NCBI RefSeq assembly: GCF_007990755.1
Contig: NZ_BJXA01000069.1
Span: forward strand, 1-50,857
Source: Nocardia ninae NBRC 108245
GTDB taxonomy: Bacteria > Actinomycetota > Actinomycetes > Mycobacteriales > Mycobacteriaceae
Reading direction: 5' to 3'
Length of the DNA stretch: 50,857 nucleotides
The notes beneath the pieces were generated by a model. The model ran no database searches and had not been told where the DNA came from. It was given only the letters and a program-made list of their open reading frames with translations. Positions 1-50,857 of this stretch are shown in pieces. The position numbers and the translations under genes are program-made. The first letter of the stretch is position 1. Each line of letters begins with the position of its first letter.

Positions 1-10
1 GGCGGCCAGC

Positions 11-78
11 GGTCGGCGCTCGGCGCTCGGTGGCCGGCGCTCGGTGGCCGGCCTCGGCGCTCGGCCCTCGGCGGTCGG
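11..78. repeat. GC-rich tandem repeat at window edge
   Basis: A low-complexity stretch built from CGGCGCTCGG-type words. Two perfect adjacent copies of the 14-mer CGGCGCTCGGTGGC lie at 21-34 and 35-48, with degraded copies on both sides. I see no gene between position 1 and about 245. The array may continue beyond the left edge. Confidence 0.7.
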
Positions 79-245
79 AGTTGGATGACCGCAGCCGGCG
101 TCGGGAGTCGGGGCCACGACCAAGGCCGGGGATCGAAGGGGCAGGGCAAAGTTCGCGGGCGGAGGTCAGGGTGGGCCAGAGCCGAGGCATCGCCGAGTGC
201 CGACTGGGAATCTCACGGCGGACGGGTTAGCGGCGTCTTCCTCAT

Positions 246-845
246 GTGAGCCTGCAACTCAGATTGTCCGGACATCACGCTTCGCGCTCGGCTGAGCTCC
301 CCTGGCGGGTGGCCGAGGCGACGCGCGGCGACAGTCGTCCATCCCCGAGGTTGCGGAATCTGGCTCCACCCGATGGAGCTCCCCCACCGCACACCGATGC
401 CGAGTTGGCGCGGCTGCTGGTGATGGTGCGGCAAGGCCTGCGCAACGGTACGACCGTCAGCATTGGGCACAGTCGCGACGCCAACTCGGCCGCTGCGGCG
501 AATGCGTTCGCCGCAGCGTGGCGCGAGCGCGGCTGCCACGTGTCAGCCGTCGTCGACTGGCCGGAGGATGCCGCTTCCTGGCTGCGGCAGGCGCGACGGC
601 TCACCGCGGGGACACCCGACGCTTGGGTGATCGCGGCGGAAGTCGCGGGTTTCGTTCAATTGAGCAGACGGCTCATGCACTCCACGGACTGGACCGCGCG
701 ACGCACGTTCGCGTTCGGGTCGCTGGCCGATCCGAGGTGTGGTGCGCTGGCGGGCGTCGGGGTCTTCGAGGGACTGCGCGGCGCTACCCGCGACGGGAAA
801 AGCTGGGAGGTCTGCGGCGACGGGGTCGTGCTCGGTGCCGACTGA
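246..845 (+). CDS. Hypothetical protein, possibly periplasmic-binding-like fold
   Basis: A 199-residue protein of unknown function. It starts with GTG at 246 and has no convincing ribosome binding site; internal GTG starts (for example at 309) are possible. The first 50 residues are proline- and arginine-rich and look disordered. The rest alternates hydrophobic strands and helices (GTTVSIGHSRDANS, PDAWVIAAEVAGF, RTFAFGSLADPR) and ends with GKSWEVCGDGVVLGAD. The order of segments resembles the C-terminal lobe of type 1 periplasmic binding proteins, but no signal peptide is visible, so this is only a fold-level guess. It is convergent with the DUF1508 gene, one base away. Confidence 0.55.
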   Translation: MSLQLRLSGHHASRSAELPWRVAEATRGDSRPSPRLRNLAPPDGAPPPHTDAELARLLVMVRQGLRNGTTVSIGHSRDANSAAAANAFAAAWRERGCHVSAVVDWPEDAASWLRQARRLTAGTPDAWVIAAEVAGFVQLSRRLMHSTDWTARRTFAFGSLADPRCGALAGVGVFEGLRGATRDGKSWEVCGDGVVLGAD

Positions 846-846
846 C

Positions 847-1029
847 CTACTCGGTTTGGTCGTCGATTGTCGCGACGGAGGCGTTCTTCTTGACCGACTC
901 GATGCCGTTCTTGGCTGCGGCCTTGCTCTCGTAGGCCTGGCTCGCGGCGATGACCTCACCATTGGGCGCTTTCAGGCGCCAGCGGGTCTTCGAGGCCTTG
1001 TCCGTGTACAACTCGAATTTGGCGGCCAT
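847..1029 (-). CDS. DUF1508 / YegP-family small protein
   Basis: A 60-residue protein with the DUF1508 (YegP) pattern: KFELYTDKASKTRWRLKAPNG, then the AASQAYESKAAAKNGIESVK helix typical of this family. The family forms small alpha/beta domains found singly or in tandem and has no settled biochemical role. I chose the ATG at 1029 because the protein then opens with MAAKFELY, as family members do, and an AAGAAGAG-like ribosome binding site lies just upstream. An in-frame ATG at 1068 would add 13 residues without family similarity. Confidence 0.85.
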   Translation of the reverse strand: MAAKFELYTDKASKTRWRLKAPNGEVIAASQAYESKAAAKNGIESVKKNASVATIDDQTE

Positions 1030-1171
1030 GGTTGCTCTTCTTTCGCTCGACCGGATTAGTCCTGTCATTCGAAGGAGTAACCGTCCAGCTTTTTCTCAAT
1101 CCTCGCAGCCAGCCGGTTCTGATAGCCGACAGTTTGCCAATGCCAGAGCAGGCCGGCTCACTCACGCGAGA

Positions 1172-1540
1172 TCAGGTGGTCGCCACTTCCTTCCCGAGCG
1201 GTTCCGCCGCATGGGTCGCGCCGATCCAGTGCAGCAGGTCGTGGATGGTGTCGTCGGCGAGGCGGTAGCGAACGATGCGGCCGTGTTTGGCGGCGGCGAC
1301 CCAACCCTGTTGGCGGAGAAGGCGTAATGCGTGCGAGACAGCAGTGCCGGACATGCCGACCGCGGCGGCCAGGTCGCTGACGCTGATGTCGGGGGCGTGG
1401 TGCAGGCACAGCAGCAGCCGGAGCCGGTTGGCGTCGGACAAGAGCTCGAAACGGTTCGCCCAGCGCTCGATGCCTGCGATAGCCAAACCCGATGCGGCGC
1501 GGTCGGCGTGATCGGGATCCAGCGGAATGCTCACTGCCAC
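1172..1540 (-). CDS. ArsR/SmtB-family metal-responsive repressor
   Basis: A winged-helix regulator of the ArsR/SmtB family. The core reads LSDANRLRLLLCLHH, then the recognition region SVSDLAAAVGMSGTAVSHAL and the wing GRIVRYRLAD. A C-terminal helix rich in possible ligands (DDTIHDLLHWIGATH) resembles the alpha-5 metal site of NmtR-type sensors. It is divergent from a cobalt/nickel ECF transporter, so I infer it represses that operon and senses Co(II) or Ni(II). The ATG at 1597 would lie inside the likely operator at 1583-1604, so a GTG start at 1540 (or 1534) is preferred. Metal specificity cannot be told from sequence. Confidence 0.85.
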   Translation of the reverse strand: MAVSIPLDPDHADRAASGLAIAGIERWANRFELLSDANRLRLLLCLHHAPDISVSDLAAAVGMSGTAVSHALRLLRQQGWVAAAKHGRIVRYRLADDTIHDLLHWIGATHAAEPLGKEVATT

Positions 1541-1582
1541 ACGTCTACTCTGCCGTTCCTGGTCGAGTACGACCAGCGCTTG

Positions 1583-1604
1583 TGAACATCGGAACATCTG
1601 TTCA
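1583..1604. promoter_or_regulatory. Candidate ArsR operator
   Basis: A dyad GAACA-TC-TGTTC at 1592-1603, nested in a longer TGAACA (1583-1588) ... TGTTCA (1599-1604) arrangement. It lies between the divergent ArsR regulator and cbiM. ArsR/SmtB operators are typically imperfect dyads of this kind overlapping the promoter. Position and symmetry are seen; binding is inferred. Confidence 0.6.
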
Positions 1605-1658
1605 GCTGATCAGGTATCGCGGGTATCGTCTCGACAAGTGAGCAGCACAACCCAGGCC

Positions 1659-2714
1659 ATGCACATGAGCGACGGCATCGTCGACGCGCCGACCTCGTTG
1701 ATCTTCGCGGTGATCGCGGTCGCGGGCCTGGGCTTCGCGGCGTGGCGGGCTCGCGTCGAGCTGGACGAGCGGGCCGCACCGATGGCCGGTCTGGTGGCGG
1801 CGTTCATCTTCGCGGTGCAGATGGTGAACTTCCCGATCCTGCCGGGAGTGAGCGGGCATCTGCTCGGCGGCGCGCTCGCCGCAATTCTGGTCGGGCCCTA
1901 CGTCGGGGCGCTGTGCGTGGCGATTGTTCTTGTCGTGCAGGCGCTTCTGTTCGCCGATGGCGGGCTGACCGCGCTGGGCACGAACATCACGAACATGGCG
2001 TTGATCGGGGTCGCTGTCGGTTACACGGTCGCCCGCCTCGTGCTGCCGGTGCTGGCTCGGCGGCGCGCTGACGCTGGGATCGGGATTGTCGGATTCGTCG
2101 CGGCGTTTGTCGGGACCGTCGGCGCGGCTTCGGGTTTCGTCGTCGAGTACCTGATCGGCGGTGCGGCGGGCTCGACCGTCGGTGCGGTCACCGGATACAT
2201 GCTGATCACTCACGCGCTGATCGGCGTCGGGGAGGGCATCATCACCGCGATCACGCTCGTCGCCGTGGTCAACGCTCGACCCGATCTCGTTTACCTGTTG
2301 CGGGTCGGCGGCCAACGCCGCACCGCCGCAACACCATTGCGGCCTAAGCTCTCGATGACCGGGTTCCTGTTGGCGTTCGCCGCGGTGGCCGTGCTCGTCG
2401 CGGGTCTGCTGTCCTACGTGGCGAGTTCGCAGCCGGATGGGTTGGACGCGACCACGCAGCGCGGCTGCACCGTGGTCCAGGTGGACGGCACCGAAGAGCT
2501 GCAGGGCGACTGCATCGCCAAGAACGCGCAAGACCACCATTTCGCGAACTCACCACTGGCCGACTACACGATCGACGGCAACGACAAACTGACCGGTGTC
2601 GCAGGCATTCTCGGGGTGGCTGCGGCTTTCGCGGTGCTGTTCGCAGTGGTGAACCTGATCCGGGCGGGACGACGGAAAGACACGGCCGTGGCGACCGAGT
2701 CGGGGTCGACGTAG
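1659..2714 (+). CDS. cbiM: ECF cobalt/nickel transporter substrate protein, CbiM-CbiN fusion
   Basis: The substrate-binding membrane component of an energy-coupling-factor transporter for Co(II) or Ni(II). I chose the ATG at 1659 because the protein must begin Met-His: in this family the N-terminal amine and His2 bind the metal together with His67, and here the protein reads MHMSDG with His67 in GVSGHLLG. In-frame GTG 1638 is an alternative. Several hydrophobic helices follow. The C-terminal part (about residue 230 onward) has two more membrane helices flanking a PDGL motif near 259 and an extracytoplasmic loop. This is the PDGLE/CbiN-type domain fused in, giving 351 residues. It is the first gene of the operon with cbiQ and cbiO. 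Confidence 0.9.
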   Translation: MHMSDGIVDAPTSLIFAVIAVAGLGFAAWRARVELDERAAPMAGLVAAFIFAVQMVNFPILPGVSGHLLGGALAAILVGPYVGALCVAIVLVVQALLFADGGLTALGTNITNMALIGVAVGYTVARLVLPVLARRRADAGIGIVGFVAAFVGTVGAASGFVVEYLIGGAAGSTVGAVTGYMLITHALIGVGEGIITAITLVAVVNARPDLVYLLRVGGQRRTAATPLRPKLSMTGFLLAFAAVAVLVAGLLSYVASSQPDGLDATTQRGCTVVQVDGTEELQGDCIAKNAQDHHFANSPLADYTIDGNDKLTGVAGILGVAAAFAVLFAVVNLIRAGRRKDTAVATESGST

Positions 2715-3476
2715 GTGACGGTCGCCAGTCACCGCCTGTATCTGCCGGGAAGTTCACCGGCGCACCGGGTACCGGCCGAAGTAAAGATCGTCTGCGCGGT
2801 GCTCGCCGTCTTCGCCGTCGTGGCGACCCCGCGAGAACTGTTCTGGCCCTTCGGCTGTTACGCGCTCGGCTTGGTCGCGCTCTGGCGCTGGGCGGATATC
2901 CCGTTGCGCTGGATCGCGCCGCGGCTGCTGATCGAACTGCCCTTCGTAGTGCTAGCGGTCCTGCTGCCGTTCGCGGCGGGTGCGCCGAGGACGACGTTTC
3001 TCGGGCTGTCACTGTCGACCACTGGGCTGTATGCCGCGTGGGGCCTTGTCGCGAAAGGGACCATCGGCGTGGGAGTTTCGCTCACCTTGGCCGCTACGAC
3101 GAATGTGCGCGAATTGCCGGCCGGCCTGACCAGACTGCGCGTGCCCGGCATGATCGTCACCATCGTCGTGTTGATGCTCCGGTACGTCGACCTACTGCTC
3201 GAGGAAGCCGGTCGGATGCGTTTGGCGCGGATTTCGCGCGGCGACGACCCGCGAACCCTGCGCCAAGCAGGTGCGACCGCACGCGGTGCGGGCACCTTGT
3301 TCCTGCGTTCCTACGAACGTGGGGAACGCGTCCATCTGGCGATGCTGTCGCGCGGGTTCACCGGTGCCGTACCGGATTTCGGCACCAAGCCCGCTACGCC
3401 GAGGCAATGGGTGCTCGGCTGCCTGCCCGCCGCCGTGGCGGTCTGGATCTGCCTGACAGCCTGGGTTGTCCAGTGA
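2715..3476 (+). CDS. cbiQ: ECF transporter transmembrane protein CbiQ
   Basis: The T component that couples the ATPase to the substrate protein. It has 253 residues, several hydrophobic helices, and the two Arg-rich coupling segments expected in CbiQ: RMRLARISRG and later HLAMLSRGF, whose Ala-Arg-Gly/Ser-Arg-Gly cores contact the ATPase. It starts with GTG immediately after the cbiM stop, so the two are translationally coupled. Its C-terminus AVAVWICLTAWVVQ is echoed in the duplicated junction that follows (see 3433-3662). Confidence 0.92.
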   Translation: MTVASHRLYLPGSSPAHRVPAEVKIVCAVLAVFAVVATPRELFWPFGCYALGLVALWRWADIPLRWIAPRLLIELPFVVLAVLLPFAAGAPRTTFLGLSLSTTGLYAAWGLVAKGTIGVGVSLTLAATTNVRELPAGLTRLRVPGMIVTIVVLMLRYVDLLLEEAGRMRLARISRGDDPRTLRQAGATARGAGTLFLRSYERGERVHLAMLSRGFTGAVPDFGTKPATPRQWVLGCLPAAVAVWICLTAWVVQ

Positions 3477-3532
3477 CCGACTCCACCACCGTGATGGCCT
3501 GCGCAAACCTGGCACCATGGGGTGTCCGATGA
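3473..3532 (+). CDS. Possible 19-residue micro-ORF coupled to cbiQ
   Basis: GTG at 3473 overlaps the cbiQ stop as GTGA. The frame reads MTDSTTVMACANLAPWGVR and stops at 3530-3532, where an ATGA overlap opens the next small frame. It is too short to call on coding statistics. It may serve only to hand ribosomes on to cbiO, or be a by-product of junction duplication. No function is proposed. Confidence 0.3.
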   Translation: MTDSTTVMACANLAPWGVR

Positions 3533-3657
3533 CCGACATGACGATGTCCGCTGCCGCTGCGGCCTGCGCCTGCCCGACAGCGCGGGTTATCCGATTCGAC
3601 TCGACTCCCGCGGTCGCGATGCTCTGCACCCATCAGACCGCCTGGGTGCTCCGATGA
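3529..3657 (+). CDS. Possible 42-residue micro-ORF coupled to cbiO
   Basis: ATG at 3529 overlaps the previous micro-frame (ATGA), and the TGA at 3655-3657 overlaps the cbiO ATG at 3654 (ATGA). The peptide starts MTDMTMSAAAAACACP and ends QTAWVLR. Its end resembles the CbiQ C-terminus and the preceding micro-peptide. Four cysteines are present. It could be a coupling peptide or a duplication relic; no known family is recognised. Confidence 0.35.
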   Translation: MTDMTMSAAAAACACPTARVIRFDSTPAVAMLCTHQTAWVLR

Positions 3658-4373
3658 CCGAATCGGCAACGCCCGCAGTACGTCTGGTCGACCTGACGTT
3701 CGCCTATCCCGACGGCACCGGCGCCCTGCACGGCGTGAACCTCGACATCGCCCCCGGCGAACGGGTCGCCGTCCTGGGCCCCAACGGTGCCGGGAAATCC
3801 ACCCTGATGCTGCACCTGAACGGCGTGCTCACCCCGGCATCCGGCGAGGTGCGGATCGGCGGAATCCTATTGGACCGCAGCACCGTTCGCGCCATCCGCC
3901 AACGCGTCGGCCTGGTCTTCCAGGACCCCGATGACCAGCTGTTCATGCCGACCGTCGAACAAGATGTCGCCTTCGGACCCGCCAATTTCGGTATCCGCGG
4001 CGCGCAGCTCACCGAAAACGTTCGAGACGCCCTCGCCGCAGTGGGCATGTCGGATCGAGCCGAGCGCTCCCCTACCCAACTCTCGGTCGGCGAGCGCCGC
4101 CGCGCCGCCTTGGCCACCGTATTGGCCTGCCGGCCAGAAGTACTCGTCTTGGATGAACCCGCCGCCAACCTCGACCCCGTAGCGCGACGCGAGCTGGCGG
4201 ACGTACTGACCACCCTGCCGACCACCATCCTGATGGTCACCCACGATCTCCCCTATGCCCAGCGCATCTGCGATCGCGTGGTGATCCTCGACGCAGGACG
4301 CATAGTCGCCGACGGTCCCACCGACGAAATCCTCGATGACGCAGCGCTTCTGACCGAACATCGCCTCAGCTGA
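3654..4373 (+). CDS. cbiO: ECF transporter ATP-binding protein CbiO
   Basis: The ABC ATPase of the cobalt/nickel ECF transporter, 239 residues. Walker A is GPNGAGKST (42-50), the Q-loop lies in GLVFQDPDDQLF, the signature is LSVGERRR (143-150), Walker B is VLVLDEP, and the switch His lies in MVTHDLPYA. The FQDPDDQLF sequence is the characteristic CbiO Q-loop. Start 3654 is fixed by the ATGA overlap and by the MTESATPAVRLVDLTF opening; an upstream in-frame ATG at 3522 would run through the duplicated junction. It powers import together with CbiM-N and CbiQ. Confidence 0.93.
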   Translation: MTESATPAVRLVDLTFAYPDGTGALHGVNLDIAPGERVAVLGPNGAGKSTLMLHLNGVLTPASGEVRIGGILLDRSTVRAIRQRVGLVFQDPDDQLFMPTVEQDVAFGPANFGIRGAQLTENVRDALAAVGMSDRAERSPTQLSVGERRRAALATVLACRPEVLVLDEPAANLDPVARRELADVLTTLPTTILMVTHDLPYAQRICDRVVILDAGRIVADGPTDEILDDAALLTEHRLS

Positions 4374-4507
4374 GCCGCTCGAGCGGACCATGACCCGGAC
4401 CGTTGGAGTCCTGCACCGGCACCTTGTCTGGACAGATCCTTGCGGTAATCTTTGGCCTGGCCGACGGGGCGGCCTCCGCACATAACGTCGGAAGATGGCT
4501 TCAGCTG

Positions 4508-5644
4508 ATGACGAATCGGGACGCACTGGGCGGGAAATATCATTTCGCCGCCCTGGCCGAGGACACCGCGATCGACCTGGCGCTGGCGCTGCTCACATAC
4601 GGCTTCGCATACGTGGGTGTGTCGCCCCGGCAGCGAGAGTGGATGGTCACCGTCTTCGATGAGGGACCCTACTCAGCCGACGAGCTGGGCGAGCGCACGA
4701 TGACAGCGGTCCGCAAAGCCGCTGCCGCGATCGCGCGCGAGAACGGCGCTCGATCGGCCGGAGCGTTGATCGAGTACGTCGAGGACGTAGGCGAAGGTAT
4801 CGCAGACGCCGACCTACTGTTCCGCAATCCCGGTGTGCGCCCGCCGATCCCGTTGCTCCAACCGCTTCCCGATCCTCCGCCGGACGCCCACTGGGAGCTG
4901 CCTGCCGACGTGGTCCCGTCGGCCGACGCGTTACTGCCCACCGACGAACTGGGCAGTCTCGGCGACATCGACTGGCCGATCGTGTCGCACGACGACCTGG
5001 ACGACATCCCAGGCGACGTCCCTGCGCTCTTCGCCGCGCTGCGACGGGAAGACGCGGACTGGGAGTGGCTGCTCGCCGAGCTGTGCTACGTCCATCTACT
5101 GCCGCACGGAACCTGTTATCCGGCGACGCCGATCGGGATGCGGCACCTCGCCAGGCTCGCGGCGCCCGGCACACTGCCCGCCCGGCGCAGGGTGCAACTG
5201 TACGAACAGATCGTCCGCGGCGCGGGCACGATGATGCGACAGGTCATCGAGCAGGCTTTTCGCGCGCAAAATCCCGAGTTCCACCCCGCCGTAGCCGAAC
5301 TCGGCCGGCGAATACACCTTGCGATCGATTGCGAAGCGCCGTGGCTATTGGCACGCTGGGATGCCGAACCCCCAGCCGCTCGATACCTGCTGGCAGTACT
5401 GGCGGCCCTCTACCCGCATCACGGACGCCACCTCCGCGACCACATCGGGACAATGGCGGCCGACTTCCCTGGGACAAGGCAAAGTGCTTACCTGCTCCTC
5501 GCCGAAGCGGTCCTGCGCGACGACGAGGAACGAACGGCAGCCCTGGTCGCCGAGATCTCGGCATGGGCCCGGCTCGAACTCGATGACATCGGCCTCACCC
5601 CGCAGCAGACAGCCGCCTTCATCCTCACCGACTGCCGCAGATAG
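4508..5644 (+). CDS. Hypothetical protein, helical, acidic linker
   Basis: A 378-residue protein from the ATG at 4508 (an ATG at 4403 in frame is possible). I do not recognise a family. The first 130 residues are mostly helical (EDTAIDLALALLTYGFAYVG, then TAVRKAAAAIARENG). Residues of about 130-200 are a proline- and aspartate-rich linker, and the C-terminal half is again helical with HEAT-like spacing. No signal peptide or membrane segment is seen, so it is probably cytosolic. A 12-bp palindrome CCGCTCGAGCGG (4375-4386) lies between cbiO and this gene and may reduce read-through. Confidence 0.7.
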   Translation: MTNRDALGGKYHFAALAEDTAIDLALALLTYGFAYVGVSPRQREWMVTVFDEGPYSADELGERTMTAVRKAAAAIARENGARSAGALIEYVEDVGEGIADADLLFRNPGVRPPIPLLQPLPDPPPDAHWELPADVVPSADALLPTDELGSLGDIDWPIVSHDDLDDIPGDVPALFAALRREDADWEWLLAELCYVHLLPHGTCYPATPIGMRHLARLAAPGTLPARRRVQLYEQIVRGAGTMMRQVIEQAFRAQNPEFHPAVAELGRRIHLAIDCEAPWLLARWDAEPPAARYLLAVLAALYPHHGRHLRDHIGTMAADFPGTRQSAYLLLAEAVLRDDEERTAALVAEISAWARLELDDIGLTPQQTAAFILTDCRR

Positions 5645-5683
5645 ATCCTCGACCGCTCCGAGCGGCGACCGGCGCCGACGAGC

Positions 5684-5875
5684 TCAGGCGCCGCGACCGG
5701 TGCGCTGCTGGAGCTCATCGATCAGCTCCGACGCCTGCGCTTTGGTCAACCCCTCCGGCACTTCCTCGCCCGCCTCCTGGGCCAGGGTCTGCAGGTAGGA
5801 CTGCTGAGGTCCGGTCATCGGCTCGTCACCGGTGGTCCACTGCTCGGGATCCTTCTCCGGATTCGGCTGCACCAT
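5684..5875 (-). CDS. DUF3072 domain protein
   Basis: A 63-residue protein matching DUF3072: PMTGPQQSYLQTLAQEAGEE, then LTKAQASELIDELQQRTG. The family consists of one short helical domain, common in actinobacteria and some proteobacteria, with no assigned function. Two adjacent ATG codons lie at 5878 and 5875; the GAGGAG ribosome binding site is better spaced for 5875. Confidence 0.85.
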   Translation of the reverse strand: MVQPNPEKDPEQWTTGDEPMTGPQQSYLQTLAQEAGEEVPEGLTKAQASELIDELQQRTGRGA

Positions 5876-5993
5876 CATCGCTCCTCACACTCGACAGAAC
5901 GCATGTTCGACCCCTACATACCCGGATCGTCGTCCCTCAACCACCGCAGCCGTCCGGCGGTCACCGTGGTGCAACCGAATGGAGATCTCCGGA

Positions 5994-7139
5994 TCAGGAC
6001 AGCTTCAGCGACCGTCCGATGATTTCCTTCATGATCTCGGTGGTGCCGCCGTAGATCGTCTGCACGCGAGCGTCCATGTACGCCTTGGCGATCGGGTATT
6101 CCTTCATGTAGCCGTAGCCGCCGTGCAACTGCAGGCAGCGGTCGATGAGCTCGACCTGCTCCTCGGTGCTCCACCACTTGGCCATGGCAGCGTCCTCGAC
6201 CGAGAGCTTGCCGTTGTTGAGGTCCTCGATGAAACGGTCGACCAGCACGCGGACCGCGGTGGTCTTGGTGGCCAGTTCGGCGAGGACGAAGCGGGTGTTC
6301 TGGAAGGTGCCGATGGGCTTGCCGAACGCCTTGCGGTCGCGCACGTACTGGATGGTCATGTCCAGGCACGCTTCCATGGCGGCGGCGGCCATCACGGCGA
6401 TGGAGAGGCGCTCCTGCGGGAGGTTCTGCATCAGGTGGATGAAGCCGGCACCTTCCTGACCGAGCAGGTTGGCGGCGGGCACCCGAACGTCGGTGAAGCT
6501 CAGTTCGGCGGTGTCCTGCGCCTTGAGGCCGAGCTTGTCCAGGTTGCGGCCGCGCTCGAAGCCGGGCATGTCGCGCTCGACGACGAGCAGACTGAAGCCC
6601 ATCGCGCCCTTCTCGGGGTCGGTCTGCGCGACCACGATGACGATGTCTGCGTTGATGCCGTTGGTGATGAAGGTCTTGGCGCCGTTGAGCACCCAGTCGT
6701 CACCGTCGCGGACCGCGCGGGTCTTGATGCCCTGCAGGTCGGAGCCGGTGCCCGGCTCGGTCATCGCGATGGCGGTGATGATCTCGCCCGAACAGAAGCC
6801 GGGCAGCCAGCGCTGCTTCTGCTCCTCGTTGGCCAGTTCCAGCAGGTACGGCGCGATCACATCGTTGTGCAGGGCGAAGCCGAGACCGGAGTACTGGCCG
6901 CGGACCGACTCCTCGGCCACGATCGCGTTGTAGCGGAAGTCCTTGACCCCGCCGCCGCCGTACTCCTCAGGCATGGCCATGCCGAGGAAGCCCTGCTTGC
7001 CCGCCTCGAGCCAGACCGCGCGGTCGACGATCCCCTGCTCTTCCCACTCAGCGTGGTTCGGCGCGACATGCTGATCGAGAAACTTGCGGAACGACTCCCG
7101 GAACAAATCGTGCTCGGGTTCGAACAGTGTGCGCTCCAC
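5994..7139 (-). CDS. Acyl-CoA dehydrogenase (FadE type)
   Basis: An FAD-dependent enzyme that introduces the alpha-beta double bond of an acyl-CoA, probably in beta-oxidation. It has 381 residues, the normal length. The substrate/FAD signature MTEPGTGSDLQGIKT lies at 126-140 and the C-terminal flavin-binding segment LQLHGGYGYMKEYP at 337-349. The usual medium-chain catalytic Glu position is Gly (IYGGTTEIM). A Glu is instead present in LPQERL at residue 243, as in long-chain and isovaleryl-type enzymes, so the catalytic base is probably Glu243. Chain-length preference cannot be read from sequence. It is divergent from the GT39 gene. Confidence 0.92.
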   Translation of the reverse strand: MERTLFEPEHDLFRESFRKFLDQHVAPNHAEWEEQGIVDRAVWLEAGKQGFLGMAMPEEYGGGGVKDFRYNAIVAEESVRGQYSGLGFALHNDVIAPYLLELANEEQKQRWLPGFCSGEIITAIAMTEPGTGSDLQGIKTRAVRDGDDWVLNGAKTFITNGINADIVIVVAQTDPEKGAMGFSLLVVERDMPGFERGRNLDKLGLKAQDTAELSFTDVRVPAANLLGQEGAGFIHLMQNLPQERLSIAVMAAAAMEACLDMTIQYVRDRKAFGKPIGTFQNTRFVLAELATKTTAVRVLVDRFIEDLNNGKLSVEDAAMAKWWSTEEQVELIDRCLQLHGGYGYMKEYPIAKAYMDARVQTIYGGTTEIMKEIIGRSLKLS

Positions 7140-7221
7140 ACCAACCTCCTAGGGACAACACCCGGCCGGTCCACACCGACCCGTCGTTGCCTAATACGGT
7201 ACCCGGAACGAGAATCGCAGT

Positions 7222-7265
7222 TCACTTCTGGGGCAGAATCCTGAAGTGACCAGGCGTGAAGTCAC
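7222..7265. promoter_or_regulatory. Overlapping inverted repeats in divergent promoter region
   Basis: Between the acyl-CoA dehydrogenase and the glycosyltransferase, TCACTTC (7222-7228) pairs with GAAGTGA (7243-7249), and GTGAC (7246-7250) pairs with GTCAC (7261-7265). Such nested half-sites are compatible with a TetR- or GntR-type operator controlling the dehydrogenase. No regulator gene is adjacent, so this is suggestive only. Confidence 0.3.
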
Positions 7266-7396
7266 GGCGCGCGGAAGAAGACCGAGATTCTCGACAAACC
7301 ACGGCGGGCGCGGCAGTGTCCGCAACCACACAGTTCCGACGCGGTGTTCACCCGCTGTCCAACTCTTGGTGAACGTCACCATGCGACGGTGGGGCC

Positions 7397-9397
7397 ATGG
7401 CGGCGACCCTCATCGCGACGGCTCCGACCGGTTCCGTTGCCTCATCCTCGAGTCCGACAGCCCTGCCCCCGGCCCGACCGGTGGAGCGTCTCGGGTTGGC
7501 GGTGCTGCTGCTCGGAACCGCGCTCGCGTACCTGTGGCACATCACCGTGAACGGTATGGGCAACAACTTCTACGCCGGTGCGACCTGGGCCGGCTCGCGG
7601 AACTGGAAGGCGCTGCTGTTCGGCTCGCTCGATCCGAGCAACTTCATCACCGTCGACAAGCCGCCGGTGTCGCAGTGGGTGATGGGGTTGTCCGGGCAGC
7701 TGTTCGGGTTCAGCAGTGCGAGCATGCTCGTTCCGCAGGCGTTGATGGCGGTTGCCGCGGTCTGGTTGTCGTATGCGGCGGTGGCGCGGGCGACCGGCAG
7801 CCGCGGCGCCGGGCTGCTCGCCGGAGTGGTGCTCGCGGCAACGCCGGTGGTGGCGTTGATGTTTCGGTTCAACAATCCGGATGCGGTGCTGGTCTTGCTG
7901 ATGACGGCGGGCGGCTACTGCACGATCAGGGCACTGGAGCGGGCGAACGGGCGGTGGCTGATGCTGGCCGGTGTCGCGCTCGGGTTCGCGTTCTTGACGA
8001 AGTTGCTCGAAGGGTTGATGGTGCTGCCCGCGCTGGGGATCGCGTACCTCGTGGTCGCGCCTACTTCGCTGCGGAATCGATTGTGGCACTTGGTCGGTGC
8101 CAGTGCGGCGTTGATTGTTTCCGCCGGTTGGTATGTGCTGCTGACCATTCTGTGGCCTGCCTCGTCGCGGCCCTATCTTGCGGGGTCGACGGACAACACG
8201 TTCATGGATGCGGTGCTCGGCTACAACGGATTCGGGCGCTTCCTGGGTGACACTCCGGCGTCGGGTCAGATCGCGTTGCCGACCGGTTATCAAACACCGC
8301 CGGGGCTGTTGCAGAGCTTCAATGATTTCGGATCGCCCGGAGTCGGCCGACTGTTCCTGGGCGAGAGCGGTTTCGAGATCTCATGGCTGGTTCCTGCGGC
8401 TCTACTGGCGTTCGTGGTGGTGCTGGTTGCGCGGTGGAGCGCGCCGCGTACTGATCAGATACGTGGTGCCGCACTGGTTTTCGGGCTGTGGCTGATCACC
8501 ATGGGTGGCGCCTTCAGTGCGATGAAGGCTATCGAGCACTCGTATTACACGTTGACGCTCGCGCCCGCCGTGGCCGGGTTGGTGGCGGTCGGGGTGCACG
8601 AGCTGTGGCGACGGCGCGATGAGCTTTTCGGCAGGCTCGGTGCCGCCGCGCTGGTGCTGACCATGGGATTGTGGTCTTTTGTTGTGCTGCAACGGAATTC
8701 GGATTGGCTGCCGTGGTTGCGCTGGACCGTCGCGGGGACGGCGGTGGTCGCGGCGCTCGGGCTGCTGGTGACGGCGATTCCGGCGACGGCCGGCCGGCGA
8801 ACCGCTCGGGCCAGAGCGACCGCGCTGTTGGTTATCGTCGGCGTGTTCGCCGGGCTCGGTGGATCGACGGCCTATGCGGCGGCCACCCTGCCGCAGGCAC
8901 ATGTCGGTCGCAGTCCCGTCGTCGGACCGGCCAAACCCGTCGAGACCGGGATCGAGGCGCTCATCCATCGGCAGACGCAGAACTTCGCCGACGGAGGCGC
9001 GTTCACCAACCCGCAGCTCGTCACCATGCTGATGAGCACCACGACGAAATGGTCGGCCGCGGTCGATCGCGGTTCGATCGCCGCCGCGCTGGAATTGGCC
9101 AGCCGCACCCCGGTGATCGCTATCGGCGGGTTCGCGGCAGAGGACCCGGTACCAACGCTAGAGGAGTTCCAGCAGATCGTGGCCGACCATCAATTGACCT
9201 ACTACCTGGTGCAGGAAATGCAGCTGCCCGCGTCCTGGAAAGTCGGCGGCCAGCCCGGCGCCGCCACACCGTCCGCGCCCGAAAAGCCTTGGCAGGTGAC
9301 CGGAAAGCCGGAGATCGCAACCTGGGTGAGCCACCACTACACCGCCACGCACATCGGCAATATCGCGATCTACGACCTGACGCCGCATCCGAATTAG
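7397..9397 (+). CDS. GT39/ArnT-type membrane glycosyltransferase
   Basis: A 666-residue polytopic membrane protein of the GT39/ArnT-like (GT-C fold) group, expected to move a sugar from a polyprenyl-phosphate donor to an acceptor outside the membrane. The N-terminal region carries the conserved first extracytoplasmic loop with FITVDKPPVSQWVMG, whose Asp is the likely catalytic residue, followed by about a dozen hydrophobic helices. The C-terminal 170 residues form a soluble domain ending in GNIAIYDLTPH. The start is the ATG at 7397; the longer upstream frames look like shadows. Its acceptor (cell-wall glycan, lipid or protein) is unknown. The stop lies four bases from the convergent acyltransferase stop. 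Confidence 0.87.
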   Translation: MAATLIATAPTGSVASSSSPTALPPARPVERLGLAVLLLGTALAYLWHITVNGMGNNFYAGATWAGSRNWKALLFGSLDPSNFITVDKPPVSQWVMGLSGQLFGFSSASMLVPQALMAVAAVWLSYAAVARATGSRGAGLLAGVVLAATPVVALMFRFNNPDAVLVLLMTAGGYCTIRALERANGRWLMLAGVALGFAFLTKLLEGLMVLPALGIAYLVVAPTSLRNRLWHLVGASAALIVSAGWYVLLTILWPASSRPYLAGSTDNTFMDAVLGYNGFGRFLGDTPASGQIALPTGYQTPPGLLQSFNDFGSPGVGRLFLGESGFEISWLVPAALLAFVVVLVARWSAPRTDQIRGAALVFGLWLITMGGAFSAMKAIEHSYYTLTLAPAVAGLVAVGVHELWRRRDELFGRLGAAALVLTMGLWSFVVLQRNSDWLPWLRWTVAGTAVVAALGLLVTAIPATAGRRTARARATALLVIVGVFAGLGGSTAYAAATLPQAHVGRSPVVGPAKPVETGIEALIHRQTQNFADGGAFTNPQLVTMLMSTTTKWSAAVDRGSIAAALELASRTPVIAIGGFAAEDPVPTLEEFQQIVADHQLTYYLVQEMQLPASWKVGGQPGAATPSAPEKPWQVTGKPEIATWVSHHYTATHIGNIAIYDLTPHPN

Positions 9398-9401
9398 ACG
9401 A

Positions 9402-10307
9402 TCAGCGCTGGATCCAGTCCCGCATGCGGCCGAACAGGGTGCGGCCGGAGTCGCGTTCGCGTTCGGTGAAGAGGAATTTCAGCTCCTCCTCCAGGGACTT
9501 GCGGACTACGTCGCGCAATTCCTCTGCAGCCGTGCCGATGTCGTCGGCGTCGCGCCAGGGAGCCGGGTCTATCGGGGTGCCCGCGGAGAAGTAGAAGCGT
9601 TCGGGGCGTGGCAGGACGGTCGGGCCGAGGCCGCGCAGCAGCGGGGGTGTCAGTTCGGGGTTGATGCCGAGGGCTTCGACGGTCCAGCGCAGCGGGCGCA
9701 GCAGCGGGTGGTCGCCGTCGATCACGATGTCGTAGGCGTCGTCGACGCCGATCATCGCGATCGGCACGATCGGCGCGCCCGCTTCGATCGCCATCCGCGC
9801 GAAGCCGGTGCGGCCCTCCCATTTGAGGAGGTACTTCTCGTTCTTGCGGCGCACCGCTTCCCGTCCGCCACCGGGGAAGACGATGACGGCCTCGCCGCGC
9901 TTCAGCAGCACGAGGCAGTTGCCGCGGGTGCCGCGGACCGCGCCGTAGCGGTGCAGGAAGTGACGCACGCCCGGGACCGCGATCAGCACGTGTTCGGCGA
10001 GCCCGCGGATCAGGCGACCGCGGCGGCGCAGCACCTCGGGCAACAGCAGCGGTGCGTCGATGCCACCCATCAGGTTGTGATTGCCGACCGGCAGCACGGG
10101 CCCCTCGGTAGGGATGTTGTCGAGTCCGTAGAACCGCGGACTGGTCCACGCCCGCAACGGCGAGAGCAACGCCTCGATTACCCGCAGATCGCTGTCGCTC
10201 AGCGAAACCGCCAGTGGAGCCCCGTCACTGAGCGCAGGCTTCTCCAGCACCGACGCCCCGGACGCGCCCTCCACGGAACCAACCGAACCCGAACGGTCGT
10301 GCGACAT
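9402..10307 (-). CDS. PlsC-like lysophospholipid/glycerol acyltransferase
   Basis: A 301-residue acyltransferase of the PlsC/LPLAT superfamily. The catalytic block is present in variant form as VGNHNLMGGIDAPL (usually NHxxxxD), followed by the acceptor-binding block VIVFPGGGREAVRRKN and the PIVPIAMIGVDDAYD block. It probably acylates a glycerol- or alcohol-type acceptor at the inner face of the membrane, and is related to the DAGAT-like enzymes common in mycolic-acid bacteria. The start at 10307 is supported by a strong AGGAGG ribosome binding site; an in-frame ATG at 10382 is rejected. Confidence 0.88.
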   Translation of the reverse strand: MSHDRSGSVGSVEGASGASVLEKPALSDGAPLAVSLSDSDLRVIEALLSPLRAWTSPRFYGLDNIPTEGPVLPVGNHNLMGGIDAPLLLPEVLRRRGRLIRGLAEHVLIAVPGVRHFLHRYGAVRGTRGNCLVLLKRGEAVIVFPGGGREAVRRKNEKYLLKWEGRTGFARMAIEAGAPIVPIAMIGVDDAYDIVIDGDHPLLRPLRWTVEALGINPELTPPLLRGLGPTVLPRPERFYFSAGTPIDPAPWRDADDIGTAAEELRDVVRKSLEEELKFLFTERERDSGRTLFGRMRDWIQR

Positions 10308-10689
10308 ACATCCCTCCTGATGTCGCCCCGAACGATACCGTAACGAATTCCACTGTGCCGCATCATATGTGAGAGCCAACACAGTCCACCCGGTCTGCTA
10401 TGAGCTTCGGCGCACCCTCCCCCGGCGACAAAACCACCACCAGCCTGCCACGCAGCACCCATCCCCCAACCCAAGAGTTTGCTGTCAATTCGTGCGCAAC
10501 CACACAACGGTGCCAGACGCGCATGGCTCGAATGCGCCAACCACCCTGTGTGCGCATGCCAGTCGTCCCGCCGACACTCACAGCGTCCCAGCCTCGACCA
10601 GCGCCCACCGTTTCTTCTGCCGCAAAAGAAACCGCCAGCAGCCCCCGCTCATCTCCGCTCCGACCGCCTTCGACGGCACGCGAGTGCTC
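10308..10689. other. Intergenic stretch upstream of the repeat array
   Basis: No gene is supported here. Reading frames on both strands are open mainly because of base composition. A minus-strand frame (10363-10902) contains a hydrophobic segment MAFPFAVGAIMILSVTLG, but that segment falls in a diverged unit of the neighbouring repeat array and third codon positions are not GC-biased as in the real genes. This stretch should hold the promoter of the acyltransferase gene. Confidence 0.4.
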
Positions 10690-11161
10690 CTGCAAGCCAG
10701 CCGTCAGCAGACCAAGGGTCACAGACAGGATCATGATGGCGCCAACCGCGAATGGGAACGCCATAAGGTCCCGCACAGTCATGGCCACCCCGTCGAACGG
10801 GACACGACGGCGACGAAACGCGAGTGAGCGTGCCATCACGTCCCGCGCGCCGATTAGCAACCCGCTCAACGGGACATGACGGCAGCAAAAGCGAGGAAGC
10901 ACGCCAGAGTGTCCCGCTCGACGATCGGCTGCTCACCAAACGGCCCATGCCGGCGGCGGAACGCGAGTAGGCGCGCCATGACGTCCCGCTCACTGGTGGT
11001 CGGCCCGTCGAGCGGGACCCGGCGGCGCAAACGCGAGGAAGCACGCCAGAGTGTCCCGCTCGATGATCGGCAGCCCTCCGAACGGGACATGCCGGACGGC
11101 AGCCCTACTGAGGCGCTCAGCAGCGTCCCGTCTCGCTGCCCGAGTCTTTAGACGTGGAACA

Positions 11162-11200
11162 GACAGCCAGCACATGGCTACTCGCCCCTTGCTGGCTGTC
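11162..11200. repeat. Hairpin element B1 inside array A
   Basis: A perfect 10-bp inverted repeat, GACAGCCAGC at 11162-11171 and GCTGGCTGTC at 11191-11200, with the loop containing ACATGGCTACTCGCCCCTT. The loop and right arm recur in element B2. Confidence 0.8.
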
Positions 11201-11576
11201 GAGCCGCGGTCTCACCAACGGGACGTGACGCGGCAACCTCGAGTAGGCACGCCATGGCGTCCCGCTCGACGATCGGCAGCTCACCGAACGGCACATGACG
11301 GCGGCGAAACGCGAGTAGGCGCGCACTGATGTCCCGCTCGGTGGTCAGCAGCCCGCCGGATGGGACATGACGGCGGCGAAACACGGGTGGTCGCGGCCTG
11401 GTGTACCGGGCGGTGACGATCGTTGCAGCTGTCGCCTCAGTGCGGAGCGGACGTGGCCCTGCGGGCGCTACTCGTCTCGTCGGCTGGCACACCAGCTGTC
11501 CCACCGAGCGGGACATGGCAGCGGCGAAAGCGAGTGGGCACGCCAGGGTGGCCTGTCCGACGACGATCCCGATGCG

Positions 11577-11640
11577 GGCTGATCGCCGTGCGCGGAGCAA
11601 TGATCTGCGCCGCACATGGCTGCTCGCCTCTTGCTGGCTG
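11577..11640. repeat. Element B2 inside array A
   Basis: About 60 bp running from GGGCTGATCGCC through CACATGGCTGCTCGCC to CTTGCTGGCTG. The first part is repeated at 11838-11898 with few changes (GGAGCAA, TCTGCGCC, CACATGGCTGCTG), and the end matches the loop and right arm of B1. It interrupts the 72-bp array. Confidence 0.75.
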
Positions 11641-11837
11641 TCGCGCCGACGCGCGGTCCCGCGAACGGACATGATGGCACCAGAACACGAGTGGGCGCGC
11701 CGTGAGGTCCCCGTCGGGGATGGTCGGCCGCCGAACGGGACGTAAAGGCGGCGAACGCGAGTAAGCGCACCACCCATGTCCCGCTCGGTGATCAGCAGCC
11801 CGCCGAATGGGACGTGATGGCGGCCGTGAAAGCTACC

Positions 11838-11898
11838 GGGCTGATCGCCATGTGTGGAGCAACGGTCTGCGCCACACATGGCTGCTGCCTGCTGGCGG
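11838..11898. repeat. Element B3 at the end of array A
   Basis: A third copy of the B element, sharing GGGCTGATCGCC, GGAGCAAC, TCTGCGCCA and CACATGGCTGCTG with B2. It lies directly before the hflX stop codon. Confidence 0.7.
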
Positions 11899-11920
11899 CC
11901 GCACCGTCCAGACCTGGGGA

Positions 11921-13525
<1,605 letters not shown>

Positions 13526-13604
13526 ACAAGATCCATGATCCCACGATGCACCGACATGGCGCATTCGGATATTCGGCACAGCGTGTTGGACCGAGCTGAC
13601 CGGG

Positions 13605-14495
13605 TCAGAGCTGCTGCCACCAACCCTCGGAGATCGTCCCCGACGCAACCAGCACCGACGGCCCACGCAGCGAAGCACTACCGCCCGCGAACCCGACGGT
13701 GACCTCGCCACCGGGGACCCGCACGCGAACCTCCCCCGTATCGGAGGCGATCCGGAATCCCTCGCGAACCAGCGCCGCCGCGGCAGCAGCGACGGTTCCG
13801 GTTCCACAGGAACGGGTTTCGCCGACCCCACGCTCATACACCCGCATATCGACCGAACGCTCGGCGTCCAGTGCGGTCAAAATCTCCACGTTGACGCCGT
13901 GCGGAAAAAGATCCGGGTCATAACCGGGCGGCACAGTGAGGTCGAGCTTGGCCAACCCATCCGCGGACAGCTCGGGATCAACACAAGCCAGGTGCGGATT
14001 CCCGACATCGATACCGACCCCGGGGTACGCCCAGCCCGCAACAGTCGCAGTGGATTCACCGAGTTCCCGAACGGGCCCCATGTCCACCGTGACCTCACCG
14101 TCCACCGCAGTGGCGGAATGCACGACAACCGGCCGCCCACCCGCGCGGCTGACGACAACGAATTCCTTGCTGTCCTCCAGCCCCGAAGCCACCAGATAGT
14201 GCGCGAACACCCGCACACCGTTCCCGCACATCTCGGCGATCGAACCATCGGCATTGCGGTAGTCCATGAACCAATCCGCCTCGCCCACCCCCGCGGGCAG
14301 TTCGTCGATCACACCCGCCGCACGCAACGCACCGGCTCGCGCCACCCGGAGCACACCGTCGGCACCCAACCCGCGCTGACGGTCGCACAGCGCGCTGACC
14401 CGCTCGGCGGTCAGCTCCAGGCGAACCTCGAGGTCCGGCAGCAGCACGAAATCGTTCTGGGTGCCGTGCCCCTTGGTGAACTCGATATCCGACAC
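13605..14495 (-). CDS. dapF: Diaminopimelate epimerase
   Basis: Interconverts LL- and meso-diaminopimelate, supplying lysine and the peptidoglycan cross-linking residue. It has 296 residues. The two catalytic cysteines are in EMCGNGVR (Cys90) and RSCGTGTV (Cys230), with the usual [10 protein letters not shown] opening. It lies between hflX and the RNA methyltransferase on the same strand, matching mycobacterial order apart from the inserted methyltransferase. Confidence 0.97.
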
Positions 14496-14519
14496 GTGCG
14501 TGTTCTCCCTACCTTGTCG

Positions 14520-15356
14520 TCATTTGGCAAACGTCCGGCGCTGCCGGGAAATTTCGTACAGTGCCACGGCCGCCGCCGAGGGCGCGCCGAGCGAGCTGGC
14601 GGTGCCGCCCATCGGAATGTGCACCATGTCGTCGCAGGCGTCCTGCCAGGCGGCGCTCATCCCGGTGGTCTCGTTGCCGACGACGAGGATGGTGGCCTCG
14701 GTGAAGTCGTAGTCGTAGGCCGCGCGCGGTCCGTGCTCGTCGGTGCCGACGATCCGGGTCGGGATGCCGCGACGCACCTGCCTGTCCCGGAATTCGAGCA
14801 CCTGCGCGGCGCCGGCCGCGCGCAGCACCGGCATCGCGAACAGCGAACCGGTGGACGCGCGCACAGCCTGCGGGTCGTACTGGTCGGCGCCGTGCCCGGT
14901 GACGATGACCCCGCTGGCACCGAACGCGTCGGCGGACCGGATCAGCGTGCCGAGATTGCCCGGCGAGTTCGGCCGATCGAACACCACGACCACGGGCGCG
15001 TCCTCGCCGGGCTCCCCCGGTTCGAAGGTGTCCAGTTCCTGCTGCCGCGACACCGCGACGGCCACCAATTCCGGTATGCCACCGACTTTTTCGCCGAGCT
15101 CGGCCATCAACTCCGGCACCAGCCCGACCTGCGGAACGTCGCTGGTGTCCAGTAACTCCCTGGCCCAGCTGGACAGATCAGGGGTGCCGAGGCGGTAGAG
15201 CAGCGTCTCCAGCGGCCAGTCGTTGGCGACGGCCTGGGTGATCGGGCGCACGCCCTGCACCAGGAAGCGCCCGTCGCGGTGGCGTTTGGTCCGGTTGTTC
15301 AGGTAGGCCTGCCACACCTGGACCGAGGCATTGCGGGTGCTCACACGTCGGGTCAC
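14520..15356 (-). CDS. TrmH/SpoU-family RNA 2'-O-methyltransferase
   Basis: A 278-residue SPOUT methyltransferase that would 2'-O-methylate rRNA or tRNA with S-adenosylmethionine. The N-terminal substrate-binding domain has [13 protein letters not shown]. The trefoil-knot domain has [27 protein letters not shown] and [20 protein letters not shown]. In the last motif the usual Asn after Ser-Leu is Gly. GTG 15356 overlaps the miaA stop as GTGA, which fixes the start. This gene is not between dapF and miaA in M. tuberculosis as I recall that locus. Confidence 0.88.
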
Positions 15357-16285
15357 TGCGGAGTCCGTTCTTTCTCGTCGAGCAGGGCGAGCGCGGTCGC
15401 CACCAGATCGGGGGCGGCGCCGTCCACCCAGCGCACCCGTGGGTCCCGCCGGAACCACGAGCGCTGCCGTCGAACGTAGCGCCGGGTGCCGATCAGGGTG
15501 CGTTCTTGCGCGTGCTTCATGTCGTATTCGTTGTCGAGATACGCCAGGACTTGTGCGTACCCGATGGCGCGCCGGGCGGTGACGCCGTCGCGCAGGCCCT
15601 GGTCGATCAGGGCACGTACTTCGTCGACCAGCCCGGCGGCGAACATCAACTCGGTGCGGCGTTCGATCCGCTCGTCCAGCTCGGCGGTCTCCCGGTCCAC
15701 ACCGATGATCACCGTGCCCCAGCGCGGCCTGCCGATCTCCGGTGCGGAGGCGGCGAACGGCTGACCGGTCAGCTCGACGACCTCGAGTGCGCGCACCATG
15801 CGGCGGCCGTCGGTGGGCAGAATGGTGGCCGCCGCGGCCGGATCTGCCTGCCGCAACGCCGCGTGCACGGCGGCGACACCACCCTCGGCGAGCACCGCCT
15901 CCCAGCGCGCCCGCACGGCCGGGTCGGTGGCCGGGAACTCCCACTTGTCCAGCAGCGCTTGCACATACATCATCGACCCGCCGACGATGACCGGGACGCG
16001 ACCGCGCGCCATGATCGCGGCCACGTCCGCGCTCGCTGCGGCCTGATAGGCGGCGACGGTCGCGGTTTCGGTCACGTCGAGCACATCGAGCTGGTGATGC
16101 GGGATGTCGCGCCGTTCGGCGACGGTGAGTTTCGCGGTGCCGACGTCCATGCCGCGGTAGAGCTGCATCGCGTCGATGTTGACGATCTCGCCGCCGAGCC
16201 GTTCGGCGAGGTCGAGGCCGAGGTTCGATTTACCGGTGGCGGTGGGGCCGACCACGGCGATCGGGGTGATGTCGGAGTCGCTCAC
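15353..16285 (-). CDS. miaA: tRNA dimethylallyltransferase
   Basis: Adds the dimethylallyl group to A37 of tRNAs reading UNN codons; MiaB (encoded at 19.7 kb) then adds the methylthio group. It has 310 residues from the GTG at 16285. The P-loop is GPTATGKS (13-20), followed by [17 protein letters not shown] and [14 protein letters not shown], and the C-terminal [14 protein letters not shown]. Start 16285 forms a GTGA overlap with the upstream gene; ATG 16306 is an alternative that adds seven residues. Confidence 0.96.
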
Positions 16286-17031
16286 GCGGACCTCGCCGGT
16301 CGCCACAGGCTCACGTGGTATCCGACCCCGAACGGCGCGTCGCTGTACAGCGTCTCGACCATGGGATCAGTCTCGAACAACCCGGCCAGCATCTGATAGG
16401 CGGCCCGCCCGGACATCACGAGTTCCGCGCATAATGCCGGATCCAGCGAGCGCAACGCAGCCCGGTCCCCCGCGGCCAACGCGCGATCGAGATCGTCCTG
16501 CACGCCGGCCGCCCGCTCGTCGAGATAGCCGGGCGCTTTCAGCGACAACGTCGCGGCACCGTCGGCCACCACGAGCACGCCGTGCTGCCCGGCCGAACCA
16601 TTCAGTTCCGCCCGCAATTTCGCACCGAGTTCGACGCAGCGGTGCTCCGGGGTATCGGCGGCAACGATTCTCACTTCCGCGCTGACCGCGGGCGCCACCT
16701 GCTCCCGCAACCACCCAGCGATCAACACCGGCAGCGGAAGCTGAGCATCCGGTTCGGCCGTAGCGGTTGCGGAAAGCGCGACCGGGACATCCGCCCCGAA
16801 GCCGCGAAACGTACCGACTGTTTCCGGACCGAACACCTGGTCGGCGGCCCCGGTGCCGATTACTGTCCAGCGGTCTGACACTCGCGCGAGCGCCGTCGCG
16901 GCGTCGAGCACGGCAGCCCGCAGCACCGCCCGCGGATCGCCCGGATGACCGGGAACCGCGCCTGTCACACCGCCGCAGAGCTCGGGCACCAGGATCGGCG
17001 GCGACGGGACCAGGGCGGCAATCGGGAACAC
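16282..17031 (-). CDS. Rv2728c-like LigB-superfamily protein
   Basis: A 249-residue protein that by position and sequence matches the conserved mycobacterial gene upstream of miaA. The opening [17 protein letters not shown] and the late [13 protein letters not shown] follow the pattern of class III extradiol dioxygenase subunit B (LigB-like) folds. The usual metal-binding histidines at the N-terminus are not evident, so dioxygenase activity is doubtful. It shares a 4-bp overlap with miaA, and co-expression with tRNA modification is likely. Its function is unknown. Confidence 0.8.
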
Positions 17032-17284
17032 GGGCTAACCGTAACCGTTGTGCGGGACACCGATACGCACCGCGGGTACCGCCCAGCTTCGAGTGTCTCT
17101 GCCGCAAAGCTGGCCGAGATTGCTACTGTTCGAAGAGCTACAACCCAGGTCATCAGGGGTTGCAATCCCCGTGATTCCGCCGAGTGAGGGCATGGGTCGA
17201 TGGTCACAAGAGCTCGGACCGGGTTCAATGGGATGAGCTAGGGCGTAACCAGGCAGCCGTGACGCGCGGCAGGGACGAGGAGCA

Positions 17285-18646
17285 ATGACCGACAGCAACG
17301 GAACCGCGAAAGCCAGCCCCGGCGCGATGCCGCGCTCTTCCGGTGCCCCGAAACCCGGCGGCTCGATCCAACCTCCCAAGCCGCACGCGACGCCGGGCCA
17401 GACCCAGCACCCGCATCCCGTGGTGCCCACCGTCTCCGACCCCAGCGCCTGGGGCCGGGTCGACGAGGACGGCACCGCCTGGGTGAAGACCGCCGAGGGC
17501 GAACGCCAGGTCGGCTCCTGGCAGGCCGGTGACGCCGCGGAGGGGCTGGCCCACTTCGGCCGCCGCTTCGACGACCTGGCCACCGAGGTCGCCCTGCTGG
17601 AGGCGCGCCTGGCCGCGGGCGCGGATGCCCGCAAGACCAAGGCCGCCGCCGTCGCCCTCGCCGAATCGCTGCCGACCGCCGCCGTCATCGGCGATATCGA
17701 CGGGCTGGCCAAGCGCCTCGCGGCGATCGCCGAACACTCCGAAGAGGCGGCCGCGCACGCCAAAGAGGAGAAGGACCGGGCACGCCACGAGCACACCGAG
17801 CGCAAGGAAGCGCTCTGCGCCGAGGCCGAGAAGATCGCCGCCGAATCCACCCAGTGGAAGGCCGCGGGCGACCGGCTGCGCGAGATCCTCGACGAGTGGA
17901 AGTCGATCCGCGGCGTGGACCGCAAGGTCGACGACGCGCTGTGGAAGCGATACTCCAAGGCCCGCGAGGCGTTCAACCGCAGGCGCGGTGCGCACTTCGC
18001 CGAGCTCGACCGGGAACGCGCGTCCTCGAAGACCCGCAAGGAAGAGCTGTGCGTGCGCGCCGAGGAGCTGTCCGGCTCGACCGACTGGGTCGGCACCGCG
18101 GGCATCTTCCGCGACCTGCTCGCCGAGTGGAAGGCCGCAGGCCGGGCCCCGCGCGAGGCCGACGAGGCACTGTGGCGGCGCTTCAAGAGCGCGCAGGACG
18201 TGTTCTTCGCCGCCCGCAACGCCGCCGTCACCGAGCGCGACGCCGAGTTCGACCAGAACGCGGCCGCCAAGGAAGAACTGCTGCAGGCCTACGAGCACAT
18301 CGACCCGGCCAACGGCTTGGAAGCCGCCCGCGCCGCGCTGCGCGAATTGCAGGACAAGTGGGACGCCATCGGCAAGGTGCCGCGCGAACGCATTCAGGAA
18401 CTGGAAGGCAAGCTGCGCGCCATCGAGAAGCGGGTCCGCGACGCCGTCGACGCGCAGTGGCGCCGCACCGACCCGGAGGCGATGGCCCGCGCGGCCCAAT
18501 TCCGGGAGCGGGTAGCGCAATTCGAGGAGCAGGCCGCCAAGGCCCAGGCCGCGGGCAAGGCACGCGACGCGGAGAAGGCCCTCGAACAGGCCAAGCAGTG
18601 GCGTGAATGGGCCGAGGCCGCGGAAGGCGCGGTCACCAACCTCTAG
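17285..18646 (+). CDS. DUF349 domain protein (Rv2731-like)
   Basis: A 453-residue, mostly helical and charged protein. After a proline-rich N-terminus (residues 1-50) come repeated DUF349 three-helix modules, recognisable from [18 protein letters not shown], then [16 protein letters not shown] and [19 protein letters not shown] coiled-coil C-terminus ends EWAEAAEG. The family has no established enzymatic activity. A GAGGAGC ribosome binding site precedes the ATG. It is divergent from the miaA-side operon, and the same arrangement exists in mycobacteria. Probably cytosolic. Confidence 0.9.
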
Positions 18647-18660
18647 TTCGACCTACGACA

Positions 18661-18699
18661 AAGGGTGGGCCGTCGGCATTGCGCTGACAGCCCACCCTT
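18661..18699. terminator. Bidirectional intrinsic terminator
   Basis: A perfect 10-bp stem, AAGGGTGGGC at 18661-18670 and GCCCACCCTT at 18690-18699, between the convergent DUF349 and Rv2732c-like genes. It is symmetric enough to serve both strands. Confidence 0.8.
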
Positions 18700-18717
18700 G
18701 TCGATGTCCGAACTCGG

Positions 18718-19485
18718 TTACTCCCCGGTGAGGCGGCGGCGGTCGCGTTCCTCGGCAGCGGCAGAAGCATTGCGGCGCTGCTCTTCAGCGGCCAGCTGCA
18801 CCGCGGTACGACTCCAGACCACACGAATCCAGTGGAACGTCAACACGATCGCGGCGATGGTGCCGAGGATCAGTCCGATGGCGGGGCCCGCGCCGTGGTA
18901 GTTGCCGATGCCGGGCGTCTGCCGGTGCCAGATGGAGAAGACGCCGAACACGCTGGTGATGGCGGTACCCGCGACGGCGATCCAGGCGAGGAACCAGCGG
19001 CGGGTCATCAGCGCCAGCATCGAGAAGCCGATGCCGAAGACCACGAGGAACCAGACGAAGATCCGCGACGGCAGCCCGATGTGCTCCAGCTGGGCGGCGT
19101 TGGTGCCGAGCAGCACGTCGAAGCCGCGCGCCCCGCCGGCGTGTGGCAGCACCAGCGAAAGCAACAGCACGAACACCGCGCCCGCGACCACCATGGCGCG
19201 CACACCGGGGTCGATCTCCCCGGCGATGCGACGTTCCACCGCGTCCAGTTCGTCGCGGAACTGTTCGAAGTTGCTGCTCTCGACCGAGTTCACTGAACCC
19301 TCGTTTCGTTCGGCTTGTTCGTGGTTCGCTGCACTGCCCGCGTCCACTGTGCCAGCATCGGGTTCGCGCGCCGCAGCCGACCCACTACCGTCGGTAGTAG
19401 GTTTCGTGTTCTTCGACTGCGCGGCCGGGTCCGGGGTGAAGTTCGCGCCCGATCCGTCGTTGTTGTCGCTCGGCTTCTCGCTCAC
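18718..19485 (-). CDS. Rv2732c-like membrane protein
   Basis: A 255-residue membrane protein of the conserved actinobacterial family next to miaB. The first 85 residues are a hydrophilic, low-complexity cytosolic tail. Four hydrophobic helices follow (AMVVAGAVFVLLLSLVL, IFVWFLVVFGIGFSMLAL, FLAWIAVAGTAITSVFG, AIGLILGTIAAIVLTF), then a charged C-terminal tail. The start was taken as the GTG at 19485, preceded by GAAGGGGC; a longer frame begins at 19521. Its function is unknown, and co-transcription with miaB is plausible. Confidence 0.82.
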   Translation of the reverse strand: MSEKPSDNNDGSGANFTPDPAAQSKNTKPTTDGSGSAAAREPDAGTVDAGSAANHEQAERNEGSVNSVESSNFEQFRDELDAVERRIAGEIDPGVRAMVVAGAVFVLLLSLVLPHAGGARGFDVLLGTNAAQLEHIGLPSRIFVWFLVVFGIGFSMLALMTRRWFLAWIAVAGTAITSVFGVFSIWHRQTPGIGNYHGAGPAIGLILGTIAAIVLTFHWIRVVWSRTAVQLAAEEQRRNASAAAEERDRRRLTGE

Positions 19486-19722
19486 GCCGCCCCTTCGCTG
19501 ACATTCGGTTCCGCCTCGCACGGTGCGCGACGGTGCCTGGCTCGCTCGCTGTTGTGCGCATCGTGTCCGGCGTGGCTATCGCCAAGCAATCCCACGGTGT
19601 CGGTGGGTGACCGGTTCACGACGCCGTGCTCTTTCAGCATGCGCGCCATACGGCCCGCTTGCCCACCGATCCGCCGCACCGGCGCTCGGTTTCGACGTCC
19701 GCGCCGCCACATACGTCGCGTT

Positions 19723-21282
19723 CTACGACCCGCAACCGGTCGAACAGCCCACGGCCGCAACCGGTTCCGGCGCGGGGGCGCCGATGCGGGGCAGTCCGAG
19801 GCCGACGCCGATGGGTTCGGTCTTCGGCGTGATGCCGCGTTCGTGCGCGTCACCGGCCGACGTGCGCCGATGCGACTTGATCGGCGCGTCGGCGATCAGG
19901 TGATGCGGTGCCGCCTCGGTGATGTCGACGGTCACGATGTCGCCGGGCCGGATCGACTCGGGAGTACCGCCGGGCCGGAAATGCACCAGCCTGCCGTCGC
20001 GGGCACGCCCGCTCATCCGTGCGGTGGCGGCGTTCTTCTTGCCCGCCCCGTCGGCCACGAGCAGTTCGACCTCCGTGCCGATCAGCGCCCGATTCGCGTC
20101 GAGCGAGACTTCCTCCTGCAACGCGATGAGCCGCTCATAGCGTTCCTGCACAACGGCTTTCGGCAACTGATCGGGCATGTCGGCCGCGGGGGTGCCCGGC
20201 CGCTTGGAGTACTGGAAGGTATACGCGCTGGTGAAGCGGGCCTGCCGGACCACGTCCAGGGTCTCCTGGAAGTCCTCCTCGGTCTCCCCCGGGAACCCGA
20301 CGATGATGTCGGTGGTGATCGCCGCGTGCGGCATGGCGGCCCGCACCTTCTCGATGATGCCCAGGTAGCGCGCCTTGCGGTAGGAGCGGCGCATCGCCTT
20401 GAGCACCTTGTCCGAGCCGGACTGCAGCGGCATGTGCAGCTGCGGGCAGATGTTCGGGGTTTCGGCCATCGCCTCGATGACGTCGTCGGTGAACTCGGCC
20501 GGGTGCGGCGAGGTGAACCGCACCCGCTCCAAGCCGTCGATGGTGCCGCAGGCGCGCAACAGCTTGGCAAACGCACCACGGTCGCGTGCTTCGTCCGGGT
20601 CGGCGAACGAGGCGCCGTAGGCGTTCACGTTCTGCCCGAGCAGCGTCACCTCGAGCACGCCCTGGTCGACCAGCGCCTGCACCTCGGCGAGCACGTCACC
20701 GGGGCGGCGGTCGACCTCCTTGCCGCGCAGCGCGGGCACGATGCAGAAGGTGCAGGTGTTGTTGCACCCCACCGAGATCGACACCCAGCCCGAGTACGCG
20801 GACTCGCGCTTGGCGGGCAGGCTCGACGGGAACGCCTCCAGCGATTCCAGGATCTCCACCTGCGCCTCGGCGTTGTGCCTGGCCCGCTCCAGCAGCACCG
20901 GCAGCGAGCCGATGTTGTGCGTGCCGAACACCACGTCCACCCACGGCGCTTTGCGCACCACGGTGCCGCGGTCCTTCTGCGCCAGGCAGCCGCCGACGGC
21001 GATCTGCATGCCGGGCTGGTCGGCCTTGATCGAGGCCAGGTGGCCGAGGGTGCCGTAGAGCTTGTTGTCGGCGTTCTCGCGCACCGCGCAGGTGTTGAGC
21101 ACGACGAGGTCGGCCGTCGCCCCCGGCGCGGCCTTCACGTACCCCGCGTCCTCCAGCAGCCCGGACAAGCGCTCGGAGTCGTGCACGTTCATCTGGCAGC
21201 CGAAGGTGCGGACCTCGTAGCTGCGCAGGCCCTCTATGGGCGGTTGGGCGGGTGCCAACACTGCCTGTCCGATCGAATCCAC
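19723..21282 (-). CDS. miaB: tRNA-2-methylthio-N6-dimethylallyladenosine synthase
   Basis: A radical SAM methylthiotransferase acting on the MiaA product at A37. It has 519 residues from the GTG at 21282. The N-terminal domain holds three cluster cysteines ([29 protein letters not shown]). The radical SAM motif is CNNTCTFC, and a TRAM domain runs to about [14 protein letters not shown]. It is followed by a tail of about 50 residues rich in Gly, Pro and Ala. Longer in-frame starts (21345, 21381) add residues that do not resemble the family. Confidence 0.95.
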
Positions 21283-21578
21283 GCGTCCAGGGTACGGGCA
21301 GGCCCGAATCGGACGACGTTCGGGCGACCCAAATTTCGGGGGCATCGGCACATTTTTTAACGGCACGTTTTTTGCTGGCACGGTCGCTCGGGGCCTAACG
21401 GCGCTAACACCTTCTGATCAGGCACGCTGCGCCTCCGACCGACCCTCCGACGGACCCGCTGACGCCTACTCGGACGAACCGGGCACCCGGGTTAACACGG
21501 CGTGTCGCCCCGGCGTGGCGGAACGGTGTGTCGCCGAAACTCGGGCAAATCCGGATTTTGCCTTTAAGGTCTTGGACC

Positions 21579-22382
21579 ATGACCGACGACGCCGCCGCGC
21601 CCGATACGACCGGGAACGCTTCAACCGGGGACGCCAGCGCCGCCAGCGTGCCGATGATCTCGATGCGCAACGTGCAAAAGCACTTCGGTGAACTGCACGT
21701 ACTGCGCGATATCGACCTGGAAGTCCCCAAAGGACAGGTAGTCATTGTTCTCGGGCCTTCGGGTTCCGGGAAGTCGACGCTGTGCCGCACCATCAACCGC
21801 CTCGAACCCATCGACTCCGGTGACATCGCCATCGACGGTGTCCCGCTCCCTGCCGAAGGCCGCGGCCTCGCCGCACTACGCGCCGACGTCGGCATGGTTT
21901 TCCAATCGTTCAACCTGTTCGCGCACAAGACGATCGTCGAGAACGTGATGCTCGCGCCGATCAAGGTTCGCAAGATCAAGAAGGAAGCGGCGCGCAAGCA
22001 CGCCATGGAACTGCTCGACCGGGTCGGCATCGCCAACCAGGCCGACAAGTACCCGGCCCAGCTGTCCGGTGGACAGCAGCAGCGCGTCGCCATCGCCCGC
22101 GCCCTGGCGATGAACCCGAAGGTAATGCTGTTCGACGAGCCGACCTCCGCGCTGGATCCCGAAATGGTCCAGGAGGTGCTCGACGTGATGGTCTCGCTGG
22201 CCAAGGACGGGATGACCATGCTGGTCGTCACCCACGAGATGGGCTTCGCCCGTCGCGCGGGCAACCGAGTCCTGTTCATGGCCGACGGCCAGGTGGTCGA
22301 GGACGCCGAACCCGAGGTGTTCTTCACCGCGCCGAAGTCCGACCGTGCCAAGGACTTCCTCGGCAAGATTCTGACCCACTGA
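21579..22382 (+). CDS. gluA: Glutamate-type amino-acid ABC transporter ATPase
   Basis: The ATPase of a polar-amino-acid uptake system, 267 residues. After an acidic N-terminal extension of about 27 residues come Walker [11 protein letters not shown]-loop [12 protein letters not shown], signature [15 protein letters not shown], Walker [17 protein letters not shown] and [10 protein letters not shown], all typical of the GlnQ/GluA group. It is first of four genes (ATPase, binding protein, two permeases) in the order of the corynebacterial and mycobacterial gluABCD operon. The start at 21579 has an AAGGT ribosome binding site. Substrate assignment rests on that gene order. Confidence 0.92.
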
Positions 22383-22474
22383 AACGTAGAGATCGACCGC
22401 TGGCCCGTGCCGAACCGATGGACGGCCTAGTCCAAACGTCCACGGCCAGCAAACCCATGAGAGAAGGAAACTCG

Positions 22475-23311
22475 ATGAGGATCAACCGTGCCCTGCGACT
22501 CGGTGTCGGTGCGATCGCACTGACACTCGCCGCCGCGACCGCCACCGCGTGTGGCGGCGGTGAGACCAAGTCCGCCCTGGATAACGCCAAGGACGGCAAG
22601 CTCACCATCGGCATCAAGTTCGACCAGCCGGGCCTGGGCCTGCGCAACAAGGACGGCTCCTACAGCGGCTTCGACGTCGAGATCGGCAAGCTGGTCGCGG
22701 AGAAGCTCGGCGTGAAGGCCGACGGCATCACCTGGAAGGAATCCCCGTCCGGCCAGCGCGAGACGCTGATCGAGAACGGGCAGGTCGACTACATCGTGGC
22801 CACCTACTCGATCAACGACGCGCGCAAGCAGAAGGTCGACTTCGGCGGCCCGTACTACATCGCGGGCCAGTCGCTGCTGGTGCGCGCCGACAACACCGAC
22901 ATCACCGGCCCGGACAGCCTCAAGGGCAAGAAGGTCTGCTCGGTGAAGGGCTCCACGCCCGCGCAGAACATCGAGAAGAACTTCAAGGACACCCAGCTGC
23001 AGACCAACGACACCTACTCGCTGTGCCTCGAGGGCCTGCGCGCCGGTTCGTGGGACGCGGTGACCACCGATGACATCATCCTGGCCGGTTACGCCGCCCA
23101 GAGCACCGGTGCGTTCAAGGTCGTCGGCAAGCCGTTCACCACGGAGAACTACGGCATCGGCCTGAAGAAGGGCGACAAGGAGCTCCGCGACAAGGTGAAC
23201 GACGCGATCGAGGCGATCATCGCCGACGGTTCCTGGAAGAAGGCGTTCGACTCGACCGTCGGCATCTCCGGGTACCAGGCGCCGGAGCCGCCGAAGGTCA
23301 ACCGGTACTGA
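22475..23311 (+). CDS. gluB: Amino-acid ABC transporter binding lipoprotein
   Basis: The extracytoplasmic solute receptor, 278 residues. The signal peptide ends at a lipobox-like TATAC, leaving Cys26 for lipid anchoring. The mature part has the family-3 receptor pattern: KLTIGIKFDQPGLG, SGFDVEIGKLVAEKLG, DYIVATYSINDARK and VCSVKGSTPAQNI. A GAGAAGGA ribosome binding site precedes the ATG at 22475. The expected ligand is glutamate or a related acidic/polar amino acid. Confidence 0.92.
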   Translation: MRINRALRLGVGAIALTLAAATATACGGGETKSALDNAKDGKLTIGIKFDQPGLGLRNKDGSYSGFDVEIGKLVAEKLGVKADGITWKESPSGQRETLIENGQVDYIVATYSINDARKQKVDFGGPYYIAGQSLLVRADNTDITGPDSLKGKKVCSVKGSTPAQNIEKNFKDTQLQTNDTYSLCLEGLRAGSWDAVTTDDIILAGYAAQSTGAFKVVGKPFTTENYGIGLKKGDKELRDKVNDAIEAIIADGSWKKAFDSTVGISGYQAPEPPKVNRY

Positions 23312-23325
23312 GTTCTTCCCTCGCA

Positions 23326-23358
23326 CGGGTGGCCTGACCGCGCCGGTTGGGCCACCCG
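23326..23358 (+). promoter_or_regulatory. Intercistronic hairpin between gluB and gluC
   Basis: A perfect 9-bp stem, CGGGTGGCC at 23326-23334 and GGCCACCCG at 23350-23358, in the only sizeable gap of the operon. Hairpins here commonly protect the binding-protein message or partly terminate, giving more receptor than permease. The stem is seen; the role is inferred. Confidence 0.65.
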
Positions 23359-23406
23359 CCGCACATCCCCTGACAATCGAGACCCGATGGGAGGGACACG
23401 TTCGCC

Positions 23407-24087
23407 GTGTTCGACCTGATCTCGAGGTATGACGATCAAATCCTCGACGCCTTCTGGGTGACCATCAAACTGACCGTTCTGTCCGCGGTCGGTGCGCTGA
23501 TCCTGGGCACTTTCGTCGCCGCGCTGCGCGTGTCCCCAGTACCGATCGCCCGCGCGGTCGGCACCGCCTACGTCACCATTTTCCGTAACACTCCGCTCAC
23601 GCTGATCATCATCTTCATGTCGCTCGGCCTGTACACCACGATGGGCTGGAACCTCGCGGGTGAGGGACCGAATTCCGTGGCGGACAACAACTTCCGCTAC
23701 GCCATTCTCGGATTCAGCATCTACACCGGCGCTTTCGTCTGTGAGTCGCTGCGCTCCGGCATCAATACTGTGGCGATGGGACAGTCGGAGGCGGGCCGTT
23801 CCCTCGGCCTGACCTTCGCCCAGAACCTGCGATTGATCGTGCTGCCGCAGGCCTTCCGGGCGGTCATCGCCCCGATGGGCAGCGTGCTGATCGCACTGAC
23901 CAAGAACACCACCATCGCCTCCGCCATCGGCGTGGTCGAAGCCGCCACCCTCATGGCGAACATCAACGAGAACGAGGCAGCGGTGGTTGCCGTGGGTGCC
24001 ATCTTCGCGCTCGGCTTCGTCATCCTGACCCTGCCGACCGGGCTGCTCTTCGGCTGGCTCGCCAAACGATTCGAGGTGGCCCGATGA
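23407..24087 (+). CDS. gluC: Amino-acid ABC transporter permease
   Basis: A 226-residue permease of the HisM/GluC type with about five membrane helices. The EAA loop that docks the ATPase reads GQSEAGRSLGLTFAQNLRLI, followed by VLPQAFRAVIAP. GTG start at 23407. Its stop overlaps the next start (ATGA at 24084). Confidence 0.92.
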   Translation: MFDLISRYDDQILDAFWVTIKLTVLSAVGALILGTFVAALRVSPVPIARAVGTAYVTIFRNTPLTLIIIFMSLGLYTTMGWNLAGEGPNSVADNNFRYAILGFSIYTGAFVCESLRSGINTVAMGQSEAGRSLGLTFAQNLRLIVLPQAFRAVIAPMGSVLIALTKNTTIASAIGVVEAATLMANINENEAAVVAVGAIFALGFVILTLPTGLLFGWLAKRFEVAR

Positions 24088-24974
24088 CCACTGCGCCTTC
24101 GGTTCTCTTCGATGCGCCCGGCCCCAAGGGCCGGATCCGGCACCACATCTACTCGGTTGTCGTCATCGTCGCCGTCGCGGCCTTCCTCTGGGTGCTGTAC
24201 AGCGGCTTCGCCGACAAGGGACAGTTCACGGCGGAGAAGTGGAAGCCGTTCGTCGACCTCGAGGTCTGGGAGACCTACCTGCTCCCCGGCTTGAAGGGCA
24301 CGGTCGTCGCCGCGCTGCTGTCGATCGTGTTCGCTCTGCTGATCGGCATGATCTTCGGCATCCTGCGGCTGTCCGAGCACCGGGTGATCCGCTGGGTGGC
24401 CGGCGCGGTGGTCGAGGTCTCGCGGGCCATCCCCGTGCTGATCCTGATGATCTTCCTGTTCGCCCTGTTCTCCCAGAACAAGGTGTTCAAGGTCGATGAT
24501 CTGGCGCTGGCCGCCGTGGTGATCGCACTGACCGTGTACAACGGCTCGGTCATCGCCGAGATCGTCCGCGCGGGCATCCTCTCGCTGCCCAAGGGACAGA
24601 CCGAGGCGGCGGTCGCGCTCGGCATGCGCAAGAACCAGCTGATGCGGTTGATCCTGCTGCCGCAGGCGATTACCGCCATGCTGCCCGCGCTGGTCTCGCA
24701 GATGGTTGTCGCGCTGAAGGACTCGGCGCTCGGCTACCAGATCACCTACACCGAGATCGTGCGCTCCGGCCAGCAACTCGGTGCGGCGGAACAGAACACG
24801 GTGCCCTCGCTCATCGTGATCGCCATCGTCATGATCATCCTGAACAGCGCGTTGACCATCTTCGCGACCAAGCTGGAGAAGAAGTTGCGCTCCCGCAAGA
24901 AGGGCAAGGCGGTCCTCACGGCCGACTCGATCATCACCGATGCCGCACCCGGGATGGATCTCACCAAGAAGTAA
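24084..24974 (+). CDS. gluD: Amino-acid ABC transporter permease
   Basis: The second permease, 296 residues, with a longer hydrophilic N-terminus and C-terminus than gluC. The EAA loop is GQTEAAVALGMRKNQLMRLI, followed by LLPQAITAMLPA. It pairs with gluC to form the heterodimeric channel and is translationally coupled to it by the ATGA overlap. The lysine/arginine-rich tail (KLRSRKKGK) is on the cytosolic side. Confidence 0.92.
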   Translation: MTTAPSVLFDAPGPKGRIRHHIYSVVVIVAVAAFLWVLYSGFADKGQFTAEKWKPFVDLEVWETYLLPGLKGTVVAALLSIVFALLIGMIFGILRLSEHRVIRWVAGAVVEVSRAIPVLILMIFLFALFSQNKVFKVDDLALAAVVIALTVYNGSVIAEIVRAGILSLPKGQTEAAVALGMRKNQLMRLILLPQAITAMLPALVSQMVVALKDSALGYQITYTEIVRSGQQLGAAEQNTVPSLIVIAIVMIILNSALTIFATKLEKKLRSRKKGKAVLTADSIITDAAPGMDLTKK

Positions 24975-25001
24975 CTGTTCGACTTTCGAACGCAACGCGA
25001 T

Positions 25002-25046
25002 ACGGCGGTGCGCTGGATGCGGTAATCCGCTCCGGTGCACCGCCGT
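25002..25046 (+). terminator. Hairpin after the glu operon
   Basis: ACGGCGGTGC at 25002-25011 pairs with GCACCGCCGT at 25037-25046, enclosing a smaller GGAT/ATCC stem. It lies 28 bases after the gluD stop. There is no clear U-tract. Confidence 0.6.
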
Positions 25047-25064
25047 TCGCGTGCCGGCGGCAGC

Positions 25065-25165
25065 GGGTGTTGCGCCCGAAGTTCGCCGACGCACGCCGGC
25101 GGGCGGCATCGGTGTTGCGTCCGAGAGCACCGACGCGCAGGCCGGGCCTCTTCGGGGTTGCGTGC
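25065..25165. repeat. Short degenerate direct repeats
   Basis: The word GGTGTTGCG or close variants recurs at 25066, 25111 and 25154, about 45 bp apart. The first two are followed by C/T-CCGA and then a CGACGC block. Non-coding, between gluD and the peptidase gene. Confidence 0.45.
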
Positions 25166-25222
25166 GCAACGAGGACGTCCGGCGCAGCGAATTAGTCGGA
25201 GGGGCCGACTACGATCGCGTTC

Positions 25223-27478
25223 GTGCGAGTAGGGCGACGGATCTCCGGTTTTCTGGCGTTTGCTGTCCTGCTGGCCATGGTGGTGCTGACGGCGTGGGAG
25301 CAGCAGCCGCGCGGGCATCGGCCGGAGTCGGCGCCCGCGGATGTTTTCAGTGCTGAGCGCGCGTTTCGGGTGGTCGCGGAGATCGCGCGACAGCCGCATC
25401 CGATCGGCACGGCCGAGCACGCTCGGGTGCGCGACCATCTCGTGGCGGAGCTGCGGAATCTCGGGCTGGAAACCGAGCTCCAAGAGGGGATCGGTAAGTA
25501 TCCGACCACGTTCCAGCGGGACGTGCTCGGGATGGGGCGGATCGCCAATATCGTTGCCAGGCTGCCCGGCACGAATTCGACCGGAACTGTTTTCCTGACC
25601 GCGCACTACGATTCCGTGGCCTCCGGACCTGGCGCGAACGACGACGGGGTCGGCGTGGCCGCGGTGCTGGAGGATGTTCGCGCGTTGCGTGCGAGTGGCG
25701 CCGCATTACGCAACGACGTGGTCGTGCTGCTGACCGACGCCGAGGAGACCGGTCTGCTGGGCGCGGAAGCGTTCGTCACCGCAGGCAAGGACGGCCGCGA
25801 CACGGGTGTGGTGATCAATCACGAGGCGCGCGGTGCGGGCGGCCCGGTGTTGTTGTGGCGGACCACCCACCCCGATGGCGCGCTGATCCGCGCTGTCCAG
25901 CGGGTCGCGCCGTATCCGAACACCGACTCGCTGTCCACCACGCTGGCCGGTGCGCAGACCTCGAGCAACACCGACTTCGCCGCCTTCGAGCCCGGCGGAT
26001 TGCGGGTGCTGGACTGGGCCTTCGCCGGTCACAGCGCCTACTACCACAGCCCTGTCGACGATCCGGCGCACGTGGATCTGGCCACGGTGCAGCAGATGGG
26101 CGACAACAGCCTCGCGCTGGCCCGGGAGTTCGGCGACAAGGACCTCACCGTCACCGACGACACCGATCGCTCGTTCTTCCAGTTGCCGTTCGGGGTGCTG
26201 GTGGTACTGCCGTTCTGGGTGATGATCACGCTCGCCGTGGCCACCGTCCTTGCCGTGGCCTGGCTCAGCAGGCAACTCCGGCGGGCCGGGGAGACCAGTC
26301 TGCGGCGGATATTCGGTGCCGCCGCAACGGCTTTCGTCGCGGCACCGCTCGCGACGGGTGCGGTATACGGGCTGTGGGAAGTGCTGAAGGTTATCCGGCC
26401 CGAGTACCGCCCGCTGTTCGTCGACCCGTACCGACCCGAGTTCTACTACGTGGCGATTCTCGCGCTGTCCGTCGCGGTGCTCGCCGCCTGGTTCGTGATC
26501 GCACGGCGACTGTTCGGTGCCATGGCCGCCGCGGCCGGGCTGCTGTGCTGCCTGGCCATCCTCGGTCTGGCGCTCGCGATCCTCGCTCCCGCGACCGCGC
26601 ACGTGCTGGTCGTGCCCACCTGCGCCGCAGCCGTGGGAGTGGCGGCTACCTTCGTGGTGCCGGAGCGGTGGCGGTTGCCGGTCTTGACCGTCCTGCTCGT
26701 GCCCACGGCGATATTTCTCGGCAGCGCAACGTGGCCCGTGCTGCAAACCGGTATCACTACGGCCCCGTTCCTGGTCGCGCCCGCAGTGGTGCTGCTCGGT
26801 GGCCTGCTCATGCTGACGCTCACCCAGGCGTGGCCTGCCCGGCACGGCTGGGCCATCCCGTCGACCGCGGTCGTGCTCGCCATCGCCCTCGCCGCCGCGG
26901 GTCTGGCGGTCGACCGCTTCGATGACAACCATCCGATGTCGTCCCAGCTCATCTACGCGCTCGACGCCGACCGGAACGAGGCGCGGTGGCTCTCCCGCGA
27001 AGCCCCCGATCGCTGGACCCGCGACCTCGTCGACACCACCGCACCCACCGAGCGGTTCGCCGAGCTCTGGCCCACCGCCGTAGCGAGCGGCCCGGCACCG
27101 GCAGAGGCACTCTCCCCGCCGACCGCCGAAACCCTCTCCGACACCACCGAATCGGGGCAGCGCACGGTCCATCTGCGCCTGCGCTCCACCCGCGATGCCA
27201 CCAGCATCGCCCTGCGTTATGACACCCCGCCCATCTCGATGCGGGTCGCAGGCCGTGAAGTGACTCCACTGCCCGAAACGGGCTTCCTGTTTCACGCGCC
27301 CGGACCCGACGGTATCGACGTGCAGCTGGTCGTCCCCGCCGGTCCCTTCCCACTCCAACTGGTCGACTACACATGGCTTCCCGACTCCCGCCTGCAGTCC
27401 TATCGAAATCCCCCGAAAGACATCTACTTCCGGCAGGACAGCGCGGGCGCCGTCTTCACCACCGTCCCCGGGCTATGA
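25223..27478 (+). CDS. M28-family membrane metallopeptidase
   Basis: A 751-residue protein related to the vacuolar/ER membrane peptidases of family M28. A single hydrophobic N-terminal helix (8-24) leads to a di-zinc peptidase domain outside the cell. Likely ligands are His128 in TAHYDS, Asp140 in GANDDGVG, Glu174/175 in TDAEETG, and the later HSPVDD histidine. After about residue 315, eight or so membrane helices follow, then a beta-rich C-terminal domain of about 180 residues. It probably trims peptides or proteins at the cell surface; the substrate is unknown. It starts with GTG and overlaps the convergent XRE gene by six bases. Confidence 0.9.
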   Translation: MRVGRRISGFLAFAVLLAMVVLTAWEQQPRGHRPESAPADVFSAERAFRVVAEIARQPHPIGTAEHARVRDHLVAELRNLGLETELQEGIGKYPTTFQRDVLGMGRIANIVARLPGTNSTGTVFLTAHYDSVASGPGANDDGVGVAAVLEDVRALRASGAALRNDVVVLLTDAEETGLLGAEAFVTAGKDGRDTGVVINHEARGAGGPVLLWRTTHPDGALIRAVQRVAPYPNTDSLSTTLAGAQTSSNTDFAAFEPGGLRVLDWAFAGHSAYYHSPVDDPAHVDLATVQQMGDNSLALAREFGDKDLTVTDDTDRSFFQLPFGVLVVLPFWVMITLAVATVLAVAWLSRQLRRAGETSLRRIFGAAATAFVAAPLATGAVYGLWEVLKVIRPEYRPLFVDPYRPEFYYVAILALSVAVLAAWFVIARRLFGAMAAAAGLLCCLAILGLALAILAPATAHVLVVPTCAAAVGVAATFVVPERWRLPVLTVLLVPTAIFLGSATWPVLQTGITTAPFLVAPAVVLLGGLLMLTLTQAWPARHGWAIPSTAVVLAIALAAAGLAVDRFDDNHPMSSQLIYALDADRNEARWLSREAPDRWTRDLVDTTAPTERFAELWPTAVASGPAPAEALSPPTAETLSDTTESGQRTVHLRLRSTRDATSIALRYDTPPISMRVAGREVTPLPETGFLFHAPGPDGIDVQLVVPAGPFPLQLVDYTWLPDSRLQSYRNPPKDIYFRQDSAGAVFTTVPGL

Positions 27479-28327
27479 GTCCAACTCGCTGAGCACCTGC
27501 AAGATGAGGCCGCGCGCGTCGCGGCCGTACACGGCCGCACCTTTGAGGACCTCGAACATGCGGGCATACATGGCGCACTCGGCGGGCTGGGTGACCTGAA
27601 TGCCCGCGGTCGGTGTCTCGAGCGCGACCATGGCGTCGTCGAAAATCCAGAACCCGGTGGAAGCGACGGCCTCCCGTTCGGTCATCAGCGGGATGATGCC
27701 GAGCGAGATGTTGGGCATCGACATCAGCTCCAGCAGCCGGCCCAGTTGTCCCGCTTGCACCTCCGCCGTGCCGAACCAGGTGCGCAGCGCCTGCTCCTCG
27801 AGTACGGCCACGAATCGCTTTCCGCCACGGTGCAGGACGCGCTGGCGTTCCATGCGTACGGCCACCGCTTCGTCGAGGTCGTTGGGGGTGTCGAGAAAGC
27901 GGATCCAGAACGACAGCATGGCGGCGGTGTACTCCGCGGTTTGGAACAGGCCGGGGATGACGTTGTGCTCGTAGATCCGGAACACCTTCGTCGCCTGGTA
28001 GCGCTCGGGGGTGTGGGCACCGAGGACCCGCTTCATGCCCGCCCGGCTCTGCCGCCGGAACTCCAGATAGGCCGAGTCGACCGCGCGCAGCGTCGCGACC
28101 AAGTCGAGCTCCTGATCGACGGCGGCGCACACTCGGCACCAGGCCCGGATGTCCCGATCGGTCGGGAATTGAACGCCGTTCTCTATCTTGGACACCCGGG
28201 TGAAGTGCTGGCCGGTCTCCGCCCCCAGCTGCCGGATGGTGATCCCCGCGGCTTTGCGGATCTCTCGCAGCCGATTGCCGAGCGCCCGTCGGGCCTCCTG
28301 CGCGGAATTAGCTGGGCCGGTAGTCAC
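27473..28327 (-). CDS. XRE-family regulator with DUF5753 domain
   Basis: A 284-residue regulator. The helix-turn-helix at about 15-65 reads LREIRKAAGITIRQLGAETG ... VSKIENG. The remaining 200 residues match DUF5753, with VIPGLFQTAEYTAAML and RTWFGTAEVQAGQL. Actinomycetes hold many such regulators, usually with a small DUF397 or DUF6879 partner that modulates them. Here its GTG start overlaps the DUF6879 gene by 20 bases, so the two are coupled. The target is unknown. Confidence 0.9.
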   Translation of the reverse strand: MTTGPANSAQEARRALGNRLREIRKAAGITIRQLGAETGQHFTRVSKIENGVQFPTDRDIRAWCRVCAAVDQELDLVATLRAVDSAYLEFRRQSRAGMKRVLGAHTPERYQATKVFRIYEHNVIPGLFQTAEYTAAMLSFWIRFLDTPNDLDEAVAVRMERQRVLHRGGKRFVAVLEEQALRTWFGTAEVQAGQLGRLLELMSMPNISLGIIPLMTEREAVASTGFWIFDDAMVALETPTAGIQVTQPAECAMYARMFEVLKGAAVYGRDARGLILQVLSELDS

Positions 28328-28826
28328 GGTGCGGTATGGACAGCCGCCACACGGCCTCGAAGGCGTTGCGGCAGAGCTGAATATCGTGCGGATCGCGGGA
28401 GGTGACCTGGTCGGTGGCCACGCCGCTGCCCGCGTAGTGGAGGAAGATCACGAGTCGGTTGTCGAGGAGATAGAAGTCGTTGCCCGGGATGGCCACCGAG
28501 GACATCAGTCGCCGAGGCACCCAGCGGATATCCTCGCCGGCCTCGACCATCGGGCCTGCGATGCTGTTGGACCAGCGCTGGTACTCGCTCAGCGGTTCCG
28601 ACACGATTCTGGCCCGGCGGACCGAGCGGCCTGCGGCCACATGGTCGCGGACCGTTTCGCACCAGCCTTGTAGCCAGGCCAGATCATCGAGTTCCCCGGC
28701 TGTCCACTGTGCGAGGTGCGGTAGCTCGGCCGCCGTTCGATAAGTATCCCGTGTCTCCAAATGCACTGATTCAACAACGAACTCGCCTAGTAGCCGCTCG
28801 AACTCTTCATAGGCTATCGATGCCAC
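28308..28826 (-). CDS. DUF6879 family protein
   Basis: A 172-residue soluble protein with the pattern seen beside XRE/DUF5753 regulators: EFERLLGEFVVESVHLETRD, then EWQRW-like SEYQRWSNSIAGPMVEAGED and GNDFYLLDNRLVIFLHY. This family is common in Streptomyces and Nocardia and is thought to be a partner of the regulator; no activity is established. It overlaps both neighbouring genes by 20 bases, forming a tight three-gene unit. Confidence 0.82.
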   Translation of the reverse strand: MASIAYEEFERLLGEFVVESVHLETRDTYRTAAELPHLAQWTAGELDDLAWLQGWCETVRDHVAAGRSVRRARIVSEPLSEYQRWSNSIAGPMVEAGEDIRWVPRRLMSSVAIPGNDFYLLDNRLVIFLHYAGSGVATDQVTSRDPHDIQLCRNAFEAVWRLSIPHRDYRPS

Positions 28827-29028
28827 GGTCTCCCTTCCTGAAGAACTGAATCATTCTGTCGGGGATCTCCACACAGGTTTCACCCTGCGGGATGTTCATG
28901 TGGGCAAGAGCCTCGGGGTCGGTGACTACCCATCCCTGCACAATCCACGAATCTCGGTCGGTGCGATACACCGTGGGCGAACCGTTCGGATTCGAGCCCG
29001 GATCTTCGCCGATAAAAGTCAGACGCAT
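28807..29028 (-). CDS. Small protein of the XRE/DUF6879 module
   Basis: A 73-residue protein, MRLTFIGEDPGSNPNGSP onward, with TVYRTDRDSWIVQGWVV and ETCVEIPDRMI. I recognise this pattern from small proteins encoded upstream of DUF6879/XRE pairs in actinomycetes but cannot name a family. The ATG at 29028 has an AAGGGG ribosome binding site, and its end overlaps the DUF6879 start by 20 bases. It could act as a small antagonist or cofactor of the regulator, as DUF397 proteins are thought to do. Confidence 0.8.
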   Translation of the reverse strand: MRLTFIGEDPGSNPNGSPTVYRTDRDSWIVQGWVVTDPEALAHMNIPQGETCVEIPDRMIQFFRKGDRGIDSL

Positions 29029-29081
29029 CGTTGACCCCTTGTCATGGGATGTTGCGAACTGTTGCCCCGAGCCCGTCGATT

Positions 29082-29098
29082 GTCCCGCTCTGCGGGAC
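29082..29098. repeat. Short perfect hairpin GTCCCGC/GCGGGAC
   Basis: GTCCCGC (29082-29088), a three-base loop and GCGGGAC (29092-29098). The arms are the same words that bound the 72-bp repeat units at 10.7 and 34.9 kb. It lies in the 260-bp gap upstream of the XRE module and may be a fragment of that family or a regulatory dyad. Confidence 0.5.
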
Positions 29099-29288
29099 CG
29101 GCGGTCAAGGGCTGGTCAGCAGGCGAATACGCAAGTGGTGCAGGGAAATCCGACCGGAGGTTCGGTTCTCCCACCAGCACCGACCGCAAAGCCCGCAACT
29201 TTTCGCAACATGCTATCCCTGTGGCACCGGCCACTTCTAACCTCGGATGTTGCACGCATGATCAGCATCGACGAGAGGGCAACTGGGG

Positions 29289-29771
29289 ATGTGGGGACGG
29301 CCTACCGCGATCGGCTATCTGCGCCGCGATGTGTCGGGAGTGTCGCAGGTCTGGGACGAGACGCAGATTCGCAGCGTGGCAAAGAGACTCGGGTACGAGC
29401 TGGCCAAGATCGTGGTGTTCGGCCCGCAGACCGGCCACCCGGTGTCCCAGTTGCTGGACACGATCGAACGAGTCGGCGCGGACGCCGTGGTGATGCCGAC
29501 CCTGCAACATCTGGCCGACGAATTGGACCTGGTCGTGCGGGTGTGCGACGTGATCACGGTGAACCCGGAGAACACCTACGCCCGCTGGGTGCTGCCGGAG
29601 AACAGCTGGCAGACACCGAGAGCGGATGGCATTGCGGCAAGGGGGGTACTGATGGCAAGGGGCAAGGGCTGCCGCGGGAAGAGGGTTTCGAGCGTCCGGA
29701 ATGAGGTCAGCGAGAGTTACGGCCGCGCCGCCACCTTCCGGTCGGTGCACCCGCTTCGGTGCGCCACCTGA
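29289..29771 (+). CDS. Resolvase N-terminal-like protein, probably inactive
   Basis: A 160-residue protein. The first 105 residues follow the order of a serine-recombinase catalytic domain: IGYLRRDVSGVSQVW, then IRSVAKRLGYEL, TIERVGADAVVMPTLQHL and a final strand-helix DLVVRVCDVITV. It lacks the DNA-binding part and most of the conserved arginines, so recombination activity is unlikely. A regulatory or relic role is possible. The last 50 residues are basic and composition-driven and may not be meaningful. The ATG start at 29289 is preceded by GGGG. Confidence 0.55.
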   Translation: MWGRPTAIGYLRRDVSGVSQVWDETQIRSVAKRLGYELAKIVVFGPQTGHPVSQLLDTIERVGADAVVMPTLQHLADELDLVVRVCDVITVNPENTYARWVLPENSWQTPRADGIAARGVLMARGKGCRGKRVSSVRNEVSESYGRAATFRSVHPLRCAT

Positions 29772-29932
29772 GCTGGACGCCACAGGCTGAGCTGAGCGCC
29801 GAATTCGGACCACCTGTCTCAGGTGGGCTGGACGGCCGGGATACTTCCCGTCCCGGGGCTGTGCCCGCAGTGTCGAACTCGACTCGTGCCAGCCCGGCTT
29901 CGAATGCGGGCCGAACCCAACGCGGCCCAGGA

Positions 29933-30826
29933 CTAGTCCTGGTCGGCGTCGATGTCGTCGGTGTCGAACTCTGCTTGGGCCAGCTCGGCTTTCACGACGG
30001 TGAAGGCGGTGGATTGGTTGTAACCGCGGCGGGCGAGCATGCCGACGAGGCGGCGGATCGTTTTCTCACGGTCGAGGCCCGCGGGGATGCTGCGGAGTTT
30101 GCGGCGGACGAGTTCGCGGGCACGGGATTCTTCGTCGTCGGAGCTGATGGCGTCCAGGGCGGGGGCGGCGTCCTCCTGGGCCACGCCTTTGCGCCGAAGT
30201 TCCAGCGCCAGTGCTTGTTTGCCCTTGCCGGAGAAGGTGTGCCGGGCATGCACCCATTGTTCGGCGAAGGCGGCGTCGTCGATGAGGCCGACCTCGGTGA
30301 GCCGGTCGAGGGCGCGGTCGGTGATTTCCGCTGCGTAGCCCTTGGTCGCCAGGCGCTGCGCGAGTTCGGCACGGCTGCGGGCGCGGACGGCGAGCAGGCG
30401 AAGACACGCCTCTTTCGCCTGCTCGACCGTCCCGCCTGGCGGGTCCAGCTCCGAAGAGCGGGTCCCCCGCTCGGATCCGGCCGCCACCGGATCCGCCCAT
30501 CGGCCATCGGCATGTTCGGAATCAGCCGAGTGGGAGTCTGTGCGCCGGGACGGCTTTCGCCGTCCGCGGCCGGACCCAGCCGAACGCGCCCGCTGCGGAT
30601 CGGACGCGCTCGGCCGAGTTCCCATAGTGTCCGATTCGGCCGAACCACCTTCGGCCGACCGGACTCGTCCGGGGTCCTGTTCGCCGGGCCGAGATCCAAC
30701 AGGATCGGTGGCAGCACCGGAGGCGGACAGGAGTTCGTGAAGTCGGCGCCGCATCTCCTGCACCGGCTCGGACCGCGACTCATCGGGCGCGGTCCGGCGC
30801 GGTGGGGGCGTGCGTCGACCGTTCAT
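29933..30826 (-). CDS. recX: Regulatory protein RecX
   Basis: Inhibits RecA filament extension. It has 297 residues, well above the usual 150-200. The RecX domain occupies the last 165 residues: KEACLRLLAVRARSRAELAQ, the YAAEITDRALDRLTEVGLI helix and the final RRGYNQSTAFTVV. The first 130 residues are Arg, Ser, Asp and Gly rich and look disordered. The gene starts four bases after recA ends, so the two are co-transcribed from the damage-inducible recA promoters. Confidence 0.94.
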   Translation of the reverse strand: MNGRRTPPPRRTAPDESRSEPVQEMRRRLHELLSASGAATDPVGSRPGEQDPGRVRSAEGGSAESDTMGTRPSASDPQRARSAGSGRGRRKPSRRTDSHSADSEHADGRWADPVAAGSERGTRSSELDPPGGTVEQAKEACLRLLAVRARSRAELAQRLATKGYAAEITDRALDRLTEVGLIDDAAFAEQWVHARHTFSGKGKQALALELRRKGVAQEDAAPALDAISSDDEESRARELVRRKLRSIPAGLDREKTIRRLVGMLARRGYNQSTAFTVVKAELAQAEFDTDDIDADQD

Positions 30827-30830
30827 CGGA

Positions 30831-31874
30831 TCAGAAATCGGCGGGGACCTCGGTGCCCGCGTCCGCGGTCACGTCGGCGCCGATGCCGAGCTTCTCCTTG
30901 ATCTTCTTCTCGATCTCGTCGCGGATGTCGGTGTTCTCCAGCAGGAACTTGCGGGCGTTCTCCTTGCCCTGGCCGAGCTGATCGCCCTCGTAGGTGTACC
31001 AGGAGCCGGACTTGCGCACGAAGCCGTGCTCGACACCCATGTCGATGAGCGAGCCCTCCTTGGAGATGCCGTGACCGTAGAGAATGTCGAACTCGGCCTG
31101 CTTGAACGGCGGGCTGACCTTGTTCTTCACGACCTTCACCCGGGTACGGTTGCCGACCGCGTCGGTGCCGTCCTTGAGCGTCTCGATGCGGCGCACGTCG
31201 AGGCGGACCGAGGCGTAGAACTTCAACGCCTTACCGCCCGTGGTGGTCTCGGGCGAACCGAACATCACGCCGATCTTCTCGCGCAACTGGTTGATGAAGA
31301 TGGCGGTGGTGTTGGAGTTGCTCAGCGCACCGGTCATCTTGCGCAGCGCCTGGCTCATCAGCCGGGCCTGCAGGCCGACGTGGCTGTCGCCCATCTCGCC
31401 CTCGATCTCGGCGCGCGGCACCAGCGCGGCCACCGAGTCGATGACGATGATGTCGATGGCGCCGGAGCGCACCAGCATGTCCGCGATCTCCAGCGCCTGC
31501 TCACCGGTGTCCGGCTGCGAGACGAGCAGCGCGTCGGTGTCGACGCCCAGCTTCTTGGCGTAATCCGGGTCGAGCGCGTGCTCAGCGTCGATGAACGCGG
31601 CGACACCGCCCGCGGCCTGCGCATTGGCCACCGCGTGCAGCGCGACGGTGGTCTTACCCGAGGATTCCGGGCCGTAGACCTCGACGATGCGGCCACGCGG
31701 CAGGCCGCCGATGCCGAGCGCGACATCCAGCGCGATGGACCCGGTCGGGATCACCGCGAGGGGCTGACGTACCTCGTCACCGAGACGCATGACCGCGCCC
31801 TTACCGAAGTTCTTCTCGACCTGGGCCAGCGCGAGTTCGAGAGCCTTGTCGCGGTCGTACGCCTGTGGTGCCAT
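30831..31874 (-). CDS. recA: Recombinase RecA
   Basis: The DNA strand-exchange and SOS co-protease protein. It has 347 residues, with Walker A GPESSGKT at 68-75, Walker B-like [11 protein letters not shown], and the L2 region with [20 protein letters not shown]. The sequence is continuous through all sites where the mycobacterial intein inserts, so there is no intein. ATG 31874 opens [18 protein letters not shown] and has an AAGGGGATCAGG ribosome binding site; the frame to 31940 would read through the promoter. Confidence 0.98.
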
Positions 31875-31923
31875 GTCCTGATCCCCTTTTCGACGGGTAA
31901 GTCTCGTTCTGTGGTTGGCGCCA

Positions 31924-31946
31924 ACATTAGAGGGCGGCACCGACAG
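31924..31946 (-). promoter_or_regulatory. recA proximal promoter, RecA-NDp (PafBC) type
   Basis: On the minus strand CTGTCGGTG (31938-31946), eight bases, then TAATGT (31924-31929). This matches the mycobacterial LexA-independent damage promoter pattern TTGTCRGTG-N8-TANNNT, with a single mismatch in the first base. It would start transcription about 40-45 bases before the recA ATG. PafBC control is inferred from the motif. Confidence 0.75.
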
Positions 31947-31958
31947 GTTCTGGCGCCA

Positions 31959-31980
31959 AGATTAGACGAACAGATGTTCG
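31959..31980 (-). promoter_or_regulatory. SOS box with adjacent -10 (LexA-controlled recA promoter)
   Basis: CGAACAGATGTTCG at 31967-31980 is a perfect actinobacterial LexA box (CGAAC-N4-GTTCG). A TAATCT -10 element lies at 31959-31964, just downstream in the recA direction, so LexA binding would block this distal promoter. Confidence 0.88.
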
Positions 31981-32114
31981 AGTCAAGCGACGCGCCCGGC
32001 AACACGCGATCGGACTTCTATCCGCTTCGCTGCGCCGCCGCTAGCGAGTATTCATGCCAGGTCGACGTGGTGGCGCGGCGCTGTTCGCAGTCGGCGGTGA
32101 GTTGCCGAGTCAGG

Positions 32115-32137
32115 TTAGCCGGTCCTCGGCCGGCTAC
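32115..32137 (-). terminator. Possible terminator after the Lrp-type regulator
   Basis: TTAGCCGG at 32115-32122 opposes CCGGCTAC at 32130-32137 (core AGCCGG/CCGGCT) with a seven-base loop, about 35 bases past the stop of the AsnC-type gene. No U-tract is seen. Confidence 0.45.
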
Positions 32138-32170
32138 CCGCGTAGTGGCGAAATCAGGGCGCGACCTGGG

Positions 32171-33220
32171 TCAACGCACCAGAGACACCCGGTCGCTGCT
32201 GAGCAGGGTTTGCGCCTGCTTGAGCACGCGGAGAGCTGGGGTTACCTCGAGGTCGTTGATGCCGTCCAGCGCGCCGAGGCGTTCGGTGATGTAGCGGTAG
32301 AGGTGGGGCGTGTCGCGGCAGATCACCGACGCCATCATGTTGGTCGGGCCGGTGGTCGCCGCGACGAACACGATCTCCGGATGGGTTGCCATCGCGCGGC
32401 CCACCGCGTCCAGATCGGCCGGGCGGACCCGTAGCCACAGGGCCGCCCGCGCGGTGTAGCCCATCCGCTCGACGGCGAAGTCGAGGTCGAAATACAGCAC
32501 CCCGGATTGGGCGAGCTCGCTCATGCGGCGCGCGACTCGTGGTGCGGTCCAACCGGTTTCGGCCGCGATCTGCGCGTACGGCGCGCGGCCGTCGCGGCCG
32601 AGCAGCGCGAGCATCGCCTCGTCCTCGGGGGTCAGATCCGGCGGAGTGTCCGGGCCGGTGCGCTCCGCGTTCGCGCGGCGCAGGCCCACCGCGCAGCCGG
32701 CGCGTTGCACGCCCAGCTCGCGCAGTTGCTGGTCGGTGAAGAGGTGGCTGTCGCGCGGCCACTCCTCGTCGGCCGGGAACCGGTGCATCACCTCGTGCGC
32801 GGTCACGTCGCGCACCTGACTCGCCCGCGGCAGCGTGTGCAGCAGCAGTGCGTCGCGTCGCTCGACGGAGCGTGGCCTGCTCACGCAGGTCACCTCGGAG
32901 CCGGTGGACAGCAGCGTGACCCAGCTCAAATCCGGGAATCTGGCCAATGATTCGGCCAGCCGCAGTGCCTTGTCGGGTGTCGACCTGATCCGCAGCACCC
33001 AGCGCGCGTGGCCCAGCGGGACGGCGTTCACCTGACCGGATACGTGCATGATGCCGCGCTCGCGCAACGCGCGGTAGCGCCGCGCCACGGTCTGCTCGGA
33101 GACGTCGAGGACGGCGCCGAGCTTGGCGAAGGGGATCCGGGCGTCGTGCACCAGCGCGTGCAGGATCTGCCGATCGAGAACGTCCAGTGCGGAGGATTCC
33201 GTAGACCCATCGTGCTGCAT
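32171..33220 (-). CDS. Tandem Lrp/AsnC-type regulator
   Basis: A 349-residue protein made of two Lrp/AsnC units. The first helix-turn-helix is at about 12-57 (LDRQILHALVHDARIPFAKL ... VARRYRALRERG) and the first ligand-binding-like domain at about 65-150. The second helix-turn-helix is at about 200-245 (DEAMLALLGRDGRAPYAQIA ... VARRMSELAQSG), and a second effector domain ends near LEVTPALRVLKQA. Such doubled regulators often control divergent transporters. Here the partner is an MFS exporter starting 99 bases away, whose repression or activation I infer. Ligand unknown. Confidence 0.9.
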   Translation of the reverse strand: MQHDGSTESSALDVLDRQILHALVHDARIPFAKLGAVLDVSEQTVARRYRALRERGIMHVSGQVNAVPLGHARWVLRIRSTPDKALRLAESLARFPDLSWVTLLSTGSEVTCVSRPRSVERRDALLLHTLPRASQVRDVTAHEVMHRFPADEEWPRDSHLFTDQQLRELGVQRAGCAVGLRRANAERTGPDTPPDLTPEDEAMLALLGRDGRAPYAQIAAETGWTAPRVARRMSELAQSGVLYFDLDFAVERMGYTARAALWLRVRPADLDAVGRAMATHPEIVFVAATTGPTNMMASVICRDTPHLYRYITERLGALDGINDLEVTPALRVLKQAQTLLSSDRVSLVR

Positions 33221-33318
33221 AGGAGGAATCTAACGCAGGACATCATCCGGCTAGGGGGATGCGTTCGATTGCCGCACTCTTGGCGTCGATATCGTTCGAA
33301 TCCGCCACGGAGGCCCCT

Positions 33319-34725
33319 GTGAAGAAATGGCTCCCCCTGTCCGCCGCGTGTCTCGGCACGCTGATGCTGCTCATCGATGTCACCATCGTGAATGTCGCGT
33401 TGCCCGACATCGCGGCCGATCTGCACGCCGGGCTGTCCAGCCTGCAATGGGTGGTGGACGGCTACGCACTGGCTTTGGCCGCACTGCTGCTCGTCCTCGG
33501 TTCGCTCGCCGACCGGATCGGCGCGAAACGCGCCTACCTCGCCGGGCTCGTCCTGTTCGCCTTCGCCTCGCTCGGCTGCGGAATCGCCGACACCTCCTCG
33601 AATCTCATTGCCGCACGGGTACTTCAGGGCATCGGCGGCGCGGCCATGTTCGCCACCACCCTGTCGCTGCTGCACTCGACCTACTTCGGCCGGGAACGCG
33701 GCATCGCCTTCGGCGTCTGGGGTGCGGTGACCGGTGCGGCGGCGGGCATCGGGGTGGTGCTCGGCGGTGTGCTCACCGAGGCCCTGTCCTGGCGGTGGAT
33801 CTTCCTCGTCAACCTGCCGATCGCGGTGCTGGCAATCGCGTTGACCGCCATGGTGTTTCCGGCGTCGGTGCATCGCACGGACCGCAGGGTGGACGTTCTG
33901 GGCATGCTGTCCTTCGCCACCGCGGCGACCGCACTCACCTACGGGGTCATTCGCGGCGGTGAGCACGGCTGGTCGGACGGTCGCGCGGTGACCACCCTGC
34001 TACTCGGCGTGGTCGCGATCGCAGTGTTCGCCGTAGTCGAATCACGCAGTGCCGCACCGATGTTCCCGCTGTCGCTGCTGCGCAACCGCAACTTCGGCGC
34101 GACGCTACTCGGAGCCAGCGGGCAAACGTTCGCGGCGTTCGCCAGCACTCCCCTGGTCTCGCTCTGGCTCCAGCAGCAGTTGCGGATGTCGCCGCTGCAC
34201 GCGGGCCTGGCATTGCTCCCGATGGCCGCGACCGCATTCCTGGTCGCCGCAGTGTTCGGGCGGTTCATGCACGACGTCGCCCCGAAGTGGACCATCGGCG
34301 CGGGTCTCGTCGTCGTCGGAATCGGCACCGGACTGCTCACCGTGATCGATGCCGGATCATCCTGGGCAGCACTGGTTCCCGGATTCGTAGTGCTCGGCGC
34401 GGGCATCGGCATCAACGCGCCCGCACTCGTATCGGTGGGCATGGCCGCGGTACCCCCGCAGCAGGCAGGCACCGCGGCCGGCGCCGTGAACACCGCCCGG
34501 CAACTCGGTCTCGCACTCGGAGTCGCAGTACTGGGCACAGTCTTCCGCACAGCCTCCGGCCCGGACCAACCGATAACCTTGCCGCACTTCGTATCCGGTC
34601 TGGACACAGCCTTCACCGTTGCCGCAACCGTGGGCATCGTCTTCGGGCTACTCGCCTTCACCCTGTTCCACCGCCAACGCCCCGCTACCGAATCCGCCAG
34701 GGCTGAACACAAAGTCGCCGCCTAG
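33319..34725 (+). CDS. MFS drug:H+ antiporter, DHA2-like
   Basis: A 468-residue exporter of the EmrB/QacA (14-helix) group. Motif A-like GSLADRIGAKRAYLAG follows helix 2. Helix 1 holds the DHA2-typical LDVTIVNVALPDI-like LIDVTIVNVALPDIAADL, and WVVDGYALALAAL follows. Motif C-like GAVTGAAAGIGVVLGG is present. GTG 33319 has a GGAGG ribosome binding site; an in-frame ATG at 33259 is less likely. Its substrate is unknown; the divergent double Lrp regulator probably controls it. Confidence 0.9.
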   Translation: MKKWLPLSAACLGTLMLLIDVTIVNVALPDIAADLHAGLSSLQWVVDGYALALAALLLVLGSLADRIGAKRAYLAGLVLFAFASLGCGIADTSSNLIAARVLQGIGGAAMFATTLSLLHSTYFGRERGIAFGVWGAVTGAAAGIGVVLGGVLTEALSWRWIFLVNLPIAVLAIALTAMVFPASVHRTDRRVDVLGMLSFATAATALTYGVIRGGEHGWSDGRAVTTLLLGVVAIAVFAVVESRSAAPMFPLSLLRNRNFGATLLGASGQTFAAFASTPLVSLWLQQQLRMSPLHAGLALLPMAATAFLVAAVFGRFMHDVAPKWTIGAGLVVVGIGTGLLTVIDAGSSWAALVPGFVVLGAGIGINAPALVSVGMAAVPPQQAGTAAGAVNTARQLGLALGVAVLGTVFRTASGPDQPITLPHFVSGLDTAFTVAATVGIVFGLLAFTLFHRQRPATESARAEHKVAA

Positions 34726-34750
34726 CCCCTTCACGATCCGCACCCCCTCT

Positions 34751-34910
34751 CGGACCTGCACCTCAGTGGCGGCCAGAGTGGGGGTGCGGATCCCGAGAAC
34801 GCCTACCGGAACCGGCGGACCACAACCCCGCCATGGCCAACGGGCACGACGGCAGACCCACTCGCGACCGATACCGCCCCATGCCCCGTCGACCATGCCC
34901 AACGCCACCC
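34751..34910. repeat. Direct repeat C, copy 1
   Basis: About 160 bp starting CGGACCTGCACCTCAGTGG, passing through GGCCAGAGTGGGGGTGCG and ending GCCCAACGCCACCC. It is repeated at 34998-35155 with scattered changes, and each copy includes one 72-bp unit. Confidence 0.8.
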
Positions 34911-34997
34911 AACGGGACATGACGACGCCCCCACTCACACTCCCCCGCCCTAATGTCCCCTCGGCCATCCCCAACACCAGCCAGCGGGACATGACGA

Positions 34998-35155
34998 CGG
35001 ACCTGCACATCAGTGGGCAGCCAGAGTGGGGGTGCGAATCCCGTTTACGCCCACCGGAACGGCCGACCACACCCCCATGTCCAACGGGGCACGACGGCAC
35101 CCCCTCGCGGCCGATACCGCCCACATGTCCCATCGACCACGCCCCAGCGCCACCC
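34998..35155. repeat. Direct repeat C, copy 2
   Basis: The second copy of the 160-bp element (CGGACCTGCACATCAGTGGG, GCCAGAGTGGGGGTGCG, CGGCCGATACCGCCC, ending CAGCGCCACCC). It lies 247 bp after copy 1 and indicates a segmental duplication within array D. Confidence 0.8.
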
Positions 35156-35447
35156 ACTCCTGACCAGCGGGACATGACGGCGGCCCCACTCGCACTTCCC
35201 CGCCCCCTATGTCCCCTCAGTCACACCCAGCACCACCCAGTGGGACATAACGGCAGCCCCACTCGCACTTCCCCGCCCTCATGTCCCCTCAGCCATGCCC
35301 AGCACCATCCAGCGGGACATGAGAGGGCGGCCCCACTCGCACTTCGGCGCCCCTCATGTCCCGTCGATCATGATCCCGACACCCACACCGCAACACGACC
35401 CCCAACAGACTCACTCGCACCGACATCCGCACCCGATTCCCACAGCC

Positions 35448-35514
35448 GCACCCACTCTCGGGAGCCGCACCCACTACGGGCCCCGGAGCCAGTGCAGATC
35501 CCGAGAGTGGGTGC
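35448..35514. repeat. Perfect 15-bp inverted repeat
   Basis: GCACCCACTCTCGGG (35448-35462) and CCCGAGAGTGGGTGC (35500-35514) with a 37-bp interior. It lies about 65 bases beyond the stop of the DUF1348 gene and could terminate that transcript, or mark the edge of the repeat region. The arm words recur in element C (AGAGTGGGGGTGCG). Confidence 0.75.
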
Positions 35515-35580
35515 TGCTGTTGCCGTCAGCAGTCCGGTGTGCGACACAAACGCTTCGGACAAGAGGCTTGGGGCGGTGGG

Positions 35581-36030
35581 TTACTGCTGCGGCAGGATCG
35601 ACTCGTCCCCCGGATCGCGTGGGCCGAGAATGCGGCGGTCCGATTCGGCGATGCGGACGTCGTTGATGCTGGCTTCGCGGCGGGACATCAAACCGTCGGG
35701 GGCGAACTCCCACTGCTCGTTGCCGTAGCTGCGCCACCATTGGCCGGTTTCGTCGTGCCATTCGTATTGGAAGCGCACCGCGATGCGGTTGCCTTCGAAG
35801 GCCCAGAGGTCTTTGCGCAGTGCGTAGCCGTTTTCCGAGGCCCATTTGCGGGTGAGGAATTCGACGATCGCGGGGTGACCGGTGAAGAACTCGTCGCGGT
35901 TTCGCCACACCGAGTCCTCGGTGTAGGCGGCGGCGACTCGTTCGGGATCGCGGGTGTTCCAGGCATTTTCAGCGGCGAGCACTTTGACCTTGGCGGATTC
36001 CAGATCGAACGGCGGCACTGGGGGTCGCAT
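35581..36030 (-). CDS. DUF1348 / NTF2-like protein
   Basis: A 149-residue SnoaL/NTF2-fold protein of the DUF1348 group: [61 protein letters not shown]. The fold binds small hydrophobic ligands, but its substrate is not known. The ATG at 36030 has a GAGGAG ribosome binding site. It is last of three same-strand genes (VOC, flavin-binding protein, this) facing the CGNR regulator. Confidence 0.9.
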
Positions 36031-36059
36031 GAACGTCTCCTCTCGGTGAACGGGTGGTG

Positions 36060-36947
36060 TCAGGGGTTGACGGGGGACAGCTCGGGCGGGCCCCAGCGCA
36101 GTGGGCCCGCGCCGGAGCGTTCGATGACTTCGGTGAGGGTGAAGTCGATCGAGCACTGCGCGCCGGCGGCGAAAGTCTCCGGCGCCCAGATCAACTCGGC
36201 GGTGCCGGTGAGTTGCAGGGTGCCGCCGGTGGTCCAGTCCGGGATGAGGATGCCGCAGCGCGGGTTCACCTGGATGTTCCCGAGGGTCATGAACATCGAG
36301 TTGCCGCGGTAGTCGGGCCAGCGCAGCCGCGTCGGCGAAAGCACCTCGAGGAAACCGGGATTGCCGCCGCGGTGCGAGGCGTCGGCGTTCCCCTCGGTGT
36401 CGGCGGTGGCGACGAAGAAGGTGTCGGCCGCTGTGACCATCGCCTGTTGACGTGCGTCGAGTTCGGTGCCGTGCCGCGACGCCGGCGGCTCGGCATCCGG
36501 CTGATAGGACTCGAGTTGTCGGCGGGTGATGTACTTCGGGCAGTTCGAATAGACCTGGTCGGTGACGATCCGCAAGCCGTCGCCCACGGCGGTCGCGGTG
36601 CCGTTGACCCGCATCCGCCGGCGTCGCTGGGGTTGCAGGGCGATCATGCCGATGGGTACCGACCCAGTCAGCGCCTCCCCCAATGGATCTCCCACCGCGG
36701 GCCGTGCGTCGACGGCGATGGTGCTCGCGTCGACCGCGTGTACGAACCCCGGCGGACCGGCCAGTTCACTGGCCCACAACCGCCCGGTGTCGTCGGCGGC
36801 ACCGACCACCACCATGGGCTGCTCGGCCAGGAAAGACGCGGCGACGGCAGGGATGTCGGCCCGGATCATCCGGCCGACCCGATCGGCGACCGCCGCCTGG
36901 CCCATGCGCTGCTGCACGGCGAGTTCGCCGGAATGGAAGGACGCCAT
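36060..36947 (-). CDS. PNPOx-like flavin/pyridoxamine oxidase-family protein
   Basis: A 295-residue protein of the FMN-binding split-barrel (pyridoxamine-phosphate-oxidase-like) superfamily. A C-terminal split-barrel domain carries [37 protein letters not shown] and [11 protein letters not shown]. The N-terminal half has a related but degenerate barrel plus [11 protein letters not shown], a segment often seen in this subgroup. It likely reduces or senses a small electrophile with FMN or F420. It has an AGGAG ribosome binding site and is the middle gene of the CGNR-linked cluster. Confidence 0.87.
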
Positions 36948-37017
36948 GGCATTTACTCCTGTCGCGGGCGCTGCTCCGGCGGATCTGCGCCGCCGGAGCG
37001 TTCAACAAGGCTGCGGC

Positions 37018-37479
37018 TCAGAAGAATCCACAGGTCGGGGCCGCGCCGCTGGGTGCGGGGGCGGACTCGGCGCCGGTCGGCGCGTAGACCTCGAGCCGGA
37101 TGCCGTCGGGATCGGCGAAGAAGATGCCGCCGGACGCCACGCCTTCACCGTGCGCGACGACGCCGTCGTGCACGATCGGCACCGACTGCTCGCGCAGCGC
37201 CGCCTCGACCGCCCGTACCTGGTCGATGGTGTCCACCTGGAACGAAAGATGGTGCAGGCCCGGGGTTTCGACAGAGAACGTGCCCGCGCTCTGCTGCCAC
37301 AGCGTCAACGTGAGCTTGCCCGCCGCGCCGAGAAACGCCCATTTCCGTTCGCCGTCGGTGCTGGCGGCGAGCTGCTCGAAACCCAGTGCGCGGCGGTAGA
37401 ACTCGACCGAACGATCCAGATCGGACACGTTCAGCCCGATGTGCCCGGTAACGAGCTGGGGTGCGGCAACCGTGGTCAT
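37018..37479 (-). CDS. VOC-family (glyoxalase/dioxygenase-like) protein
   Basis: A 153-residue vicinal-oxygen-chelate protein with two beta-alpha-beta-beta-beta modules. Likely metal ligands are His13 (GHIGLNVSDL), His76/77 (GLHHLSFQVD) and Glu130 (DPDGIRLEVY). The family includes glyoxalase I, fosfomycin/bleomycin resistance proteins and extradiol dioxygenases, and the exact reaction cannot be assigned. An AGGAGG ribosome binding site is present. It is first of the cluster divergent from the CGNR regulator. Confidence 0.9.
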   Translation of the reverse strand: MTTVAAPQLVTGHIGLNVSDLDRSVEFYRRALGFEQLAASTDGERKWAFLGAAGKLTLTLWQQSAGTFSVETPGLHHLSFQVDTIDQVRAVEAALREQSVPIVHDGVVAHGEGVASGGIFFADPDGIRLEVYAPTGAESAPAPSGAAPTCGFF

Positions 37480-37490
37480 GTAATCCTCCT

Positions 37491-37583
37491 CAATCGGTTA
37501 AACCGTCTATACCGGCTTAACTGGTTAGAAGATAGCCAGAGCCGAGCCGCTCCGTCAACCTGTAAACTGTTTTTAACCGGTTA
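37491..37583. promoter_or_regulatory. Three TAACCGGTTA-like operator sites
   Basis: A perfect palindrome TAACCGGTTA at 37574-37583, a one-mismatch copy TAACTGGTTA at 37518-37527 and a two-mismatch copy CAATCGGTTA at 37491-37500. They lie between the VOC gene and the CGNR regulator, whose start is about 50 bases further on. They are probably the binding sites of that regulator, allowing control of both directions. Confidence 0.7.
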
Positions 37584-37633
37584 GAGCAGTGCCGGATGCC
37601 TCGGTCACCGGAAGGAGCTCGATACCCTCAGTC

Positions 37634-38152
37634 ATGCACGATCCACGCCCCCACCTCGGTGAACCGCTGGCACTCGACCTGCTGGACACGCGGTGGAACG
37701 AGAACGGACACCCACAGGACCTGCTCACCGATGTGGCAGGTCTGGGTATCTGGCTGGCCTCGGCCGGACTGAGCGATCGTGCGACCGCCGACCAGCCGAC
37801 ACTCGAGGCGCTCTTGTCAGCGCGCACCGCCATCTACGACGTGGTGCAGAGCGCCGCCCACACCGCGCTGAACGAGGTGCTCGAGCACGGCCGGATCCGG
37901 CGCACGCTCACCGACACCGGCCCCGCCGATGTAGTCGACGTCCCCGATCCGACCTGGCTACCCGCCTGGCTGGCGGCCGACAACCTGCTCCAGCTGCTCG
38001 CCGAAGCCCCGGACCGCATCCGCCAGTGCGCCCACCCCGACTGCGTGCTGTTCTTCTACGACACCTCGAAGAACGGCACCCGCCGCTGGCATTCGATGGC
38101 GACGTGCGGCAACCGCACCAAAGCAGCCCGCCACTACGCGAAAAAGGCTTGA
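37634..38152 (+). CDS. CGNR zinc-finger regulator (ABATE domain)
   Basis: A 172-residue protein with an N-terminal ABATE ligand-binding-like domain (GEPLALDLLDTRWNENG ... ALLSARTAIYDVV) and a C-terminal CGNR zinc finger. The finger reads QCAHPDCVLFFYDTSKNG, then RRWHSMATCGNRTKAARHY, with Cys residues in the CxxxxC and CGNR positions. Such proteins are stress-responsive transcription factors. The ATG at 37634 was chosen because family similarity begins just after it; GTG 37589 is possible. It ends three bases from the convergent kinase gene. Confidence 0.88.
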   Translation: MHDPRPHLGEPLALDLLDTRWNENGHPQDLLTDVAGLGIWLASAGLSDRATADQPTLEALLSARTAIYDVVQSAAHTALNEVLEHGRIRRTLTDTGPADVVDVPDPTWLPAWLAADNLLQLLAEAPDRIRQCAHPDCVLFFYDTSKNGTRRWHSMATCGNRTKAARHYAKKA

Positions 38153-38155
38153 GCC

Positions 38156-39400
38156 TCAGAACAATTCGTCGAGCAGACGGTAATACTCCAGGCGACTCTG
38201 ATCCGGTTCCCCGAGACCGTACGCGGCGAAGAAGGCGGTCACTTCGGGGTCGCCGAAGTCGTCACGCAGATCGCGCACGGCCAGCGCCAGGTCGCGATAG
38301 CGATCCGCCACTCCGAGCGCACCGACGTCCAGCAGGATCGCACCCTCGAGCACGTTGGGTGGCGTGAAGTCGCCGTGCGCCACGACCAGGTCCTCCTGCT
38401 CGGGACGTTCGTCGAGCAGACGCGCGAGGATGTCGTCGGCGGCGAGTCCCGCGTTCTCGTCATCGAAGTTGTCGAGATCGACCAGGCCCTCGATGACGTG
38501 CCGGCGCGCCTGCGCCAGCACCGCGTCGAGCCGTCCGTCGAAGGGACACTCGTCGATCGAAATGTCGTGCAACCGGCGCAGCAAGGTCCCCATGACCGCG
38601 CCCACCGACGACTCACCCGCGCCCCCGTCGTCCCGCGCGGCCAGGCTCGCGGCACCCGCGTCGGCCAGCACCAGCACGTCACCGTCGAACACCACGGTCT
38701 TCGGCAGCCGAATCCCCCGGTCGTGCAGCCAGTTCAGTCGCTCGTGTTCCGCGACGGCCTTCGGTCCCCGCTTGACCCAGTAGGTGTCGTTGACGAAAGC
38801 GACACCGCCGCTCTGCCCTTCGTGCTCGACCGACCAGGTCGCATCCGCACCGAGCAGCGCGGCGACCTTCGGCGGCAACGGAATCGGCAGCGCGGGTAGC
38901 CTTTCCAACGCGACCCGGGTGGATTCGATCAGTTCGGGATCGCCTTCGGCGGTCCGCAGGTCGAACGCCTCGCGTAGCAGCGCGTGCGCCTCGGTCAGCT
39001 GACCTTGTTCGGCCAGCGCCTTACCGAGATGCTGCACGGCGAACGACAGCACCTCCGGCGCGGCCACTCGCGCGTGGTCGACAGCCCGGCGATACAGCGT
39101 CTCGGCGGTACCGGCATCCCCGTGATAGCGGTAGACATCGCCGAGATTGATCCACACCGTGATCCGGCGCTCCTCGGTGTCCACCAGCTCCAGCGCCCGA
39201 TCCAGCAGATCGAGGGCCTGGTCGTAGCGGCCGAGTAGCATCGCTTCGATCCCGGTCTGCCGGAAGCCGGTGAAGTCGGTGGGCTGCGCCTTCGCCAGCC
39301 GCGCCGCCAGCCGTTCCGGGTCCACCGGGATCATCCGCTCGCGCTCGTCGAACCGGTAGAGCGGTTCCTCCTGCTCCACGGCTCGCCCCGGCGTGCTCAC
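38156..39400 (-). CDS. TPR domain fused to an APH(3')-like kinase
   Basis: A 414-residue fusion. Residues of about 40-165 are TPR-like helices (GIEAMLLGRYDQALDLLDRA, VYRYHGDAGTAETLYRRA, LAEQGQLTEAHALLREA). Residues of about 180-414 are an aminoglycoside 3'-phosphotransferase-type domain. It has a VKRG lysine at 210, the catalytic loop HGDFTPPN (342-349; Asp344, Asn349), Asp358 in LLDVGALGVADRYRD, and a C-terminus EYYRLLDELF that closely follows APH(3')-II enzymes. All catalytic residues are present, so a kinase is likely, but the native substrate is unknown. GTG 39400 overlaps the DUF3046 stop as GTGA. Confidence 0.9.
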   Translation of the reverse strand: MSTPGRAVEQEEPLYRFDERERMIPVDPERLAARLAKAQPTDFTGFRQTGIEAMLLGRYDQALDLLDRALELVDTEERRITVWINLGDVYRYHGDAGTAETLYRRAVDHARVAAPEVLSFAVQHLGKALAEQGQLTEAHALLREAFDLRTAEGDPELIESTRVALERLPALPIPLPPKVAALLGADATWSVEHEGQSGGVAFVNDTYWVKRGPKAVAEHERLNWLHDRGIRLPKTVVFDGDVLVLADAGAASLAARDDGGAGESSVGAVMGTLLRRLHDISIDECPFDGRLDAVLAQARRHVIEGLVDLDNFDDENAGLAADDILARLLDERPEQEDLVVAHGDFTPPNVLEGAILLDVGALGVADRYRDLALAVRDLRDDFGDPEVTAFFAAYGLGEPDQSRLEYYRLLDELF

Positions 39401-39588
39401 CAGCGTCCCCGGGGCACGTCGAACTCCGAGCAGAGCGCTCGCCACACATCGCGCGGATCGACCCCCGCTTCGATGGCATCGGCTCCCGTCCGGCCCAGCG
39501 ACGGGATCACATGATCGGCCAGCAGGGCATCGCCCCGCGCCGACCCGAATTGGGTATGCAACAGCTCCTGGAACTCCGTCAATCGCAC
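39397..39588 (-). CDS. DUF3046 protein (Rv2738c-like)
   Basis: A 63-residue protein with the DUF3046 pattern: RLTEFQELLHTQFG, then LADHVIPSLGRTGADAI and DPRDVWRALCSEFDVP. It is conserved beside recA/recX in mycobacteria, where the function is unknown. GTG 39588 gives the canonical RLTEF opening; longer frames lack support. Its stop overlaps the start of the TPR-kinase gene. Confidence 0.92.
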   Translation of the reverse strand: MRLTEFQELLHTQFGSARGDALLADHVIPSLGRTGADAIEAGVDPRDVWRALCSEFDVPRGRW

Positions 39589-39697
39589 CGTGCCCAAGAT
39601 ACTCGCGCGACCCCGGGAGCCCCACCTGCCCTGTTGCTCACCGACCGTGGCCGGCCCGGAGCAGCGGCGGTTACCCGAACGTTCGGCGACGACGCCA

Positions 39698-40861
39698 CTA
39701 TCCCGTGCGCACCGAATCGAGTACTCGGTGACACAGCGCGATCGGATCGGCGACATCCTGAGCGCCGGCCGCGGCTTGTTTCGCGGCGGCGGCGAAGCGA
39801 GGAGTAGTCAGGATCTCCAGCACCGCGGCGCGGACAGCGGTCGCGGTCAGCGGCCGGACCAGGAGTGAACTTCCTTGGCGGACAGCTCGATTGGCGAGTT
39901 CCCATTGGTCGCCGCCGCCGGGAACGGTAACGACCGGAACGGCAGCGGACAAAGACTTCGCAAGCAAGCCGTGCCCGCCACCGCCCACGACTACCGACGC
40001 GTGCGTGAGGAGTTCATCCTGGCGCCCCAAACCGGCTGTGGCCCAGGGCGGTAGGTCGGCGGGCGGGGTGTCGAGCATCGAGATCGCCACGCGGACATCG
40101 GCACCCGCGAGGGCTTCGAGCACCGTCTCCACCATGCCTGCGACGCCGGTGTGCGCGGTGGACGGGGCGACCATCACCAGCGGAGCATCCCCGGGCGGCG
40201 GCGACAGGATCGCCTCGGTCGGTTCCCAGAAGAGGGGGCCGATGACGTGGGTGTTGTCCGGCCAGTCGGGACGCGGTACCTCGAGCGCGGGCAGGGTGGC
40301 GATCAGGCGGGCGGCCGGACCCGGGTCGGTGGCGGGCAGGCCGACACTTTCGCGGGCTTGTTCGCGCTGACGCAGACCGTTGCGGATGTCGCGAGCGGTC
40401 ATGGTGCGCAACACACCGTCGCGCATGCGGCCACGCAGCCCTTCGCCGGGAGCCAAGCCACTCCCGATGGGCGGCAAGGCTTTCGACGGCAGGTAGAGCG
40501 GGTGCGGGGACAGCTCGACCCAGGGCACGCCGAGCCGTTCCGCGGCCATCCCGCCGCCCGCCGTGAGCACGTCGGAGACGACCAGTTCGGGCAGCATGGC
40601 GCCGAGGTCGGGCAGGATCTCGGTGGAGATGTGCGCGGCGCGCTCATGGATGCGCTGGCCGGCGTCGGTGTCGTCGTCGGCTGGGCGCGGGGCGAGCCCC
40701 TTCAACCGGCGCACGCCGATACCGGCATCGCGGGCGGCGTCGAACCAGCGCGGGCCGGTGAACAGCACCGGCTCGTCACCCGCGGCCAGGAAACGCAAGC
40801 ACAACGCGATGGCGGGAAAGGCATGCCCCGGATCGGGTCCCGCAACTACGGCTACTCGCAT
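39698..40861 (-). CDS. GT1-type glycosyltransferase (Rv2739c-like)
   Basis: A 387-residue GT-B fold enzyme of the UDP-glycosyltransferase/macrolide-glycosyltransferase type. The N-terminal domain opens RVAVVAGPDPGHAFPAIALC and the acceptor side has PDLGAMLPELVVSDVLTAG. The donor-binding C-terminal domain has VVVGGGGHGLLAKSLSAAVPV and VPGGGDQWELANRAV. Rv2739c, its positional counterpart, is likewise of unknown substrate. It could glycosylate a lipid, a secondary metabolite or a drug. The start is 40861 (MRVAVV); ATG 40867 is nearly equivalent. Confidence 0.9.
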   Translation of the reverse strand: MRVAVVAGPDPGHAFPAIALCLRFLAAGDEPVLFTGPRWFDAARDAGIGVRRLKGLAPRPADDDTDAGQRIHERAAHISTEILPDLGAMLPELVVSDVLTAGGGMAAERLGVPWVELSPHPLYLPSKALPPIGSGLAPGEGLRGRMRDGVLRTMTARDIRNGLRQREQARESVGLPATDPGPAARLIATLPALEVPRPDWPDNTHVIGPLFWEPTEAILSPPPGDAPLVMVAPSTAHTGVAGMVETVLEALAGADVRVAISMLDTPPADLPPWATAGLGRQDELLTHASVVVGGGGHGLLAKSLSAAVPVVTVPGGGDQWELANRAVRQGSSLLVRPLTATAVRAAVLEILTTPRFAAAAKQAAAGAQDVADPIALCHRVLDSVRTG

Positions 40862-40966
40862 CCGCATAGCCTGCCACACGCGGTTACGGCTCGACAGCAG
40901 CTACGTGCCGCGTCTTCACCTGCTCGACAGCAGAACTTCACGTGACCTCCGACCCGAGCGGCGTTA

Positions 40967-40978
40967 TGGTCTAGACCA
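40967..40978. promoter_or_regulatory. GntR/HutC-type operator TGGTCTAGACCA
   Basis: A perfect 12-bp palindrome 27 bases before the PhnZ-like start. It equals the core of DasR sites known from Streptomyces and is one base from the PhnF operator type (TGGTATAGACCA) known from Mycobacterium smegmatis; both are HutC-subfamily GntR regulators. The sequence is certain; which regulator binds is not. Confidence 0.7.
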
Positions 40979-41004
40979 ATAGGCGTCGGAGAGTGGGAGC
41001 GATC

Positions 41005-41583
41005 GTGCGGGTGTCCACGGTGGACGAATTGATGGTGCTGCTGGCGAACGGCGCGGACGTCTGGGACATGCCGGACCGCAGCGGCGATCCGGTCGACATC
41101 CTCGACCACGACCGGCAATGCGCGGAACTGCTGCGGCAGCGGTACCCGCTGGATGAGGAGTTACAGGTCGCCGGGCTGGTGCACGACATCGGCCACCAGC
41201 TGGTGCCCGGCGACGACGCGGGCCACGGCAGACACGGCGCGGACGCGATCCGTGCACTGCTCGGTGATCGCGTCGCGCGACTGGTCGAGTTGCACGTTGT
41301 CGCGAAACGCTATCTTGCGGCGACAGATTCAGCGCACACCGCGCGCCTGTCCCCCTCCAGTCAACGCACCTTGCTGGCGCAGGGCGGCCCGATGAACGCC
41401 GCGGAGATCGCCGCGTTCCGGGCCGACCCGGATTTCGATGCCGCCCTCGCGCTGCGGCGCGCCGATGACGCGGGCAAGGTGGTCGGCCTCACCGTCGCGC
41501 CCCTCGACTCGTGGCTTCCCGTCATCGAACGCGTTGCCGCTGAACAACATCCGTTCGACCAAGATCAAGCTCAATTGCCGTAG
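41005..41583 (+). CDS. PhnZ-like HD-domain oxygenase/hydrolase
   Basis: A 192-residue HD-domain protein. The order of metal residues fits the mixed-valent diiron oxygenases (PhnZ, TmpB): His35 (ILDHDRQ), His60-Asp61 (LVHDIGH), His77 (GRHGAD), His97 (ELHVVAKRYL) and Asp154/155 (RRADDAGK). The LxQGG signature is also present as LLAQGGPMNAAE. PhnZ-type enzymes oxidatively cleave the C-P bond of hydroxyphosphonates, so a phosphonate or related substrate is possible; no other phn genes are adjacent. GTG 41005 has a GGGAG ribosome binding site; GTG 40993 is an alternative. Confidence 0.82.
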   Translation: MRVSTVDELMVLLANGADVWDMPDRSGDPVDILDHDRQCAELLRQRYPLDEELQVAGLVHDIGHQLVPGDDAGHGRHGADAIRALLGDRVARLVELHVVAKRYLAATDSAHTARLSPSSQRTLLAQGGPMNAAEIAAFRADPDFDAALALRRADDAGKVVGLTVAPLDSWLPVIERVAAEQHPFDQDQAQLP

Positions 41584-41628
41584 CCCAGCGGCCGCCATCA
41601 CCAGTTCCCCCGCACCATTGGCGCTGAG

Positions 41629-42336
41629 TCAGCCGCCGAAGTGGTAGAGCTCGAAGCCGACAGCGCGGTCGGCGGGGAAGCCTTCGATCGGGCCGGTTGC
41701 CCTGTCGACGATGGCGCGAACCTGGTCCGCCACCGGTTCCGAACTGAGCACCTCCAGATAGCGGCGATGCTCTGCCAGTGAGGCCTCGGCCTGATCAAGG
41801 TGTGCGGTGACGTCGACAGCGTGAGTTACCTTGGGGCCCATTACCGCTGCCCAGCGCGCCGACCACGGCGCATCGGTCAGCTCCGGGAAGATCCACTCGT
41901 TACCGGCGTCGGATATGGCGTCCAAGGCCGCGCGGCCGACGGCACGATGATCGGCACTGTTGGCGAATCCGGGAGCCCAGGTGTCGCCGAAGTTGAAGAG
42001 CACCAACAGTTCCGGCTGGTGACGTCGGATCGCGGCAGCCAAGTCGCGACGTAGTTGCAGGGTCTCCTCGACCCGCCCGTCCGGGTAGCCGAGGAACTCC
42101 ACCTGATGCACGCCAACGGCTTTCGCGGCGGCGATCTCCTCGGCCTCGCGCAGCGGCCCGGATTCCGCGGGTGGCAGTCCGGCGATCCCGGCCTCGCCAC
42201 TGGTGACCAGGACATAGCGAATGTCCTTGCCCTGCCCCGTCCAGCGCGCCACGGCCGCAGCGGCACCGTATTCGATGTCATCGGGATGCGCGACGATGAC
42301 AAGTCCGCGGTGCCAATCCTCGTCGAGCTCCTGCAC
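41629..42336 (-). CDS. PIG-L/LmbE-family deacetylase
   Basis: A 235-residue zinc-dependent N-deacetylase of the PIG-L/MshB family. The metal-binding AHPDDIEYG is at about 16-24 and the third ligand is in SADHRAVGRAA; LVTSGEAG and VEFLGYPDGR are typical. The family acts on GlcNAc-containing lipids, mycothiol precursors or chitin oligomers. It is shorter than MshB (about 300 residues) and lacks its C-terminal part, so the substrate is open. GTG start with a GAAGGGA ribosome binding site. Confidence 0.9.
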   Translation of the reverse strand: MQELDEDWHRGLVIVAHPDDIEYGAAAAVARWTGQGKDIRYVLVTSGEAGIAGLPPAESGPLREAEEIAAAKAVGVHQVEFLGYPDGRVEETLQLRRDLAAAIRRHQPELLVLFNFGDTWAPGFANSADHRAVGRAALDAISDAGNEWIFPELTDAPWSARWAAVMGPKVTHAVDVTAHLDQAEASLAEHRRYLEVLSSEPVADQVRAIVDRATGPIEGFPADRAVGFELYHFGG

Positions 42337-42420
42337 TAGCTATCCCTTCTCGCTGTTTTGCGTGTTCAGGCCAGACTAGTGGGCAGTGATCGATCGGGTT
42401 CGCAAGCTGCGCAGCGAAAA

Positions 42421-42461
42421 GGGGCCGCGCGCTGTCCCCTCATCGGGGAGCGCACGGCCCC
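42421..42461 (-). terminator. Intrinsic terminator for the small membrane protein gene
   Basis: GGGGCCG (42421-42427) pairs with CGGCCCC (42455-42461), with an inner GCGCT/AGCGC and CCCC/GGGG continuation. On the minus strand it is followed by TTTT, as expected for a terminator acting on the gene at 42591-42764. Confidence 0.75.
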
Positions 42462-42590
42462 TGGCCGGACGGGTTCGCGACTTCGCTCGCGCCTCCTGGT
42501 GGCATCCCGGCCACACCTGGATCCGTCCGACTACCGCCCACCCGGCTTCGCAGCGCTTCCCGGCGCGCAGAAGCCGTCAGCGGACGGGAG

Positions 42591-42764
42591 CTACAACTTG
42601 CTGACCGAGGAGTTGTCCGAGCCCGACACCGCCTTGTACAGCAGGTACAGCCCGAACACGATGGCGCTGATCACCAGGATCGGGAACAGCCCCTTGATCA
42701 ACGCACCGATGATGGCCAGCGCGATCCAGACGACCGCGACGATACCGATGATCTTCCACAACAT
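42591..42764 (-). CDS. 57-residue membrane protein
   Basis: A small protein, MLWKIIGIVAVVWIALAIIG, then LIKGLFPILVISAIVFGL and a short polar tail ending SSVSKL. Two hydrophobic helices are separated by a Lys-Gly turn. A GGAGG ribosome binding site is well spaced before the ATG and a terminator follows, so it is very likely a real gene. Similar short double-helix proteins are widespread in actinobacteria without known function. Confidence 0.85.
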   Translation of the reverse strand: MLWKIIGIVAVVWIALAIIGALIKGLFPILVISAIVFGLYLLYKAVSGSDNSSVSKL

Positions 42765-42859
42765 GTGCCAGCCTCCGAGGGTCTCTGCGAACCGCTCTCC
42801 GACGATCCGACATGTTCCACTCTGGCAGCTGGGTGACGATAAATCACCAGGTCAACGCC

Positions 42860-42894
42860 GATATCCGGGTGAAGATCAGGGTTCACCCTGACTA
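42860..42894. repeat. Hairpin repeat, copy 1
   Basis: GATATCCGGGTGAAGATCAGG followed by GTTCACCCTGA, containing the palindrome TCAGGGT-TC-ACCCTGA (42876-42891). A close relative lies at 45390-45438. It sits directly after the LysR gene in the minus direction and may act as its terminator. Confidence 0.6.
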
Positions 42895-42922
42895 CCGGCC
42901 CGCCGCAGGTAGCACTCGGCGA

Positions 42923-43840
42923 TCAGGGGGTTTCGATCGTCGCGCCCTCGGCGACCAGCTCGGCGGCCACCTTCCGCGCGATCCGGACGAACGCCGTCAC
43001 CAGCGGCCGATCCTCGCCCGCGCGACAAGCGACGGCCAGCACCGCGGGCGCCACATCGAGCAGTGGCCGGGCGACGACACCCGACCACGGGAAGAACCGG
43101 GATACCGAGGCGACCGAGACCGCGACCGCCTGTCCACTGCCCACCGCGGCCAGCAGATCCTCCAGCGTGGTCACCTCGGCGCCGATGAGCAGCGGACCGT
43201 CGCGGTACTCAGCCAGCGTCATGAAGTCGCGCGACGCGAGATCCCGGTTGTCGATCCACCATGCGAACGGCTGGACGGCCAGGTCCGCGGGCAAGACCGC
43301 GGTGCCTGCGGCGAGCGGATGGTCGGCGGGCAGCAGGGCGATCCGCTCCTCCGCCAGCAGCGGTGTTACGTCCAGGCCGTCCGGCGCGGGCAGCCAGATC
43401 AGCCCGACATCCGAGGTCCCGGCCAGCACGCCGGCACTCGGATCGTCGAATTCGACCTTGCCGACGGTCAGCGCGACATGCGGATAATCCGCCGCGAAGG
43501 CGCGCAGCACCCGCGGCGTGATGTCCAGGCCGGTCGCCACCCGGATGCCGACGATCAACTCGGTGCGCTGCCCGGACTCGGTGTCGCGGGTATCGGCGAT
43601 CGCCGCGCCGAGGGTGTCCAGGATGTCGGGCACCCTGGCCAGCAGCGTCCGACCGGCGTCGGTGAGCGTCACCTGACGACTGTTGCGTTGGAAAAGCGTT
43701 GCGCCGATGCGTGTTTCGAGCTGCTTGATCTGATTGCTCAGCGCCTGCTGGCTCAGGTGCAGGCGAGCCGCCGCCCTGGTGAAGTTCAGCTCGGTGGCCA
43801 GTACGTGGAACGCACGTAGGTGCCGGAATTCCACATCCAC
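42923..43840 (-). CDS. LysR-family regulator
   Basis: A 305-residue LysR regulator. The winged helix at 1-60 reads MDVEFRHLRAFHVLATELNF, then AARLHLSQQALSNQIKQLE and LFQRNSRQVTLTDAG. An effector domain with two lobes follows (IVGIRVATGLDITPRVLRAF ... VGLIWLPAPDGLDV). It is divergent from the cupin gene, 62 bases away, and probably controls it. GTG start. Confidence 0.93.
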   Translation of the reverse strand: MDVEFRHLRAFHVLATELNFTRAAARLHLSQQALSNQIKQLETRIGATLFQRNSRQVTLTDAGRTLLARVPDILDTLGAAIADTRDTESGQRTELIVGIRVATGLDITPRVLRAFAADYPHVALTVGKVEFDDPSAGVLAGTSDVGLIWLPAPDGLDVTPLLAEERIALLPADHPLAAGTAVLPADLAVQPFAWWIDNRDLASRDFMTLAEYRDGPLLIGAEVTTLEDLLAAVGSGQAVAVSVASVSRFFPWSGVVARPLLDVAPAVLAVACRAGEDRPLVTAFVRIARKVAAELVAEGATIETP

Positions 43841-43902
43841 AAGCCTGGATTGTAGATCCGACAGCGGATCCGTGTTTCCGTTCTCGGTCCGGCGGATCGA
43901 CC

Positions 43903-44445
43903 ATGGAAGACAGCGGGGGTCACCAATCGAGGAGCCGCACCTTGCCGGAACAACACCGTCACGAGCTCGGGCAGCACCAGCCGATCGCGGAATGGGCGTT
44001 CGGGTGTCTGGTGATCTGGCATCAACTCGCCGAGACCACGGGCGGGGTGCTGTCGCTGGCGGAGGTCGTGGTGGCGAAAGGTGACGAGCCGCCGGTCCAT
44101 CTGCATTCCCGCGAGGACGAACTGTGCTTCGTGCTGGAAGGGGAGCTCACCGTGCACCGCGGCTTGGCGCGCATCCACGCCGAACCCGGCACTTCCGTGT
44201 GGTTGCCACGCGGCATCCCCCATGGTTTCGCGGTGCACACAGCAACGGCGCGGGTGCTGCACCACTACACACCCGCCGGTGTCGAAAAGGCGCATCGAGC
44301 GTTCAGCACAGCGGCCACGGAACTCGCACTACCGCCCAACAACTTTCGCCGCCCCTCGAGCACGGAAGTCGAAGCCGAATTCGCGCACTACGGGATCACC
44401 CTCATGGGTCCGGTTCTCGCGCAGCGGAGGGGAGCGCGAGAATGA
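43903..44445 (+). CDS. Cupin-domain protein
   Basis: A 180-residue single-cupin protein. Motif 1 reads PPVHLHSREDELCFVLEGELTV, with a His-x-His-x(4)-Glu metal site, and motif 2 is PRGIPHGFAVH. The N-terminus is polar. Possible roles are a dioxygenase, an isomerase or a small-molecule sensor. It is translationally coupled to the following SARP-type gene by an ATGA overlap at 44442, so the two proteins probably work in one response. Confidence 0.88.
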   Translation: MEDSGGHQSRSRTLPEQHRHELGQHQPIAEWAFGCLVIWHQLAETTGGVLSLAEVVVAKGDEPPVHLHSREDELCFVLEGELTVHRGLARIHAEPGTSVWLPRGIPHGFAVHTATARVLHHYTPAGVEKAHRAFSTAATELALPPNNFRRPSSTEVEAEFAHYGITLMGPVLAQRRGARE

Positions 44446-45350
44446 CTGCGGCACAGGACATCACCCGCCCCGCCCGTATCCCTGAAACAGGGCAGGCGCA
44501 GGTGCGTGTGCTCGGACCGGTGTGGGTCACCGACGGTGTGCGGACGATCGGGGTGGACCGTCCGCTGGAGCGGGCGGTGCTGGTCCGGCTGGCGCTCGCG
44601 GGTGGGATTCCGGTGCCCGATCGGCGACTTGCCGCGGACCTGTGGGGTGACGGGGAGATCTCGCGACCGGTCGAACGGTTGCGGGTTGTCGTGTCGCGGT
44701 TGCGAACTGCACTAGGAGAGCACGGTGCGACGGTGTTGCGCACCCCGGCAGGTTATCGCACGACGATGGTCGCCGGTGACCTGCTGGCCGCCGAATCCAT
44801 CGCGGATCGGCTGCATGCCGCGCGGCGGGCCGGTCGGTACGCCGAGGTCGGTGCGGCCGCCGACGAGGCTTTGCGGCTGTGGCGCGGGCCTGCGCTGGCC
44901 GACCTGCTGTGGGCACCGTACGCGGCGGTGGAGGCGAGCAGGCTGGACGAGTGGCGGCTGGAATTGACCGTTGCCGGGCTGGATGCCGCGCTGCGGCTCG
45001 GCTCCGGGCTCGAATGCCTCAGGGAGATGGGCATTTTGGCGGGCGAGCATCCGCTGCACGAGCCGCTGGCCCGGCTGCACGCGCTGGCTCTCTACCGCGC
45101 GGGCCGCCAGGTCGACGCACTCGATCGCCTGCGCTGCCTACGGCTGAACCTCGCCGAGCAGTTCGGCGCCGCGCTCGCGCCGGAAACCGTCGAGCTCGAG
45201 GTTCGCATTCTCCGGCACGATCCGGCGCTGCATCCGGCTACGTTCGCCGGAAAGGCAAGCACACCAACATATTCGACTCAGCGGATAATCCGGTACCGCG
45301 ACGTCGTGACCGCCGCGCACCGTTTCCGGCACTTGAAGCCAGGTTGCTGA
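44442..45350 (+). CDS. SARP/BTAD-type transcriptional activator
   Basis: A 302-residue regulator with an OmpR-like winged helix (about 20-100: VRVLGPVWVTDG, ERAVLVRLALAGGIPVPDRR, VERLRVVVSRLRTALGE) and a bacterial transcriptional activation domain (about 110-260: AADEALRLWRGPALADLLW, HPLHEPLARLHALALYRAGR). This is the AfsR/EmbR-type architecture without the ATPase part. Such activators often govern secondary metabolism or cell-wall genes. The start is fixed by the ATGA overlap with the cupin gene. Confidence 0.9.
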   Translation: MTAAQDITRPARIPETGQAQVRVLGPVWVTDGVRTIGVDRPLERAVLVRLALAGGIPVPDRRLAADLWGDGEISRPVERLRVVVSRLRTALGEHGATVLRTPAGYRTTMVAGDLLAAESIADRLHAARRAGRYAEVGAAADEALRLWRGPALADLLWAPYAAVEASRLDEWRLELTVAGLDAALRLGSGLECLREMGILAGEHPLHEPLARLHALALYRAGRQVDALDRLRCLRLNLAEQFGAALAPETVELEVRILRHDPALHPATFAGKASTPTYSTQRIIRYRDVVTAAHRFRHLKPGC

Positions 45351-45389
45351 ATACCGTTGCCGCCCTCGCCGGTCGGCCAACAGGCGGCA

Positions 45390-45438
45390 GATATCTGGGT
45401 GAGGATCAGGTTTACCCCGATCCTCACCCAGCGATATC
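45390..45438. terminator. Strong hairpin between convergent genes (repeat copy 2)
   Basis: CTGGGTGAGGATC (45395-45407) and GATCCTCACCCAG (45419-45431) form a perfect 13-bp stem with an 11-base loop, flanked by GATATC on both sides. It separates the convergent SARP and DUF2382 genes and resembles the element at 42860-42894. Confidence 0.8.
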
Positions 45439-45455
45439 TATCGGCGAACTGACGC

Positions 45456-46208
45456 TCACCTACGACCCGGGTTACGGCGATCGTTCTTCTCCACACCCTC
45501 GGTCTCGATCCGCTCCTTGCGCACCGTGTCGGAGATGGTCTGCTCGTCCTGCACCTCGTCGACGGCGAGGCGGACCCGCTCGACCGGCACGGCTTCCTTC
45601 TGCACCGTCACCCGCTCCTCGTGCAGTGTGACCTCGGCTTCCTGCTCACCGATGTCGGCGCGGCCCATCTGCCCGCGGTCGGTGATCGGCTCGCGCTCGA
45701 TCCGGACCTCTTCGTGCGTGGTCGGCACGGTGACGGACTGCTCCTCGGTCACCACGTACTTGTGCAGACGTGCATGGCCGACCTCTTCGTTCTGCTTGTT
45801 GACCGCCAGGCGCTCCTCGGAGCGCACCATCCCCTTGTCGTCGGGGCGGCGACCGCCGCGCATCTGCTGCTTGCCGCCCAGATCCATGCCGGCCCGATTC
45901 GGGTCGATGTGGTAGTGGTCGAACAGCTCGCGCTCGGCTTCGGGGCTGATCAGACCGTCGTGCTCGAGATGCGGCGCGGTCTTCACCTCCTCCTTCTCGA
46001 CGCGCACCTGCAGTGCTTCCGGGTCGTGCCGCAGCTCGGCGCCCGCCAGCGGGACCAGTGAATCGCCGCTGAACATCCCGGTGGTCACCGAGACCCAGGT
46101 TGGTGCGCCGGAGGTGTTGTCGACGTAGATCCGCTTGACCTTGCCGATCTTGTCGCCTTCCGGGTCGTACACAGCGCTTCCGATGAGTTCTTCCAGCATT
46201 CCGGTCAT
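45456..46208 (-). CDS. PRC-barrel and DUF2382 stress protein
   Basis: A 250-residue protein. A PRC-barrel domain occupies about residues 5-90 (LIGSAVYDPEGDKIGKVKRI, WVSVTTGMFSGDSLVPL). A DUF2382 (YsnF/AvaK) domain follows at about 130-240 (VRSEERLAVNKQNEEVG, RKYVV-like LHKYVVTEEQSVTVP, HEERVTVQKEAVPVERVRL). Such proteins are found in desiccation- and general-stress regulons. The ATG at 46208 has a GGAGGAA ribosome binding site. Confidence 0.92.
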   Translation of the reverse strand: MTGMLEELIGSAVYDPEGDKIGKVKRIYVDNTSGAPTWVSVTTGMFSGDSLVPLAGAELRHDPEALQVRVEKEEVKTAPHLEHDGLISPEAERELFDHYHIDPNRAGMDLGGKQQMRGGRRPDDKGMVRSEERLAVNKQNEEVGHARLHKYVVTEEQSVTVPTTHEEVRIEREPITDRGQMGRADIGEQEAEVTLHEERVTVQKEAVPVERVRLAVDEVQDEQTISDTVRKERIETEGVEKNDRRNPGRR

Positions 46209-46245
46209 GATGTGATTCCTCCGCGTACATTTCGATGGAATTGGT

Positions 46246-46413
46246 TCAGGCACTTGCCTTTTGATCGGACTGGTCGAGATCCTCGGCGATTCGCTGCGAT
46301 TGCCGCGAGCGTCGGACCGGATCATCGACGTTGCCCCAGGCCAGATATCTGCTGACATCCAGCCGTTGCGTGTCCTGGTCGATCGCGGATTTTCGGTAGG
46401 CAATATCAAGCAT
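46246..46413 (-). CDS. Small 55-residue protein upstream of DUF2382 gene
   Basis: Begins MLDIAYRKSAIDQDTQRLDV and ends DQSDQKASA; charged, no membrane helix. A good GCAGGAGC ribosome binding site precedes the ATG at 46413, and it lies 37 bases before the PRC-barrel gene on the same strand, so co-expression is likely. I do not recognise a family. Confidence 0.6.
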   Translation of the reverse strand: MLDIAYRKSAIDQDTQRLDVSRYLAWGNVDDPVRRSRQSQRIAEDLDQSDQKASA

Positions 46414-46856
46414 CAGTCTGCTCCTGCCCTTGTAGTGAATGTTCCCGATTCCTGAGAGGGAATCCGGCCGATCAGCTACATGAAGGCAACTACCCGGCAT
46501 GCTTCGCACCAAACACCTCGTCGGCAAAATCGGCCCGCTACCGGGGGATATGTCGCGGACGAGCAGTGGCGGTCCGGTCCCGGTCGGTGACTTCCAGGGC
46601 TGCGTGGCTGCCACTGACGCGGGCCATCTCATGAGCCAAATCTGTCGACGCTTGCGGCGAGGGGGTTGCAGAAGGGGCGACCGTAGGGTGGTCAGCGGCC
46701 GGGCATGCGGCGGCTACCTCCGCACAACACCTGATTCCGGGTCCCCGCTCACCGCGGGCGGTCCCCCACGGGTGGCACTGATCGCCCGCGTGCGTGCGCC
46801 GTCGATTGCCGCGGGCCCCGGGTATTGGCAACGAGGACGACCGAGGAGGAGCAACC
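46414..46856. other. Intergenic stretch, no gene seen
   Basis: About 440 bases between divergent genes. It must hold promoters for the 55-residue gene (minus) and the HAD gene (plus). Overlapping open frames on both strands here lack ribosome binding sites and recognisable sequence. A small dyad GATTCC/GGAATC lies at 46447-46464. Confidence 0.5.
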
Positions 46857-47543
46857 TTGCCCACCGATGTGGCTTGTACCGCAGTGCTTTTCGATTGTGA
46901 TGGCGTGCTTGTCGACTCGATCGACAGCGGCGCGCGCGCCTGGACGCGCTGGGCGCGGGAGTACGGTCTCGATCCCGCCGTGGTGCTGCCCGGAATTCAC
47001 GGTCGCCGCTCGATGGAAACGGTGCGCCTGTTCCTGCCCGAGGACGCGCGAGTGGCCGGGCTGGGCAGGATCGAGGACATCGAGATCTCCGAGGCCACCG
47101 ATACCGAGGCGCTGCCCGGGGCGCGCGAACTGCTGGAAGCGATGACCTCGGACTCGGCCATCGTCACGTCGGCATCGGCGGCGCTGCTCGCGGCGCGGTT
47201 GGGCGCGGCCGGGCTACCCCTGCCGTCCATCGCGATCACCGCGGCGGATGTTCAAGCGGGCAAGCCTGCCCCCGATGGATATCTGCTGGCCGCGCAGCAG
47301 CTCGGTCGGCCGATCGAACACTGCGTGATCTTCGAGGACAGCGTCACCGGGGTGGCGGCGGGGCTCGCGGCCGGACCGCATTGCGTCGTCGGCGTCGGTG
47401 AGCGGGCGCTGGATACCCCCGCGGACATCGTCGTGCGCGACCTCTCGGGTACCAGCCGGACCGAGCACGGTTTACGCTTCGCGGAGGCTTCGATTTTGCG
47501 CTCTCCCGGCCGTGACCTCGGTCAGTGTACGGTTGTACTCTGA
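46857..47543 (+). CDS. HAD-superfamily phosphatase, subfamily IA
   Basis: A 228-residue haloacid-dehalogenase-fold hydrolase. Motif I is LFDCDGVLVDS, motif II is the Thr/Ser of AIVTSASAALL, the motif III Lys is in AGKPAPDGYLLAA, and motif IV is CVIFEDSVTGVAAG. These match sugar-phosphate and phosphoglycolate phosphatases. I chose the TTG at 46857 because a GAGGAGGAG ribosome binding site lies at the right distance; GTG 46869 is also possible. Confidence 0.88.
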   Translation: MPTDVACTAVLFDCDGVLVDSIDSGARAWTRWAREYGLDPAVVLPGIHGRRSMETVRLFLPEDARVAGLGRIEDIEISEATDTEALPGARELLEAMTSDSAIVTSASAALLAARLGAAGLPLPSIAITAADVQAGKPAPDGYLLAAQQLGRPIEHCVIFEDSVTGVAAGLAAGPHCVVGVGERALDTPADIVVRDLSGTSRTEHGLRFAEASILRSPGRDLGQCTVVL

Positions 47544-47655
47544 TCTTGCGCGGAGCGTTCCGGATAGCGGCAGTCAGGAAGGGATGGTCGATCTATGCAC
47601 ATCTGTTGTTCGGCACGCACTTATTCACTCGGTCTCACGTGACGGTCGGTGCCTG

Positions 47656-47850
47656 ATGGAAAACGAACTCGCCCAAGAACTCGCGGCCGCCGCACGCCGC
47701 CACGGTGGCGCGATCGCCGGCATCGTCGGCGGTGCCGCCCGCAAAGCCTCCTGGGAGGTGCTCGACCTGGTGGCCGAGGGCCGTGAACTGGTGAACGCCG
47801 CGCTGCGCGCCAGGGCTGAAGAATTGCGCCGCCGAGACCAACTGCGCTGA
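47656..47850 (+). CDS. Hypothetical 64-residue protein
   Basis: An amphipathic helical protein: MENELAQELAAAARRHGGAI, then ARKASWEVLDLVAEGRELV and an Arg/Glu-rich end. No family recognised. The ATG at 47656 lacks a strong ribosome binding site, and an in-frame ATG at 47584 would add 24 residues. The upstream 100 bases are less GC-rich and may carry the promoter. Confidence 0.5.
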   Translation: MENELAQELAAAARRHGGAIAGIVGGAARKASWEVLDLVAEGRELVNAALRARAEELRRRDQLR

Positions 47851-48051
47851 ATCCGGGCTGGTAGCGCACCATTCGCCGACGGCGGGTGTCGGACGCGCCG
47901 CGGGTGCCGCGGCGGATATCGGCTGTCACGGCGGAAAGGGACGCCTACCTCCCAGGTAAGCATCCCGCGACCGTCCAGGGCCGCGGGGTGCGCTGCCCTG
48001 TCAGCTATTCGGTGGATACCCGGATGCCCGCCGAGAAGCGACGATGACGGG

Positions 48052-48669
48052 ATGATCGATCCGTCGCCCGCGCGCCCACCGGAGTACTCGGGCGCGCGGC
48101 GTCCGGCCCTGCTACTGCGGGACGGCCCCCCTGCCTATTTGGCGGCCCAGTACCTCGGCCCCCCGTACCCCGCACCGCGGGCCACGGCCACGCCGCTGAA
48201 CGGAACCGCCAAGACCGCAGCGGTTTTCGCGCTGCTCGGCACAGTCCCCCACCTCATCGGCGGATCCAGCAATCTGATTTCCGTGGCCGCGCTCGACGCC
48301 GATAGCGGCGGACCGAAAACCCTGAGCTACACCGGTTGGTACAGCGAATACCTCGTCGGCTCCGGCATCGCGCAAGTAGTCGCCGCCGCCCTGCTCGGTG
48401 TAGGAGCCGTCTTTCTGCTGCGCCGCCGCTTCGCCGGCCGCGCACTGATCACCCTCGGCTGCCTGACGGTAATTGCCCTCGGCGTCCTGTCGTTCTTCGC
48501 AATCCGCGCCCGCAACGCCGTGCTGTACCGCGATATGGCCGCCGACAACGTCGACTCCTTAGCCGCAATCGCAGGAGGAATATCCCTGGGACTCCTCGTC
48601 TTCCCAGTCCTCACCCTCCTACTGGCCTGCGCAACATCGACCACCCAGTGGCTCCAGCACCGGACGTAA
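48052..48669 (+). CDS. Four-helix membrane protein, hypothetical
   Basis: A 205-residue protein with a proline-rich cytosolic N-terminus of 50 residues. Four hydrophobic helices follow (AAVFALLGTVPHLIGG, GIAQVVAAALLGVGAVFLL, ALITLGCLTVIALGVLSFF, GGISLGLLVFPVLTLLLA). An extracytoplasmic loop lies between helices 1 and 2. No family is recognised. It is convergent with pspM. Confidence 0.75.
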   Translation: MIDPSPARPPEYSGARRPALLLRDGPPAYLAAQYLGPPYPAPRATATPLNGTAKTAAVFALLGTVPHLIGGSSNLISVAALDADSGGPKTLSYTGWYSEYLVGSGIAQVVAAALLGVGAVFLLRRRFAGRALITLGCLTVIALGVLSFFAIRARNAVLYRDMAADNVDSLAAIAGGISLGLLVFPVLTLLLACATSTTQWLQHRT

Positions 48670-48679
48670 CCAGCAGCGT

Positions 48680-49555
48680 TCAGAGTTGTCCGGGGCGGGA
48701 GATCGGTACCTGTTGGTCGGCGACTTCGGTGAGGGCTTGGGCCCAGCCGTCCAGGCGGTCGGCGGCGTGGCGTAGGTCGGCGACGATGGTGTCGAAATTG
48801 TGGCGCATGACCGCGCTTTCGGGGACTGCGAGGATGCGGCCTGCGGCGGCGACTACCTGTTCGTATTCGGTGACGCCGGTATCGAGGCGGTCGAGGGCGA
48901 ATTGCAGGTTGCCGGTGAGGGCTACCGAGGCGGGGGAATCGGCGCGGCCCATGGCGCCGAGGGCTTGTTCCATGGCGGTCACGTCGGCGGCGAGGGCGTG
49001 CAGGGCGGCGGAGCCGGAGGCTGCGGTTTCGAGCATGTCGGTGAGTTCGTCGTCGGGCAACCGGTTGCCGCGGGCGATCTGGGTGCCGAGTCCGTGCAGA
49101 GCGCGTTCGGCGCGGACCAGTTTGGCGATGGGTCCGCGCGCCCGCGACCACAGCGGTGGCTGCTTGCGCGGGACGAAGGTGGGCTGCGGCAGGGGTGATT
49201 TGCGCAGTCGCAGGTAGCGGCGGGCGCTCAGTGCGGTGCCGGTGACCAGCGCGACCGCACCGCCGCCGAGCACGACGACGATCCAGGCGGGTGCGGAGAT
49301 GACCACCAGCCCAACAGCTCCCGCGGTGGTGAGACCGGAGGCGGTGCCGAGCTGGAAACTGCGGCGGCGGGCGCGGCGGCGACGGCGCAGTTCACGTTCG
49401 CGCGGATCGGCCCAGCGACGCACCGCGACCAGGGCGCTCTCGCCGACCTCGCGCAGACTGTCGGGCAGACTTCCCGGTTGCGGAGCGAGCGCGGCCTGCG
49501 CCCGGATGATCGCCGCGTCGCGCTTGCGGCCCGGAAGCGCCTTGTCCCGAGTCAT
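48680..49555 (-). CDS. pspM: Phage shock envelope stress protein PspM
   Basis: A 291-residue protein in the position and with the layout of mycobacterial PspM (Rv2743c), the membrane partner of PspA. It has a basic N-terminus (RELRRRRRARRRSFQLG), two close hydrophobic helices at about 70-112, and a long helical C-terminal domain. In mycobacteria the ClgR-PspA-PspM-PspN set maintains membrane integrity. No PspN gene follows here. A GGGAGAG ribosome binding site is present. Confidence 0.82.
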   Translation of the reverse strand: MTRDKALPGRKRDAAIIRAQAALAPQPGSLPDSLREVGESALVAVRRWADPRERELRRRRRARRRSFQLGTASGLTTAGAVGLVVISAPAWIVVVLGGGAVALVTGTALSARRYLRLRKSPLPQPTFVPRKQPPLWSRARGPIAKLVRAERALHGLGTQIARGNRLPDDELTDMLETAASGSAALHALAADVTAMEQALGAMGRADSPASVALTGNLQFALDRLDTGVTEYEQVVAAAGRILAVPESAVMRHNFDTIVADLRHAADRLDGWAQALTEVADQQVPISRPGQL

Positions 49556-49691
49556 GCCATCTCTCCCACTGGTAGCGCGGATCGGACCAGCACGGTCCCG
49601 GCGCGGCCGACGGCCGGCCCGCCGGGTGCCCGTGCTGTGTTCGCCAGTGTTCCAGTGACCACCGACAAAGTCCTCGCCGAGCGTTGAACCG

Positions 49692-50522
49692 TTACTGCTG
49701 TGCGGCCTGGCCCTTGTTCATCTGCGGCTGAGCCGGGTTCGCCTGCGCCGGTGCGGGATTGACGGCAGGCTGGGCCGCGCCACCCGCGGGCAGCTGATCG
49801 CCGCGCATCGACGCACGGATCTGCTCGAGCTTGCTGTGCCCGGCCATCTGGATGCTGGCCTGCTGTACCTCCAGCATGCGGCCCTGCACCGTGTTCTGCG
49901 CGAGCTCGGCGGAGCCGAGGGCGTTGGCGTAGCGGCGCTCGATCTTCTCGCGCACCGCGTCCAGGCTCGGCGTGCTGCCGGGCGCCGACAGCGTCGAATC
50001 CATCTGCTGCAGCGACGCGGAGACCTGCTCCTGCATCTTGGCCTGCTCCAGCTGGCTGAGCAGCTTGGTGCGCTCGGCGACCTTCTGCTGCAACAGCATC
50101 GCGTTCTGCTCGACGGCCTTCTTGGCCTGGGTGGCCGCCTGCAGCGACTGGTCGTGCAGCACCTTCAGGTCCTCCACCGACTGCTCGGCGGTGACCAGCT
50201 GGGCGGCGAACGCCTCGGCGGCGTTGGTGTACTGGATCGCCTTCTCGGTGTCGCCCGCGGCGCTGGCCTGGTCGGCGAGCGTGACCGCCTGGCGCGCGTT
50301 GGCGTTGAGCTTCTCGACCTCGTCGAGCTGCCGGTTCAGTTTCATTTCCAGCTGACGCTGGTTGCCGATGACCGACGCGGCCTGCTGCGAGAGGGCCTGA
50401 TGCTGGCGCTGAGCTTCCTCGATAGCCTGCTGAATCTGGACCTTCGGATCCGCGTGCTCCTCGATCTTCGAATCGAAGAGGGCCATCAGGTATTTCCAGG
50501 CCTTGACGAACGGATTAGCCAT
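49692..50522 (-). CDS. pspA: PspA/IM30-family membrane stress protein
   Basis: A 276-residue PspA protein. The N-terminal amphipathic region is [20 protein letters not shown], followed by the [19 protein letters not shown] coiled coil and further long helices. The tail of 40 residues is rich in Pro, Ala and Gln, as in the mycobacterial 35-kDa antigen Rv2744c. It binds the inner membrane under envelope stress and acts with PspM. Confidence 0.93.
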
Positions 50523-50722
50523 CGATTGATCCCGCCTCCATCTGACGTGCCGCGCCCTCGACGCGGCTCCGGTGCGCGACCGTCACGCACTCGATATATG
50601 CCTATCCTCCACCATGCGGCCGTTGCGCCGGGTATACCCGGCCCAACCGACGCCTAGTGAGAATCTATCCGCTTTCGGCGCCGGTCCGCAGCGTTGCCGC
50701 GGCCGCCACCTGTCGCTGGGTG

Positions 50723-50857
50723 TCACATGCCCTTCACCAGGACCAGCATGTCGGCCTTGGGTGCGGGAATGACGATTCTGGTGTCCATGGCCAGCGGCAG
50801 CGGACGCACGCCCGAGCCGGCCACCGACAGGCTTGCGCTCGCGGGCGCCAGCGCGGG
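50723..50857 (-). CDS. 3' end of a gene upstream of pspA (partial)
   Basis: The last 44 codons of a minus-strand gene that continues past the window, ending VIPAPKADMLVLVKGM. In mycobacteria the gene in this place is clgR, the regulator of the psp operon. The visible part is only a tail without diagnostic motif, so clgR is a positional guess. Confidence 0.5.
   Translation of the reverse strand, partial: PALAPASASLSVAGSGVRPLPLAMDTRIVIPAPKADMLVLVKGM

What the first reader, a model, noticed from the sequence alone, without database searches (positions are those of the whole stretch)
10690..11850. Array of about 72-bp palindromic repeats in a 1.6-kb gene-free gap
At least ten direct units with 70-72-bp pitch, each holding GTCCCG ... 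CGGGACATGACGGC arms that can pair within and between units. Neither half is constant enough for CRISPR, and the pitch breaks reading frame, so this looks like an uncharacterised non-coding repeat. It could be a structured RNA, a protein-binding array or a mobile palindromic element.
Basis: seen in the sequence. Interest (0 to 1): 0.75.

Follow-up and report, generated by a model that had tools for sequence, protein, structure and literature searches.

The report
Nocardia palindrome array with nuclease parent
The array is a local pile-up of a short palindromic DNA element scattered through Nocardia and related genomes, and the same kind of palindrome brackets many copies of a nuclease gene that may move it; this resembles a known repeat system of other bacteria but with an unrelated enzyme.

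Summary
The array is real. A 46-bp core with inverted arms plus a 26-bp linker makes a 72-bp unit: 8 model-scored units at 10787-11794, and a second array at 34830-35374. It is not local slippage: at least 150 copies lie in this genome (capped search), with relatives in other Nocardia and other genera of the family. Between genomes the stem tips change in compensatory fashion; outer ends and apical loop stay alike. It is intergenic, avoids divergent gaps, and is neither CRISPR nor coding. No RAYT domain (Y1_Tnp) was found.

A parent candidate emerged. A gene with an AbiEi-like N-terminus and a Vsr/DUF559 nuclease C-terminus has similar sequences, mostly palindromes, on both sides in 42 of 52 copies examined (two slightly different window sizes), against 10 of 300 control genes. 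DnaA-box-like nonamers precede 29 of 35 copies, against 3 of 300. Dispersed elements best match the flanks of their own genome's nuclease copy in 16 of 28 tests (1.4 expected).

Best reading: non-autonomous palindromes of a REPtron-like system with a nuclease unrelated to RAYTs, amplified in tandem here. Association is shown; mobilisation is inferred. No clean empty site was found, and some Nocardia genomes hold elements without a detected gene.

The parts
10787..11794 (+). Array 1: 8 model-scored units of the ~72-bp palindromic element (10787-10856, 10859-10927, 11002-11069, 11208-11275, 11278-11347, 11350-11419, 11655-11723, 11725-11794), plus degenerate units
   Evidence: R2 cmsearch; repeats and TRF; R1
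34830..35374 (-). Array 2: 6 units of the same element in opposite orientation (34830, 34902, 35074, 35157, 35230, 35302)
   Evidence: R2 cmsearch; TRF period 73; array at the orthologous place in G079
9402..10307 (-). acyltransferase gene (PF01553) whose 5' end faces array 1
11921..13579 (-). hflX GTPase gene, 3' end faces array 1
33259..34725 (+). MFS transporter gene whose 3' end faces array 2
35581..36030 (-). DUF1348 gene convergent on array 2

Best explanation
The array is a tandem amplification of a dispersed, non-autonomous palindromic element of Mycobacteriaceae. The intact element is a hairpin of about 62-72 nt: outer ends like CGCCGA/TCGGCG, a genome-specific stem tip (GGGACATG here), an inner GGCGGC, and an asymmetric apical motif around CGAG(T/A). 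Its likely source is a REPtron-like cassette: palindrome, DnaA-box-like nonamers, one gene for a protein with an AbiEi-like N-terminus and a Vsr/DUF559 PD-(D/E)XK nuclease C-terminus, palindrome. Inferred steps: the AbiEi-like part recognises the cognate inverted arms, the nuclease part nicks or cuts at them when they are extruded or single-stranded, and copying of the palindrome spreads it. Insertions persist behind genes because a palindrome there can act as a two-way terminator; tandem 72-bp arrays then grow and shrink by unequal recombination. Shown here: family, architecture, covariation, location, gene association. Inferred: recognition, mobilisation, termination, array mechanism.
For: At least 150 copies in this genome: all 150 candidates that were scored matched. 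Geometry 46 + 26 = 72 over 21 regions. 59 of 61 clusters lie between called genes; convergent gaps enriched (25 of 59, p=1e-4), divergent depleted (4 of 59, p=7e-5). Cross-species stems: 79 double-sided changes against 28 shuffled, covariation score 0.416 against 0.177. Parent cassette: R2 elements on both sides of the nuclease gene in G000 C37, G079 and G156; up- and downstream flanks similar in 28 of 35 copies against 10 of 300 control genes, Fisher 5e-26, and in 17 of 20 fetched, 3 of them already among the 35. Hairpin arms of one copy match each other in 18 of 24 against 9.4% across copies, 0 of 5000 permutations. Hairpins are more alike where proteins are (Mantel r=0.12, p=0.0095; shared descent of the whole cassette would do the same). 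Dispersed elements rank their own genome's nuclease flank first in 16 of 28, 1.4 expected, including all 5 tested from this genome. DnaA-box-like nonamers upstream 29 of 35 against 3 of 300. Domains at E<=1: MTES_1575 10/10, DUF559 10/10; a PADLOC AbiEi profile at E<=0.01 10/10. No Y1_Tnp in this genome. Terminator slot: behind pepN two species carry an element-type hairpin where most of the 28 other relatives read show an unrelated GC-rich hairpin.
Against: Nocardia genomes G236, G213 and G028 have 25 (the cap), 16 and 6 R2 matches but no gene at E<=1e-20 (where only 12 candidates per genome were scored); for G236 all 22 candidates of another query failed too. The element/gene association over 201 genomes is moderate (19 of 34 against 47 of 167, p=0.0025). 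Both nuclease copies of G127, the genome with the clearest dispersed match, show a palindrome downstream only. No clean insertion with target duplication was found; the one presence/absence site is better read as a deletion. Nuclease copies within a genome are 65-71% identical where they align, so no recent jump was seen. 12 of 28 dispersed elements did not rank their own genome's flank first; 6 of these best matched another genome of the same genus. Inside this genome inner stem pairs do not covary and many are broken. A mere co-inherited regulatory site would also give matched flanks.
Confidence: 0.55

Rival explanations
1. The palindromes are operators, not mobile ends: the AbiEi-like nuclease is autoregulated by inverted repeats beside its gene, and dispersed elements are further binding sites through which it marks or organises the chromosome.
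For: AbiEi-like N-terminus; that AbiEi antitoxins bind inverted repeats is recalled, not from a call. Conserved core blocks recur at ~10.5 bp, block-shuffle p about 0.02. GGGAC and CGCC are kept (2-12% substitution between neighbours) while linkers differ by ~42%. Elements persist at orthologous sites in two species (18 of 19 compared gaps, G079 regions having been chosen for elements).
Against: Does not readily explain a palindrome downstream of the stop codon as well as upstream, stem-pair covariation, or the multiplication of copies.
Confidence: 0.25
2. Plain bidirectional intrinsic terminators that became alike by gene conversion, with no mobilising enzyme.
For: Location behind genes; element-type hairpin in the terminator slot behind pepN.
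Against: Copies of one genome share the stem sequence, and distant genera share loop and outer ends; matched flanks bracket one specific gene family.
Confidence: 0.1
3. Classical REP/REPIN elements mobilised by a RAYT tyrosine transposase.
For: Palindromic pairs, >100 copies, genome-specific sequence, extragenic.
Against: No Y1_Tnp match in this genome, while the control rang in 5 of 14 genomes; no constant GTAG or CGTC tag at the base (by reading); a different gene is flanked.
Confidence: 0.04
4. Local replication slippage only.
For: Copy number per array differs between two close species, e.g. 1 vs 5, 3 vs 11, 14 vs 4.
Against: Dispersed copies genome-wide and in other genera.
Confidence: 0.02

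Closest known systems
REP/REPIN elements with RAYT (REPtrons); Nunvar 2010 PMC2817692, Bertels and Rainey 2011 PMC3116915 (abstract and section list seen)
   Same: Palindromes dispersed between genes, genome-specific sequence, arrays, a single parental gene flanked by two such palindromes, apparent coevolution of gene and palindrome
   Different: Parent protein is AbiEi-like/Vsr-like, not a Y1 HUH transposase; unit is a ~62-72-nt hairpin with conserved loop; DnaA-box-like sites upstream of the gene; Mycobacteriaceae
CGTC-tagged REPs; Di Nocera 2013 PMC3733652 (abstract and passages seen)
   Same: Palindromic repeats without a known dedicated transposase, located between unidirectional and convergent ORFs
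   Different: 20-40 bp with an unpaired CGTC tag; in the main text of that paper the words Nocardia, Rhodococcus, Mycobacterium, Gordonia and Actinobacteria do not occur
BIMEs of enterobacteria (definition seen in the abstract of PMC2817692; the rest recalled)
   Same: Regularly spaced palindromic units in alternating orientation in gene-free gaps
   Different: Different sequences, no RAYT domain found here
Vsr-like DUF559 endonucleases (PMC12907096, passages seen)
   Same: C-terminal domain family of the candidate parent protein
   Different: That paper treats a predicted mismatch-repair enzyme; the passages seen do not mention palindromic flanks

Membership tests
REP/REPIN-RAYT | Cognate Y1 tyrosine transposase (RAYT) in the genome | tested here: not met
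   PF01797 search of own genome: 0 matches at E<=0.001, both candidates scored
REP/REPIN-RAYT | Unpaired GTAG/CGTC tag at the foot of the hairpin | tested here: not met
   Aligned units show no constant tag at the base; foot is mostly CGCCGA/TCGGCG-like or TGATCA-like (by reading)
REP/REPIN-RAYT | Many extragenic palindromic copies, genome-specific sequence | tested here: met
REP/REPIN-RAYT | Parental gene flanked by two palindromes | tested here: met
   By an unrelated gene, DUF559/MTES_1575, in most but not all copies
MITE | Terminal inverted repeats with target-site duplication and a matching transposase | tested here: inconclusive
   One presence/absence site with 4-bp CAGT at both edges, probably a deletion
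CRISPR array | Near-identical repeats, unique spacers, cas genes | tested here: not met
   Neighbouring units differ by 29% on average; the flanking genes are hflX and an acyltransferase
Known Rfam RNA family | Match above gathering score | tested here: not met
   0 matches in the window
DUF559/Vsr-like nuclease (parent gene) | Pfam DUF559 / REase_MTES_1575 domain | tested here: met
   10 of 10 members at E<=1; L257 protein DUF559 28.2 bits against cut-off 20.6, MTES_1575 36.3 against 38.2
DUF559/Vsr-like nuclease (parent gene) | Nuclease activity on its palindromes | not testable with these tools
   needs biochemistry

The most novel reading that the evidence does not exclude
A second, RAYT-independent class of REPtron: an AbiEi-Vsr nuclease bracketed by its own cognate palindromes and preceded by DnaA boxes spreads palindromic hairpins through Mycobacteriaceae genomes in step with replication, each gene copy serving its own palindrome dialect, and supplies the host with ready-made two-way terminators.
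Probability: 0.4. Interest if true: 0.88.

Novelty: new variant of a known kind. Interest (0 to 1): 0.75.

Why it matters
REP-type palindromes without a dedicated transposase are an open problem (stated for CGTC REPs in PMC3733652). A nuclease gene family bracketed by matched palindromes in many genera of one family offers a direct, testable candidate for how such repeats arise without RAYTs, and it gives this nuclease family, found here in 166 of 201 genomes, a possible substrate. It could also explain many unannotated intergenic repeats in Nocardia and relatives.

Tried and rejected
RAYT: searched in the own genome and not found. Coding repeats: 72 = 24 codons suggested it; no 3-periodicity. 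Pure RNA structure: within one genome no covariation; between genomes yes. Function of the 72-bp spacing: the hairpins of N. vulneris and N. brasiliensis in the same gap repeat at 207-209 bp, so 72 is not universal; non-72 spacings are only weakly in helical phase (uncorrected p 0.0075 at 10.1 bp, 15 periods tried). Plasmids and phages: array 1 gave no blastn match at E<=1e-3. Empty site: ambiguous; the other G079 candidates gave no clean pair. Class-wide search: outside the family only 4 weak single matches. A genus search for one gene held a single genome and gave no comparison. DNA uptake sequence: considered only, not tested; the exact 13-mer has just 22 copies. Papers: the listings show no report of this family nor of DUF559 with palindromes (up to 12-20 titles shown per search; only open-licence papers are held).

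Full report
Observation. The gap 10308-11920 between an acyltransferase gene and hflX holds direct units with spacings near 72 and inverted arms GGGAC / GTCCC. R2 scores 8 units there and 6 more in a second array at 34830-35374 in the opposite orientation. Rfam has no match in the window.

Family in this genome. The exact 13-mer GGGACATGACGGC occurs 22 times in the 9.70-Mb genome and its backwards control 0 times. Model R1 matched all 150 candidates that the search scored, of 11322 first-look candidates, so 150 is a floor. In 400 kb taken without regard to elements, 33 sites score >=16 bits and 0 in the reversed sequence, in 9 clusters, all in gaps. Across 21 regions the geometry is strict: facing arms 46 bp (30 cases), back-to-back gap 26 bp (33), same orientation 72 bp (54). 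Of 61 clusters (194 units at >=14 bits) in the C1 stretch, the window and 48 regions chosen for having elements, 30 lie in tandem gaps, 25 convergent, 4 divergent and 2 were called inside genes; gaps of 100 bp or more in the same regions were 179/76/91. Convergent enrichment p=1e-4, divergent depletion p=7e-5 (the test treats each cluster as one gap, though two share one gap and one gap is under 100 bp). Gene calls are from my own codon-model script, not a standard caller.

Constraint. Between neighbouring units 72 bp apart (52 pairs) GGGAC differs in 4-8% of comparisons, CGCC in 2-12%, GTCCC in 4-6% at three positions and 19% at two, two Cs of the central ACTCG in 6-8%, and the 26-bp linker in about 42%; there is no 3-base periodicity. 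Conservation within the 46-bp core peaks at a 10.5-bp period (block shuffle p about 0.02). Within this genome five pairs are supported and none covaries. Between genomes the picture changes: on 27 sequences (26 distinct) from many species the 22-pair helix is 85.8% paired, with 79 double-sided changes against 28 in shuffles, and slid versions fall to 36-52%. Many of these sequences were found with R1, which contains only five pairs, so selection for pairing is limited but not nil.

Evolution of the site. The hflX-acyltransferase gap could be measured in 26 of 39 fetched loci: it is about 160-375 bp in many Nocardia and 750-1600 bp in the N. brasiliensis, vulneris, colli, suismassiliense and altamirensis loci, with exceptions (L105 and L111 about 580 bp; L110, L113, L134 and L100 long gaps with no element or one half-site). 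R2 finds elements there in 6 of 39 loci. N. vulneris and brasiliensis carry a different dialect (GGAACTGG tips) at 207-209-bp pitch in the same gap. Arrays differ much between the two closest species: 1 vs 5, 3 vs 11, 14 vs 4 and 1 vs 7 units at 84-96% flank identity (G079 regions were chosen for having elements).

Distribution. R1 matches 50 of 98 Nocardia genomes; single matches near E 0.003-0.009 may be chance. R2 matches 34 of 201 genomes of the family in 11 of 31 genera, with 25 candidates scored per genome, and 8 of 197 of the class, of which 4 outside the family are weak singles. In other genera the same plan recurs with new stem tips, for example CGGGCTCTG in G127 and GTGTGCACCTGCC in genus g22.

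Parent candidate. Proteins beside elements showed no family that I recognised as a transposase among the larger clusters, but a DUF559/MTES_1575 gene next to elements in three genera. A search of seven element genomes returned copies in six; R2 found elements on both sides of copies in G000 C37, G079 and G156, and at the 3' side in G127 (two copies) and G000 C81, whose 5' side is near a contig end and shows a degraded arm. Over 35 copies of the close subfamily from 30 genomes (one locus at a contig end, one duplicate, the C81 copy and one partial copy left out beforehand), up- and downstream flanks align at SW>=22 in 28, against 10 of 300 genes of this genome, 3 of 50 neighbour genes and 3 of 14 distant paralogues (for the paralogues the match was partial, so the upstream window is unreliable). 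The G000 C37 and G079 copies count as misses there although R2 sees both elements; the two G127 copies are true misses upstream. Hairpins with stem score >=10 on both sides: 21 of 35, against 8 of 148 genes of this genome and 18 of 100 neighbour genes, the latter drawn partly from element-bearing loci. Twenty fetched copies, 3 already among the 35, gave 17 with SW>=22, so 42 of 52 distinct copies (slightly larger windows and no control of its own). Within one genome copies are 65-71% identical where DNA aligns, and most have their own matched pair. DnaA-box-like nonamers (label recalled) lie upstream in 29 of 35 against 3 of 300 and 13 of 66 neighbour genes.

Link between parent and dispersed copies. 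Tested were 28 dispersed elements of genomes for which a nuclease flank was held; two that themselves adjoin a nuclease copy and duplicates were left out. 16 best match the flanks of a nuclease copy of their own genome (1.4 expected); 6 more best match another genome of the same genus; 6 match elsewhere; for several of these genomes only one of several gene copies was held. All five tested elements of this genome, three of them from the window, best match the C81 copy. Element presence and a high-scoring gene (threshold about E 1e-80, set by me) are associated over 201 genomes (19 of 34 vs 47 of 167, p=0.0025). G236, G213 and G028 have elements without a detected gene, as would be expected if parents can be lost, or if they are not needed.

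Protein. All 10 aligned members match MTES_1575 and DUF559 at E<=1, and one PADLOC AbiEi profile at E<=0.01; Pfam AbiEi_1 matches 3 of 10. MTES_1575 is described as a Vsr-fold REase (PMC3710099, two passages). Residues of a PD-(D/E)XK-type site (E..D..E) are invariant in the alignment (assignment inferred).

Function at the site. Behind pepN, this genome and G079 have a short element-type hairpin with the same arms and different loops. Of the other 28 relatives read, most show an unrelated GC-rich hairpin in that place; in several the next gene is a different one (by reading). This suggests, but does not prove, a terminator role for single copies. In the arrays many inner pairs are broken, so array units may be relics or protein sites.

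Verdict. Slippage alone, CRISPR, coding repeat and RAYT-REP are excluded or unlikely. The best reading is a dispersed palindromic element of a REPtron-like, nuclease-based system; association is strong, mobilisation is inferred.

Noticed in passing
window 34760-34810, 35012-35060, 35430-35510: A second repeated motif around CCAGAGTGGGGGTGCG / TCCCGAGAGTGGGTGC is interleaved with array 2; similar words occur in L020.
   Followed up: no
window 25056-25145: Two-copy 46-bp tandem repeat between called genes.
   Followed up: no
L101 4091-4579: N. vulneris has the sister dialect at 209-bp pitch in the orthologous gap, so array pitch differs between clades.
   Followed up: partly
L270 1024-1094; L261 1004-1074: The element overlaps the 3' end of a called gene and supplies its last codons and stop (one ending AEWAIAAATVE, another DEWHLAAANVE).
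   Followed up: partly
L321, L322, L325, L327 downstream of distant DUF559 paralogues: Long hairpins of other sequence also follow distant paralogues (stem scores 17-33).
   Followed up: no
A5 profile positions 103-169: The middle region of the nuclease matches TAL effector repeats in the PDB by sequence (best E 5.8e-27 for the whole, repeat-rich chain).
   Followed up: no
G079 C1: The 150 scored elements cluster at about 2.2-3.5, 4.1-5.0 and 6.1-7.4 Mb of the 9.12-Mb contig (by reading).
   Followed up: no
G000 C1 near 106900 vs L160 8370-8505: A 135-bp segment with an element is present in G079 and absent in G000, with CAGT at both edges; probably a deletion in G000.
   Followed up: partly
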